Positions 1 to 64,000 of a stretch of DNA of 64,000 nt are shown in pieces (position 1 is the first letter of the stretch; every line of letters starts with the position of its first letter). The notes under the pieces were generated by a model, which saw nothing but the letters and a program-made list of their open reading frames with translations, had not been told where the DNA came from and searched no databases. The translations under genes were made by a program, and so were the position numbers. The DNA is taken from positions 682,001 through 746,000 of the forward strand of contig JAGFMI010000009.1 in assembly GCA_021030905.1 (NCBI GenBank), in the 5' to 3' direction. This DNA is from Pyrenula massariospora. Taxonomy: Eukaryota; Ascomycota; Eurotiomycetes; Pyrenulales; Pyrenulaceae.

Positions 1-2010
1 TAGTTGCACGGCAAGAGGAGTGAATCCGACGCTCTGAGAGTCCCCAGCAGGATTGACGGCTAAGAGACGAGAGCGGGCGAGAGCGGCCTTCTGTGTGGCA
101 GGAGTCTGTAATGCTGGCTTGAAAGGCGTCGAATCTGATTGAAGTTCGTCCTCTGACTCTTCCTCTAACGTCAACCGATGAGCACGGAAGAGCTGCTCAT
201 TCAAAGAAAATCGATGCGGAACATGTGTCTCTGAATCCTGTTGAGGGACCGTCTCTTCGGCAGTCTGAGCAATCGTATCTAAGGGTGCAACATCGTCCTT
301 TGGCTGATCGTCTGAAGGGAGACAGTTTGTCTCTACGTCTGTCATGAGCACGTCAGCCTGCTCTGGAAGATCGCTTTGAATGGTTTGCAGTGGCATTTCT
401 TCTTCCATATGGTCGTCTTTTGCAGCTTTCTTGGGTGGCGAGACGCGAACCGGGCTTCTAACATCCAAAACAGAAGCTTCAAAATCAACAACGGCAGGCT
501 CATCCTGGAATGGATCGTCTTCATGAATTTGAAGCGTCGCCTTGGAGTTCGATGGCAATACCCTGACATCTGCAGTTGCAGTCAGGTCCGGAAGATCTGC
601 CATGCTGTTATATTTCGCTGGTGAGAATGGTCGCACTGTGTGCCTTGCGGGAGAAAATAGGCGCTTTGGTGGAGACTGTAGAAGTGAAGCCTTCAAAGGA
701 GATTTAGCTGGCTTGAGTGCCGAATTCTGGAACATAAATGGGTCTATATTGCCTCTCTTCGGAGATTGCTGAAGTGAAGATGGTACATTTTTCACCTGAG
801 GAGTAGCAGATGTTGTCTTCTTTACAGACTGCGGGAGCAAAAATGGTGCTTCGGAACGCTTCGGTGGTGATTTGAGTATATCCTTAAAAGGACTTGGAGG
901 CGGTCGTCGTGGTGGGCTCATCATGACCGCCGAGACTGTCTCCTTAGTAGGTGATTGTGGTGGTACGCTTGCGGTGAATTCTAACTTTCTGATTGGTGAA
1001 GCATTCGTGGCAAGATTGACATGTCGCCTTGGTGACTGCGTCAAAACTCTTAGAGGAGTCTTTCCACCACTTAATTCATCTTCATCCGACTCTACAGAGG
1101 ACGTCGATTTAGCAACCTGTGAGATCTTCTTAGGAGACAAAGGTTTTGGTTGTGTTTCTGGTTCGATTATTTCTTCTTTCTTCGACGCTGCTTTTCGGCC
1201 TCTGGTTGAAGTAGCAGCTTTGCGCACTGGCTTTGCACTCATGCCTTTCGGTTCAGTAACTGTGCCCTTCTTAGATTTGGACTTCTGAGTTGCTAGAGGC
1301 AGATTCTCTTTATCATCGTCTGCAACGTCTTGGAAGGTGACCTTCTTTTTTGGCGCCGTAACGGATTTTGCGGCTGTAGCGGCCGTTCCTCGTGTAGCCA
1401 TGGCACCGCTGCCAGGTCGTGTACGCACAGTCTTCTGCGGCGGCTCAGTGTGCGAGTCGGCGACAGAGGTTGTGGAAGAAGCAGTCTTCTTTGTTCTGCC
1501 TCGAGTCTTAGCGGGTGCTGGTTCTGGTTCAACATTTACTTCGGCTGTCTGGGGCTTTTTTCTCGTTGCTCGTTTCGCTGGCGCGGAAACTTCCTCTTGC
1601 TGCAAGGAATCTCCCTCTTTTGCCTTTACAGCCTTTGCGCGCGTGCTGCTCGTGCTGCTGGTGGCCTTAGAGGTTGTTTTCTTCTTTGGTTCCGGCTTAG
1701 GTTCAGGTACTGGCTGGACTTCATTGTTTTCGTTCAGTGGTGTTATTTTGATCTTGCGCCTCGGGGGTGCTGAAAGTGTTGCTGCTGGCGCTGGAGCGGT
1801 CGCTTTTCTTCCGGGTTTTCTCGGGAGTATCATTTCCTGCTCTTCTTCCTCAATTTCGATTGCTGGCTCAGGTTCTGGCTTCTTTGCAGTCTTTCGTTTC
1901 GACGTCTTGGGCTCATTGAGAGGCAGACCCTCAGAGACTACTCCTTTCTTCGCAGCAGCTCTTGCACGAGTTACCCGCTTGACGGGAGAGGCAGGTGCAG
2001 CTGATGGCAT
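1..2010 (-). CDS. SPxK/R-rich basic nuclear-type protein, 3' end beyond window
   Basis: The ATG at 2010 opens a single frame that stays open to the window edge, giving 670 codons without a stop; the C-terminus lies outside. I checked the frame codon by codon over most of its length. The protein is low-complexity, rich in K, R, P, S and E. Residues about 8-80 contain basic patches and an AT-hook-like RKPGRK. From residue 8 to about 530 there are at least 15 S-P-x-K/R motifs (for example SPVK, SPKK, SPRR, SPIR, SPFK, SPLK, SPAK). Such motifs are the CDK consensus and also resemble the SPKK minor-groove-binding motifs of histone tails. Near the edge the sequence becomes less repetitive (SRLLAVNPAGDSQSVGFTPL), suggesting a conserved C-terminal part. 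A chromatin-associated, cell-cycle-phosphorylated role is inference. I do not recognise a named orthologue; it may be what some fungal annotations call an AT-DNA-binding protein. Confidence 0.75.
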   Translation of the reverse strand, partial: MPSAAPASPVKRVTRARAAAKKGVVSEGLPLNEPKTSKRKTAKKPEPEPAIEIEEEEQEMILPRKPGRKATAPAPAATLSAPPRRKIKITPLNENNEVQPVPEPKPEPKKKTTSKATSSTSSTRAKAVKAKEGDSLQQEEVSAPAKRATRKKPQTAEVNVEPEPAPAKTRGRTKKTASSTTSVADSHTEPPQKTVRTRPGSGAMATRGTAATAAKSVTAPKKKVTFQDVADDDKENLPLATQKSKSKKGTVTEPKGMSAKPVRKAATSTRGRKAASKKEEIIEPETQPKPLSPKKISQVAKSTSSVESDEDELSGGKTPLRVLTQSPRRHVNLATNASPIRKLEFTASVPPQSPTKETVSAVMMSPPRRPPPSPFKDILKSPPKRSEAPFLLPQSVKKTTSATPQVKNVPSSLQQSPKRGNIDPFMFQNSALKPAKSPLKASLLQSPPKRLFSPARHTVRPFSPAKYNSMADLPDLTATADVRVLPSNSKATLQIHEDDPFQDEPAVVDFEASVLDVRSPVRVSPPKKAAKDDHMEEEMPLQTIQSDLPEQADVLMTDVETNCLPSDDQPKDDVAPLDTIAQTAEETVPQQDSETHVPHRFSLNEQLFRAHRLTLEEESEDELQSDSTPFKPALQTPATQKAALARSRLLAVNPAGDSQSVGFTPLAVQL

Positions 2011-2626
2011 TTTGGTTGGTGGATCGCGGTGACCTCGAATGTTGGCAGGGTCGGACTTGCAAAGTCTACATAAGAACAATCAGGCCTAATTTCGACCTTC
2101 AGGGTGAATTCGTCCAAATTGTCAAGAGGAATGTTGCAAAGAACGAGCTCGGAGTTTGCATTGATAATTGACCGATGGTTGTTGATTGTTTTCCATAACG
2201 TGACCGAAAGCGTCGTTGCCTATAGCAACCAAACTTCAAGTGGCGAAGATCTCCGCGCTCTCCATCTCAGCTTTGACTCCCCCACACGTATGATGTCGCG
2301 GGTAAGCGCCTCACCTCAGCCTTGCTCATTGATAGTCAATCACGCCACAGTCATGGAAATCCGGATGCCTTTCGCAAGGCTGCGAAGGTCATTCTCGTGG
2401 CCACAAAAGCTGCTTTTTCACTGCTCGACCACCCACCACGATACTAGCCGTGCTGTCAGCTTCCTTAATCTCGCGAGTTGTTAGCAAAATTGTTCCTCTA
2501 ACCCTTTTATTCCCTACCATCTGTCTGCTACCTTTCTTTTCGTACCATTCTACCTATAACGTCTAGACATATCTTGCTTGCTACGTTAAACATGCTATTC
2601 AAGCGTCCCCTATTCTACCGGTTTCA
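2011..2626. promoter_or_regulatory. Divergent intergenic region, presumed promoters
   Basis: This 616-bp gap lies between two divergent start codons (2010 minus, 2627 plus). A 126-codon plus-strand frame inside it has no recognisable protein character. The 150 bp before 2627 is pyrimidine-rich, typical of fungal transcription start regions. No specific operator was identified. Confidence 0.4.
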
Positions 2627-5230
2627 ATGATGTCGGCCATCAGATTCCTGAAAGGCTTTATCCTACCTATCGCACGCCTCAAATATTTTCTTCGTGCTTC
2701 AGGGTTCGAGCTAATAAACACGCTCTTACGCCCTTGGGCTCCTTATGAACCGCCTATATCTGCTCTGTATCGCTCTCACTGGATTGCTTTGAGCCGCTGT
2801 GTAATTCACATCTTTCTGATCGTTGTCTTTTCTTTCCTTCTATGGGTGAACTACAGAAAGATGTACCTCGGGCCTGGGCTTTCGACACTGCAGTCCGATG
2901 ATTGCATTCTTGCTCTATTTCAAATTGCGGCTAAGGTGTTAGAGCTCATGTCGGTTGGGAGTCTAACAACAATAGTGCTCCATGTGTTGAGGCACTATTT
3001 GATAAGGGAAGGTACATTATTTGGACTTCTAGGCTCAGGAGTGTTCTTCAGCCAAGCTAACTATTTTTGGAGCCTGGAATTTCTTGCAGGTATAATGCAC
3101 CTACGAAAAAGCTGGAGACACTTGATGTTACTTATCACCATCAGCGTGGCTGCAGTGCTTGCTTTGTTCGTTGCCCCAGCAGTAGCAATTCTGCTACAGC
3201 CCCGTGCTCAGAGTGCACCGGCTGGAGGAACAGATTATTTCCTTCCTGCTGCACCTGATCAGATTTGGCCAAGTCTTATTAACGGTTCCGATGAGCTTCA
3301 AGAATGCTTTACGGAAGCTGCATCACAATACCTGATATATCCGAGTGCGGGCTATGAAGATCTTCGTAACTTTTTCAGGAGCTTCAACTACAGATTTCCG
3401 CCTCCACGAATGATGATGGACAGCGAATTCTCCATCAAAGGCATTATAATAGAAGGTGCTGGGGCCAAATTTCCCCGCGTAACAAGTTATGGCACAACCA
3501 GGGGTTTAAACCCAGACACTGTCAAGACTCAGCCAAATGCACTTACAGCAATTTTGCAAGATTCTCTGACTGCGGATTGGCGTGACATATTAAAGGCGTG
3601 GTCAGGAAGCCCGTTAGCTCCAGCTCACCAATACAGGTACTCTGGCCGGTTTATATCAAGGGTGAGGACTACAAGCCCCGTTGTACATGTACGATGCAGT
3701 CCTGCTCAAAATCTTTCTGCGGATCAATATATGGTTGACTTTCCGGTCAAGTCGTGGAGCCCTACACGTGATTTGTCAGATGAGGGGAGCTTTTTGTGGC
3801 AAGAAGCAAAGTCATACAACGCATCGAATTTAAGCGCAAATTTAACCCAAGAACTACAAACGCACTGGACTTCACTCCCTACTGACCGTTTCGGCGCTGT
3901 TAGCGGCGGGGTTATCTTGCAATTTCCATGGGAATCATCGGATCAGTCAAGAGCCGTCATTGGCTGCTCTGTCAGTGCATCATGGATTTCCGGCCACCTC
4001 ATATCAGACACTTTAATAGACACAGCTGCTTGGCACTTTCTAAATTGGCAGGAGTCGACTGATGTCTTGAGCTCTAATAATCACATAAGGAACGACCTAA
4101 ACGCATCTTCGGACGAGGCTGCTCACTACCATCGGCTCATCACTATCCGCAATAGCTGGTTCAAGTCCTTGACGATCGCGCCGCGCTGCGATGAATGTCC
4201 TAGCAAACAGCGTTCGCTCAACGTGCTGCAGCGTATCTTCCACGAAGTTGGCATTTCAACCGCTCTCGACAATCTGCGAGCACAACCTCAGCAACAGTAT
4301 GACAGCTCATCTGATTCATGCGTCTCCGTGCCTCCTCAAAATAGCACACCATCGGTCGATCTCTGGAACACCCCCGGCACCTTCCCCGGAGCCAAGCAAA
4401 ATCTCACAACCGCCTGTAATAACTACGTGAAGAATACCCTCATCGAACTCATTCTCGCCTCCCTGTTCGCTGACGGCCTCTCGCGTCATGGCAGCCGTCA
4501 CGCTTTCGTCCCTGAAACCCTTGGGCCAAACCCTTTCGCTTGGACTCTCCGCACACTTCCCAAATCCCCTACATTCTCCACATCTATGCTCTCCAATAAC
4601 CCTCGCCAAAACCCTATCCTCCTGCCTCCCCCAAACTCCACTTTCCCGACTCTTCGCATGAGCACTTTTGTCTATGGCTATACCTACTCCGCCGACAGGG
4701 TCTCTGACCACCTCGCCGCAGCAGTCCTGGCACTGTACATCGCCGTTGCGAGTCTATACGTGGCCTGGACGATGGTACGGGGCGTGACGAGCAGCGCGTG
4801 GGACACGGTCACGGAGCTCGTCGCGCTCGCGCTGGGGATGGAGGGATGTGGGGCCGGGGTCGAGAGGCTGGGGACCTACAGGAAGATTGTGAGAGTCAGA
4901 GCCGTGAAAGATGAGGAAGAGGCGGCAAAAGGAAATGAGAGGCTTGCGCTTGTGGTGTGCGATGGGGCAGAGGCGCATAGAAATGGCGTATCCGATGGTA
5001 TTCGGTCGACTGCGTTCACAGCTGCTACTGTGGCTGCACCAGATGCAATTTTGCCGACTGTCATGCAACGGAGGGACAATGCATCCGAAGAATTGAAGTT
5101 GACGAGCCTGACGGATACAGTGGGGGCGATGCCGAGCTTGATTCATCGCTATCCCGACTCCGAGGACGTTTTCCGGGGCAAGTCAAAAGTCAAGTATAAA
5201 AAGGTTGAGGTTGGTAAGAAGTATTTGTAA
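2627..5230 (+). CDS. Large fungal multi-pass membrane protein with extracellular domain, function unknown
   Basis: A single exon of 867 codons, starting at tandem ATGs (2627). Hydrophobic segments suggest membrane helices near residues 58-77 (IHIFLIVVFSFLLWV), in the region 90-125, around 170-195 (LMLLITISVAAVLALFVAPA), and near the C-terminus before about residue 725 (LAAAVLALYIAVASLYVAW). Between the third and last helices lies a roughly 500-residue hydrophilic domain with several N-x-S/T sites and paired cysteines, consistent with a glycosylated lumenal or extracellular face. A tail of about 140 residues follows. This architecture (N-terminal helices, long glycosylated ectodomain, one distal helix) is common among uncharacterised Pezizomycotina membrane proteins. 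No catalytic motif was seen. Antisense frames over 4316-5146 are shadows. The function is unknown. Confidence 0.8.
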   Translation: MMSAIRFLKGFILPIARLKYFLRASGFELINTLLRPWAPYEPPISALYRSHWIALSRCVIHIFLIVVFSFLLWVNYRKMYLGPGLSTLQSDDCILALFQIAAKVLELMSVGSLTTIVLHVLRHYLIREGTLFGLLGSGVFFSQANYFWSLEFLAGIMHLRKSWRHLMLLITISVAAVLALFVAPAVAILLQPRAQSAPAGGTDYFLPAAPDQIWPSLINGSDELQECFTEAASQYLIYPSAGYEDLRNFFRSFNYRFPPPRMMMDSEFSIKGIIIEGAGAKFPRVTSYGTTRGLNPDTVKTQPNALTAILQDSLTADWRDILKAWSGSPLAPAHQYRYSGRFISRVRTTSPVVHVRCSPAQNLSADQYMVDFPVKSWSPTRDLSDEGSFLWQEAKSYNASNLSANLTQELQTHWTSLPTDRFGAVSGGVILQFPWESSDQSRAVIGCSVSASWISGHLISDTLIDTAAWHFLNWQESTDVLSSNNHIRNDLNASSDEAAHYHRLITIRNSWFKSLTIAPRCDECPSKQRSLNVLQRIFHEVGISTALDNLRAQPQQQYDSSSDSCVSVPPQNSTPSVDLWNTPGTFPGAKQNLTTACNNYVKNTLIELILASLFADGLSRHGSRHAFVPETLGPNPFAWTLRTLPKSPTFSTSMLSNNPRQNPILLPPPNSTFPTLRMSTFVYGYTYSADRVSDHLAAAVLALYIAVASLYVAWTMVRGVTSSAWDTVTELVALALGMEGCGAGVERLGTYRKIVRVRAVKDEEEAAKGNERLALVVCDGAEAHRNGVSDGIRSTAFTAATVAAPDAILPTVMQRRDNASEELKLTSLTDTVGAMPSLIHRYPDSEDVFRGKSKVKYKKVEVGKKYL

Positions 5231-5728
5231 CACGCGCTAGAGGAGAAACGTTGGGCTTTTCTACCAATTCCTTCTGCACCTTGAAATTCCAGGTCTTTTG
5301 CTTCTCAATATGTTGTTCTAAAGATGATGCTAGGCTAATTGATATATCTTAGAATTAAATATTATTTCGAACTGTTTCCTCCTAAGTATTGCTCTCTCCT
5401 AGTAACTGCAGCATGACGTCTCACTCCTCAGGAGACTAACATAGGATTTAAAAATCGATGCCCATGTGGATTACGTGTAGAGGTAATCGCGAGACCTTCC
5501 AAGGTATGACTTCTCCCACCCAGCCTCGATTAGAAACTAGGCCACTTTACAGCCGTCTAGAATTCATCTCAACTATTCTTCAAAGATCTATCAATTTAAT
5601 CTTCTATTACGATTCAAGCCTCCGCGGGCTTAGAACAGCCACACCCAACCCATGTCAAGCCCTCCCTCTCACCTCCCACCACTCAAACCACCTTACCGCC
5701 TTCCCCTACCCCAACCCATAACCTTTCC
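5231..5728. other. Convergent 3' intergenic region
   Basis: This gap separates the 3' ends of the membrane-protein gene (plus) and the MFS gene (minus). The first half is AT-rich, as expected for 3' untranslated and polyadenylation sequence; the last 90 bp is C-rich. No gene was seen. Confidence 0.4.
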
Positions 5729-7424
5729 CTACCCACCACCCTCCCTGACCACCCAACTAACCCCCCACCCCACCGCGGCGACCCCCGCCATCACCCACCA
5801 AACAACCCCCATCACCTCCCCCCTCATCCCCTCCCCCAGTCCCCACCCCGCCACCACCGGCCCCACCGTCCTCCCCGCACTACTCACGCTCTGCGCCACC
5901 CCGTGGATCGTCCCCAACACCCTCGCATCGGGACACGCATTGTTGACCAGGATGATCGCGCCGGGGAGCGCGAACGTGCGCGACAGGACCTGCAAGCTCA
6001 GCACGCCGACCAGCGCGGGCCACAGAATGTACGACTCGGATGGTGGGGGGAGGAGGACGAGGAAGGGCATAAGCGCATACGCGAGCGGGGAGAAGGGGAG
6101 GAAGAGGCGGTACGCCGTCAGAGTGCCGAGGCGGGCGTGCAGACGGGGGTAGGCGAGGAGTTGGAGGGGGAGGCCGAGGAGGCCGAGGGTGGCGGTGGCG
6201 AGGCCGACGGTTTGCGGGGGGAGGGCGAGGCCGCCGGTGAAGTGTGCGAGGGAGAGGGGGTGGTGGGTGGGGAGGGCGCGGGGCGCGGGGAGGAGGATGA
6301 AGAGGAGGGAGTTGAAGGCGGAGATGTGGAGGGCGAGGAGGAGGTGGAGGAGGAGGGTGAGGAGGACGTTGGGGGGGAAGATTTGGCGGATGGGGAGGGG
6401 GGTTGGTCGGGATAGTGGGGGGTGGGGGAGCTTGAAGGAGGGGGAACGGGGTGAGTTGGTGGGGTTGAGGGGTGATAGGTCGATCGCGGCGGTCGATGAG
6501 GTGGGCTCGTCGTCGGTTTGCAGCTGCGTGTATTCGTGTATTGGGCGACGGAGGATTAGTCTGGCGAGAAATTTTCCGGCCTGGCGGCCATAGTCTGGCT
6601 TTTGTCTTCGAGCTTCGAGAGTTTCGTCAAGGCCGAGGATGACGCCTGCTGCAGACATAGTGATAAAGCAGGCGCTGACCACGTTTGGGAGTGCGTACGG
6701 CCACGTCTTCATCCATCCTACGCCTGCTTCCCTTCCAAGAAAAGAATGCGGTCCAAAGATCGATGGAAAGCTATGAACGGGATCGGCGAGGATTCCTCCG
6801 AGGACAGGGCCTATTATAACACCAATGTTGAAGCACATTGGTAACAACAGGAACGCTCTGGATTGATATCTACAACCAATTAGCTAGCACACATTTTCAT
6901 ATTCTCTATTAGACCAACTTTTTCTCCCTGACCTGAAAGTGATCAGTGTCAGTTCCTATTTCAGAGGACATGCGATCTACACTTACAATCTCTGAAATCA
7001 TTGTTCTGAGCACGCCTACATTGCCATGGAGCGCCCCTCCTAGCGATCGAAAGATCACCGCTTGTGCAAACGACCTAGAAAAACCAAATCCTAAAGCCGA
7101 TAGGCCAGTACCGAAAAGTCCTATCAACAGTACCCTCTTCCGCCCAATCTTTTCTGAATCGGCAGCTCTGCCCCATAACACGGCTGTAAAAAATTGAGCG
7201 GCCGTAAACGAAGCTTGTAAAAGGCCCACTTGGGAAGAGATGGTAGCATCTGAGAGGCTAGGGTCAAATGACTTCAATTGATAGAAGAGATATGCCGAGA
7301 GGGAGGTTTGGGTCAATGGCTCGGACAGCCGAGCAATTGTGAGTACTGCAAGTTGACTTTTACGTGGCAAAGATTTCCATGTCACGGGCTCCTCTTTTGA
7401 GGCGCGCTCGTCAGCTGAGTGCAT
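5729..7424 (-). CDS. MFS transporter (DHA1-type, YCR023C/ZIFL-like)
   Basis: Three exons are proposed: 7424-6987, a 14-nt micro-exon 6932-6919, and 6869-5729, separated by introns of 54 nt (GTAAGT..CAG) and 49 nt (GTTGGT..TAG). Joined, they encode 530 aa and restore the continuous family segment SEIVREKKYQSRAFLLLPMC. Features include the loop 2-3 signature GRAADSEKIGRKRVLLIG (about residues 84-101), the motif RSLGGALHGNVGVLRTMISE, and GPVLGGILADP after helix 5. About twelve hydrophobic segments are split by a long central cytoplasmic loop rich in S and P. The family (DHA1, drug:H+ antiporter, including plant zinc-induced-facilitator-like proteins and yeast YCR023C) exports small molecules in exchange for protons. 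The substrate cannot be told from sequence. The third exon is strongly GC-biased, which produces spurious antisense Glu/Gly-rich frames. The micro-exon boundaries rest on phase and conservation. Confidence 0.88.
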
Positions 7425-8506
7425 ACTCGAAGCAATCTTTGCACCATGTCCAAAAAAAATAGGAACTCAAAGAAGATCACAGAGATATCTCAGATAAGTG
7501 ACCTACAAGTACACGCACAGGTTAGGGAAAATCCTGGTGCGGGACGATGCGCATATGATAACCGTCCCTGGCTCCAGCAAGATAGGGCATCGAGAACTAA
7601 ATTTTCGATGAGCTTTTCCATATAATCCCGGAACTCTTGCAGACTCCACTATTTCCTTGTGACGGGGCTAACGATTGGTACATCAACAAATGATGATGGC
7701 AAGGTCCTGCAGGTTACGAAATACGAAAGCATTCGCACTTTATCCAGCTAGGTATGGAAGCGAGGCGTTGCCCCACGTTTAGTGCGGGAGTCTCCAACAA
7801 TTCGGATCACGGTGCCGGTTGGGGAAGCAGAAAGGCTTGATCAGACTTTACGAGACCTTCAACAAGGCAAACAGTTGTTTGCAATACAAGATCTAAGGTG
7901 TGTAGAAAGTGGAGATGTGCTATGGCTCAGCGGCCCAACCGTTGGATAACTTCAATCCACACATGCTTGCAGGAGCCAAGAAAGTTGCTACTGACTGTGT
8001 TAATTGTATTGCAGAAACCTGAGGAAAACCGTTTGTCGCTCTATGTGCAAAACAGGATTGGATTTATGAGACTCCAGAGAAACCGCAGTTTAATTGCAAG
8101 AAATGATAAGGATGATGTGCAGGGTGAAACGAATCCCCGAGCCCACGCATTAGGACACGGCGTCAGAGAGCCCTGCCTCCAACGTCAATCTTGGATTGTG
8201 CTTGAGATGTAGCAAGAAGATAAGTACTTCTTGCTCATGTGCCTTTGCTGTAATGTATTTTTGAAGCGACAATCCACCCATGAATTCGATAGGGTCAAAA
8301 ATCTCTTGTCAGAGGAAAGGAGAGCTCGGTGTAGAGTAAGACAGTGGAGTGAAAGCCATGAAAAGGTAAGTAAATATTTTGTGACAGTAGCACTCGTTAA
8401 GGGGCTGAAGGTCAACAACGTGTTTCCAGATGATGCGACGCTCCTGACCAGACAAAGTGGAACTCCATATACAAACGTTGACCAAGCTCATTAATTTTAT
8501 CATTTC
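7425..8506. other. Intergenic region without a supported gene
   Basis: This 1.08-kb stretch contains the upstream region of the MFS gene and the 3' region of URI1. The few short frames (up to 104 codons, 7898-8212) lack family resemblance and splice-linked partners. Confidence 0.35.
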
Positions 8507-10213
8507 TCATCTAAGCCTTGCAGCTTTGAAACGGCTCACTTTCTCTTGTGGTTCATCCTTCCATACCTTTTCTTCTGCTGGTTCTGTTTCATCTGTAAAC
8601 CCACCTTGACGAGCAATCATTCGATTCCGCAACCTATGGTACTCACCTGCAATTTCCTTTTGGTGAAGGCTGGCGTCCACTTCGTCCATGGTGGGAGGCT
8701 TAGACTTAAGGGTAGACGGCGAACGTTCTACTACCATATTGGATTGTATCTGTTCGGTCAGTGGAGGTGGATTAGCATTGGTTAGGGCTTCCATGTCTTC
8801 GGAGACTTTGTCCGAGGTCAGTCCAGGTTTAGATCGTGTAGCTTTGAACCTTGAAACTTTCTGTGCGGGCCGCTCCGGTAAAACAACATTCGGCGTTGAA
8901 TTACCATCCCCTTCGGACACAGAATCAGAGACAGCGGGCGCAGGCCTTTTCTTGATTGTCTTCAAGGACTTCTGGTTCCTCGAGACTGGTTCCGGATCAG
9001 GTGCAATATCGAGATCCTTTGCGAAGGAAACTTTCTTCGATTTCTTTGACTTTTTGCTATTTGACGAGCTTTCTTCCGGATCTGGCGTAATAGATTGATT
9101 CTTCTGTCTGTTCAACTCAGGCTGAATCTCCTGTGGTAGGCATTTTGGGTTCGGACCAATATTTTGCAGATCGTTCTTATTCAGCTTCCTCTCCAATGCT
9201 AGCATTTCCTGGCGATAGGCTTCAGTGAGCGGACTTTTCAGGTTGCGACCATATTCATCTTCAGCGTCGCTGTCTTCACTGTCATCAAGATTCAAATCCT
9301 CTTCATCCATGAAGTCGTGGATAGACGCGTCGCTGTCATTATCTTGGCCATCTTCTTCTAGTTCGAGCTCTGCCACAATAGCACCAAGTTCACCACGGGA
9401 ATATTCCAGCATATCTTGCCGTAACTCAGCATCCTCTGGCGACTCATCAGAAGGCACCCGGGGAGAAGAATCGTTAGAGCCTGAGCTCAAATTTGCATCA
9501 TCGTCTTTGTGGGCCGCTTCCGGCAATAATGCAGTTTGAGATACGCGCTCAGATCTGAATTCCTGGCCACTCTTTGCAGAGTGCGCCTGAGTCTGTCGCT
9601 TTCCATCAATACCTTGAGACTCGGTTTCATCTTTTGTGGACTTGACAACCCCGTCAGAAATCAGAATATCTTTTACTCCAGCTTTCTGGAGCACCTCTAC
9701 AATATCAGGGGCAGCGCTATCTGCCGCCTTGACGGAACTTGAAAGAACGTTTCCGTTCTCGTCGAGCTCTTCCGTGATTTCAGTTAGGGGAAGCGCAGCC
9801 TCATCCCGATAATCTTCATTTTCAACAAGGAGTAAAGCATTTCGCTTCTGCTGTGCCTCACTAAGCTGCCGTTTGAGTGTGCCTATGTTGCGCGTGACAT
9901 ATTCTAGACGATTTGAAAGCCGATTTACGACTTGCAAGGGGTGTTGTTTTTCATCGCCAATGATAGACTTGATGTCCTTGTCGTCGAGAGATTCGGCACG
10001 AAAGTCCCGCGCGATCGCCAGCATGTCATCTGCAGACGAATCATGTGGAAGTGAGGAGATTTCCTCTCTCAGCCCTTCATACTCAATCTCCCAAGACTGC
10101 CAATGTCGGAGAGCTTTTTTGTAATTTGAAATATTCTCTTCGAGATTCGCTAGTTGGTGATCAATCTTTTTCAAGGCAGAAGAAGCAATCTCAGCAGATT
10201 TCTGGTCCGCCAT
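8507..10213 (-). CDS. URI1: Unconventional prefoldin URI1/BUD27-like protein (DUF3835)
   Basis: A single exon of 568 aa. The frame extends three codons further upstream, but the first true ATG is at 10213 (MADQKSAEIASSALKKID). Residues about 5-130 are heptad-rich coiled coil, as in the prefoldin-alpha fold of URI/Bud27. The middle (about 200-470) is acidic and low-complexity, with D/E runs and basic KKSKKSKK. The C-terminus carries a DUF3835-type segment around the motif GEYHRLRNRMIARQGGF, followed by VSRFKAARL, a phrase that also occurs earlier as KVSRFKATR. In yeast and humans URI binds the RNA polymerase subunit Rpb5, takes part in R2TP/prefoldin-like assembly of RNA polymerases and links TOR signalling to translation. 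The assignment rests on the combination of N-terminal coiled coil and C-terminal DUF3835. It shares a 281-bp divergent promoter with TFB3, a TFIIH subunit. Confidence 0.85.
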   Translation of the reverse strand: MADQKSAEIASSALKKIDHQLANLEENISNYKKALRHWQSWEIEYEGLREEISSLPHDSSADDMLAIARDFRAESLDDKDIKSIIGDEKQHPLQVVNRLSNRLEYVTRNIGTLKRQLSEAQQKRNALLLVENEDYRDEAALPLTEITEELDENGNVLSSSVKAADSAAPDIVEVLQKAGVKDILISDGVVKSTKDETESQGIDGKRQTQAHSAKSGQEFRSERVSQTALLPEAAHKDDDANLSSGSNDSSPRVPSDESPEDAELRQDMLEYSRGELGAIVAELELEEDGQDNDSDASIHDFMDEEDLNLDDSEDSDAEDEYGRNLKSPLTEAYRQEMLALERKLNKNDLQNIGPNPKCLPQEIQPELNRQKNQSITPDPEESSSNSKKSKKSKKVSFAKDLDIAPDPEPVSRNQKSLKTIKKRPAPAVSDSVSEGDGNSTPNVVLPERPAQKVSRFKATRSKPGLTSDKVSEDMEALTNANPPPLTEQIQSNMVVERSPSTLKSKPPTMDEVDASLHQKEIAGEYHRLRNRMIARQGGFTDETEPAEEKVWKDEPQEKVSRFKAARLR

Positions 10214-10494
10214 TGTAGGCAAGAGGTCGCTCCTTTTCTCAATAAGTCAATTTGACACGAAAATTGTATAGTAAAGGTTCACGGAAGATTCAACACTCAT
10301 CATTGTTTATGTGGAAATGCGGAGGACAAACGTAGGCAGTTTCTGCGGAGCATTTTCCCCTCCGATTGGTCAGCCTTGCCACCCAGCCTTTAAATTATGA
10401 TCTCGGTCTCTACACCCTCATTCACAACTTCTCGCCAACTTCTTTGCACAGGCGAGGTAACTTGCCATGGTCCGTGTACAAGAAAGTATTCAAG
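10214..10494. promoter_or_regulatory. Divergent promoter between URI1 and TFB3
   Basis: The two start codons are only 281 bp apart on opposite strands. An inverted CCAAT box (ATTGG) lies at 10365-10369, a site type bound by the fungal HAP/CBF complex. Co-regulation of two RNA-polymerase-II-related genes is possible but is inference. Confidence 0.45.
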
Positions 10495-11684
10495 ATGTCT
10501 GCGGATCGCAATGGGCGGAGAGCGGGCGATACAGACGGTTAGAATGACCAAGCGCCTTTCCATCTACATTTGCCTACGAGACAATCGCTAATCTTGTTGT
10601 TGGATCAGAAATCTGCCCCGTTTGCAAAACCTCAACTTACCTCAACAAGAATCTGAGATTTCTTGTCAATCCACAATGCTACCACCGAATGTGCGAATCC
10701 TGCGTGGACCGTATATTTTCGTCCGGACCTGCACCATGTCCGATCGCAGGCTGCAAGCAAACCCTTAGAAAGGCAAGATTTAGAAAACAAACGTTCGAAG
10801 ACCTGTCGATAGAGAGGGAAGTTGATATACGCAAGAGGGTTATGGCAATGTGAGCAGAGATCTCAATGTTCATAATACCAGTATTTACAACGATCAGTCT
10901 GAATCGTCGAGAGGATGAATTCGAGACGAAGCGGGACTGGGATAATTTTCTGGAGTTTAGGGAACAGATAATTATGGATCTTGTTCTACGAATAGATGTG
11001 GTTAAACGAGAGAATGAGCTCGAGAGATACGCGGCAGCGAATATAGACTCTATTAGGGCCAACGAAGCCTTGGAACGAAAAGAAACCCTCGCATTCAGAC
11101 AGCAGCAGGTATCAGTCGAAGAATCCGCTCGACTGCGGCGCGAGACATTACAGCAAGAAGATGAAGAAGCAAGGAGAGAGAAGAGAATGGAGCAGAACGA
11201 TATTATTAGCAGGCTCGCGTCGGGGAAAACTAGCGTTGATGACATTGTCAGGGAGAATAAGGCCAAACAGAAACCCGGTGCTCAGCGAGGCAAGGGAGGC
11301 AAGGCTCAAGATGTTCCGGCGAAAGAATCTACGGTACCTTTTATCAAGGGCCTTAAGCACAAAGTTGCTCCAGAACCAGAAAAACCCTACGACCCTTTCA
11401 TGGGAATGCGCTTTAAGCGGGACTATTTTAAACTTCTATCGGATTATCCGGCGCAGCGTCTGAACAAATCAAAGAAAGATACAAGAACCTTAGTGGGTGG
11501 TTTTGAATTTTCGACGTATTACGATGAGACCTTGGTCAAGGCTTTCGCCGGCCTTGGGTGTTTCATTGAGGATGAGGTCTCACAGCGACAACAGCCTGTC
11601 TCAAAGGACATAGCAACGGTGGCGGCAACGCAAAGCGGGCTTGATAATTCATCAATGTCGAAAAACCCCAATGACGTGTTCTAG
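10495..11684 (+). CDS. TFB3: TFIIH/CAK assembly subunit Tfb3 (MAT1), RING finger
   Basis: Three exons: 10495-10537, 10609-10849 and 10898-11684, with introns of 71 nt (GTTAGA..CAG, internal CTAAT) and 48 nt (GTGAGC..CAG), encode 356 aa. The second exon contains a C3HC4 RING: C17-x2-C20, C38-x-H40-x2-C43-x2-C46, C58-x4-C63. It is followed by the MAT1 helical region (RKARFRKQTFEDLSIEREVD) and, after intron 2, LNRREDEFETKRDWDNFLEF, which match the Tfb3/MAT1 family closely. A long charged helix and a fungal C-terminal region end with the frame at 11684. Tfb3 bridges the Kin28-Ccl1 kinase module to core TFIIH in transcription initiation and nucleotide excision repair. The start was chosen because ATG 10495 reads in phase through the first donor; the ATG at 10468 is out of frame. 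Confidence 0.93.
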
Positions 11685-12251
11685 TACAGGCAGGCGCTAG
11701 AGGTTTTATTGATTTGCATAGCGACGGTTTGTCTAGAAGGGTTGAATTTGGCCTATTTAGCCACGAAGGGTTGACAGAAAATTCTGACATTCAAAGAGGA
11801 AATTATGCGCTATGATCCCCATCACAAGGCTTGGAGCTATCCATGTCAGCGGACAAGAAATCCATTATCAAAATATTGCGCCCGTTATAATATCATTACC
11901 TAACATAGTAGATTACATACAGACCGATCTCGCAATAACCTTCTCAATATTAAACAAAAACTCCAATGCTTTAGATGTAATCAATTTAAAATCGTCAGTA
12001 TTGCTCTATTGCGTTTTCTTGAACGCGTTGGAAGGCACATAATTTCCGCTCATTTTACTGCACGAGCGGAAGGTGATTTGGACCTTTTCTCCAATGTCAT
12101 TTGAATGCGCCTCGATGACTACTGGTCGTGGGCCGCCTTCAAACAGATACAACAGCCTTCATGCATTGAACGCAATGATGATTGTACCCAATGTTATTGA
12201 TGTTGTCGGCTCGCTGATAATCGCAGTGACAGACATTACTTAACCGCAACA
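11685..12251. promoter_or_regulatory. Intergenic region between TFB3 and IKS1
   Basis: This 567-bp gap holds the TFB3 3' region, an AT-rich central part, and the upstream region of IKS1. No supported gene or recognisable operator was seen. Confidence 0.35.
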
Positions 12252-14407
12252 ATGGAAGAGGAAGACCCTCTTGGCATGTCCATCATTCCCTACGACTCGA
12301 ACCGCCATATTGTACTGTAGGCTATCGCCTGCCCTTTCTCTTCTCCTCGCTGAAAATCCGTAATACTGACTGATCCGCTGCTAGACGCAACAAAAAGTCG
12401 ATCGTCCTCTACGACCCTGCCTCTGAGCAGCTCGTTGCTCGAACTACAGATTCAAATGGGAACATAGATCATGCGAATTGTCCATACTGCCACCGACCAT
12501 TGCAAGACAACATCAACGACAGCTCTGAAGATGATTCAGCTTCCAGCGCAAATGCGCCAACTACATTTGTCCAACAAGGCTACTTTGACAAACTGCGACA
12601 CAGGTTACCAAATTGGACTGAGCCCGTACCGCCTCCATCACCTCGAAGACGCCTGGTTGAAGCGGCTGGAACCAGAAATGAAACGTCCACGAGACCACCG
12701 GAAAATGCTGAATTCATTGGAAGTTCACCAGCGCCGGGCAGCGCACACGGCATCTCCTCTCGCGCGTTCATCCCCCACTATTTCCAGAACTTCTTTGTAG
12801 AGGAGAAAGAGCTCGGAAGAGGTGGACGAGGGGTGGTACTACTTGTGAAACATATGCTAGATGGCGTCGACTGTGGCCAGTATGCTTGTAAAAGGATACC
12901 AGTTGGAGATGACCATGATTGGCTAGAGAAGGTATTGGTCGAGGTCATGACATTACAGCGGCTTTCGCATCAGAACCTCGTTTCCTATCGTCATGTCTGG
13001 CTCGAAGATTTTCATATCAACAAGTTTGGCCCAAGCGTCCCATGCGCCTTCATCCTGCAGCAATACTGTAACGCTGGAGATCTGCACAATTATGTATGTG
13101 GGCCTGTAACCACGACACCGAAGACAGACCTCAAGGACCGCTTACGTCGGAGATCTAAAGCCGATGTGGAGCGACCACGAATTGATAACGAGCCTCGAAA
13201 ATTACCTTTCGACGAAATCTACTCCTTTTTCAAAGACATAACCTCTGGCCTACGATATTTGCATGCCAATGGATTCATCCATCGAGACTTGAAGCCAAAC
13301 AACTGCCTTCTTCACAGAGACGGAAACGAGCTGAGAGTGCTAGTGAGCGACTTTGGAGAGGTTCAAGATTCAACCACCATACGCAAGTCAACCGGAGCCA
13401 CAGGGACTATATCTTACTGTGCACCTGAAGTATTACAACGGCGTCGACCCGACGGACCTCTCGGTAATTTTTCACTCAAGTCTGATATATTCTCATTAGG
13501 CATGATACTTTACTTTCTCTGCTTTGCTTCTCTTCCGTACCAGAATGCAGACGTCCTGCACGAGGAGCTTGAGGATCTCGATCGCCTTAGAGCCGAAGTT
13601 AGACAATGGGGTGGGTTCGATTCAGAGCACAAGATACGGCCTGAATTGCCTGAGAAACTTTATTCGTTTCTCAAAAGGCTTCTGGCTGTCAACCCTGACC
13701 AACGCCCAACAGCCGACGATGTCCTGAATGGTATTCGAACTGGTTCCGACCTCGGAGAAAATCGACAATTCTGGAAGCGTACTCCATCCAGTGACGAGCT
13801 GACTGAAGCTCATCGCATTGTTCCCCTCGATAGCCCTGGACCGACTACCCCCTCTCCCCCTAGATCAACAGCAAGAGCCACCGGCATTTCTCGACCTCGA
13901 ACTTCTCATCTTCGCCATCTATCAGTACAGCGACAGTCCACGAGCCCTCCCCCTCTCCACGCGTCTGTCGAAGATGAAAGCGGGTCAATCAGTCCAGATC
14001 GGGATCTTATACTCCGCCCAAAATTACCTTCCCCTCAACGTGTCAACGATGATACCGAACCTAGTAGTTTGAGTGATCGTCGCTCACCATTTCTACTCAC
14101 CGCACCCAACCAACGCCCTACCTTTACTACTCAATTAATAGCACTGATAACTACACGGCAGGCTCTCTTGATGTTCCGGACGCTTATCGTGGTGGGCAAA
14201 GTTATTTCCATCTTTCAACCCTGCGCTTCTCATGGTACCAATCCCTCGGTCTTTTACCCATTACTAGCCCTCGCTATTTGGGACTACGGCTTCTTTGAGG
14301 ACAGTGCAACTTTGAGTCTGGTATCTGCTTCGGTACACGTTGCAGTACTTGCATATGCCCTGCAAACAAAATCGTTATGTATATATCACAGCTGGGCGGA
14401 GGAATAA
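12252..14407 (+). CDS. IKS1: Serine/threonine protein kinase IKS1-like, C-terminal membrane segment
   Basis: Two exons, 12252-12316 and 12385-14407, are joined across a 68-nt intron (GTAGGC..CTAG) and encode 695 aa. The N-terminus (MSIIPYDSNRHIVLRNKKSI) followed by CPYC at residues 54-57 is typical of the fungal IKS1 group. The kinase domain has a Gly loop GRGGRG near 166-171, the VAIK-type lysine at about 191 (YACKRIP), the catalytic HRDLKPNN at about 321-328, DFG at about 344-346 and APE at about 368-370, so it should be active. A Ser/Pro-rich linker follows. The last about 90 residues contain hydrophobic segments (VFYPLLALAIWDYGFF and SLVSASVHVAVLAYAL), predicting membrane anchoring. Yeast Iks1 is a poorly understood kinase. 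The membrane tail and CPYC motif distinguish this from soluble kinases. Confidence 0.92.
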
Positions 14408-14886
14408 TTCCCATAGAGCCTTTACCTTTTAGTTAGCATTTCTACGAGTCCATTATGTGTTACGACCTAGGTAGCGATAAATAAATCCTATTGTAATGCC
14501 GAGGGTTGGCTTTCGATATATGGTGCTTAAAGGGGTGATTAGGGGTCTGCTTGCCCCGCAGTCGAAAAAGCTTCTCCGCATGGCAAAGAAAACGTGTGGG
14601 GCGAGAGATCTTCTGGCCATTTTTGATAATGCTTGACGATCAGATAGTCCTCGACAATGCATGAGGCGTCTCTGACAAGCAATTTTGAGATCTCGCCGTA
14701 GCCCCGAGCCGAAATCTATCACATCAATGCCTACTTATGAATCTGATGCCCGACCTCGTTAAAGAAGGTTGAAGCGCAACGTGAATGACGTCGTCATCCA
14801 GACCCTTTCTGACGGGAAGATCCTCCGTCAGACCGTCCCTCGCGTGGCCACCTTCCTGAAGCATATCCGGTTGATCGCCTCCACCC
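14408..14886. promoter_or_regulatory. IKS1 3' region and F-box gene promoter
   Basis: This 479-bp gap contains the IKS1 3' untranslated sequence and the upstream region of the F-box gene. No separate gene is supported; the short antisense frame at 14453-14722 has no family character. Confidence 0.35.
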
Positions 14887-16743
14887 ATGGACGCATATCA
14901 GCATTTCCGCCGCCTTGTTGTTCCTTGGGCAGTATTTCGAACGAAGACTGCATCTTCAGCATCTATGGAGGCACCCGCTTCTTCTTATCATGACCCGACA
15001 TTGGTAGACAATAGAAGAGCCTCTGTGGCCAATGGCACATTTCCCACGTCCCCACTGCTTCTCCAATTACCTTCCGAGCTCCTCCATCACATCCTCTCTT
15101 TCCTGGCTGCTCCGGATCTTGTACGGATATCCTCAGTCAATCGAACGCTGTACGAGGAGTCTCGCGAAGAAACATTGTGGAAGGAACGTGTTTGCCAAAG
15201 TGTTCCGGACCCACATAGCATATCGGACTGTTTGCCCTTCAAATCCTTCAAAGATCTGTACTTAGCTTACCATCCATTTTGGTTTCTACCGCGGGAGAGG
15301 CTTTGGTATAGCGACACTCCACATACCGGCCAGCTGATTACAGTCCGCTACGATCCTCGTCGGGGCTGCATCGAGGGTTATCAGGTAGTTGCAACTCCAG
15401 GGGCGCGCAGCTTCAATTCTTGGGAGTGGAATCCAGATGTCATCATTCACACGTTTCAACCGCGCGTGAGGCTCTTCTTCGATAGCACTGTACTTAGCCT
15501 GAACCGAGCAGATCAGACGCGAACATGGCCACGGAATTGGCATGATGGAGACGTGCCAATGGTGACAGGAATGGGCCCACATCAGATACTCTCAGAACTT
15601 GTGTTAAGCAAAGAGATACCCAAACACATGGTAGATCCGAGGATGATCCTATGGCCTCCGAAAACAATCCCCTCAAATCACTTCGTCCGAGCTTCCAGCC
15701 GCGAAAACTTCTCCGGAAAAGGCCACCGCCCACAACATCTCAGCGAAGTCTCCGAACATACCTTCCGGCTGCGTAAGAGAGCTCAGTTTCCCATTCGCAC
15801 CCCAATGTTCAGCCTCCTTTATGACGAAGAAACAACAACGTTCTCTTCCATTGACCCCGCACTCTACACTCCAACGAAGCAAAAACCTTGGCAAGGAATC
15901 TGGGTCGGCGACTATGCCGGCCACGGCTGCGAATTTCTCCTCATCATGCAGACCCACACTCCCGCCTCAGCTCCCGATGTGAATCCAAATCATCCCTATC
16001 GACCGTTCAGGTTCCCTGAACATAGCCGCTACTACCAACCCGAAGCGGAGGAATCCATCCGCATCACTCTCGCAAACACCGCAACCGGCCAACCGCCTCC
16101 GCCGGACCCGGAAGGAATATACCAGGGAAGACTGGAAGCCGTCAAACTGACGGGCGACCCCAACGTCCCGAGAGGTGAGCATACGTTTATCGCCGACGAT
16201 CTCGGGCCGGGCGGGTTTATTCGCGTCGCCAACGAGGACATGTTCCAGGGGGCGAGAGTGGTGCGGAGTCGAGGGCACGTTGCCGCCACCAACTTCACTG
16301 ACGGTATGTCTTATAGCCTCTTTCCGTTTATGTCACTCTCTATCTTTTACCACACCTTTTTACTTGGCTTTCGGCTTCACAATCCTAATGACACTTCTTC
16401 CACGATGGATAGACGAGTTCATCCCCGCGCAATTGATCCTCGTCAGCCATGACCGCATCGCCGTGTACTGGGTTCCCTTTGGGCACATCAATTTCTTCGA
16501 GCGGGCCGACGTGGGGGATCTGCTGAAATTCTAGAAAACCTCACACACACGCGCGCGGTTTAGCTGACGCTTGTCAATGTTTTTCTAATCCTATTCTCTG
16601 TTACAGACAAATACTTTGACTGTGAGTTGATTCTGGCTGGCCCGGATAAGCTGGCGCATTATTGGGGTCCACTAGGGAAAGTGACTACGTTTGTGCGGGT
16701 AGATGTGGAGGCGTTGATTAGGCAGGGGAGTGAGGTGCTTTGA
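14887..16743 (+). CDS. F-box protein with two homologous alternative terminal exons
   Basis: Exon 1 (14887-16303) encodes 472 aa plus one base. The F-box lies at residues 59-102 (LQLPSELLHHILSFLAAPDL), the segment that binds Skp1 in SCF ubiquitin ligases. The rest is a conserved fungal substrate-side domain with WQGIWVGDYAGHGCEFLLI near residue 340. The donor GTATGT at 16304 can join either of two acceptors in the same phase: exon A (16413-16534, 39 further aa after the shared Asp) or exon B (16607-16743, 44 further aa). This gives isoforms of 512 or 517 aa. Exon A ends in its own stop, so inclusion of A excludes B from the protein. An internal ATG at 14965 is an alternative start, since the first 26 residues look weakly conserved. 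The ubiquitylation target is unknown. Confidence 0.85.
16607..16743 (+). other. Alternative last coding exon B of the F-box gene
   Basis: The acceptor TTACAG at 16601-16606 follows a pyrimidine-rich tract with CTAAT (about 16585). The exon starts with AC in phase 1, exactly as exon A does. It encodes DKYFDCELILAGPDKLAHYW and then GPLGKVTTFVRVDVEAL, ending in TGA at 16741. Ungapped alignment of the first 40 residues with exon A gives 15 identities, including L-I-L, D, A, Y-W, P, G, F, R, D-V and L. Confidence 0.7.
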
Positions 16744-17291
16744 AAAAGAGGTGCTAGGGAAACGTTTTAATTTAGGAGTATGGAGTAAGCGAGGGTGTAT
16801 ACTCCAAATGTTGTTGATTAAAACGCGGCATTCGAGGGGGGATGCATGTCGTACGCCAATCAAGAGATGGTAGACGGAATTCCCAGGGCATGGGAAATGG
16901 GGATTTAGATAATGTAGTCATCTACAAAACTTCCACTGGGTTGGTGGCTTCAGCCGTCCTCGTTGCATCCTATAGTCCAAGGCCTTGAGGCTAGCGAGCG
17001 CCAGAAGAGTATGCCCCTCGAACGTTGTGGCACGAGAAAAGCCATCAGTGCAAGCATAGCAGACCGCTGTAATGCATTGTGCCAACTATCCAGCGTGTAG
17101 AGATGAGTACAGCGCCGTATTTCCCCATTTCCCGGCGCCAACCCCGATATCACATCCACCAAACGCAGACTTCTCCCCGTTCCCACCACCGCATCCGCCT
17201 CGTTACCTCGTTCTCCCTCCTTAGCCCTCCCAACGCCAACTTCCTATATCTCCCACCAACTCCCCACCCTTAGAGTACATCCACAACCGCC
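16744..17291. other. Convergent intergenic region
   Basis: This 548-bp gap separates the 3' ends of the F-box gene (plus) and the DUF1748 gene (minus). No supported coding sequence was found in it. Confidence 0.35.
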
Positions 17292-17703
17292 TCACCTCCT
17301 CCTCTCAAACCACGAACTACTCCCCATCGCCGCCACACTGTAATCCATCACCGTCTCCCCCAACCCCAGATACATATCAAACCACCCCTTTAACTCCTTG
17401 CTATCAGAAATCTTCTCAGTTTTGATGCTGGGGCTGGGGCGTTAGTTAGCTCGGTGTGACGCGGGGGGCCCGGGCGGGGGGGTGGGTGGGTTAGGGGGGG
17501 AAGGAGGGAACGAAGGAAGGAGGGAACGAAGGAAGGAGGGGAGAAGGCTTACGTCAAGCCGGTGCTGCGCTTGATGCCGGCGAGGCAGGTGGAGATGAGG
17601 ACGGCGTCGACGGCGTAGTGGGCGAGGCGGCCGAGCTGCGAGGGGAGGGGAGGGTTAGGGGGGTGGGGGTTGAGGGAGAGAGGGGGGGAGGGCATACCAC
17701 CAT
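17292..17703 (-). CDS. MIN8: DUF1748 small mitochondrial protein (yeast YPR010C-A/Min8-like)
   Basis: Three exons give a 74-aa protein: 17703-17698 (just ATG GTG), 17635-17553 and 17427-17292. Introns are 62 nt (GTATGC..CAG) and 125 nt (GTAAGC..CAG). The product begins MVLGRLAHYAVDAVLIST, continues CLAGIKRSTGLTIKTEKI and GWFDMYLGLGETVMDYSV, and ends SSSWFERRR, matching the DUF1748 family over its whole length. Yeast Min8 (YPR010C-A) is a small mitochondrial protein linked to cytochrome c oxidase assembly. The middle helix of exon 2 is a probable membrane segment. Every junction restores a family-typical residue, so the model is strong despite the two-codon first exon. Both introns are extremely pyrimidine-rich on the coding strand and G-rich on the plus strand. 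The gene is too fragmented to show up as a long open frame. Confidence 0.9.
17499..17543. repeat. Purine-rich tandem repeat, about 16-nt unit, inside DUF1748 intron 2
   Basis: About 2.7 imperfect copies of the unit GAAGGAAGGAGGGAAC lie in the second intron of the small mitochondrial gene. G-runs just upstream (17463-17498, including GGTGGGTGGGTTAGGGGG) make the plus strand G-quadruplex-prone. Confidence 0.7.
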
Positions 17704-18662
17704 GGCCGCGGGTTTGGATGGTTACTGGGTTTGAGGGTGTTGATGGGTTGGGTCTTGAGGTGGGAGGGAGTGGTTGTGTGTTGTGTTTGATGGGAGGTGG
17801 GGGGGTCGTTCGAGAGTGTGGTTGCTGGGACGATGAGGTGGTTATGTTTGCGAAGGGTCGAGGAGTGATGGGGGAGGTCAGGTTCGAGCTAAAGCTCGAC
17901 GGTGGTAGAAATATTTGGGTGTAATTGTTCCAGAGAATCTTGACTTTACTCTCGACGTTGCCTGTCGTCTTTCACATCGAATGCGGCAAAATCACGCAGC
18001 CTCCGTCGCCCCGTGAGCGCCTTTAGTCTGCTTCCAGAAAGGGCCTAGCCTGCTTTCGGCAAACCCTTCCACTTCTGCCGCGTAAACATTCCCCCACACG
18101 AGCAACAGACCACCGCCCAACTCGGACCCCGAAAAGCGAAAACCCCGCCATCAAAGCTTGGGGAGAGCAAAAGTGCCCGCACCGTGGGAAGCGATTCGCT
18201 AGGAAGCAGCCGATAGCCAGAATTTTGAAGAAGCCGGGGGCTCTGGGCCAACCGTGTGCCCAGCTTGGGAGCTATCTCAACGTGGGGTCTGCGGGCGGAT
18301 CGTTGGGTAGTCTTATTATCTAACGTAGGGGAACGTAGCTTGTAGATAGCTTCGTGGGAAGCTCACTTTCGGGGAGTTTTTACTTTTTTTTACTTTTTCT
18401 ACAACATTCTCTGTCCAGGTTAAACCATACGGATTTCCAAATCCATTGCCCAATCTTGAGACCAATCAACCTGCACAATTCTCGCATTTCTTGCAGAAAC
18501 TCCACTCTTCGGTGAGGCAGAAGCTGCGGCCAAGCTTCAACCCCTCCAAGGTCCGCAGCAGCTAGAGCTCCGGCTCAACCACAACATCTTACACCTAGAT
18601 TTCTCTACACACGACATTCATTACGCTCCTAGAAGTTGCTCACGAAATACTACATTCGCGCC
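17704..18662. promoter_or_regulatory. Divergent region: DUF1748 upstream and pyruvate kinase promoter
   Basis: This 959-bp region lies between divergent starts. Upstream of pyruvate kinase there are two CCAAT boxes (18450-18454 and 18462-18466), preceded by a T-rich stretch at about 18378-18402 and followed by a pyrimidine-rich leader, an arrangement common in strongly expressed fungal glycolytic genes. No gene is supported inside it. Confidence 0.5.
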
Positions 18663-20423
18663 ATGGCCAACGCAATTGACCACTTGTCCAATCGGACAAA
18701 GCTCGAATGGTCGTCCAAGCTGAATACGGAGATGCAGCCCAAGAGAAATTATCGCCGAACCTCTATCATTGGGACAATTGGTAAGACAAAGTCCCCTCGA
18801 GGTCTCCAGAAGAAGCGAGTATGAATGTATACTAACTTCCGCTCTTCTCCAGGACCAAAGACCAATTCCGTCGAGAAGATTTCCATGCTCCGCAGCGGTA
18901 TGTGCAATCGTAGGTGGGGTGGAGAGGAGCAAGATTGACAACAACCCATAGCTGGCCTCAATGTCGTCCGCATGAACTTCTCGCATGGCGCCTACGAATA
19001 CCATCAATCCGTAATTGACCATGCTCGCGAGTCCGCTCGAACCCAGCCGGGCCGTCCGCTTGCTATCGCCCTTGATACTGTAAGACTGTCCGTTGAGACA
19101 AGGTCCAACCACTAACCCTGACGTGTACAGAAAGGACCAGAAATCCGCACTGGAAACACACCAGGCGATGGCGACATCCCTATCAAGGCGGGTACTGAAC
19201 TCAACATTACCACTGACGACAAATACGCCACCGCTAGCGACGACAAAAACCTCTTTGTTGACTACAAGAACATCACCAAAGTCATCGACGCCGGCAAATT
19301 AATCTACGTAGATGACGGGATCCTCTCCTTCGAAGTCATCAGCGTCGTCAACGACAAAACCCTCCACGTCCGCTGCCTCAACAACGGACAGATCTCCTCT
19401 AAAAAAGGCGTTAACCTCCCGGGAACAGATGTCGACCTCCCAGCCTTATCTCAAAAGGACAAAGCCGACCTCCAATTCGGCGTCCGCAACAATGTCGACA
19501 TGGTCTTTGCCTCCTTCATCCGTCGAGGCGACGATATCAAGGAGATCCGCAAAGTCCTTGGCGATAGCGGGAAAGACATCCAGATAATTGCCAAGATCGA
19601 GAACCAACAGGGCCTTAACAACTTTGATGAAATTCTTCAAGAAACCGACGGGGTCATGGTCGCCCGAGGCGATCTCGGCATCGAAATCCCCGCCGCAAAA
19701 GTGTTCATCGCCCAAAAGATGATGATCGCAAAATGCAACATCAAGGGCAAGCCCATCATCTGCGCCACCCAAATGCTCGAATCCATGACCAACAACCCGC
19801 GCCCAACCCGCGCCGAAGTCTCCGACGTGGCCAACGCCGTCCTCGACGGCGCCGACTGCGTCATGCTCTCCGGCGAAACCGCCAAAGGCTCCTACCCCAA
19901 GGAAGCCGTCACCATGATGCACGAGACCTGCCTCCTAGCCGAAGTCGCTGTGCCCTACGCCAACGTCTTCGACGAGCTGCGCGCCATGGCGCCCACCCCC
20001 GCCTCCACCCTCGAATCCATCAGCATGTCCGCCGTGTCGGCCTCGCTCGAGCTCAACGCCGGCGCGATTCTCACGCTCACCACCTCCGGCACCACCGCGC
20101 GCATACTCTCCAAGTACCGCCCCGTCTGCCCCATCATCATGGTCACCCGCTCCCCGCGCGCCAGCCGCTACTCGCACCTGTACCGCGGCGTGTACCCGTT
20201 CCTGTTCCCCGAGGCCAAGCCGGACTTTAGCAAGAAGGACGTCGACTGGCAGGAGGACGTGGATCGGCGGCTGAGCTGGGGCATCGGCCAGGCGATCAGG
20301 CTGGGCGTGCTGAATGAGCACGAGAATGTGGTCTGCGTGCAGGGGTGGCGCGGCGGGATGGGTCACACGAATACGATCCGGGTGGTGCCGGCGAGGAAGG
20401 ATTTGGGGCTGGCGGGGACGTAG
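18663..20423 (+). CDS. PYK1: Pyruvate kinase
   Basis: Four exons: 18663-18780, 18853-18897, 18952-19079 and 19131-20423, with introns of 72, 54 and 51 nt (all GT..AG), encode 527 aa, the usual fungal length. The start [20 protein letters not shown] and the joined [39 protein letters not shown] and [13 protein letters not shown] match fungal pyruvate kinases without gaps. The active-site signature [10 protein letters not shown] and the metal/substrate segment [14 protein letters not shown] are intact, as is the conserved TQMLESM. The C-terminus [19 protein letters not shown] belongs to the allosteric (fructose-1,6-bisphosphate) domain. The enzyme converts phosphoenolpyruvate and ADP to pyruvate and ATP in the cytosol. 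The 5'-clustered short introns and C-ending codons in exon 4 fit a highly expressed gene. Confidence 0.98.
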
Positions 20424-23400
20424 GGTTTTGAGGGATGGTGGATGCAGTGATGGTTTTTTTTTTCATTGTGTCGTTGATGTTGATGTTGATGGATTTGTGT
20501 GATTCGGTGGGGGGAACGGGCACACGTAGGTGCGACCACCTGACGCGAGGTTGAGTTTGATGTGGTTGCGTATAAAAACGCGGGACCGAACCGCGCTGCG
20601 CTTCACTGCCTCGGTGGGTTAGGTAGGATAAGGCTCATGGGGGGCTATTAGGAAGGGGTTATTCATAGAACGAAATGCAAACTGCAACTACAATGATGAG
20701 GCAAATTCCTTTACCCTGCTTCGTCCCTACTTATTTCGATTGATCGTACCGTGTGGATTGAAGCTCGATCGATGGTATCGTGGACTGACTAACTAACTTG
20801 GAGGCCATTCATTTGTAGATGGAGGGAGTGGGTGAGTGAGTGTGGCTTTAGAAGCATAATAGAATAGGCTCCGGTGGGCCTGGGAAAGGAGAGAACAGGC
20901 GTTGGGCTTGATATCGGAACGTTTTCGTTCCGGGGCGCAGCAGGGCTTAGGATGCGCTGTGCTGTGTAGATTGGAGGTAGCTGGGCGGGATTGGGATTCG
21001 AGAGGGGTTGTGTGTAGAGAGAAGGTTGCTTAGGAGGGGGGACGTTTTTTTTGTGTTTGGGGGGGGGGGGGGCCGCGGAGGAGACGAGAGGAGAGGTCTT
21101 GTGCGAGAGGTTCCCCACGAGGCTGGGTGTCAGACGTCGTGGCGCATCTGAGTGTTATCAGTGGCGCTTAGCCAGGGGTACATTGGATGCGCCACGGCTT
21201 CGGACACGTAGCCTCGTCAGGAAAAGGAGGGAGGGGGGGATCGAGGGTTATCAGCTTGGGGTAGGAATAGAATCGAGAGAGAGGGCACAGTTTGAGATGT
21301 TTTTGAAATAGATAAATTGGTATATGTAGATAGCCAAGAAGGGGGAAGCAGTAGGTGATCGGCTATTTTTTCTGGGGTGGAATAAGAGATGGGTTCGGGA
21401 TTATCGAGTGGATTATGGCGAGATTGAAGGGGAGAAGGTGGTCTGGGTGATTCATGGATTCGTAGCCTGGGGAGGAGGGCAGGAAGGGAAAAAGATACGT
21501 ACAATTTGCATTTCGATTATAGGATGGCTACGGGCTAGAAAGGACTTGACAGGGATAAAGGAAAGTGTTTCAGGCCAAGGAAGGACGATGGAATCGGTGC
21601 CGGAGGGAGCAGAAAACTATGTTGATATTTGAGCTAGGTAGAAAAGAGTAAATGCGAGCGAGGGTGCAGGAAGCGACGTTAGAACTGGATCATCGGAGAA
21701 TTTTCTTTCAGCAGAGAGCTGATGATGGATTCGGAGAGGAAGAGGCTAAGAGAGTCAAGTGACCACGGAATTAGACTGAATTGGATCACGAAGCCTCGAC
21801 TCTTGACGCAGGTGAAAAGGAATTGTTTGGCTTCATGAGGTAGTCCTTGGTGTGGTCGAACCCGAGAGTGTGACTGGATACCTCAACGGGTCAGACCGCA
21901 TTCACGCGGCCGTATGGTGCCTGCTTGCGCTAATCTGGGCGATGTGATCCCTCACATGACGAGAGAGTGCTGAACAAGATCAAGATGAAGCGTAAAAAGC
22001 AAATCACGTTGCTATCACTTTGCAAAAGAAAACTTTCTCGGTGAGTCCGATAATCTCAGAAGGCAAAGCGCCTAATGCAGGGACAAGACAAAGTGTGGAT
22101 GGACCGGCATGTAGAAGTAAAATAGTTGGACGTACGGCAGTTCGTGATATGCGCGCAGGAAGTCACGCCAACCCTGGGTGATCGTCTTGAGGCGAACATC
22201 ACGACCGCAGTGTCGGACCACTCATCCTTGTTGTCAGCTTGCGTCGTCAAACGGGTTGTTTCAAGGTGAGTCCGCGCGCCTGAGAAAATATCTCTCGCAG
22301 ACCGGTGTGAGTCCCAAAACGGTCTAAACGCCGGGCTTGCATCGTGGGCTGAGCTGATAAGATGTCGCTTCGGACAGCTTCCGGGGGAGACATTTTGTGA
22401 GGCCCAGAGTAGGACTTGGGAAAAACGTTTTTGCTCGACAAGCCATGTGTGAGCCTTAAGGGCGGGCCAATCTCCAGTTTCAGGTGGGGGGCGAAGATCG
22501 TGTTCTGTCCCACCCGAACCTCCTCCCAGGTGTTGGGTGACAGCAAGCGAGTTGCGTCAAGACCACTCAGCTGGGACGCACACAAAAGACCAACGCATCC
22601 ATCATCAGAGTTTCGAGAAACCTTCGCGTGCAGTAGCGGGGAGAGGCCAACCCCAATCGAGACGCTCCTCCCACCGTCTTGGGACCCCGACTTCTTAGAG
22701 TTGCCTCGACGGGGTTTCGGTGGCTGCGGGGGAGGCGGAGCATGCTTCCCCCCAGCCGTTTGACCGCTGCGCCGGGTCTCATGGGGGGTGGCAACCTGGG
22801 TCGACCACCAACTCTGTCGCCGCGACCAACTTCCAAAGCTCCAGACTACCCAGTCCACAAGCCTTTGTGTCCTGCACATATCGACATTGGTCGCCCTTTC
22901 GTCTTCGGCCGATAAAACACGACCTGCGCCTGCCTAAACCCGACGCTCAAGAGCTTCTCGGTCATGAAAACCAGCTGGTCTGCTGAACCCCTAGCTTCTC
23001 CCCATATATGTCTTCCAAGATAGGCGAGCGAGTTGCCTCATACTCGCGTCCATCAACTGCGCTAGCGAAATCTCACCCTCAGCCTTGTCACACCCTCCAT
23101 GAAAGATCCCAGCCAGGTCGCACCGCCCCTGCGTCGAACACGGTCCTCTCCTCGAGCGTCCGAGAAGGCTTGAGCCATTTCGATTTGCTAGAAAATGTGT
23201 TACTCCCCTGCAATGTCACCATCCTCAGGGTTAGAGTTTCCCGTCTAAACGGTACGGAGCGAAGATAATCACTACAGGTAACCTAAACAGGTAATCTAAA
23301 CGGGCGCGTTGACAGGGATGGATGTATGTTGATCCAGGTGGTCGGGTCGCCATGTGCTTGGGGCCAGCGCTTGCGTGTGGAGGGGCGGCGTAATCAGATG

Positions 23401-23603
23401 TCGACCTCCTGCGACCATGGTGACTTTCGTACAATGCCCTTCGCTCTGAGCGGACCTGGCATTTCGATCCCACAGGCAAGGGGTAAATTGCAGCACTTCC
23501 GTCTCTCTCGAGAAAAGCTCCTTTATTCTATCTCAAACGGAAGTCGTCGAGGAGAAAAGGTCAAGACAATTCATTTGTACTTCTCCAGACGTAGCTATTC
23601 AAA
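20424..23603. other. 3.2-kb gene-poor region downstream of pyruvate kinase
   Basis: After the pyruvate kinase 3' region (T-rich at 20455-20464) no supported gene was found up to 23603. The longest frames (for example 22247-22879 minus, 210 codons) lack recognisable domains and overlap equally open frames on the other strand. The right end must contain the promoter of the small gene at 23604. Confidence 0.35.
21059..21072 (+). repeat. Homopolymer run of 14 G
   Basis: An uninterrupted G14 tract follows a T-rich stretch, about 640 bp downstream of the pyruvate kinase stop. Such runs are unstable and error-prone in assemblies; the exact length should not be trusted. Confidence 0.8.
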
Positions 23604-24025
23604 ATGCCGCCCTCTCAGCGCGAATTGTTACCAGACTTGAGCCTTCCGGGAGAACACGAAGAACGCTCTCGGATTGATAAGCCAAAGGAGGTAGGAAGAC
23701 TATGTTATGCCGATTCTGAGGACAGATCCCTAACTAGAATCAGGCAAAACAAGACTCGCAAGGCCGACCGCTCTCAAAGGAAAATGTGAGCAGACTTCCT
23801 CAAGGACCGATGACCAAGGATACCTACATACACCCTTCACCGACCGAAACGTACGAACGACAATTCGCAACTTCTCAATCTTGGGAACACGGCGTATCAG
23901 AGTCTCAAGCAAAAGACAGGGCGGCCAGAAAGTGCAAGGTGCTGGATCGATTCTTGGAAGAAATGACAAGACGTGTGCAGACACGAGCCAGAACGGAGAA
24001 AGTATCCCGTAGACAGCGAAAATGA
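23604..24025 (+). CDS. Small two-exon protein of unknown function, 122 aa
   Basis: Exon 1 (23604-23690) encodes 29 codons from ATG (MPPSQRELLPDLSLPGEHEE). A canonical 53-nt intron (GTAGGA..CAG, with CTAAC 12 nt before the acceptor) joins it in phase 0 to exon 2 (23744-24025). The joined product continues AKQDSQGRPLSKENVSRLPQ, has a helical charged middle (ESQAKDRAARKCKVLDRFLEEM) and ends in a basic tail VSRRQRK. No domain, signal peptide or membrane segment is seen; the basic C-terminus could act in nuclear targeting, which is inference. The in-phase junction and strong branch site are the evidence for a real gene; I recognise no homologue. It converges on the uncharacterised gene ending at 24505. 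Confidence 0.55.
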
Positions 24026-24504
24026 CTCACCCAGGGTCAAATTCGTTGTGGTGCGAGAAATGACATCAGATCGAAGACAAAGACAAAGAAGTATTTGATT
24101 GCTGGATGGTTCGCGGTTGCAAAGCATTAGAAAAGGATCCATGTTTTAGAGCAGCAAAAGCCTCAACTCCCAATGCTAGAAAACAGAGATAGCCACTCAT
24201 AGCTAATACATGCTGGTTTTGTAACAGGTCTGCCGTGAGTCATCAAAAAAGCCTCCTGCGGAAGAATGAAATATATGCTACCGTTCGCGAATCCACAGTG
24301 GCCGAGCGGTAAAAAGCTTCCTCCAGGTAATATATCCTCAGGGACTTTGGTGTGCAAGCGGATCAGACTTCCACCTCGGAATACTCGCTATAGCGGGAAT
24401 CATGATGTAAGAACTGGATGATTTTCGGAACATAGACATAAAGCTTGACACTGCCGAGCAGTGGCAGTGGGACATATCATCGGTGTGTTCCGAAATTCTG
24501 CAGA
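24026..24504. other. Convergent 3' intergenic region
   Basis: This 479-bp gap lies between two convergent genes. A tRNA-like string (GGCCGAGCGGT near 24301) has no matching T-arm. No gene was seen. Confidence 0.35.
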
Positions 24505-25685
24505 TCACGACGAGAATGTTCTACGATTCCGCTCCCTGCGATCTTGGATAAGCAATTCAGTCCTTGTGTAGAGATTGTCCAAATATTCCATGGCCGTGGC
24601 ATCCTTGAGTATTTTGGAAACCTGGGTGCCAGCAGAAATAAGCTGTAAAATGTTTCGGTCATCCTTGAGCGGCCTGCTCTGATGCTTCGCAGCGTGTCGC
24701 ATCTCTAGCGAATTCTCCAGGACGGTTACTAGTTGCTTGATCTGGTTGTTGTAAAGAACTCTAGCCGGAATCCTGCGCTTGGTGGCCAAACGCTTCAGGA
24801 GATATACCCACTCGGTCCATTCTCGATCTGCAGGAGTGCGGACTTGACGCTTGTCTGGTTCAATAGGAATAGGAAATTGATACTTGGCAACGAAATCGAA
24901 CGCGCATTTAGACAGAATATCATTGACTGTGGCAAGAACTTCATCTTGTTCTTGTACGTCTAGGTTGGTTGGCAGATGGAGCAATTCCCGCTCCTGGGCT
25001 GCAATTGTCCTTGGTGAAGGAGGCTGTAGTAACTGATGTGGGCCATCAAATTCATCTCGGTTGGATGGCTTTCTCTGGGAGTGATATCTCACCCCAGTCT
25101 GTGCTCTATCAGGTCCTCGGCGAGCTGAAGATTCTATTACAAAATCCGAAGATCCAGGAATTGGAGAGTCCGGCTCTCCCATATGGTAATCTCTGGATGT
25201 ATTGGGCGCATACTCCCAATCTCCGTGGGGTGGATATGGCATCCGAGCATTTCCTGGAGCCGGTCCATAGCTCTGTGGAAAGGTGGATGCGGCACGAGAC
25301 GAGTAGTCAGAAGTGATCGGCTGGCCGACAGACTGGGGGAAAGTGTTTGGAAAATCGCGGGAAGGCGGCCCTTCACGAGCATGCTGAGACGGATGGCGGC
25401 CAATGGATGGAACTTGAGAACCATAGAACTGGCTCTGGCCAGGTAGGCTACATATTGTCAGTGTTGTGTCACCAGAGGAAACGGAGGGGGAAAATAAAGA
25501 TTGTCCTGACCTCATTTCTGATCGAAATGGGTCGAAAGGGGTGGTTTGAGGATCGTGGCTCATCGCCGCAGAGCTAAAGCGGACACCAAAATCAGCCGTG
25601 AACGATCACGCAGCCTACTTACTCACCTCCTGGATAATAATGACTGGGTGATGCTGGCAGACGTTGGATATGCTGAGCCTTCCAT
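24505..25685 (-). CDS. Uncharacterised fungal protein with conserved helical C-terminal domain
   Basis: The main exon (25573-24505) contains an ATG at 25563 that gives 352 aa. An upstream exon (25685-25627, starting MEGSAYPTSASITQS) joins in phase across a 53-nt intron (GTGAGT..TAG), giving 375 aa. The N-terminal half is disordered, rich in S, P, G, Q and Y. From about residue 205 (NLDVQEQDEVLATVNDILSK) to the end it is helical and charged: EWTEWVYLLKRLATKRRIPA, QIKQLVTVLENSLEMRHAAK and MEYLDNLYTRTELLIQDRRE. This looks like a conserved domain, but I cannot name it. A 63-nt in-frame stretch (25510-25448) has intron-like ends (GTCAGG..TAG) and no stop, so it may be spliced or retained. The function is unknown. 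Confidence 0.7.
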
Positions 25686-28600
25686 CACGGACGACCTTGA
25701 GAATGGAGCAGAGGCTCCACGAGAGCTAATTACAGGTGGAGGCAGCACGCAAGACATCGGGATGTGAAAAAGGGCAAACAATGCACGGAACCCCGATATA
25801 TGGGTGCAATTGAGGAAGGAGCATTCTGGACTCAGCCAGAAGGAATTGAGTTGTACAAATACGTAAGGCCTGGAGTACGAGTACGACCAATAAAAGAATT
25901 GATGCGTTTAGAGATATTTGAACAAAGGGTCAGCTGAACCATGGAGGACAAGAAAGGGTCCGCAGCTGGTTATTGGAGAAATAGGAGCGCTGAAGCCGAT
26001 TTTTGTCCACTTCTAGCCCGGAGTGGATGCCAGCTGACTTAGTTTGCCACGATCAATCAAGGATATCAGGCAATACGTAGGCCGGCGAGGGTGAAGTACA
26101 AGGTGCATCCCTCGTATGAGCCCTTGACGCCGTGTATCTCTTTGGCACGGTTAGGAGGCTATAGCCTTTCGGCAACTTGAATGAGGTAGCCGAGCAGCAT
26201 GAGAAGGCTGATCTGGACCCATGTTACACAGGCTGAACCAGATGCCTGTTGAGGTCGAGGTCTCAGAGGTCATCTTTCCATCCCTTTGATTGGTTATTGT
26301 GAAGCAAACCTGTGACTACAAAGGCCACAAGCAGTGGATTGTTTGCGGGTATCGTTGTTGAGTGGGCAGCAATTTGGGCATCGACAAGTCCCGGAAAGGC
26401 CATGATCAGCGGCGTTTGAGAAAGCTCTCGGTGGATGGATCCACCGCGAACAATTGGCGATGGGGCATAAAGAGACAGCTCACCGAGGCCTCGGATGGGG
26501 ATGAAGGGCGGTAGGGACGACCGTAGTAATTGAAGACAAGCTCCCAGATCCAGGTTGACCCCGGAGTAGGGTCCGAGGCTAGGTAGATGGGGGATGACAG
26601 CCGGCTCTTTCTAAGCGGGTCAAGCTGGCGAAGGATAGGGTAGGATGCGATGACAGCGGGGACGTTTAACACACGCTGCGGAAAGATTGTCCAACGACTG
26701 GACGTGGTTCATGATGAATGTTGTCACCGATATGCACGATGCGAATGCCAACCATTGAGGGCGACGATGGTCCGGAGGGAAGAAAGACTTGAGGGTGCGA
26801 GTTCAACGAGGGTTTGCAGGTGTTGAAGAAGAAGAGGTAAAGGTTCGGGCGGGGGTTGGTAGCGACGTCAAGGCTTGGGTGGTGCCTGCTGGGCCGGACG
26901 GTCTTTCCCTGCAGCGGCCGCTGAGTCGCCGCTTCCCCTCCTGCCGCTCGCCTTGTTTTCCGGGGGGGAAGGCGTGGGTAGTGGAATCGAATATCGGCAA
27001 CAACGACCGTCGCCTCTTTCCCACGTCTCTCATCATGTCGTCGAGCTGTCCGGAATAGGCAACGAGCTTAATAACCAACCTCATCTTTCGTGGCTTGCCC
27101 TTCTGTACCTCTGCAGCAGGTACTGAGACCCCTAAATCTGCTATGACGCCACTTCCCAGCAGCTTGGGCATCTTATGCATACAAGCAAGGTCACGTTACA
27201 CGCACCCCCAGAGGCGCCTTATTCTTTGCGCGTTCCTGCCCAATGAGTGACAATCACCACCTGTTTCAGCAGCCCACAGTGCCGATCGCCAACGGCGATG
27301 TGGCTCTGGGATTGGAACGATCCAAGCCTCAAGATCTCGCATTAGGGGACCTCGATTCCATCGCCTTTATTGGCCTTCGCCTTGCGAACGGCGGATATGT
27401 TTCGTCCACGGTGAATTAATGCCTAGGCATTTGTGGACACCAAGTTTTGACAGGTTGACATCCCTCTAATGTGGACCCCGAGAGCGATGCCATCTCCGCG
27501 TCTGTTGACCTCTATCACATGAGGCCGCGAGGACATACTTGCATATCATGCCATATGACGGAGAGCGGCGGTTATCCCATGATCTCTTCACAGACGTACT
27601 TTCTCATCGAATATTCCCACAAGGAGACCGCTGGTAGCCGGTGTGAGCTTATTTGAGCCGTAAGAGGAGCACTCAATAGGACGCCCTTAATGTTTGCATC
27701 ACCGTTTTACTGTACCCCTCTTCAGACACCAAAATTAACGGGGACTTCCCGGCTCGATTTTGTGAAAAGAAAAAAAAGTCAGTCCACAGAGCGCCTCACC
27801 TTATCACGTTCTACATTGAAAGGTTCGTGGGGTAAGAACTCTTCCAGCTCTGATTCTCAAAGTCGTGGCTACGGCTACCAACGGCAGTTAGCGGCACATT
27901 TTCCAAACTTTCACCGCTCTGTTTTCAAATCCTTATCTACCAATCTAAATAGATGTCACTCGAAGCTTTGTCTCATTTTTGACATGTCCTTTTGTAGGAC
28001 GGTTCCTATTCCGATGACCAGAGCCTGCAGCACCGACCAACTTACACTATGTCTGAATGCTTCGCACCGTACCGCCTCGCACCGACCCGACTTTCGGCAT
28101 CCAGTTGATCAGATCGCATTTCATTGGTTGTGACTCGTTAAAGCCTTGCTGCCCATCACTAAATTTGCTATAGCCGAAACCCTCGCGTTGTCTCCCTAAC
28201 TGACCACATGGCAACCTAGTTCCGCCGTTCGTATTCCCGCCGATCCCCAATCTACTGTACGAAATTACCAACTTCTCAAAATCGATCCGTGTGCCGTCAT
28301 TCTCGCCTAGGGGACCTTGCTAGTGCCTATCAGCTACCAGAATAGACTTTGCCGCCACGTTTCGCACCAAGCAAAGTCCCCGCCGACCCAGGCCGGGGGG
28401 TTTTCCCTCAGGCTCTTCCGGTTCCCCTGCCGAAAACTCTATCTCGGCCCCTGTAAAAGCGTGCTGCTAGTCCCTTAGCTACATGTGTTCAACTCGATTA
28501 TTTACCCAATGAGGAACTCCACGCCGACTGCAGAGGAACGTCACAACATCGCGAGTAAGTGCATACCCACACCGCATCTCTGAGCTACATGTCTAGTATC

Positions 28601-30395
28601 GTCGATGCGATCGTGGCGTTCTGCGCCAAGCTCGTTCTGGTATGTTATCGTAAAGCCACGATACGGAGTCATTCTCCGGCTCCTTCATTTGTCGAATTTC
28701 TGCTTCGTACTGGCAGCTGCTGTCTGCTCCACCGCTGCAGAAGATCAGGAGATCTGATATGCTGCACCCGCGGCTACCATCGGTGTTCGAACTGACAGCA
28801 TCCCACCGGAGCCGCCTCCAGGCGAGATTGCAGCCTAGCCGTTAGTCGTGTCCAATGACGAGCTACTGATTTCTAAATCTCAGAAGAGAAGCTAAGTCAT
28901 GCCACGACACCCTGACTATGGGAACAATGACACTGTGAAAGCTGAATTGGGGATAAAAGTGAGGCTGGGTAGCAGTAGTCGTAGCCCATCTGAGGAATAG
29001 GGGGGACGCCTACTGATGTTGAGGATTGGATTGGCCACGAGTTCTGCTACCCAGCCGCGAAGAGAATCATAATCTATCCAAAGCCCTCCATGACGTCCGC
29101 AATCATTGAACAGGTCACAGGGTATCCTAGAGTGCGGCCGCTGGCTATCTGACACCAGAAGACGACTTTGCCCTCAGAAAACCTTGAGAAGGGGGGCTTC
29201 CGTCACTCCATCCCACCTTACCATTAAGTCGCCAGCAGACCAGCTCGTCCCTCACCCACAAGGTATGTATGTACTGTACGTTCGTGTACCCAAGCGAATT
29301 TTCGTATCAACCTTCTCGAAATGGCAGAACACCAACTCTCCCCCCATCCATCACAGACTCCTCCCCGGCTAAACCACCAAATCGCAATTCAGCCCGAGCC
29401 ATAGCCCTCTCGGTTTCCGAAACAGCCTTCCTAGGTCAATGCGGCGCCGTAATCTATTATCTACTATCCTCAATCATTTGCATGTTTCCCAAGCTTGGTC
29501 TTTTGCTCTTTGCCCACTGGAATTAGAGCAAAAAAAAGCAATGGAGATCAATATTTCCCTATCCTTTCCGGCCGGTCTGGTGTGCTGCACCGCTCTTACT
29601 ATGCCGTGAAACAGAAAAATTGTCTGAATAGTGTAGAGATACACCTTCCTTGTAGACCTACCTCCATTTAGTACCATCATGGATAATATTATCGCTTGCA
29701 CGTATAGTACATAAAACCCACCCATACCGAGACACAACGCACCCCTCGTCAAGTCCTCACGACTCAAGTAGGCAGTAAGGTACTCCACCACTAGAACTGA
29801 ATTCCGCAAAAACATCACCTCATGACCACGGATGGGATGGGGATGGGCAGCTGGGATATCCGAAGTCGTGGCGCCCCGCACATTAAACGCGGCCACGGCC
29901 GTCTGATACCCAGTGCAAAAAAGGACGCTTGCATTTTGTTTGCATGGCTAATTTTCTCACCGTGGTTAGGAGTTGCAACGCAACGGTATGCCCATCCAGG
30001 CTTGTAGAGCAGAAAACATGTGATGTGACAGTCGTGGGGGGGACTCTACGAAAGGGAGCAGCGTCCTTCAACTTCTAGTAAGTATATCGATAGGCGTAGA
30101 ATGGTTAGGTTGGGCAGGTGAACGCCAAAAGCTCTTGCGCGGAGGGGAGGAGGGACACGATGCTATCTACGGCCCTGACTGGGAGGGGGGGGCGTGTGCT
30201 CTTTTGGTTTTCGTTGGCAGATGGTACATTTTTTCCTAGCCAAGTCAGGCTGGGTAGGCACGCTCTGCATAGCATAGTCATCGGGACAACAAGTGAATTA
30301 CACATCGTATCATTTTGTCACTTCTCCTCTCATTCATCGTTCTACTCTCTTCCCTCATCCTCATCATCGTCACAGAACAATATCCCCCTCCCCTC
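25686..30395. other. 4.7-kb gene-poor region
   Basis: No gene could be supported across this stretch. Short frames on both strands (for example 26803-27180 minus, 27690-28133 plus, 29474-29896 minus) have no family resemblance. A splice-like start at 28510 (ATG..GTAAGT) does not join any downstream exon in frame. No long repeats, terminal inverted repeats or transposase-like sequence were noticed. Confidence 0.35.
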
Positions 30396-32084
30396 TCAAA
30401 CAAAACACTCCCCCCACAACCCCCCCATCCTCGCAAACCCCAACCCCTCCACAAACCTCTCCAACCCGCACCGTCCATACCGATCCCCCCCGCAGAACTC
30501 AAGATCAATCACCCGATCATTCACGAGCACGCGCACCATCTCCCCCCCTCCCGCCGCCGCGTCGTCACCGCCGCAGGTCATCTTCTCCACATACGCCCGC
30601 GCCGCAAACGGCACCGACCACGCCGCCGAATACCCCGCGTCGCGCGGGCTCACGGGCATCGTGCTCGGCAGCGGCGGAGTCGAGTTGTATAAGCCTAAGG
30701 CGGCGAAAATGGCCGTCATGTCGTTGTCGTGGCTAAAGTCCGCATACAGCCCGCGTCCCAGCGGGAACGTGTCTGGGTCGCCGTCCAGCGTAGCATTCGT
30801 GCTCGTGTGGTCCTGTACCGGGGAGTTTGTGAGACGGGCGATCAGCTCGTTGACGAAGCCGACGCCCTGGGTTGGGCCGAGGGGGTTCCCGGGGCCGTAG
30901 GAGTAGTACTTGCCGAGGGATTGGTAGTAATCGTACTCTATCCATTCAGTAGGCGTAAAGAGGGGGCAGAAGGGGGAGAGGTAGCCGGCTGTGGCGGCGG
31001 GGGAGGCAACGACGGAGAAGGGGCAGAGGTCCATCAGGTTCAAGACGTCGGTGGTGGTGAGGGTGGCGGCGGGGAGGGACTGGTCGAGGCGGTCGAGGAT
31101 CGGGGGGAGGAAGATGGCGGCGAATTGGGCTTGGGGTTCGTTCGGGGGCCCGTTTTCGAAGGCGGTGCAGAGGGAGTGGGACAGGGTGTTGTTAGTGGAG
31201 TCGTCTTCGGCGATGATCACGTCGATTCCTGGGGTGGTGGAGTTGGGGGAGGAGGATGGGTCGGAGGCTTTGGCGTGGCCGAAGCCAAGGGCGAAGCGGG
31301 CCGCGGATTGGACGACGCGGTCTTCACCTGAGGAGCGGATGAATGGGGTTGTGCTGCGGGTTAGGGAGGGGTATAAGGAGTAGAATTTCTCGCCGGATTC
31401 GAACATTTCCTGCTCACCGAAGGCGGTGAGGTCATCCGCTCCGAGAGAGTACGTGTAATTTGTAAGGAAACCGAAGTCGTCTTTCAAGGAAGAAGGCGGG
31501 ACGGCGGACTGAATCTTGGCGATGGTCTTGTTGTACGCGGAGGATTTATCGGGGGTGGGGAAGCGCGCGCCATGTCGAGAAAGGACCTGGACGAAATTGA
31601 TATCGCAAGATTGGGGAAGTTTCGGGACGAGCACGGCGGATTCAGAGACGCTGAAGTAGGGGGAATACTGTCCCCAGGTGTGGCTGAGTGGAGTGTTGCA
31701 TTGGTAGCCCTTTGATATGGAGTTGCATGTTGAGTTGGAGTTTGTGGTTGTGGACGAGGAACTAAGCGGTGTGATTAACATATGATAGAATGCTTGATGA
31801 AAGAGAAATGGATTCTTGACGTACAGAGAAATCAGGGTCGCCGCTGTAACAAAAAGCGCGATTGCACCCATTCCGGCCACGAACCAACGACTCTTAAACG
31901 GTCTCTGCTTCTGATATTTCGCCTTCTTTCCGGATCTAGGATCTAAGGACCCCTCCTCAGAGTTCAAGAGAGCCTCTTCATCCCCCATACCATCATTAAA
32001 TACATCTTTCATTCTAGATCGCGAAGATCCAAACCAAGATGCGCCGGCATCATCATCCCGATCAAAGTCCTCCACGTGCAGCAC
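30396..32084 (-). CDS. Membrane-anchored histidine acid phosphatase (phytase family)
   Basis: The open frame has 562 codons, but its first ATG is at 32012 (MKDVFNDGMGDEEALL). The frame is open without ATG from there past 32084 (reading RFFPVKLAAASQHRRRVLHV upstream), so the true start is probably in a missed upstream exon. A single hydrophobic segment at about residues 67-88 (numbered from 32084) follows a charged cytoplasmic stretch, predicting a type II membrane anchor. The catalytic RHGARFPT (about 170-177) and the proton-donor HD (SHDNDM, about 452-453) of the histidine acid phosphatase family are intact. KGYQCNTPLSHTWGQYSPYF is typical of fungal 3-phytases. Multiple N-glycosylation sites and cysteines fit an extracellular catalytic domain. 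The expected reaction is release of phosphate from phytate or other phosphomonoesters. Confidence 0.88.
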   Translation of the reverse strand: MLHVEDFDRDDDAGASWFGSSRSRMKDVFNDGMGDEEALLNSEEGSLDPRSGKKAKYQKQRPFKSRWFVAGMGAIALFVTAATLISLYVKNPFLFHQAFYHMLITPLSSSSTTTNSNSTCNSISKGYQCNTPLSHTWGQYSPYFSVSESAVLVPKLPQSCDINFVQVLSRHGARFPTPDKSSAYNKTIAKIQSAVPPSSLKDDFGFLTNYTYSLGADDLTAFGEQEMFESGEKFYSLYPSLTRSTTPFIRSSGEDRVVQSAARFALGFGHAKASDPSSSPNSTTPGIDVIIAEDDSTNNTLSHSLCTAFENGPPNEPQAQFAAIFLPPILDRLDQSLPAATLTTTDVLNLMDLCPFSVVASPAATAGYLSPFCPLFTPTEWIEYDYYQSLGKYYSYGPGNPLGPTQGVGFVNELIARLTNSPVQDHTSTNATLDGDPDTFPLGRGLYADFSHDNDMTAIFAALGLYNSTPPLPSTMPVSPRDAGYSAAWSVPFAARAYVEKMTCGGDDAAAGGGEMVRVLVNDRVIDLEFCGGDRYGRCGLERFVEGLGFARMGGLWGECFV

Positions 32085-33234
32085 GCGGCGACGGTGTTGG
32101 CTGGCTGCCGCCAGCTTGACAGGGAAGAATCTGCTGTCTCGTCAAGAGATCGGCAAAGGTGGAGAAATATGCAAGTCAGAAATGCATGTCCTTCTCCGGT
32201 AGAAGGACATCATCCTGCTTGTGGAAGGTGAGGTAGTGGATCTTGGTAGGGGATGCATGCTCAAAAACCAGCAGTAGCAGCCAGGCTAGTCGTAGATTTC
32301 CTTGGAATGCGTGTCTGAGGGAGGGTCACACATGGTGGCACGTCGAGATGAATTGCGGGGTATGGCACACGCGCCTTTTAACGATGTTCCCGAGCCGTCG
32401 TTTGCGCCCCTTCACAGGCGGTAGAAGAATTATCGGGGTGGCCTGGATGAACGGTAAATCAACTCCTTGGAAGATTAGGTGGATACATCTGTGATGGCCT
32501 CTTTTTACTAATGTTCATCAGGGCCATGTGTCAGCGCCACGTGGAGATCACCATTCGAGCTACGCGGTTACCTGCCTTTGCATGAAGCCAGTCCACTCCT
32601 TGCATGGGCTTTATTTTGACGGGTTGAGTACCTCAAGGCAACACACTGTACAAGTCAGAAATCATGGAAGATTGAATGACCAAGAAAACTTTCAATTACG
32701 CTGATATCTATGTAAAATGAAACAATGTTGTCAAACAAACCACCCCACAAGCGCCTCTCGCTAGGATGACCCTGTCTGTTTGCAGAGACATGGCTGGATA
32801 ATAGTACAAGCGGTTGTGCGGCCGTTTACTTCAGCCAGAAATGACAACCTGATATCTAGTCCTGCCTTGAGGCCGTTTCAGACTTAGTACCCGCGAACAA
32901 ATCGGCCGTTATCACGTTAGCTGCTGGGGCTGTATCACCCAGTGAGGGAAAACACAAGCAAACAACACGCCAACCAACCCAAGGGGTATATCTTGCTTTT
33001 GAAGGGAATTGTGCAAGCGAAAGTGTTGAATAATGTCGACGCCCGCTGGAACGCATGCAAACCAAACCGGCCGACATGTATACCGCCGACAAAAAAGGAA
33101 ATCGATTGCAAATTATAGAGATTGTACGGTATGTCGCAGCAAACTCCCCCTCCTAAAATATTTTCTCAAATCACGCGTAGTATTGGTAGGTTTACTTTTC
33201 AGAGCCTAGAGGCTTGGTATCTGTATGTCATTGA
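32085..33234. other. Intergenic region upstream of phytase, downstream of bZIP gene
   Basis: This 1.15-kb stretch likely contains the unresolved 5' exon and promoter of the phosphatase gene and the 3' region of the bZIP gene. The frame is open from 32085 back to about 32140 before a TGA. No other gene is supported. Confidence 0.35.
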
Positions 33235-34839
33235 TTATCGGGCAGGATTCCAGCTCCTGTGAAACGGCTCCTGCCTGAAAGGGTCGAATCGTTCGGATCG
33301 AGGGGGCATAGAGCCGGGAGGTGGAGGTACAGCGCTGGGAGGCGGTCTTGATTCTGGATGAGGCATATGGAAATGGACTGGTGGAGCTGGTGGGCCTGGT
33401 GGACCATAAGGTGATCGAGCTTCGATAGGCGCCATGGTTGGTGCCGGGCCACTTGTTGGCTGATATTCGTTCGTCCGTCGTCTGCGAGCCACTGGTTCTT
33501 CTGAGTCTTCAGACTCTTGCACGTTTGAAGCAGCCGTGGGAGGTCGGGGAAGGCGTCGATGGCGTGGCGACGTTGGACGAGGAGGCATCTGTGTAGGCGG
33601 AACGTGTCTTGCAGCCAAATCCTTGAAAAAATTGCGTTCATTGACATAAAAATCTCTTTCCTCAGTGATCTCCCGCAGCTCCCGTTCAAGACTTCCGATA
33701 GTTTGAGAGGCTTCACGTTCCTTTTCCTTGCGCCGAGCTCGAAACCTAGCAGATGCGCCAGCGTTCCGCTTTCGTTTCTCGTCTGCTACGTGAGATGCCT
33801 GTTGCACATCGACCGGAACTCGCAATGGACCGTGCTCAGTATCCAGCGTCATTTCGTAAGACCCGCCTCTCAGATCGAGAGGTGGACCCCCTGAACCTGC
33901 GGTGGGAGAAGGCCCGCCAGGGAAGCTGCTGATGTGACGAAAAGGCGTAAGTGTCGGCTGTGGACCTTGTGAGAAGCCAGGCTGAGGTCGAGGCATCATA
34001 CCAAAACCCGTTGCAGGCGATGTTTGACTGAACTGGCCGTAGCTGGAATGGGATGTACTAGGACTTGCGTCCTGCGATCCTACAACACCCAATCCAGAGC
34101 CACCGCTGGCTCTACGGGCGTGTATTGAGGGACTGGGCTCCGGCAGCGAGCCATAAGATAGAGGAGGACGAGGAGTTCCGCTCTGCTGACCGCTTGTCTG
34201 TGGTCGAATGGGCGGAAATTGCATGCTGTCGGATGTCCTTCGAGATCCTGTATTATCCATTGCCAGTCTCTCCCCTGCTCGCGAATACCGTACACCCGGG
34301 TTGATTGGGGGTATACCCCCAGGATAATTAGGAAGAGTTGCTGCACGGGGCCCAGGTGATCTTGGTGTCAAAATCCGTCGTACAGGGGTTTCCATAGCAG
34401 TTTGACTACTGCCAGGAATTGGAATATTTATGGGATCTGAAGGCCGTACTTCTTGTTGCGAAGGGTGGACGCTCGGTGGCATCGTGGAGAACGGCGAGAC
34501 AGGGGGAGCTGCTGCAGCTTGTGGACGTTGCTCCTGCGGCTGGCTACGCTCTTGTTGGACCACACCTCGTGAATCATTCTGGGAGGGATTCAATATGCTA
34601 TGCACGCCAAGGGACCGCGCTGGGCTTGGACTGATGGGATTGCCAGTACGTTCCTGCCCATTTCCCACAGCGCTATCAGCCTGCAGAGATTCACGCGAGG
34701 GTCTCTCCACAGCCGGTCCTTCCGAAATTGCGGCTCTGGCGCTGGCATGCTGTGAAGCCTCGGGGGCGGTCGGAGAGGTCGTCGAGGACTGCACAACATT
34801 CTGCAGCGGAGTTTCTGACGCAGGCGACTTCTGTGACAT
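33235..34839 (-). CDS. bZIP transcription factor
   Basis: From ATG 34839 the frame encodes 534 aa. The first about 350 residues are disordered, rich in S, P, Q and G, as in activation domains. The basic region RKRNAGASARFRARRKEKER (N-x7-R spacing intact) begins near residue 360. It is followed by a heptad zipper (IGSLERELREITEERDFYVN), and then a Pro-rich tail with PP repeats. The basic region NAGASARFR is shared by a group of uncharacterised filamentous-fungal bZIP factors. It differs from the GCN4/CpcA and AP-1-like types as I know them, so the target site is not predicted. The frame continues open upstream of the ATG to 35106 without another Met, suggesting an earlier exon (see the adjacent entry). 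It should act in the nucleus as a dimer. Confidence 0.85.
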   Translation of the reverse strand: MSQKSPASETPLQNVVQSSTTSPTAPEASQHASARAAISEGPAVERPSRESLQADSAVGNGQERTGNPISPSPARSLGVHSILNPSQNDSRGVVQQERSQPQEQRPQAAAAPPVSPFSTMPPSVHPSQQEVRPSDPINIPIPGSSQTAMETPVRRILTPRSPGPRAATLPNYPGGIPPINPGVRYSRAGERLAMDNTGSRRTSDSMQFPPIRPQTSGQQSGTPRPPLSYGSLPEPSPSIHARRASGGSGLGVVGSQDASPSTSHSSYGQFSQTSPATGFGMMPRPQPGFSQGPQPTLTPFRHISSFPGGPSPTAGSGGPPLDLRGGSYEMTLDTEHGPLRVPVDVQQASHVADEKRKRNAGASARFRARRKEKEREASQTIGSLERELREITEERDFYVNERNFFKDLAARHVPPTQMPPRPTSPRHRRLPRPPTAASNVQESEDSEEPVARRRRTNEYQPTSGPAPTMAPIEARSPYGPPGPPAPPVHFHMPHPESRPPPSAVPPPPGSMPPRSERFDPFRQEPFHRSWNPAR

Positions 34840-35895
34840 ATGACCAAGGTCCTCCTCACGGCCCAGGCCTTGCGACTCAGACCATGGGCGTTTCCCCCAC
34901 CGCTCTCCGCTTCCCGATCCCGAAGCAGAACGAGGACTGAAATAGCCTTCAAAGTTGTGGCTCGGGCTGTGCGTCCCACGCTCGAGAAAAGACCACGATA
35001 GCGGAGGGTGGAAGGGGAGATTTGGAGCAAGCCTGACTTCTGTTGCCGCCAGCTTGATGGTGATAACAGGAGACGGGAGAGAAAGCTTAGACTCGTTGAC
35101 GAAGATCTACCGCCGCGTATGAGATAATGTCTGAGAGCTTTCAGCGAGGTAGAGATGGTCGATAGAGAGGTAACGATCCCTTCTGCTTTCGTTCAATGAT
35201 TCGAGGCAAAGCAGGGGAATCCGAAAGAGCAAAGGCGTCATAGAATGGTAGAGTAAGATAGATCCATTCGTCAGAGAGAGGTAAATGGTAGCCAGTGGGA
35301 GAAGAGAGGTGAAGGTGGCAGCGGTGAGCGGTGACGGTGAGTTAAACAAGCTACGGCAGGACGAGGATGACAAGGGATCGCGATGACCTACGATGTTGAT
35401 TAGACCAGCACAGCGACCTTGGTCCTCTGGTTTTAGCTCCTGTCCCAAGCTCGATTTCTAGCAACGTCTTCTGTGACGGGGCCACGGAAGACGGGGAGGC
35501 GGAAAGATGAATGGCGCTGGCATGGGTCTTTGCTTTGAGGTTTCCAAATGTCCAGCAGTCTGGCTGAGTGGGTCGGGCGGCGAAATGGCGGCCCTGATTA
35601 GATTGGGGGGAGTGTTTTGGGTATCGTTCTCCTGGGATGATCCTTTTGAGGGGCGTGACGAGCGAGGGGGCAATGAGAGCCTTCGGGCCACGATCTGGCG
35701 GCCAAGCGAGGAGAGCGGGCGGTGGTGATGCGAATAAGACAAGGGCCGGTACATACTGGCCAGGCTAAGATGCGCCGTCTTTTCGTGTACATGCGTTGAC
35801 GTCCCAGCAGCCGTAAGCACGGGTTTAGGAGGCGTACGAACCAGCCCGGGAAGAGCATAGCTCGGTACCGGTAAGACCAGCCGCGAATTTGGCAT
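34840..35895 (-). other. Probable 5' coding extension and leader of the bZIP gene
   Basis: In frame with the bZIP protein, codons from 35106 to 34840 are stop-free and protein-like (VRLAPNLPFHPPLSWSFLER, SHNFEGYFSPRSASGSG, KRPWSESQGLGREED). They contain no ATG and are bounded by TAG at 35107. A candidate first exon is 35895-35757 (MPNSRLVLPVPSYALPGLVR...), ending at a GTATGT donor in phase 1. The CAG acceptor at 35042-35040 is in matching phase and would give a 647-aa protein through a 717-nt intron. That intron is long for this genome, so the model is tentative. Confidence 0.4.
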
Positions 35896-38181
35896 TTCTG
35901 GCGTTTTGGTTAGGGGGAAGGGGGACCAGCGGGTCCTTCGGTCCCCCCCAAAGTCCTGAGCTTCTGGCTCTTAGAGCATTTTTTTAGCCCCCTAGTGCCT
36001 CGGGATTCGGGAAGGCCACGGCCCAGAGACAGCCTGGAAGACCAACCAATTCGACGACGCCAGACCATCAATGACCAACACTTCTAAGGGGGGACATAGG
36101 CGCCTGCGATCCGTCCCAGAGCAGAGGTACTTACTCGCTCCTGTGATGGCGGTCAGGCAGATGTAAGCGATTCTAACTTTGCCTAGTCTCAGCAACTCGT
36201 TCAATTTTTCCTAATAATCTGCTCTGACGCATTTCCAATCTCCCAGGTTGATGGGTCTCAGTTCTAAATCCAGGGTTTTCAAGGTTGAAGAGGTTACCAG
36301 GGTTGAGTACTTCTGGAAGTCCAGCAGCTACCCACTCAACCCAAAATCAGCTCACATATCTTTCAGAGCGGGAAGCCGAGCTACGTTTCAAGGCCAGGTG
36401 GTCACGCAGCCTTTTGTGCCGGTGGTAGGCTGGGGCGTAGGACACCGACAGCCTCCTAACAAGCAAGAATCAGCCCCCACAAGGCGAACCCATTGGGCAT
36501 CCGTGGCGCTGGCACCGCTTGGTTGCTTTCCCCGAAACTTTCAATTAGAATGATATGTGTGAAATCTCCTCCTGTAGCGCATCATAATGTACGTAGATAT
36601 TGATAAGGGTCGGTGAAGCGTCCATGGCATACATGTGTCAGAACAGAGATCCCTGCTAATGTGCTGCTAATGCATCTTTGCATGGACTGTCTGGACATGA
36701 CGTGTTTTGTGGGAAGCTGCCCGATGCAGCAAGCCTCTGCAGCCTGCCGGTTCCAGTGCTTTGGTTCGTCCACATGTTCTCTACACACCAAAGCTCTCAG
36801 AGGGCTGCTCTTATGCATGATTTCTTGCCGCTCGTCCAACCGTGATCATCCACGCTTATTTAGACGCTGCGCCTCGTGTCAAAATGAGGCGCACCTTAAC
36901 AACACCAGGTGGCTTTCTCGCATTGCGCGATGCATTGCTGATCTTTCGCTACCACCCCAGGAGACGGAAGTCGAGGCTAACTTGAGTCTAGAGGTCCCGA
37001 TTGACATTAATTGCCTGGTCACCGTGTAAAATATTTGTCCGTGGAGCTCGAGAGCAAAACGCAAGAGATTGGAGTCTTATGTTTTCCACCTCAAAATGGT
37101 AGTATTCACATTGAAGCCGGAGGGACCGCACGGACGATCACGAGAATTGTTAGTGGTTGTGGTGGTTGGTTCACCTTCAATGTCCGTTTCAACTGATGCA
37201 AGTACAAAGTCCGTGTCGTACAGCTATTCTTCTGCAATCCTTCCAGAATCCAAGCAAGACGTAGTCAAACCAGCATGGTGGGGGTTATCACGCGTTCCGT
37301 AAAAAGCAAAATAAATTCCACACAAATAGGAATGACAGTTGTAAGAATTGTGCTATGCCCGAGAGATCATGTGGGGAGTCCTAGACTCGCGCACTATCGG
37401 CATGTCAGCGTACCCGGGATCGGATTGAATTCGTCATCTTTGATGTTGCATGCCCAACGTCGAGCCTGGAAAAGCAAGTTTAGGAGCTCACGGACGCCTT
37501 GATGGTGTCTTAAGCGCGAGCCGAGGGAGGAGGTATTTGCGGCATTTCCTTCTGGAAGGTGTTCTTTGAAACGCTGGGTATTTGTTCTGCTTGTCCGCTG
37601 TAAGGCTTCTCGTAGATATTGTCCAGGGCTCCTTGGCCAATGTACCCTGCCTCTGCAAGTAGTGCCGCTGGCATCGGTGACACGGCTGGCTGCAAGCGAT
37701 CGTGGTGAGCTTATGTCTTGCAGAGAGCACGGCAGCGAGGTTGAGCCCTGCATGCAGCCTTCAACCACAGCGGTGACCCTGTCGGCGCTTGGAGGTTCAA
37801 CCGCCACTGGGGATTCGTCCGGTGCGAGATCCTGTCGAGAAGGTGGCATAGGCGGGGCTTGTGGGTGGGAGTCGCAGAGGTGAGCGCGAGCTCCAGAGCG
37901 TGCTTCAGATCGAGGCAAATCGCCGTGGGCCCACGAACGGACTGCTGCACGAGGGCCGGTCTGGCAGGAGGCGGTGTTCGTGGTGTTTCGTGGTGGTGGT
38001 GATTGGGTTCCCGGCGACGCATCCTTGCCTCATGCATACAAGATCATGTGCCCGGCCTGCAGACGTGATGCGGGGAGCGTGTTTCGAGGTGTCGAGGAGG
38101 TGTGAAGCACCTCTAGGCCTGCATCCCTCTGCCTCCACCGCCCAATCACCCCCCCGCCACGTCATCTATCGTGAGGCTTGA
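35896..38181. other. Gene-poor region
   Basis: No gene is firmly supported. On the minus strand 37880-37510 there is a weak two-exon possibility: MPPSRQDLAPDESPVAVEPP.., donor GTCACC, then a CAG acceptor before PAVSPMPAALLAEAGYIGQG, in phase. It has a poor donor and no recognised family, so it is not called as a gene. Confidence 0.3.
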
Positions 38182-38863
38182 TCATGTACGGCGCAGGCCT
38201 TTCGCGACCTCCTCCTCTGCCGCGTGGATATTTTTATACCCGCACGTTGGGCCGCTCGCTGTGACACCCAGCACGCCGATCCACGGACGCATGCCGCTGG
38301 CTCGGCGGTCAGATATGGCGGCCAGATACACTTTTTCCTCGCTTCTACGCACCAATCGACGCTCGCCTATTGCCATTGACAGCTGCGAGATTATTGCGCT
38401 GTTCTGCGAGGCGCCGCTGATCGACGAGCCCATCTCGAGAGCGAAGATCCCCGGAACGAAATACTCAATGAGGCGGCGGACATTACGAGCATCTACAAGA
38501 GCATCCACACCTTCGCTCGGCATCCGGCGTCCTCAGAATCGTGTGGAAAGTCAGTTGAAAGACATCAATCTCCACGAAGTATGCGCGCCGGTGATCAATG
38601 AAAATCCCTCCGTCCCGCCCTTACCTATTGCCCAAGTTTGAGCCTCGATGCGCCATCTCGACTGCGCTTTGATCGCAGAGTTCCTCAACTGATCCATCTC
38701 TGAGCCCCACTGCACAAGCTTCAGGTCATTATTTTTATAAACAATAGACCGGTCCACCAGGGGAAGGCCATGGAGTTGGCAGAGCCGCGAACAAAAAGTC
38801 AAAGGTTCTCACACCAGCTTGTCTTCCGGAAGTAGACACACTCACCGCTTCCCATGATCTCAT
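38182..38863 (-). CDS. Weakly supported three-exon gene candidate, 150 aa
   Basis: Exons 38863-38846 (MRSWEA), 38709-38625 and 38531-38182 are joined in phase by introns of 136 nt (GTGAGT..GCAG) and 93 nt (GTAAGG..GAG, with a CTGAC before the acceptor). They give WGSEMDQLRNSAIKAQSRWR, then DARNVRRLIEYFVPGIFALE, GERRLVRRSEEKVYLAAIS and a C-terminus ending GLRRT. The pieces look like a soluble globular protein, but I recognise no family. A 156-codon plus-strand frame (38171-38641) overlaps and cannot be excluded as the real one. Two consistent phase-matched introns argue for the minus-strand model; it could also be a gene relic. Confidence 0.3.
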
Positions 38864-40433
38864 GCTTCACAGGCAAACAGCTTTTCTAGGCGAGGATGCT
38901 CTAGTAGCTAGATCGTCCCTTGCTGTTCATGGAGCCCAAAGACTCGTCGTGCACTTCTGGTCCGGCGGAATGATGGCAAAGATCGGTACTCTTCATTTCT
39001 CCACTGCGGCCACTACAATCGGCGCCGCGAGTATCCGTACCAAGCACAGCAGAGACATGGTTCACGTCAATGCTGCGATAGGAGATTATCCTGTCCTTCT
39101 CAAGATCAGGTAGAGCGTCCGCATCAAGCCGTACCGCCGGGCGCCTGAAGAACAGTTTCACCGTCGCTTAGCAGAAAAAGCACGGTACAGGGCATGAATG
39201 TGACCCTTCTAGTCGCGGTCCTAGGTAGGTATACTTTACGACGGTGCACGACAAAACGTGGCATGACGACTTGCTCGTCTTGCTGGGTCAAGTCGGCGGC
39301 CGCGCAGTAGTGCGACACCGGCCGCTGGTTGCCGTATTCCGCGTCGCGTGGCATCGCAGGGTTCTGCCCTGGAGCCAACGCCCGACTATCTCCCCGGTGC
39401 TTTCACTAGAATGGGGGACGGTTCCTCTATTTTCTTACGGCCCCTTTCTCCTTTGGAAAGTTGCCATCCGTCTAGCAACTATATCATTCATGCGTCGGTT
39501 GAAATCGAAAATTTTTCATGCTCCCTAATTGACGAGTCGTACCATTCCCATTCTAGCAAAATGAAATCTCTATCTGACACCATGATTCATGGTCATCACA
39601 CCGGCCGGCCCGACCCAATGGGTCTCATCAGATCAGGGAAGATCCGGCTCTAAATTCTAATCAATGTTGCCATCTAGTGAAATTATCTCTCTTTCATTAG
39701 AGCTAGATAGGGGAGATCTAAGACTAGAAGAAAACTTCTTTTTAGAGAGTGCGTATGCGCTCACCAATTTAGCGAAGCACGAATAATCTTCCAGAATGGA
39801 ACAGCAGCCCTCAACATTGATCAGCGAACGCCATAGACGCAATCTCGTCTCGACCCGCGGATCCTTTGACCGGGTCCCCGTCGCCATGGGACAAGCCATA
39901 ATCCACCTCGGAGGATTCAGGCCATTTAATTTTGTTATTGAACGACCAGCATCGAACGATCCGACGCCACCTGTTCTTACTAGACTTGTCAACTTAAGGA
40001 TGGTCTTGAGGTTTGTGAGGGTTCTGCAATCGCAAAGAGCGTGGAAGCTTCCCATTTTGCGTGCTTGGCGGGTTGGCCTGTATTCGCAAGTCTTATGTTG
40101 TTGAGTAGTTCACTCAAACGCGGAAAACGTTGGCCTAGTAGAACACTAAGACAGGAGTCATCTACTGTCAGCTTGGACGCCATACCATGCGTTCTGATGA
40201 CGCTCCATCCTGACCCATGCAAGGCTGATCCAACCTTTTCTGGAAGTGGCAGCCTGGACGGTCCAGGTACCAGAAAGGGGTGACGGAACTCCCACTTCCA
40301 ACATTGGTTGAACATGATTAGCACAAAGTGGAACATCTCTCGCATTCTGCCTTGACGCTGGCTTCAAATGGGCTTGAGACAGTCAGCCACAATCAATTTA
40401 TAAATCCGCCACCTGCGTCGCTGTGTCAAAGCG
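38864..40433. other. Gene-poor region downstream of the SMP-30 gene
   Basis: Open frames of 100-132 codons occur on both strands (39657-40055 minus, 39796-40104 plus, 39989-40345 minus). None shows a recognisable motif or phase-compatible splicing. No repeats were noticed. Confidence 0.3.
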
Positions 40434-41510
40434 TCAAACTTTTCTCTCCAGCCTGAATTTGTTCTTACGCCGCCCCCTGACACCGACGTCCACCTTGAAC
40501 ACGTTCCCACCATGATTCGCTGACTCTGGATACTTTTCAGGTTCAGGTTCCTCCGCGGAGGTGATGAACATGGTGTTTCCAGCGAATGTTGGACAAGTCA
40601 CACAGCGAGTCGGGAGTAATATCTCGCCGATCACCTTTCCCTCCGGCGAGATGCGTATTACTTTTCCCGCTTGATGAAGACTGCTCCAAATACATCCTTC
40701 TTCGTCCATAGCGAATCCATCGGGCACAGCGTCCACATCATCGGGAACATGGTAGAAGACCCTCCTGTTCGAAATCTCCGCCGTCTCGTGATCATAATCA
40801 AATTTATAGATGTTCTTGTCCGGCGAGTCCGTCCAGAAGAATGTGTCATTATCAAAATTCCAGTCCAGCCCATTTGGAATAGTTGCTTTTTCAATCACAG
40901 AATGCATGCTACCATCATTGTCGAGGCGGATAAGGACACCTTCCGGGGTGAAATCCGTGACTTTGGGATCATTGCAGGTCCCTCCCCAGAATCTTCCTTT
41001 ACTGTCCACTGCTCCGTCGTTGAAGCGCATACTTTCCACACTACAATCAGCTCAAGGTCTTGCTTAAAGGAGCATTCACAGACCGATGTTCTTTGTCCTT
41101 GTCGTGCGGCCAAAATTTAGCCAGATATTCGTGTTCTCCGGTCTCAACATTAAACAGCGTTAGACCATCCTTAGCACCCGTCAATAGCAGGTCAGAACCT
41201 TCGACGTCGGCAGTGACACCAAGAGCCACGCCTGTATCAATAGTCCTCAGCGACCTAGGACCTTTGTCGAGATTCACTATATGGAGTTTTTGGTTCCAAA
41301 TGTCCTAGGCACACTGAGCACTCAAGAATTCGAGATGATGTAAAGGCGCTCACCACGAAGCGGAGCTCGTTTCGTTCTACATTGTAGTACGGTCCCTCGC
41401 CAAGCTTACATCTGGTCTCGAGGTAAGACTTGCGCTTTAATTAGTCTTCATCGCATTTGGAAGAGATGTACACGTACCTCTGTGACATTCCACTGTGGGA
41501 TGGACGACAT
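40434..41510 (-). CDS. SMP-30/gluconolactonase/regucalcin-like protein
   Basis: Four exons: 41510-41478, 41428-41354, 41304-41084 and 41040-40434, with introns of 49, 49 and 43 nt, encode 311 aa, the normal size for this six-bladed beta-propeller family. The joined N-terminus reads MSSIPQWNVTESYLETRCKL. Metal-site positions of the family are present: the Glu of LGEGPYY, the Asn of IPNGLDWNFD and the Asp of VPDGFAMDEEG. Other family motifs are RFNDGAVDSKGRFWGGT and GKVIRISPEGKVIGEI. Members bind a divalent cation and hydrolyse sugar lactones, or act as regucalcin. Which substrate applies here is not evident. The third donor (GTCTGT) is chosen by phase and by the resulting HRVESMRFNDG. There is no signal peptide, so it is probably cytosolic. 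Confidence 0.93.
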
Positions 41511-42373
41511 TTTCGAGCAACCCGCCAATTAATCTTGTGCACAAACGCGGGAAAATTTGAATATGCAAAGGGACACCCCAGCCTAAGAAGTTGGAGATGC
41601 ACTCTTTTTAAATGCTACGAAACATTACTGTTATGTCTTGTCGAAGCTTTTCCCACGTCTTCCACCCTTTCCGCCGTATGGAATCTCGGGGCGGATGCCG
41701 TGATGTCGCCGTTTGTTTCGCGGATCAACGGTGCGAGCCTTGTAGGCCTCGGGTGAGCAAGGCTTGGCTTGGCATTGGACTCGGGCTTTGTTCCATCTAG
41801 TTAATCCGTCCATCCATATTTTCACACACCACGTACATCCCTCCTGGACAGGTGGAATGGATATTAATTGCGAGAATTCGATCCTCAAGTAACTACCAGG
41901 CCTGGTAGTGTATTCGTCCTTTTGGATTTTCCTCCTCCACAGGAATTACGACGAGCCCCGTTGAGACGACTTTGCCGCCATGGAAGTGTAGTCCTATCAT
42001 CAACGAAATCTCAGACTGATTGGGACCCGCACAGGGACCTCCTTCTTTCATGCAGCTGGATTTCGAAGATGCAACCATTCTGTAACTGGATGTTGAATGA
42101 TCACGCATAGTCTGACTGATGGGCAGGATCCCAATTTTTTCGTCCGCGACCTCTATCAAGGTAAGTCAGTCCACCTTGCGCCAATGCGGCGAAGATAACC
42201 ACGAGGCTCGTGCGACCGTCAGCAAAAAAGGTGAGCTGGCTGCCGGGGCTTGTATCCCTTGGACAAATAAACAGAAGTTTTTAATTTCCCAGCAAAGCAT
42301 AGACCCGCAGACCCCGCCCCGCTCACTCGCAACGTAGCATAGGTAGGTGGTACAGTACACGGAGCGCCCGTCG

Positions 42374-42405
42374 TGTATGTATGTATGCATGTATGTATGT
42401 ATGTA
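42374..42405 (+). repeat. Tetranucleotide microsatellite (GTAT/ATGT)n
   Basis: About eight units of GTAT, with one interrupting C (ATGC), lie in the gap between the SMP-30 and IML2 genes. Confidence 0.9.
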
Positions 42406-42812
42406 CTTGAACGCTGAAAAAGGCCGATGCGCCTAACTAGAAGAAGGGGCACGTGTATACCGGCATAGGCTTGATTATAGCCCGGTTGTTTAGTGGCGTT
42501 TACTGTCGCGCTTGGGGTGTGCGGTTGATGTCTAGATACCTTTCTGTGCTTTGGTCGTCGTTGAAGGGGCTGTACAGGCTATGAGATGGTTTCTCTAGGT
42601 ATCTACCGACCGACAGATCTCGCTTGAGCAGTCGAAGACGAAGATCGCAAGGCTCTCCCCTCTAAGGCCACACAAAGTACACATACACCACAGCGCAGCT
42701 TTTTGATCGCTCACAGAAGCCGTCGGTCAAACACCATTCTCTGTCTATGCTGCGACATGAATCCAACACACACCTATGTTATCCTCTCAATTCTTTTCCT
42801 TTCCCCTTTTTG

Positions 42813-42832
42813 ATCTATCTATCTATCTATCC
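42813..42832 (+). repeat. Tetranucleotide microsatellite (ATCT)n
   Basis: Nearly five perfect ATCT units lie about 65 bp beyond the IML2 stop codon. Confidence 0.9.
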
Positions 42833-42896
42833 ACACCACCAACCCCATCCCATGCACACACCCCCAAAAGCAAAAGCGCGCCGTAAAAAAAAATCC

Positions 42897-45203
42897 TCAC
42901 AGCCCATACCGCCCCTCCCACTTCCTCACACTATCCCTCCCCACCGTGATCCTCGTCCCAAACCGCGTATCCAGCAAATACCCCTCCCACCCCCCCGCCT
43001 TGTCCAGCCAGACCTTGCACTCGCGCACGCACTTCCTATCATACTCTATATCCACCTCCACCTCCTGCCCCTCCTCGCGGGACGACGACGACGACGATGC
43101 GAGGCGTCTCCCATGCCGCCTAACATACCCCGTCCTCTCCATCCACAGATTAACCCCCATCTCATAGTGCGCCACCGGCGCCGTCCAGTCATCCCTCAAA
43201 GCGCCCTTAAACTCGTGCCGCTCGTGACATATAATCTCCGCCCGCAACACCTCCTTCGCCTGCCTGTGCATCCTCAGCTCCCGCCAAACGGCGGCGCGTA
43301 GCAGCGCGAGCAGCGCGCGCTCGTCGAGCTCCTCCCGCGCCCAGTACTTATTTTTCTCGGGATCTTCGCTCCAGGCCAGGTTGGAGAGGCTGAGGTGGAG
43401 TTGGGCGGCGTCCATGCGCTTGAAGCCGCCCCAGAGGAAGATCATTTCTTCGACGGGGGAGACGCCGACAGCGTCTGCGAGGCGGCAGTTGAAGGCGCGG
43501 GCGCGGGACTCCCATTTGGCGACTTTGCGCACGACGTAGGTGTCGAAGGGGAGTTGGCGGCCGAGCATTTTCTTCTTGCCGGCTAGGGTGGGCGCGTGGC
43601 GGATGTATTCTTCCGCATCCGCGGCGTGCTGGGGGTTGGTGGGGAGGGTGTGGCGGTAGAGGGCGAGCTTGGCGGCGCCGGCGATGAAGTAATAGAGGGC
43701 GGGGGACCAGGAGTTGAGGTCGACGCAGGCGAGGAAGGACTCGGCGCACAGGGCGTAGCGGTGCGCGTACATGCTGTTCAGGCTCTTTTCGAACATGTGC
43801 AGGGCTTCGACCTGTTTCAGGGGGGATTTTGAGGGTTGGCTGAGGAGGGCGAGGGAGGCGGACAGGCGGCGCTGGGCGGACTCCATGCGCGCTTCTTCGA
43901 GGAGCCAGAGCTGGCTCTTGGGGAAGCGGGTTCGTTGGATAGTTAGCAGGCCCTTGAGGCGGGCGAGCGGGTAGCCTTCGACGTCGGAGTCCGAGTCGCG
44001 GCTGTCCGGGAGGATGTCGCAGAAGCCGACGAGGCCGTTGTACCAGCCGAGGAGGGTGAGGCCGGCCATGCCGCCGTTGATGTTTTCGAACTTGCTGGCT
44101 TGCCATAGGAGCCGGAGGCCTTTTTCGCGGTCGCCGCGAAATCCGATGATGGACAGTAGCTTCCCGAATGCTGGGGGGATGATTGAAATGAGAACATTGA
44201 GCAATCCGAAGCACAAGTTGCAGCCCGAGTGGATGAAAGCATCTACTGGGTTGGCGAGAATTTCAGAACCCGGGTCCGCGATCAAAGCGCCAATCGGCTC
44301 GCTCTTCGTTTCGACTACTGTAGAAGCTGGCGAAGTGTGGTTGAAAGAATTAAGAGAGTCCTTGTTAGTCTGCTCCTTCTCATCTTGCACAGACATCGTA
44401 GATACACCATCGGTGGCAGCGACGTCGAGGTGTCCTTCGTAGCTTTGCCTTTGCGCCGTATCGTCGTGAGCTTCGTCCGCATCAAAAAAGTCGTCTTCAT
44501 CATCCTCTTCTGTCGTATCCTCATCGAGCTTTTTACGGCTTCCAGTGGCAGAAGACTTTGCCTCGACATTGCGAGGATGTAGGTTCTCCGTGGGAGATCT
44601 CACATGTCTCTGCCTGCCGTTTTCTAGATGCAGATCAAGAGACTCGTCTGACATTTTGGTCTCTCTTGATAACAAAGAAGAATGCCTACCTTTCATGAAC
44701 TTCTGCTCCATGCCAATCAGAGCGTCAAGGGTCACGAAAGCCTTTCTCAACTTATAGAACCCCTTGATACTTTCAGTCAAGCTTTCATTCAGCACCCCAA
44801 CAACCGCAGACATCATCTGCGCCTCTGCTGCAACCAGAGAAAACTCACTGCCCGGGGCATAGATTGAAGAATGGAATCCACCTTCTCGACGCTGAGCCTT
44901 GTAGTGGTCGTTCAAGGCAGTGGTTTCGGCGTCGGCTAATCGCTCCGACGCTTCCTTCATCACGTCCTGTTCCAGGCCGAGTGTAGCTCTGAGAAAGGTG
45001 ACCACGCCTCGGCCGAGCTTGTGGAAGGAGGAATTCCCCAGCTTCAGGCCTTCTTCTGCCCCTTCAACGTCATCATTCATGATCAGAGTAGCTGCCCGCA
45101 TTGCGCTCTCGAGATTTTGATTTTCTGCGAGCGAGTCGAGGCTCTGAGTCGAGGCGCTGGGAGTGAGACTCCTCGTATGGAGCCATGTCCCTACTCTGTG
45201 CAT
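42897..45203 (-). CDS. IML2: Inclusion-body clearance protein IML2-like (TTC39 family)
   Basis: A single exon of 768 aa from ATG 45203. The opening region ESAMRAATLIMNDDVEGAEE, GNSSFHKLGRGVVTFLRATL and KAFVTLDALIGMEQ is the IML2/Mau2-TTC39 outer-membrane family pattern. An acidic linker rich in D and E (about residues 190-300) is followed by GCNLCFGLLNVLISIIPPAF, a hydrophobic stretch, and TPR-like helical repeats to the C-terminus (SLNSMYAHRYALCAESFLAC). Yeast Iml2 works with lipid droplets and mitochondria in clearing misfolded-protein inclusions. The second half is strongly GC-rich, which creates long Arg/Pro-rich antisense and out-of-frame shadows at 43348-44442. The upstream neighbour is an amino-acid permease on the same strand, about 1 kb away. 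Confidence 0.93.
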   Translation of the reverse strand: MHRVGTWLHTRSLTPSASTQSLDSLAENQNLESAMRAATLIMNDDVEGAEEGLKLGNSSFHKLGRGVVTFLRATLGLEQDVMKEASERLADAETTALNDHYKAQRREGGFHSSIYAPGSEFSLVAAEAQMMSAVVGVLNESLTESIKGFYKLRKAFVTLDALIGMEQKFMKGRHSSLLSRETKMSDESLDLHLENGRQRHVRSPTENLHPRNVEAKSSATGSRKKLDEDTTEEDDEDDFFDADEAHDDTAQRQSYEGHLDVAATDGVSTMSVQDEKEQTNKDSLNSFNHTSPASTVVETKSEPIGALIADPGSEILANPVDAFIHSGCNLCFGLLNVLISIIPPAFGKLLSIIGFRGDREKGLRLLWQASKFENINGGMAGLTLLGWYNGLVGFCDILPDSRDSDSDVEGYPLARLKGLLTIQRTRFPKSQLWLLEEARMESAQRRLSASLALLSQPSKSPLKQVEALHMFEKSLNSMYAHRYALCAESFLACVDLNSWSPALYYFIAGAAKLALYRHTLPTNPQHAADAEEYIRHAPTLAGKKKMLGRQLPFDTYVVRKVAKWESRARAFNCRLADAVGVSPVEEMIFLWGGFKRMDAAQLHLSLSNLAWSEDPEKNKYWAREELDERALLALLRAAVWRELRMHRQAKEVLRAEIICHERHEFKGALRDDWTAPVAHYEMGVNLWMERTGYVRRHGRRLASSSSSSREEGQEVEVDIEYDRKCVRECKVWLDKAGGWEGYLLDTRFGTRITVGRDSVRKWEGRYGL

Positions 45204-46215
45204 CTTGACAAGGCGGGTGGTGATAACTCGGCGGTAAGTATTTCTGCTACAGCTAAAAAAGTAATTTTCAGTCCATATCGTACAAGTCAGCGCTCACAGA
45301 GATGTCCAATGCGAGCCGGTAATTATCAACTATGTAAGATGGTCATTAGAGATTATAAGCATCGGTCAGACATGACAACTCTCGGCCGTACAACGTAGCA
45401 GCCTTAGCTGAGCCTCTGCGGTCACCGAAAGTTCCTCCGGCTGATGTTCCGCTCCACTCGGGCTGTGTCGGGCGCAATGTTCCGACGCGCCAAGCATTAA
45501 ACTCGCCATACTACAATCTGGAGAGCCTCAAACTACTTTATCACACAACCTCGAAGTCTTCTCATGGTCTCATGCTCGGGATCCTCAAATATGTATTGAC
45601 GAACAGCAGAGTATGAGACAGTGGTTGCTGGTGACCTGACGGGGCTGACTTGATCTGTGAGAAAAGTATCCACTAAGAGGCGGTTGACACGTAAAGTGTA
45701 TTGTTCGAAGCAAAGTCTTGACGTAAACAATTGAGTTAAGTATAGCTACAATCTTCTTACGGTCCACTAAATTTTGTTGTTCAGGAAGCAGCGACCTCCA
45801 GCAGCCTTTCTATAGCAGACGTTAGCCGAGTGAATACTATTTCAGACCCGTTAGGTCATCTACCTAGCTGCTATACCGTATTTTTTCTGTTTACTAACAA
45901 AATGCATGCTGTTCTCCGCCATTCATTTTGGCAGCAGTACTTCGTAACGGAGGAAAGGCGTAATTAAAAGCAGCAGGAAATCCAAATCACTCAAGGCAGA
46001 CTTGAAAGCCACGTATATTAATTGTGCGCATAATCAGTTTGTGATACAATAATAATTGATGTCGAGAAGTCATGCATAATGTGTGGTAAAGATGTCCATC
46101 TATCTATGCTCTTCACTATCTCATTACGACAGATGCTTTCAATCTTTGGCTCGGCCAGCAATGACGCGAGCAACGCATTGTCCCCCTCTCTAAAGCCAGA
46201 ACGACCGTCTCGGAC
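45204..46215. other. IML2 upstream region and permease 3' region
   Basis: This 1.0-kb stretch has AT-rich parts around 45840-46100 and no supported gene. Two overlapping 60-65 codon frames at 45533-45767 show no family character. Confidence 0.35.
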
Positions 46216-48207
46216 CTAGCAGAGCCAGAACCAGAACTTCTCGATGATATTCCTTGGCACAGGATTCGGCCAATGAGCATCTGCAGCATCCAGAGCACTC
46301 TTGCCAGTGTAAATATCGGCGTGTTCAGGTTTAACCGCTCTAGTTCTCTTGAATATTTTCCAGAAGCCGTAGAGCGCGAAGAAAATCGGGATACCGATGT
46401 AGCTTGTGATGAAATCATCAACTGACCATGGCGCAAAGGTGTAGAATCCGTTGAATAGAATAATGACGGAAAAGAAGACGAGGGCCGAATAAGCTAGGTA
46501 TGGCTGGAATGGAGACTTGAAAACCATAGTATTTCGGTCCACACCTTGCGCATTTAGCGCATGATAAAATTTGATGTAAGCAACGCAGATGCTACACCAC
46601 GTGAAGAGACCTGCAATGGTCGTCAAGTTCTGCATCCAAGTGAAGACCTTGTTAGCTCCAGAGCTAGTCGACAAGTATGTCAATAGAGATATAGATGCTG
46701 TGACCCCGACGCAAACATAAGGAACTCCACTGTCGTTCCATGTGAGCTTTCTAAAGTCTCGTCAACTTCTGGGATAAACTCACTTCTTTGTGCACCGCAA
46801 AAAGACTCTGGGAGCCTGGCGAATTTGAGCTAAACCGAATAAATATCTGCTGCCTTGAAAGCGCTGTTAATTGAAGGGTTATGTCCAGATGTGGTTCTTT
46901 GACTTACCTGTATAGAGGAAAGCGTTGGCGCTGGATGAAGCGGATGTAAGAATGACAGCATTGATGATGCTTGGCAAAGCTTTAATGCCAGCACGCTCAA
47001 TTGCAATAACCCAAGGAGAGGCGGCTGCACCAGCGGCTTCGGCCTTTTGAGCTGAAAGGAGATGGCTGTCGTTGTATGGAACCAGAACACCGATTGCAAG
47101 ACTTCCGAGCACATAAAAGAAAAGAATCCGCCAGAAGACTCGTCGAACAGCCTTGGGGATGTTCTTCCTAGGATTTTCAGCCTCACCAGCCGCGACCGCT
47201 ACCATTTCCACGCCGCCGTAGGAGAATGCGGCATTGACCAAGGTGGACCAAAGGCCAGTAAATCGTCCTGTAGCACCGTGTCCGACGTATTCTTTCATAG
47301 CACCTGGGTCTCGCCAATAATGAAACCCAAGTCGCTTTTGCCCGGGAACACCGCCGACGTCGATGATCAAAGCCAGGATCAGCAATCCGACAATCGTGAT
47401 GATTTTCACACTAGCAAAGATGAATTCGGCTTCGCCGTAGATTGACACTGCGAAGATGTTCAGGCATACGACGAGTATAATGATGATAGAGATCCATGCA
47501 GCAACCTGATGAGGAGTCAATCAGTTCGAAATTCTCTCTACCAGAGTTTGGTTGCTTACATTGATATCGTCAGCACCTTTCCAGAACTGGATTACTATAC
47601 TCGCGGCCGATATCTCCGCACACAGAGTTATGGACGACGCGTACCAATTCTAGTATCCCGTTAGATGATTCCAGCACAATGGAAAGCGGGGGATGCAGAA
47701 AGACGCACGTTCCAGCCGACAGCAAAACCAAGGGCATCATCAGCATAGCGAGCACAGAATTGAGGAATCGCTCCGGGCAGGGGGAGCCAAGTCGCCATTT
47801 CACCCAATGATTGCATCTATGAGACAAGTTAGTAATATTCGGGAGACTGCTGAAGAGCGCTGTACCATTGCAAATATAGCAAGTCCGGTGAAGGTGTATC
47901 CCAAGAGAATGGAGAGCGGACCAGCTTGGGTCAGAGCACGTCCAATACCAAGGAAAAGACCGGTGCCGATGGTGCCACCCAGAGCAATGAACTGGATATG
48001 GCGAGATTTGAGGCCTCGGGTAACGTAACCGAGTTCTTCTGCATCCTGAAGATCCCCATAGACATCGGCAGCTTCGCCAACCCTCAGGCCTTTCTCGTCA
48101 GTTACCACGGACATTTTGCGTTCGCGGCCGGGGTCTTGATAGCCGGGAATGCCATCGTCGATCGAGTATTTCTTCTCGCCCGGGCTATACTCTTTTTCTG
48201 GATCCAT
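46216..48207 (-). CDS. Amino-acid permease (YAT/AAP family)
   Basis: Six exons: 48207-47866, 47816-47709, 47649-47560, 47505-46908, 46853-46784 and 46750-46216, with introns of 49, 59, 59, 54, 54 and 33 nt counted in order as far as five junctions allow (the last is the shortest), encode 580 aa. The first helix has the APC-superfamily signature GGTIGTGLFLGIGRAL (residues 77-92). Other joined family motifs are MQSLGEMATWLPLPGAIPQF, DALGFAVGWNNWYASSITLC, SYGGVEMVAVAAGEAENPRK and SRYLFGLAQIRQAPRVFLRC. About twelve hydrophobic helices are present, and the C-terminus ends in EKFWFWLC, a typical permease tail. These proteins import amino acids across the plasma membrane by proton symport. The substrate range cannot be set from sequence. 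The N-terminal cytoplasmic segment is rich in charged residues. Confidence 0.95.
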
Positions 48208-50568
48208 GGTGCTGGTGTTGGGCCGGTGGAAGTAGGAACGAAGAGTGCTACAGCAGGAGGGAGTCGAGCAAGGGAGGGAGGGAGGCTGACGAGCTTTTGA
48301 GGAAGATCAGGTCGGGGCAGAGGGTGTATGGGAGAGACCAGGATAAGGGCGAGCAAGCAATCAGGGCTGGGCAATTGCGATCGTATGTACTTGCCGTTTT
48401 GAAGGGTTCCAGCATGGCGGTTGGTCGCGACGCTTCACCCAAACCGTCACTTCAAGCAATGCAGGCAAACGGGATCGCCGTGATAAGTGGTAGCTGATAA
48501 GCTCTCACACCACGAGCTGAAGCTGTGCGACGCAACCAGGCCTACCTTGAACTCCCCCGGCTAGTTAGAGGCGCGCTCTCGGATCGCGTATTCGCTGCCG
48601 GGAAGATGTGGCGCCTTCTCGATCCCTGTCGAGTCGGTGCGACTGTGCGAAATTTTCCAGACAAGCTTTGCATCGTGAAGCCTTGGCTCGGACGCGGACC
48701 AGGCCTCATGCCCTGGTGTTCTGGCGGTTGGGCTAATGAGGTCGCGTGTCTCAAGCATTTTAGGCTCGGTCGCTGTAGCCGCGGGGGCAAGCGTGCGATA
48801 AGGACCAGCCGTCGAAGGCGGCATGTGGACATCCATTTGTCACGTCGCTTGCTGCTGCCAGGCGTGATTTTGCACTTGATACAAATAGACAGTCCTTGTG
48901 CAACGCAGCCTTCTCTTAGATTTAATGACCGCTGCGCTAAGATTGTAGAGGAACGAAGTTACCCCGATCCATTCAGCTCCCTGTACCGAGACCCCACTAA
49001 ATTAGGGTTGGTTGCTGCTAAATCACGGATACCGACCGCTTGTCATACCCTATCGGCTCGTACTCATTGGCAAGACCTTCTATTCCACATGTCGATGTAA
49101 GACAGCTTGGTCACGCTGTCCTAAGATCTTTTATACCGGCCTCTACGAAGTTTTGATCCTCAAATTCGAGGCTTCAGGCCCCCTAGTAGACATGTGGAGG
49201 AAGGTGTCATGGCAGACGTCAATCGCCAATTCCCAGAGATAAGGAGCCGCTCCACTGGGGCGCCTTTGCCGTCACCCGCGGCCATGGACCCGCTTGACTG
49301 TTTGCGGCGGGCCCGAGTCCAGACTCGTTTGGTACTGACGCCATGAATCGGGGAAGCTTGTAGTGTGGGGTCACCATTTTTGTTTTTTTGGAGATATTTT
49401 TACAACGATGATTCTACTGACACTGAAGACGCATAGATGTCTCAATGATCAAAGGTTCGAATTTAGATGGTGAAGAAAAGTGCATTTTCAGTTATCGCGT
49501 GGAGAGATCTCGATCGGGAGGCCGTTGTAACCATATTATCCTAACATATCACATTCTGTCCGGGAGCATTGAGAATCATGCATATTCCATCAATAGTTCA
49601 AAGTCTCAGCTTCTCTTTGAGACTTCTTGAGAGATTCAAAGGTAATTATTTTTCACTCAACAGCGCATTGCGCCACCTCTGGCTTCTCGTTATGCCACCC
49701 TAGCGGCCTTTCCACGTGCAGCTTGACATGTTCTCAGAAATATTTAGCCGACACACAGCAATATGGCGGCCTCTTTAAATGAGGTACCAAAAGGCGGTAT
49801 CCTGAACGTACCCAGGTGGCATTCTAGATGGGGATGTCAAACGTCTACAACAGTCATGCATCTTCATCGAGTGCAAGGGTAAAATCAATGCTAATCCGGC
49901 TTTGAGCCGGTAAATCTATTGATATGGTGGGCTCGTGCACTACATCTTGGAAGAAACTAATTTCATGAAACTTCCATGTTCACATACGGTACTTTTGACC
50001 ATGTTGGCTCGAAACGGGCCAAAAAGGTGGCGAGAACGAATGTGGAGTTATTGGAAAAAGCGTTTAATCAGTTCCTGCCGATGATCACTACGAATATATG
50101 AACACACTGATCGCGGCGTCATTGTGCGCCAATTAGATGCCCAATCTAAAGCCCATGTCTTATATTTGGTCTGGGATAGCATCATGAAGCTGCCACCGCC
50201 AACGCCACGCACATACGCGCTTGGCGCCAAGAGTAAATGCCAAGCCATGTCGCCGCGTAACGCGGGTGGGAATTAGTCTCAAGGTATATACCTACTTTCA
50301 CGTAGGACTGCAAGAAAATCTTGCAATTTTGCTTTGATGAACACATACTCAACGCTTTCGAACTCTTTGTATCTCTTCGATCTCCTCTCCTTAGGCTGTA
50401 GAGATTCCGATGGACCTACAACCCTTCAGCTGTGGTAGACCCCTAAGATCGAGCAGGTGGTACCCTCCATGAGTGCTTGCCAAAGCTTTCATACTCTTTG
50501 ATACAACTTTAACAGACGGCCGGCGGGCCGAGTACATCAATGCTAGACTAAGGAAATTATCCTCCGAA
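48208..50568. promoter_or_regulatory. Divergent gene-poor region between permease and MLH3
   Basis: This 2.36-kb region lies between divergent starts. The longest frame (48525-49100 plus, 191 codons) has no domain and is opposed by open minus-strand frames. The frame preceding the MLH3 ATG opens at a GTG (50473), which is not a likely start. No repeat or RNA gene was identified. Confidence 0.35.
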
Positions 50569-53500
50569 ATGCCAGTTTCTTCTCCCTCCGCATCACCAAT
50601 ACGCCCCCTTCCCGACGAAGTTCGAGCCCAGATTCAATCGTCCTCGACCCTGAACTCCTTGAACGACGTGGTCATCGGTCTGTTAAAGAATTCGTTGGAT
50701 GCGTCTGCACGAAGTATCAAGATCGAAGTCGACTATGTACGGGGAGCATGTACAGTGCAGGACGATGGACATGGTATTCCAGCAGCGGCATTCGCCGGAG
50801 GTGGCGGGTTGGGAAAAGCACATCACACGTCGAAATATCCTCCTTGTGATCGAATCTATGGCCACCAGGGCTCATTCCTTGCCTCCGTCTCTGCTTTAGC
50901 TTTTTTGACCATATCATCGAGGGGTCGGGGTCACTCAAGGCAGCCGCTCGTCTCTTTGAACCAGTCGAGCGTCATATCCAGGCTTGGGGACGCAAAAGAC
51001 TCAAGGTTGCTTGGGGCTGAACAATACGGCACATACGTTGGCGTTCAATCATTGTTCGGTAACCTTCCTGTGCGGGTCAAACAAAGAGTGAACAGATACG
51101 AGAATCTAGAGAAGAAATTTCGGGATTACGGGGAGCTTAAAAGATTAATTGTTGGACTGCTCCTCGCGTCGTCATGGCCTTGTGGAGCCATTCTCATGAT
51201 GAAAGGCGAGAAACGGAGAGTGATACTAAGGGATCAGCGACTGGCTGGCCAAAATTTCCCGACACAAAGTATTACGCGTGGATCATCATTTCACTTCGAG
51301 TCGATCATGTCAATACTAGCTCAAGCCGGCTACATTTCTTCGTCATCAGCCAAGTCATGGACTACAATATCAGCACGCAGCTTGTTTGCATCCATCCGGG
51401 CTGCTATCTCACTTGAGCCCGCTCCTTCAAAGCAAATACAGTTTGTCTCCATTGGCATCGTTCCAATCGATCATCAAAAGGACAGCATTATTCACAATGA
51501 AGTAAACAGACTGTTCACACAGTCTAGCTTTGGTTTGACCGAGGATGACTTTGACATTGATCAAGAGGAGCAGCGCCGACGAGCTGGCGACAGACGCTTC
51601 AAGGGTGACGCATTTACAAATCGACAACTTAAAGGTTCCGGCCGAGGGGTAGATCGCTGGCCAATGTTCTATATTCGGATCAACTTAGACAAGGACCGAA
51701 AAGCGACACAGCCTCTAAACATTGCTGATGCCGTTTCTGCGGACGAAACACATAAGGTCATAGAGCTTTTGAGGTCTATGATGAACCAATTTCTGGAACA
51801 GCATCATTTTCGACCAAAAACACGCAAACGAAAGAGATTGTGCCTCGATGATCCGAATCAGAACGAGAATTGCAAAAATACCAAGCAAGACTTTGCTGAA
51901 AGGTCGCATGCTGGGCAAGAAGGTGGCCGCAGACCATCGGGTAGTGCAATTGATGCTACTGAATGTAGTCCCAACTTAATTCAAGAGTACCATGTGCCCA
52001 TTCTGACGAGGACGAAGTCTGAACCTCTACGGAAGAGCTTCTCTACATGGTCAAGGATCAAAGCCTCAAGTCCTGTAGTGCTGGATGATTTGTCGTCTAA
52101 TCCAACATTGAGCAAGTCAGGCACTGTCCATCAAAATAACCCGGATTTGTCCATTGGCGTAGTTCCCGACCATGCACGATCACATCTATTTTCTCTAGCA
52201 TCACTTGATGGCAATCATAGGATTCAGAAGCATCTTTCTACTGGCGAAACATTGGACGCTTCTCCAGCATATCAGAAACAGCCGATTGAAGCTTCGACTC
52301 TTAAAACCTCCAAGCCCAATCGTTCTGACAGCTTTATTACCGAAAACGTACCACGGGAAACCACGACGGAATCGGACGGTGAAATTCGATGGACGAATCC
52401 TGTTACTTCTCAAGAGGCTCTCATCAATGCTAGGACAGGACTGATTCTCGATAGCAGCTCTGTGAATAAGAAGGGTCAATTATCAGCCAAGGAGCTTCCG
52501 CCAATCTGTACGAAGCTTCATGATCGTTTGCGACACGGTTGCTTGAGAACGCAGTCTTCACCGTCAGGCACTTTTACCAGCCAAATCTTGCAGAAATGGG
52601 ACAATCCTGTTTTTCGTAATCCCGAAGCACCGATACATGTTGTTACGTCGGATGACATGTGTGAGCTGTCCAAAGGGAATGTAGCTCATGACCAAATTGG
52701 TAAAGAAATGGATCGATATTTTGACGAACCTTCTAATTCACGGATGGAACGCTTGGACAAACGTAGTCTTTCCGATGCCGTCGTATTGGGCCAGGTGGAT
52801 CAGAAATTTATTCTTCTCAAAATTAAAGACGACCGATCATCCAAGTCTGACCTAGGAGATCCGGCTTCCTCCCTTGTCCTTATCGATCAGCACGCAGCAG
52901 ATGAAAGGTGTCGAGTTGAGCAGCTCTACGAGGAGTTTTTCAAGTTCTCTAGACAGCCAGCCGATGAATCGACTAGTCTTCCAGCAATCGATTCATCTCT
53001 CCTCCCACAACCGATCGTCTTCGAGACCTCCCACCAAGAGCTCGAGCTTTTTCAAAGTCACCAGTCATTTTTCGCCTTCTGGGGTATAATCTACAAGCCA
53101 AATTCCCAATCTCTCGCCGCCCACCAAAACGGAGTCAAAGCACAACCATCAACCCTCACAGTGACCGCCGTTCCCTCCCTCATCGCCGAGCGCTGCCGTC
53201 TCGACCACAAACTCGTAATCGACCTTCTCCGCCGCGAGGTGTGGGCTCTAGCCGAGAATCCTTCGCTAGCCAATTTACCAAAATCAACCCCAGCCGATTG
53301 GCCGGCCCGACTCGCAAGTTGTCCGAAGGGTATCCTGGACATGCTCTGTTCGAGAGCGTGCAGGAGCGCGATCATGTTCAACGATCCGTTGACGTTGGGA
53401 GAGTGTGGGAGGTTGGTAAGGAGGCTGGCGGGGTGTAGGTTTCCGTTTGTTTGTGCGCATGGGAGGAGGAGTTTGGTGGTTCTTGGGGGGTTGGGGTGTG

Positions 53501-53574
53501 TTGGGGGGGAAGGGGAGGTGGGAGGTGGTGGGGAGGGGTTTGTGGAGAGGTATAAGGATTGGCAGGGATTGTGA
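50569..53574 (+). CDS. MLH3: DNA mismatch repair/meiotic endonuclease MLH3
   Basis: A single exon of 1001 aa from ATG 50569 (MPVSSPSASPIRPLPDEVRA). The N-terminal GHKL ATPase has NSLDA at 41-45, DDGHG at 65-69 and a GLGKAHHTSK segment before GHQGSFLASVSALA. The central third is a disordered linker. The C-terminal domain carries the endonuclease metal motif DQHA-x2-E-x4-E intact (D773 to E784, DQHAADERCRVE), plus CSRACRSAIMFND near 925-940 and the CAHGR motif near 961, which complete the PMS/MLH3 zinc-binding site. MLH3 pairs with MLH1 and nicks DNA in mismatch repair and meiotic crossover resolution. The position of the usual ATPase general-base Glu is Gly37 here (see the finding). The last about 30 residues are unusually Gly-rich. 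Confidence 0.9.
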   Translation: MPVSSPSASPIRPLPDEVRAQIQSSSTLNSLNDVVIGLLKNSLDASARSIKIEVDYVRGACTVQDDGHGIPAAAFAGGGGLGKAHHTSKYPPCDRIYGHQGSFLASVSALAFLTISSRGRGHSRQPLVSLNQSSVISRLGDAKDSRLLGAEQYGTYVGVQSLFGNLPVRVKQRVNRYENLEKKFRDYGELKRLIVGLLLASSWPCGAILMMKGEKRRVILRDQRLAGQNFPTQSITRGSSFHFESIMSILAQAGYISSSSAKSWTTISARSLFASIRAAISLEPAPSKQIQFVSIGIVPIDHQKDSIIHNEVNRLFTQSSFGLTEDDFDIDQEEQRRRAGDRRFKGDAFTNRQLKGSGRGVDRWPMFYIRINLDKDRKATQPLNIADAVSADETHKVIELLRSMMNQFLEQHHFRPKTRKRKRLCLDDPNQNENCKNTKQDFAERSHAGQEGGRRPSGSAIDATECSPNLIQEYHVPILTRTKSEPLRKSFSTWSRIKASSPVVLDDLSSNPTLSKSGTVHQNNPDLSIGVVPDHARSHLFSLASLDGNHRIQKHLSTGETLDASPAYQKQPIEASTLKTSKPNRSDSFITENVPRETTTESDGEIRWTNPVTSQEALINARTGLILDSSSVNKKGQLSAKELPPICTKLHDRLRHGCLRTQSSPSGTFTSQILQKWDNPVFRNPEAPIHVVTSDDMCELSKGNVAHDQIGKEMDRYFDEPSNSRMERLDKRSLSDAVVLGQVDQKFILLKIKDDRSSKSDLGDPASSLVLIDQHAADERCRVEQLYEEFFKFSRQPADESTSLPAIDSSLLPQPIVFETSHQELELFQSHQSFFAFWGIIYKPNSQSLAAHQNGVKAQPSTLTVTAVPSLIAERCRLDHKLVIDLLRREVWALAENPSLANLPKSTPADWPARLASCPKGILDMLCSRACRSAIMFNDPLTLGECGRLVRRLAGCRFPFVCAHGRRSLVVLGGLGCVGGEGEVGGGGEGFVERYKDWQGL

Positions 53575-53945
53575 GGAGGATGGGACGGGCTTTTGCGCTC
53601 TCTTGTGTGTGTGATGGATTGTGGTTGGGGTCTTCGTCCAGCAATCTGTACGTTTGCGAAACGTACGCGAGAAACTCGTCCTGATATCTTGTATGTGTGA
53701 TCTATTACGCTGAAATGCTGCACCTTTGGCGTCGCTTTCTCTCGTCTAAATCTGTACTCTATCATACACTATCTACTCGAGTGGTGCGTAGCTCCAAGGG
53801 CTCTAGGAATGCTCCCACACGAACTAACCAGTCTACCTAGCAAACCAGCGTTCCGTCACTGCGTCTACGCACCGCCTAACCAGCCCCCTCAAAATCAACA
53901 CCCAACGGGCCTTGGGGTACCTATCCCAACAATCCCAATCCCCCC
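53575..53945. other. Convergent 3' region
   Basis: This 371-bp gap lies between the convergent MLH3 gene and the CxxC-protein gene. No gene was seen. Confidence 0.4.
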
Positions 53946-55808
53946 CTACTGAAACACTACAACCCGCCAAACCCCCCACCGCCCCCCACGATCCTTCACC
54001 TTGAACACCCACCCCCCCTTCCCCGCACAGTCCGCCCGATCAACCTCCACACCGCCCACCACCTCCCGCCCCGGCAGCAGATCGAGCGTCTCGCCCGCCT
54101 CCGCGCAGAACGCCTCGACGGTCTTCCGCACGCCGTGCAGCTCGGGCCGGAGGAGCGTGGGGAAGAGGCAGGGCCCCGGGGCGAAGGACTCGGCGATGTT
54201 GGCGAGGGGGAGGAGGTAGCGGTAGCCGTGTGTTGCGTAGCGGTGGTTCGTGGGGTCGCTAGGGTCGTCCTCCTTCTGCGAGGGGTTTGGGGTTTCTGGC
54301 ACAGGGGGGAGGGGAAGGGTCTTGGTAGCGGGCAGGCCCGGCCAGAGGTGCGGAAAGGGGATGACGGCGGAGACTTCGGACCAGCCTGCGGTCAAGTTGC
54401 GGCGGTGGAGCGGGTGGGCGCCCGGGATGGTGTACCAGGCGGCGCGGTTCCCGTTGGCCGCCGTGTGCCACTGCATGAGCGGTGCGGCGGTGGGGGAGGC
54501 GGAGGTGGTGAGGAAGTAGAGGCCGGCGGAGGGGTCGGGGAGGCGGACCCAGACGGAGGTTGCGGTGGGGAGGATGGTGTTGATCAGGTGGGTGAAGGAG
54601 ATGTCGGTTGGGGGCATGTCTTCGTCGTCGGGAGCTGCGGGGGTGGAGTGGGGGGCTTTGGGCTTGACGTTGCTGAATATGCCCGTTGCAGCAGGTGCGG
54701 CTGGTTTGGGAGTAGGACGCCGCCACAGGTACGCGTCCTCCGGGATTTCGGCAGGCGTGAGCAGGCGTCTCCCTAGGTCTTCCTTTGTCAGGCCCAGGTT
54801 CGCAAAAACTTTCTCCGCCGCTGCAATGTTTCCCATTGTCGGCGCTGCCTTGGGACGCATGTAGTCTAGTGGGTTTGCCACATTGAGCCAGTTGCGCTTG
54901 AGGGCGGAGAAGTTTGATCCTTGGACGATATCGTTGAGGAGGGTGCTGAGAGCTCCGGAACGGAGTTGGTGGATGCTGCCCGGGAATGCAGATGCTGCTT
55001 GCAGATAGACGAGGTTGTGCCGTTGAGTTGGGCTGTTCACTTTTTCAAGGCTGCCCTTTTCGCGAAGGTCGCGGAGCCATCGGATAGCACCTTTGTGCTT
55101 GTCCGCGTATGGTAGTTTGTCATGCAGAATTAATTCGGCAGCATGTTCTACCGTCCGTCGATCGTAGTCGGCAAGCACGCGTTCGAGCATGACCGCTGAT
55201 TCTGCTGTTGAGGTGATTTCGAACCCTTCAAGTGGCCTTTTCGCGAACCTCTCGGTAGGAAAGTCAAAATGCATGTGTCTAAATCCGCCGGATTCGCTAA
55301 TTCCAATACTTCGGACGTTTTCGTATACTTTGAACTCCTTCAGCGCCTTTCTACCGACAAAGAGAGCATTTACAGCGTGTAAAGAATTTTGAAATAACTC
55401 TGGATGGTCTGCAAGGTTCCAGAAGAGAGGGATGAGGTCGCCCGATTTTGTGTCGATGACCGCGAGACTTCCATAACGTTTCATGAAGTGTCGACAAGCA
55501 GAGCATCGGAACTCTTGCTGTTTTTCCTTGGGCAAGTTGTTCTCGTACTTCGTGTGCAAGAGCTCGTTATCCTCGCCAAAATCGACATAAAAAATAGGCA
55601 CGCTTTTATGTTTGCCGAGAAGATTGATCGCGTTCCTCGTCATAGCGTCATAATGCGGTTTCGTGTTAGTGAGTGGCACCTTTGCTTTGAGGTTGCTAGC
55701 ATCACGCTTTCCAGAATGACTTGTAATAGATCTAATAGGCAGGACAGGTTTCGGGATCAGATCTATCTCCTGGTCGACTTCGACCCACTCATCGGACGCG
55801 TCGGCCAT
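53946..55808 (-). CDS. Uncharacterised protein with conserved CxxC domain
   Basis: A single exon of 620 aa. The frame extends upstream with a TTG, but the first ATG is at 55808 (MADASDEWVEVDQEID). After a short acidic N-terminus there is a globular domain from about residue 50 with VPIFYVDFGEDNELLHTKYE and then EFRCSACRHFMKRYGSLAVI, a C-x2-C-x-H arrangement that could bind zinc. The domain extends to about residue 350. A Pro/Ala-rich linker is followed by a second folded-looking part (HLINTILPTATSVWVRLPDP, THGYRYLLPLANIAESF, VWRVVVFQ). I recognise this as a recurring architecture in fungi and, from memory, with partial similarity to some phage proteins; I cannot give a function. No signal peptide or membrane helix is seen. 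The second half is GC-rich with C-ending codons. Confidence 0.75.
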   Translation of the reverse strand: MADASDEWVEVDQEIDLIPKPVLPIRSITSHSGKRDASNLKAKVPLTNTKPHYDAMTRNAINLLGKHKSVPIFYVDFGEDNELLHTKYENNLPKEKQQEFRCSACRHFMKRYGSLAVIDTKSGDLIPLFWNLADHPELFQNSLHAVNALFVGRKALKEFKVYENVRSIGISESGGFRHMHFDFPTERFAKRPLEGFEITSTAESAVMLERVLADYDRRTVEHAAELILHDKLPYADKHKGAIRWLRDLREKGSLEKVNSPTQRHNLVYLQAASAFPGSIHQLRSGALSTLLNDIVQGSNFSALKRNWLNVANPLDYMRPKAAPTMGNIAAAEKVFANLGLTKEDLGRRLLTPAEIPEDAYLWRRPTPKPAAPAATGIFSNVKPKAPHSTPAAPDDEDMPPTDISFTHLINTILPTATSVWVRLPDPSAGLYFLTTSASPTAAPLMQWHTAANGNRAAWYTIPGAHPLHRRNLTAGWSEVSAVIPFPHLWPGLPATKTLPLPPVPETPNPSQKEDDPSDPTNHRYATHGYRYLLPLANIAESFAPGPCLFPTLLRPELHGVRKTVEAFCAEAGETLDLLPGREVVGGVEVDRADCAGKGGWVFKVKDRGGRWGVWRVVVFQ

Positions 55809-57191
55809 GACGAGGATGAACAAAGTAGCTAGTTGATACTTTCGAACCTAGAATTATGGCTTCTTTCTCCAATGGAAAAGACGATGTATATTTTGTCTAT
55901 GTTAAAGAAAAGGTGCAGAACAATCAATGGCCTCGAAGCGATATGTGCAGTCGCCTAAGGCTTCCCGACGATAACGGAACAGCTCGACGGCAGAGAGGAA
56001 TGGCAGCTGCCAGGATGAATTGCTTTGAATACAGGAAGTAAGGAATGACAAAAGTGGAAACGCAAGAACTTTTATAGGATGGAGCCTGAGTCACCAGCAC
56101 TCTTGGGCTACTGGGCAAATGTGTTAGTGAGTCAAGGCTGAAGCCTGATGGGGGGCCTGACGGACGGAAAATCGATGGGCAACCTCGTTGGCAAGGTCTT
56201 ATGCGAACCCGATACCAGTATGGTTCAGACATTCTAAATGTGTAAGCGAGACTTAGTACAGTGGCTCAGTTGGTGGTGTCATTCCTGCAAAAGTACACCA
56301 CGAATCACTTCCACTCATTTTTGCGGGAGCGTGTGGCGAAGGAAAGCTTGGCATAAGTTAACTTTTAACCCGACGATAGCGGTAAAGTTGGCAAGAAAAT
56401 CATTTCTTAAATTATGGAAAAGATATAAGTTTAGATTTTATTTGCTTGCATCGAAATTTTGATTTAGTATTATCTACTTGCCATTCTAACTATTTCTTGG
56501 CACAAAAATGCGAGCACAAATAAATATCTCCAATTTTTAGTCTATGGCCGTGGAGAGGCCCTAAGCCCTGAGGATCGGTTGCAGAATGACGTTTAAGGCA
56601 TAAAGCCAATGTGCCTTTATCCTTCAAAAGTTTCTAAACCTGACCTAAAGCGGCCACGGTGGGAGTTCACTGAGAGAAGCCGTCATACACACTTTCAAGG
56701 AGGGGTGTATGATGATAAGGATAGGGGGTATTGAAGGTAGGAACTGCCATCGTTGAGGACGCTGACTGTCGAACGTGGTGATAGCAGCCGCCATGAGTGA
56801 GTTTGGGCGGTCGTTACACTGTTGAGGGCGTCTACTAGGGGAATCTAAAGAGGGGTCTGTAGCCCGCGCGAACATTGTAGACAAATAGAGTGCGGACTAC
56901 GGAACGGTCACATGAGGAGGCTCGAGGCTCATAGAGCGGTTAGAGTCAATAGCACGACGAGAAGATGGTGATTCCTTTACGGACAGTTGGGGAGGGGGTG
57001 TTTGGCTGCCGGGATAGGTGCCCCTGGGTCTTGATTTGAGACTGCGGATCGGCTATAGGATTGGAAGGCTAGGCGGGGATGGAATGCGGTTGGACGGGCG
57101 CGTCGATCTCTTCTTCGGTATGCCCAAGACATGATTAGAACTCGTCCTTTCGCTTATATCCACTGATTGAATAACGCACGAAAGCTCTCTC
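55809..57191. other. Intergenic region with AT-rich segment
   Basis: This 1.38-kb stretch has no supported gene. Positions about 56350-56540 are markedly AT-rich compared with the surroundings, which could be a decayed element or a matrix-type spacer. A tRNA-like A-box string (GTGGCTCAGTTGG, about 56262) has no matching B-box. Confidence 0.35.
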
Positions 57192-58325
57192 TCAGTTAAG
57201 ACCTCGAGAGCCGAGCATCCCCGTGCCCGGATGGCATCCCACATACTCGAAGAACTGCTGTTCCGGCGTCAACACTAGCACCTCGTGAAACAGCCGCAGC
57301 GAGATATCATGATCCAGCTCCTTGGTGTACTGCAAAAAGCGCCCAAAGATATCCAGATGCGTCTTGTGCTCGCGGCTCCAGCGCTCCAGCGACGCCAGTT
57401 CGTCAAAGTAGGCCAGGCCGAAGGTCTTCTCAGTTGTATTTCCAGCAGCGGCGGCCGGTGAAGCCGGGTCGAGCACGTCCATGAGGCGACAGCTGTAGCA
57501 CCCGATAGTCTGGCCATGGTCGCGCAGAAAGTCCATGCCCGCGACTAGAACGGGGTGCATGGTCTCAACGTAGAGGGTTCGCTCTTTGGGACGCGTGCTC
57601 GACCAGTCTTGACCGGATCGGATGACGGCGAGGTTTTGCTTGCCTGGCACGCGGATACGTTGCTTTTTGGTTGTTGTTTTCGCGGCAGCTGTGGAGGATA
57701 CTCCGCTCCCTTCGGTCTGGGTGGACGAGCCGTTGACCGGCGCAAGGTTTCTCCCGGAGAGTGCATCTGTCTGGCCGGCTGGAAGGCGGTCTCGCGTACT
57801 TCCCCAGTAGACGTGCTCCAGTATGGGGCCGCTCATCTCTTCTCTCATGTACGCCACGCCTTCTGGGACCTCGTTACTAGAGAAAATGGTCTCTAGGCGC
57901 TCTATGGGAGGGAAGAAGATTTCCTGGAACCAGCCGTGCGGTTCCACTTCCGGGCTGAGCTCTCGCCACCATGTTTCAAAACCGCTTTGCAAAGTCCATT
58001 CTACATACGATGCCTTACTTGGCCAGTAAGCGATGACGGCTTGGTTGTAAGCGCCGACGTTGTCCATGACGGACGCTGTTTCCCAATATATTGGGCGACA
58101 GGCCGCAGGAGGCGTTTTAATGAACTCGGTGAGTTTCGACAATGCTTCCCCTCCGTTTGCCGTTGCATCTTCATGTTGGGCGCCTAATACGGCCATGACG
58201 ATATCTTTCATGGACTGCGGAAATCGGGCAGTGTACCCCGGAAATGGCGGGTCATAATTGACAGGCGTTTTAGCAGGCACCGTCCGCTCCTCATGAAGGG
58301 ACGCTGGGATCGCGGATTCAAGCAT
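57192..58325 (-). CDS. Haem-containing aldoxime dehydratase-like enzyme
   Basis: A single exon of 377 aa from ATG 58325 (MLESAIPASLHEERTVPAKT). The family is that of phenylacetaldoxime/aliphatic aldoxime dehydratase. Characteristic segments are GCYSCRLMD (containing the Ser that contacts substrate in characterised enzymes), REHKTHLDIFGRFL (His of the THxxIFG motif, candidate haem ligand), and LRLFHEVLVLTPEQQFFEYV (candidate catalytic His), ending CHPGTGML. These enzymes bind haem b and dehydrate aldoximes to nitriles. The length matches bacterial and fungal members (about 350-380). No nitrilase, nitrile hydratase or P450 gene lies alongside. A roughly 35-residue insertion rich in T, S and A (GSSTQTEGSGVSSTAAAKTT) sits in the middle. 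The substrate is unknown; haem binding is inferred from the family. Confidence 0.88.
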   Translation of the reverse strand: MLESAIPASLHEERTVPAKTPVNYDPPFPGYTARFPQSMKDIVMAVLGAQHEDATANGGEALSKLTEFIKTPPAACRPIYWETASVMDNVGAYNQAVIAYWPSKASYVEWTLQSGFETWWRELSPEVEPHGWFQEIFFPPIERLETIFSSNEVPEGVAYMREEMSGPILEHVYWGSTRDRLPAGQTDALSGRNLAPVNGSSTQTEGSGVSSTAAAKTTTKKQRIRVPGKQNLAVIRSGQDWSSTRPKERTLYVETMHPVLVAGMDFLRDHGQTIGCYSCRLMDVLDPASPAAAAGNTTEKTFGLAYFDELASLERWSREHKTHLDIFGRFLQYTKELDHDISLRLFHEVLVLTPEQQFFEYVGCHPGTGMLGSRGLN

Positions 58326-59736
58326 CTCAGTCGGTCATAAGCGGTTCTCCCGTAGTCAAGCACTCGATTTCAGGGAACAACTGATTTTTCCGGCGTATTG
58401 CGTGCGGGTTTATTTGTGAAGTTCTTAAGCTCACTGATCTGGTGGGCACAAGGTTATAAATGTCGCTGGCAGTCGATACGAACTGCTTAATAATTACCTG
58501 CGTTCCCTCTCCCCCAGGTAACTTCGACGTTCTCAGTGGTCCTTCTAACTTGTGCCACGTCGAGCGTGGCGCCCGGCTGCATGCCATCGCCCTGCCAAGG
58601 GCGAGACGCTCGAGAGTTGAGACCATTGGTTGAAGCCGATGGAGAATTTGAACCCATATCAAATGATTTGTGTTCGCTGCCAGTTTGTCTTAGTGCGTAT
58701 GAATAATTACAACAGCTCTATAGTTGAAGTTGTACATTACAAAACTTAGGTTTAGAGCCTTGTGGTGTATGAAGGTGCTGTGCCACTGAAGATTTTCGTC
58801 TGCTTCCTACCTTATTTTGAACTCGTTGTTGATCTTTTCACTAACGTCGGACTCGACATCATCGTAAAATTCAGATAAGCTGCGTGGGAAAATAATACTT
58901 CAGTGTTGTATTGAGGAGCCCGGCGTCACATAGGTAAAATCTTCGATACTTGAGCTACATTTATTGCTACCAAATTACTACGAGACTTAAAGTGCACTAG
59001 CCCGCTAATAAGACCACCAGGCTCGCCATACCTTCCTTGCACAGCATCCCATCCCTCTCGCCCACTGCCACAGCTTCTGCCAACCTTTTACTTCGACCCG
59101 CTTTCATCCACCATCTCTGTCTCGGAGAGGGCAGCTCAACGGTCCTTTCCCATCTTGAAGCTATCGAATCTCTGCTAAGTAGCCTATTATCTCTCCCCTG
59201 TGTATCCTACAGCACTCGGACGTGGCACTGCCCGAGACGAAGACTACTGTAAGGGAAAAGCGCCTCTTCCAACCCACACCATAACATCGCACACATTGGA
59301 AATTCAGGTCTGGTGTTGACGTCCATCGCAGCGAAAGACAGAGCTAGCCGCTCCTGTGTGATATTGGGCTCATAGTACGCAGCAGCCACGACTTGACCTT
59401 GCCTATGTGTAGGCCGAGAATTATTGCATAACACTATAAGAACACTGATCAAGCAGTGGAAGTTTTTTTAATCATTTTTGTTTGATTTCTTCAGAATTAG
59501 ACAAGATTCATAACTGAGGAATGTGAAAATTGTGCGCATAGACGACGACCAACGTAGTCACAGGGAGCTTTAGTGGTTGTTTACGCGCGTAAGCGCGGGG
59601 AATCTAGCCCTCTTCTTCGAGCTTCTGTCGCTCGTGCATAGAATGCACACTTACCTTCTGGCCCCGTTCGTAGCTGTGACGTCCGGATCACACGCTCTCC
59701 GCAACTGGCTGCCTCGGCGGCCTCCGTGTAAGTCCA
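58326..59736. other. Intergenic region between aldoxime dehydratase and NADP-GDH
   Basis: This 1.41-kb stretch is the upstream region of the dehydratase and the 3' region of GDH. Short frames show no domain. AT content rises around 58680-58960. No gene is supported. Confidence 0.35.
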
Positions 59737-61393
<1,657 letters not shown>

Positions 61394-62411
61394 GATGGTC
61401 TGTCGCGTGATGTTGGTACCTAACGTGTCTAGATACTGTGAGAGTCCTTATGCTCATGAAGCGTGAACCGAAAGTTTGGCAGGCTCCAAGGCTTGATTTG
61501 GGCACTTGGAGCGTTGAAGGATACACTTGGAGTATAGAGATGGCGTTGCGAGCGGAATGAACAGAGAGAGGAACCACTTGATGAAGAAGACAAGTTACGG
61601 CGGAAGATGAGGGTTTTTATCTTTTTCAGTGTGAAGAGTGAAATGGACACGATGTAAACAGAAGGTTTCAAGCAGGCGAAAATTTTCTCAATTGCAAACC
61701 TGACAAGGTGGAAAAGCTCCCCAAGCTCAGCTCAAGCTCCTAATTCAATTGGCAAATAGCCTCTGAGCGGAGGTTGGAAAGCATCCGCTGACGTACTACG
61801 CCCGCACCTAGCACAACGTCGATATCCTTTTTTCGCGTGTGGTTACCTGTTGCCCATGGGTTCTAGCGTCATTGCGAGATCTGGTCCAATGCGACGGGCG
61901 ACCCAAAGAGAGGGAAATCGGTCAAGTAAACGGGGATGAGCCAATGAGGCAACCGCGATGTTATCGAGGGCCAGAGATAAGGGTACCCCGAGGGAAAAAA
62001 GCGCGTGGCCGTGATCGGCCAGCGCCGTAGCTGCAAGTCAAAAGCCCAGTTAGGCTTGGGACGCCTGTGTCCAAGTCGCGTGGGGTGCTCCAACATGGGC
62101 AAAAATCGTGGTCTCCACAAAAGCAATCGTGGAAAAAAGCGTGGGCAGCAGAGCATCTTTTCAAATGCCTCAGGTTTCCAGGTCCGGGTGAGATGCGGAG
62201 AGGGAAGGTGTAGCGAGATGCCAAGAAAAGCGGAAGGTTCCGATTAGATATCTAGCGGGATGAAGAACATCACTCGTTCGTAGCATACCGAAGACCACGC
62301 CATTTCATTAGCAGTGCAGAGCGAACCGTGTATCTTGCTTCCTAGAAGAACCCTCTCTCTTCACACCTGTCGAGTTCAGAACTCACTCAGCCTCAAAGCC
62401 CTCCCACCACC
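61394..62411. promoter_or_regulatory. Divergent promoter region of NADP-GDH and SEM1
   Basis: This 1.02-kb region separates two divergent starts. It contains GATA sites of the AreA/NIT2 type (TTATCT at 61617-61622; AGATAA at 61975-61980) and CCAAT boxes (ATTGG at 61748-61752; CCAAT at 61886-61890 and 61941-61945). Nitrogen-responsive control of GDH through GATA factors and the HAP complex is known in fungi; its use here is inference. Confidence 0.5.
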
Positions 62412-62794
62412 ATGTCCGGCGCGGCGACCGGCGCCTCTTCAACAGCCAAGCTCCAAGACAAAAAACCGGAGGGCGAGCCGCAAAAGGACCAACAGCCTCA
62501 GAGTCAAGGCCCTGCACTGCTAGAAGAGGACGATGAATTCGAGGATTTCCCTGTCGAAGGCATGTCGATGACGTCCGATCCTGACTGGTGCTGATAGATC
62601 CTAGATTGGACGGTGGAAGAGGCGACGGCACCAGGTGGGAATACGCATCTGTGGGAGGAGAGCTGGGATGACGATGATCAGAACGAGGAGTTTTCGAAGC
62701 AGTTGAAGTACGATGGCCTTCCCGAACGTTTTATGGATCCTAGCTAACGCTTTACAGAGAGGAGCTGAAAAAGGTTCAAACATCGAAGTCATGA
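62412..62794 (+). CDS. SEM1: 26S proteasome subunit Sem1/Dss1
   Basis: Three exons: 62412-62559, 62605-62707 and 62758-62794 encode 95 aa. The acidic, Trp-containing core is diagnostic: LLEEDDEFEDFPVEDW spans the first junction, then LWEESWDDDDQNEEF, then EELKKVQTSKS at the C-terminus. Sem1/Dss1 is an intrinsically disordered proteasome lid subunit that also works in TREX-2 mRNA export and with BRCA2-type proteins. Intron 1 (45 nt) appears to begin with GC rather than GT: AAG then GCATGT, with CTGAC internally and CTAG at the end. Only this donor keeps the FPVEDW motif in frame. Intron 2 (50 nt) is normal (GTACGA..CAG, with CTAAC). The N-terminal about 30 residues are a variable fungal extension. 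Confidence 0.93.
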
Positions 62795-63000
62795 CATTTA
62801 CTTGCCAGTGGAGGCTGGATGAAGCATAATAGAATAGAGCATCTGTTGAAATGGAGTGTATTTTCAGACCATACTTTTTGGTTGAAGTTTAAAATGGTGC
62901 AATGGGCCGTCTCTGATCCGGCTAGTTCTATTAGGGAGTCACATTCTTGGTCTCAGGTCTCGTTGCAGCATCAGGTTTCGTGCGCATCCCCAGTTCGAGC

Positions 63001-64000
63001 TCACTTACTAGACAGCGCCGACACTCCAGGCAGATCCTTCCCTTCTAGTAGCTCCAATGAGGCTCCTCCGCCTGTGGACACATGACTGAGCTTGTCCTCT
63101 ACACCATATTTCGCTGCAACCGTCGCAGTGTCGCCCCCGCCAATTATCACAATATTTCCTTTACTGGCAGCCTCCACCGCGGCATCGAGCGTCGCTTTCG
63201 TACCCTTGGCGAAAGGCTCCATTTCAAAGACACCTGGTGGTCCGTTCCAGAGGATCGTCTTTGCGTCCATGATTGCGTCCTTGTATAGCTGGATAGTCTT
63301 CTCGCCAACGTCCAGTCCCAACCAACCATCAGGAATGCCTTCCTCATCGGTGGCAGTTCCTGTCTTGGCATCGGCTGCGAACTTGTCTGCCGTGATATAA
63401 TCGACAGGTAGGACAATCTTTACATTGTTCTTCTTTGCCTTTTCTACGAGCTCCGCGCACTTCTGACTTCCCGGTTCGTCAAATAGACTGCTTCCGATCT
63501 TTACATTGTATAGTGCTTTCTTGAAGGTGAAAGCCATACCTCCAGTGATGATGAGGCTGTTCACCTTTGGCAAAAGGTTGTCAATCAGTTGAATCTTGTC
63601 GGACACTTTAGCACCGCCAAGGATGGCAAGGAATGGACGCTGAGGTTTCTCAAGAGCCTGTGCAAAATAGTCGAGCTCCTTCTTCATGAGGAAGCCAGAT
63701 GCTTTCTGCGGTAGTTGACACCCAACCATGGAGCTGTGGGCTCTATGGGCCGTTCCGAAGGCGTCGTCTGAGCAACTGTTAGCAGAGGACATGAAAGCGC
63801 CAAAGGCACTGACTGATATAGACATCTCCGAGCGCTGTGAGCCCTTTTCTAAACTCGTCTACCGCTGCCTTGTCTGCTTTGACTTTCTTGCCTTCGGCAT
63901 CTTTGCTGCTCCCTTCCTCTTCAGGATGGAATCGCAGGTTCTCCAATAGAATGACTTCTCCGCCACTTGCCTGGTTCACGGTGTCTTCGACCTCTTTCCC
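63001..64000 (-). CDS. PGK1: Phosphoglycerate kinase, N-terminal part beyond window
   Basis: Two exons are visible: 64000-63814 (partial) and 63767-63001, with a 46-nt intron (GTCAGT..CAG). They encode the last 317 aa; fungal PGK is about 417 aa, so roughly 100 N-terminal residues lie outside. The joined sequence has [54 protein letters not shown], the C-terminal nucleotide-binding region [20 protein letters not shown] and [13 protein letters not shown], and ends [20 protein letters not shown]. All hallmark motifs are intact. The enzyme transfers phosphate from 1,3-bisphosphoglycerate to ADP in glycolysis. It converges on SEM1, with 206 bp between the stop codons. Confidence 0.97.

Follow-up and report, generated by a model that had tools for sequence, protein, structure and literature searches.

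The window analysed here, a 64,000-nucleotide stretch of Pyrenula massariospora contig JAGFMI010000009.1 (positions 682,001 to 746,000, forward strand), contains a plus-strand gene whose long first exon encodes an F-box and most of a Cyclin_D1_bind domain (PF12014). Behind this exon a single donor (16304) faces two acceptors (16412 and 16606), which open two downstream exons of equal phase, termed here exon A and exon B (Table 1). The gene is flanked upstream by a protein kinase (PF00069; 12374-14407, plus strand) and downstream by a pyruvate kinase (PF00224 and PF02887; 19122-20423, plus strand), while an exon of the Mitofissin family (PF08520, columns 1-28 of 69; 17549-17971) lies on the opposite strand and converges on it. 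The window also holds a Prefoldin_3/DUF3835 protein (8510-10246, minus strand), a MAT1-like CDK-activating kinase factor (10854-11684, plus strand) and a branch 2 histidine phosphatase (30399-32141, minus strand). Gene content and intron style suggest a filamentous ascomycete. Two long open frames, one of 887 aa (2567-5227) and one of 366 aa (24508-25605, minus strand), gave no Pfam match at E 0.001.

Table 1. Features of the F-box gene and its two candidate 3' ends (positions in the window).
Feature	Positions	Strand	Basis or detail
Exon 1, FBXO31-like F-box gene	14887..16303	+	472 codons plus one base; open frame, Pfam matches
F-box, PF00646 / PF12937, residues 58-98	15058..15180	+	PF00646 1.3e-7, PF12937 3.8e-10
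Cyclin_D1_bind (PF12014) columns 1-120, exon 1 part	15841..16303	+	Pfam; genome search 93.6 bits
Pocket motif KLTGDPNVPRGEHT	16144..16185	+	phmmer alignment to 5vzt_B; stretch of 6.6 bits, alone not significant
Shared 5' splice site GTATGT	16304..16309	+	Sequence; 16000-16800 has two GTRNGT sites, this one included
Acceptor region of exon A: branch-point-like CTAAT (16385-16389), TAG (16410-16412)	16385..16412	+	Sequence
Terminal exon A	16413..16534	+	Stop TAG 16532-16534; PF12014 columns 121-153
Acceptor region of exon B: branch-point-like CTAAT (16585-16589), tract rich in pyrimidines, CAG (16604-16606)	16585..16606	+	Sequence
Terminal exon B	16607..16743	+	Stop TGA 16741-16743; PF12014 columns 121-154

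Exon 1, in which a further in-frame ATG lies at 14965, closes with ...ACT GAC|G immediately before the donor, and because exons A and B both begin with AC, the same Asp codon (G|AC) is completed in each. The resulting terminal peptides are DEFIPAQLILVSHDRIAVYWVPFGHINFFERADVGDLLKF for exon A and DKYFDCELILAGPDKLAHYWGPLGKVTTFVRVDVEALIRQGSEVL for exon B, behind introns of 109 and 303 nt, respectively. The original prediction had described this layout of one donor, two acceptors, a common phase, a common Asp codon and separate stops, and all of it can be read directly from the DNA. Each of the two exons starts exactly on a CTRAY...YAG acceptor module. Such modules number 60 on the plus strand of the 64 kb (0.00094 per base), and no branch-point-plus-YAG module other than those of exons A and B was found in 16318-16900. 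The pyrimidine fraction upstream of the acceptor was 0.75 for exon B versus 0.55 for exon A. From the start of exon A to exon B, where the GT sites of 16400-16600 were inspected, there was no GTRNGT donor, and the 72 nt that separate the stop of exon A from exon B showed no evident poly(A) signal by eye. Fifteen nucleotides inside exon B there is a perfect donor-like GTGAGT (16622-16627), with no acceptor module downstream of it up to 16900; it is probably just coding sequence, and it could bind U1 and affect the choice of exon B.

With respect to the identity of the gene, both F-box profiles scored above their curated cut-offs (PF12937, 39.8 bits against 24.3; PF00646, 31.7 bits against 20.5), which bears out its earlier naming as an F-box gene, and its product is a predicted SCF F-box substrate receptor. 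PF12014 extends from residue 319 to near the end of the protein in both spliced forms, and the predicted isoforms A and B matched it at 4.5e-38 (131.6 bits) and 2.8e-34 (119.3 bits), respectively, with a cut-off of 22. When the terminal peptides were compared with the profile alone, exon A matched columns 121-153 (E 1e-7, 32.9 bits) and exon B columns 121-154 (E 8.5e-4, 20.2 bits, below the cut-off of 22). A genome-wide search with PF12014 (37.8 Mb, 33 contigs, E up to 10) listed three matches, all of them in this gene, such profile-search counts being lower bounds for large families; besides the exon 1 part, these were exon A (columns 121-153, 28.6 bits) and exon B on its own (columns 120-154, 16.0 bits, E 0.168). 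Since exon 1 ends at column 120 and exons A and B resume at columns 121 and 120, the intron falls at an equal position of the domain for both, and judged by these columns each exon is a predicted complete substitute for the end of the domain. The claim of two homologous exons at the 3' end of the gene was upheld, and by these matches each of them completes PF12014.

We considered whether exon B might belong to a second gene or be the tail of a neighbouring paralogue, and this was ruled out. Its open frame (16564-16743, 59 codons) contains no ATG, which makes a gene of its own very unlikely, and the genome-wide search reported PF12014 matches only here. In a protein search with isoform B, no further full-length relative was detected, the two weak matches (E 0.11 and 1.87) being to the F-box end. 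A misjoining of the tails of two paralogous genes during assembly is very improbable: nothing was found that speaks for it, no second PF12014 gene was reported by the genome search, and exons A and B appear too different to be alleles.

The relationship between the two terminal exons was clear at the protein level. In an ungapped alignment over 40 positions the A and B peptides are identical at 15 and positive at 23, which gives a BLOSUM62 score of 80; the BLASTP E value of the pair was 1e-10. When the first 40 residues of B were shuffled 100,000 times, the score never rose above 25, and when A was compared with all 127,762 six-frame positions of the window, B matched it best apart from A itself, with the runner-up at 22. 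The homology of the exons and the 15 identities in 40 positions put forward in the original prediction were confirmed by these results. We also scanned both strands of the window for pairs of YAG sites, 99-1000 bases apart, that are each followed by an open 33-aa stretch in the same phase. With any YAG allowed (28,643 pairs), A-B was the top pair with a score of 73 and the second scored 35; with branch-point-plus-YAG modules (47 pairs), A-B was again at the top with 73 and the second scored -5. In the DNA upstream of the two acceptors any similarity was unclear (7 of 20, 11 of 40 and 18 of 72 positions identical), and a search for direct repeats returned four families, none of which linked A with B. 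This lack of an intron-duplication remnant in the DNA suggests that the duplication is old or fast-evolving. As far as the sequence goes, the locus has the layout of a tandem duplicated exon substitution event, namely adjacent homologous exons of equal phase with candidate splice signals.

To what extent exon B has been selected as a protein was assessed from the pattern of the differences. Identity between A and B at codon positions 1, 2 and 3 was 24/40, 24/40 and 14/40. We then placed the observed A-B changes at random on A in 20,000 trials, keeping the counts per codon position, and the observed 80 was never reached (the trials averaged 29.7 with a maximum of 76, and 23% remained open). When codon position was ignored, again none of 20,000 trials did so (mean 11.6, maximum 67; 26% open). 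With codon position kept, at least 15 identities occurred in 5.5% and at least 23 positives in 0.44% of trials; with it ignored, the figures were 0.35% and 0.04%. The signal of constraint is conservative replacement, not the count of identities. Because no trial attained the score of B, exon B has probably been selected as a protein for a long time, under a null in which the changes fall on B. The test presumes that exon B took most of the first- and second-position changes and is weaker if A took 30% or more: with 90, 80, 70, 60 and 50% of these changes placed on a neutral exon B, an open frame with a score of at least 80 was obtained in 0.4, 2.2, 18, 32 and 47% of cases. Similarly, the joint chance for a neutral B was 0.035, 3.9, 20 and 60% at 0.75, 0.5, 0.38 and 0.2 substitutions per site, where 0.75 on B is half of the third-position distance of 1.51.

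Codon usage did not set exon B apart from noncoding sequence, which counts against B. Its codon usage was matched or exceeded by 48% of 13,698 uncovered open windows, that of exon A by just 2.7% of noncoding windows. Synonymous bias was -0.09 for exon B, +0.11 for exon A and +0.04 for exon 1, which is itself weak, and 13% of windows inside long ORFs scored as low in codon usage as exon B. These statistics bear on a reading in which A is the sole working last exon and B, once functional, is now a dead duplicate in the 3' UTR. This reading is unlikely, but it draws on a better fit of exon A to the family (32.9 versus 20.2 bits), an exon A intron of normal fungal length, codon usage of B that is indistinguishable from noncoding sequence, and the fact that an open frame would survive a recent death of B; indeed, such a recent death is compatible with both the constraint and the codon statistics. 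Against it, B has kept an open frame, a phase-matched acceptor, a branch point, a pyrimidine tract and conservative substitutions, and while the point estimate of divergence makes a long-neutral B improbable, its low end does not. We estimate the chance that exon B is in use today, as predicted from these features, at about two in three. Pattern searches for relatives in collections not meant to hold fungi gave no match in viral contigs, and 47 matches in prokaryote genome contigs, none of which was a relative; given these collections, the result carries no weight on either side.

Human FBXO31 marks damaged proteins for destruction. In phmmer searches of solved structures its chain (5VZT) was the top match of isoform A, at a weak E of 0.0085, and the third match of isoform B (E 0.047), after two SKP2-type F-box chains; for neither isoform was any individual stretch of the alignment to 5VZT significant. 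Within the stretch that covers the motif in Table 1, 21 residues of FBXO31 (rleavkltgdpnvprgehtfi) are aligned at 6.6 bits. PF12014 is the domain of FBXO31, described as a reader of C-terminal amides, for which D334, I337 and T343 matter according to excerpts of the FBXO31 study (PMC11821526). In this weak alignment they correspond to D424, V427 and T433 of the fungal protein, with D and T identical and I replaced by V; the FBXO31 residue numbers assume that the chain index is shifted by +51, as these three letters suggest, and the pocket residue Y309 lies outside the aligned stretch. All of the aligned pocket residues are encoded by exon 1 and are common to both isoforms. In isoform A, residues 449-503, which span the exon junction, align with FBXO31 chain positions 405-461 at 0.8 bits, and this faint alignment, together with the Pfam columns, suggests that the swapped exon is the final part of the substrate domain, presumably the part that closes the beta-barrel of the FBXO31 domain. 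The fungal gene thus resembles human FBXO31 in combining an F-box with Cyclin_D1_bind and, in that weak alignment, in keeping D334 and T343 with I337 changed to V. Similarity in sequence is weak, and alternative homologous last exons like those of the fungal gene are not mentioned in the excerpted FBXO31 text (PMC11821526).

A degenerate pattern of the pocket motif was also run against the same viral and prokaryote collections, and it matched four loci in viral contigs (L017-L020) and none in prokaryote contigs, none of the four being F-box-like. By open-frame reading three of them encode radical-SAM-like proteins, two of which are letter-identical, and one an unrelated protein; we take these matches to be chance. 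The near-identical radical-SAM-like proteins, read from the frames of L017, L018 and L019, carry KLTGDPNVPLG, which matches the FBXO31 pocket motif.

Based on the anatomy, homology and domain matches, we favour, with a probability of roughly 0.7, a single SCF receptor of the FBXO31 kind with a tandem-duplicated last exon, spliced to A or to B. In such a gene, the last exon would have been duplicated in tandem long ago. From the donor at 16304 the spliceosome would then splice to the proximal acceptor, giving exon A behind an intron of 109 nt, or to the distal acceptor, giving exon B behind an intron of 303 nt within which exon A is removed. Each product would combine an F-box with a complete substrate domain and end in ~35 residues that come in one of two homologous versions. 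Since the pocket residues lie in the shared exon 1, both isoforms are expected to recognize one kind of C-terminal degron, and they may differ in the closing part of the domain, through its surface, its stability or its preference for partners or substrates. Exclusion needs no special mechanism, because exon A ends in a stop and is followed by no GTRNGT donor before B. Furthermore, with 72 nt between the stop of A and exon B and no evident poly(A) signal in them, mRNAs ending in exon A probably carry B in their 3' UTR. The arrangement may best be described as a terminal exon duplicated in tandem, with two 3' splice sites that compete for a single donor.

In this competition the proximal acceptor has the shorter intron and the distal acceptor the better pyrimidine tract. 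Fungi splice mainly by intron definition, according to the cited excerpts (PMC2397502), and an intron of 303 nt is long for them, which favours exon A. We also weighed a reading in which B normally serves as last exon, or is the sole one in some relatives, and A is a minor or newer copy. The B acceptor does look stronger (CAG with a pyrimidine fraction of 0.75, versus TAG with 0.55), but exon A is nearer the Pfam consensus, its acceptor is the first from the donor and gives the shorter intron, and coding-like codon usage is seen in exon A alone, which makes this reading quite improbable. An RNA structure that selects between the acceptors was tried and rejected: the 331 nt of 16290-16620 gave a z of 0.95, with 81 of 100 shuffles folding at least as well, and a pairing predicted to join the donor with the B acceptor was dropped because the folding is unremarkable compared with shuffles.

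The favoured reading, one receptor with two homologous last exons, has its closest parallel in animals, where tandem duplicated exon substitutions likewise involve adjacent homologous exons and proteins identical save for one homologous region (PMC9741552, from excerpts). In the excerpted text of that work 77 of 236 human events swap C-terminal regions, which are over-represented, and homologous exon swapping is portrayed as rare, mostly ancient and an important way of tuning animal proteins; the events are compared for human, fly and worm, and fungi are unmentioned there (PMC9741552). The fungal case differs from the animal events in that exclusion follows simply from the stop of exon A without a consensus donor behind it, and in that the splicing of both copies is predicted from the sequence. 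Among Ascomycota, SKI7/HBS1 is similar in that a single donor is joined to either of two alternative 3' splice sites, which gives two functionally distinct proteins according to the passages cited (PMC3597508). There, however, the longer form has an extra segment (PMC3597508, same passages), whereas the ends of the F-box gene are homologous replacements, and the terms 'duplicated exon', 'exon duplication' and 'mutually exclusive' are absent from the text of that paper (PMC3597508).

Homologous alternative last exons had been called uncommon in filamentous fungi, and this fits homologous alternative exons rather than alternative last exons as such. A survey of fungi pathogenic to humans, as excerpted, puts mutually exclusive exons at under 0.2% and finds alternative last exons to be common (PMC6176087). 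A Verticillium dahliae study, as excerpted, looked for alternative last exons (3pMXE) as one of its event classes, and the same passages are silent on homologous ones (PMC5294800); since this class is counted there, alternative last exons are not new in fungi. Searches of the open-licence PMC literature listed no title or abstract start on tandem homologous last exons in a fungus.

The gene would offer a compact system, with one donor and two acceptors in about 440 nt, in which exclusive choice under intron definition can be studied, and it may allow a test of whether client choice depends on the end of the FBXO31 domain. The putative second C-terminus is also an example of what open-frame annotation can miss. 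The fungus may swap the barrel-closing end of its sole FBXO31-like reader of damaged C-termini by a choice between the two homologous last exons, a suggestion that is doubtful. Were such a switch real, it would be a fungal tandem-exon substitution of the animal kind, and it would give one ligase two client ranges or regulatory states, perhaps governed by oxidative stress.
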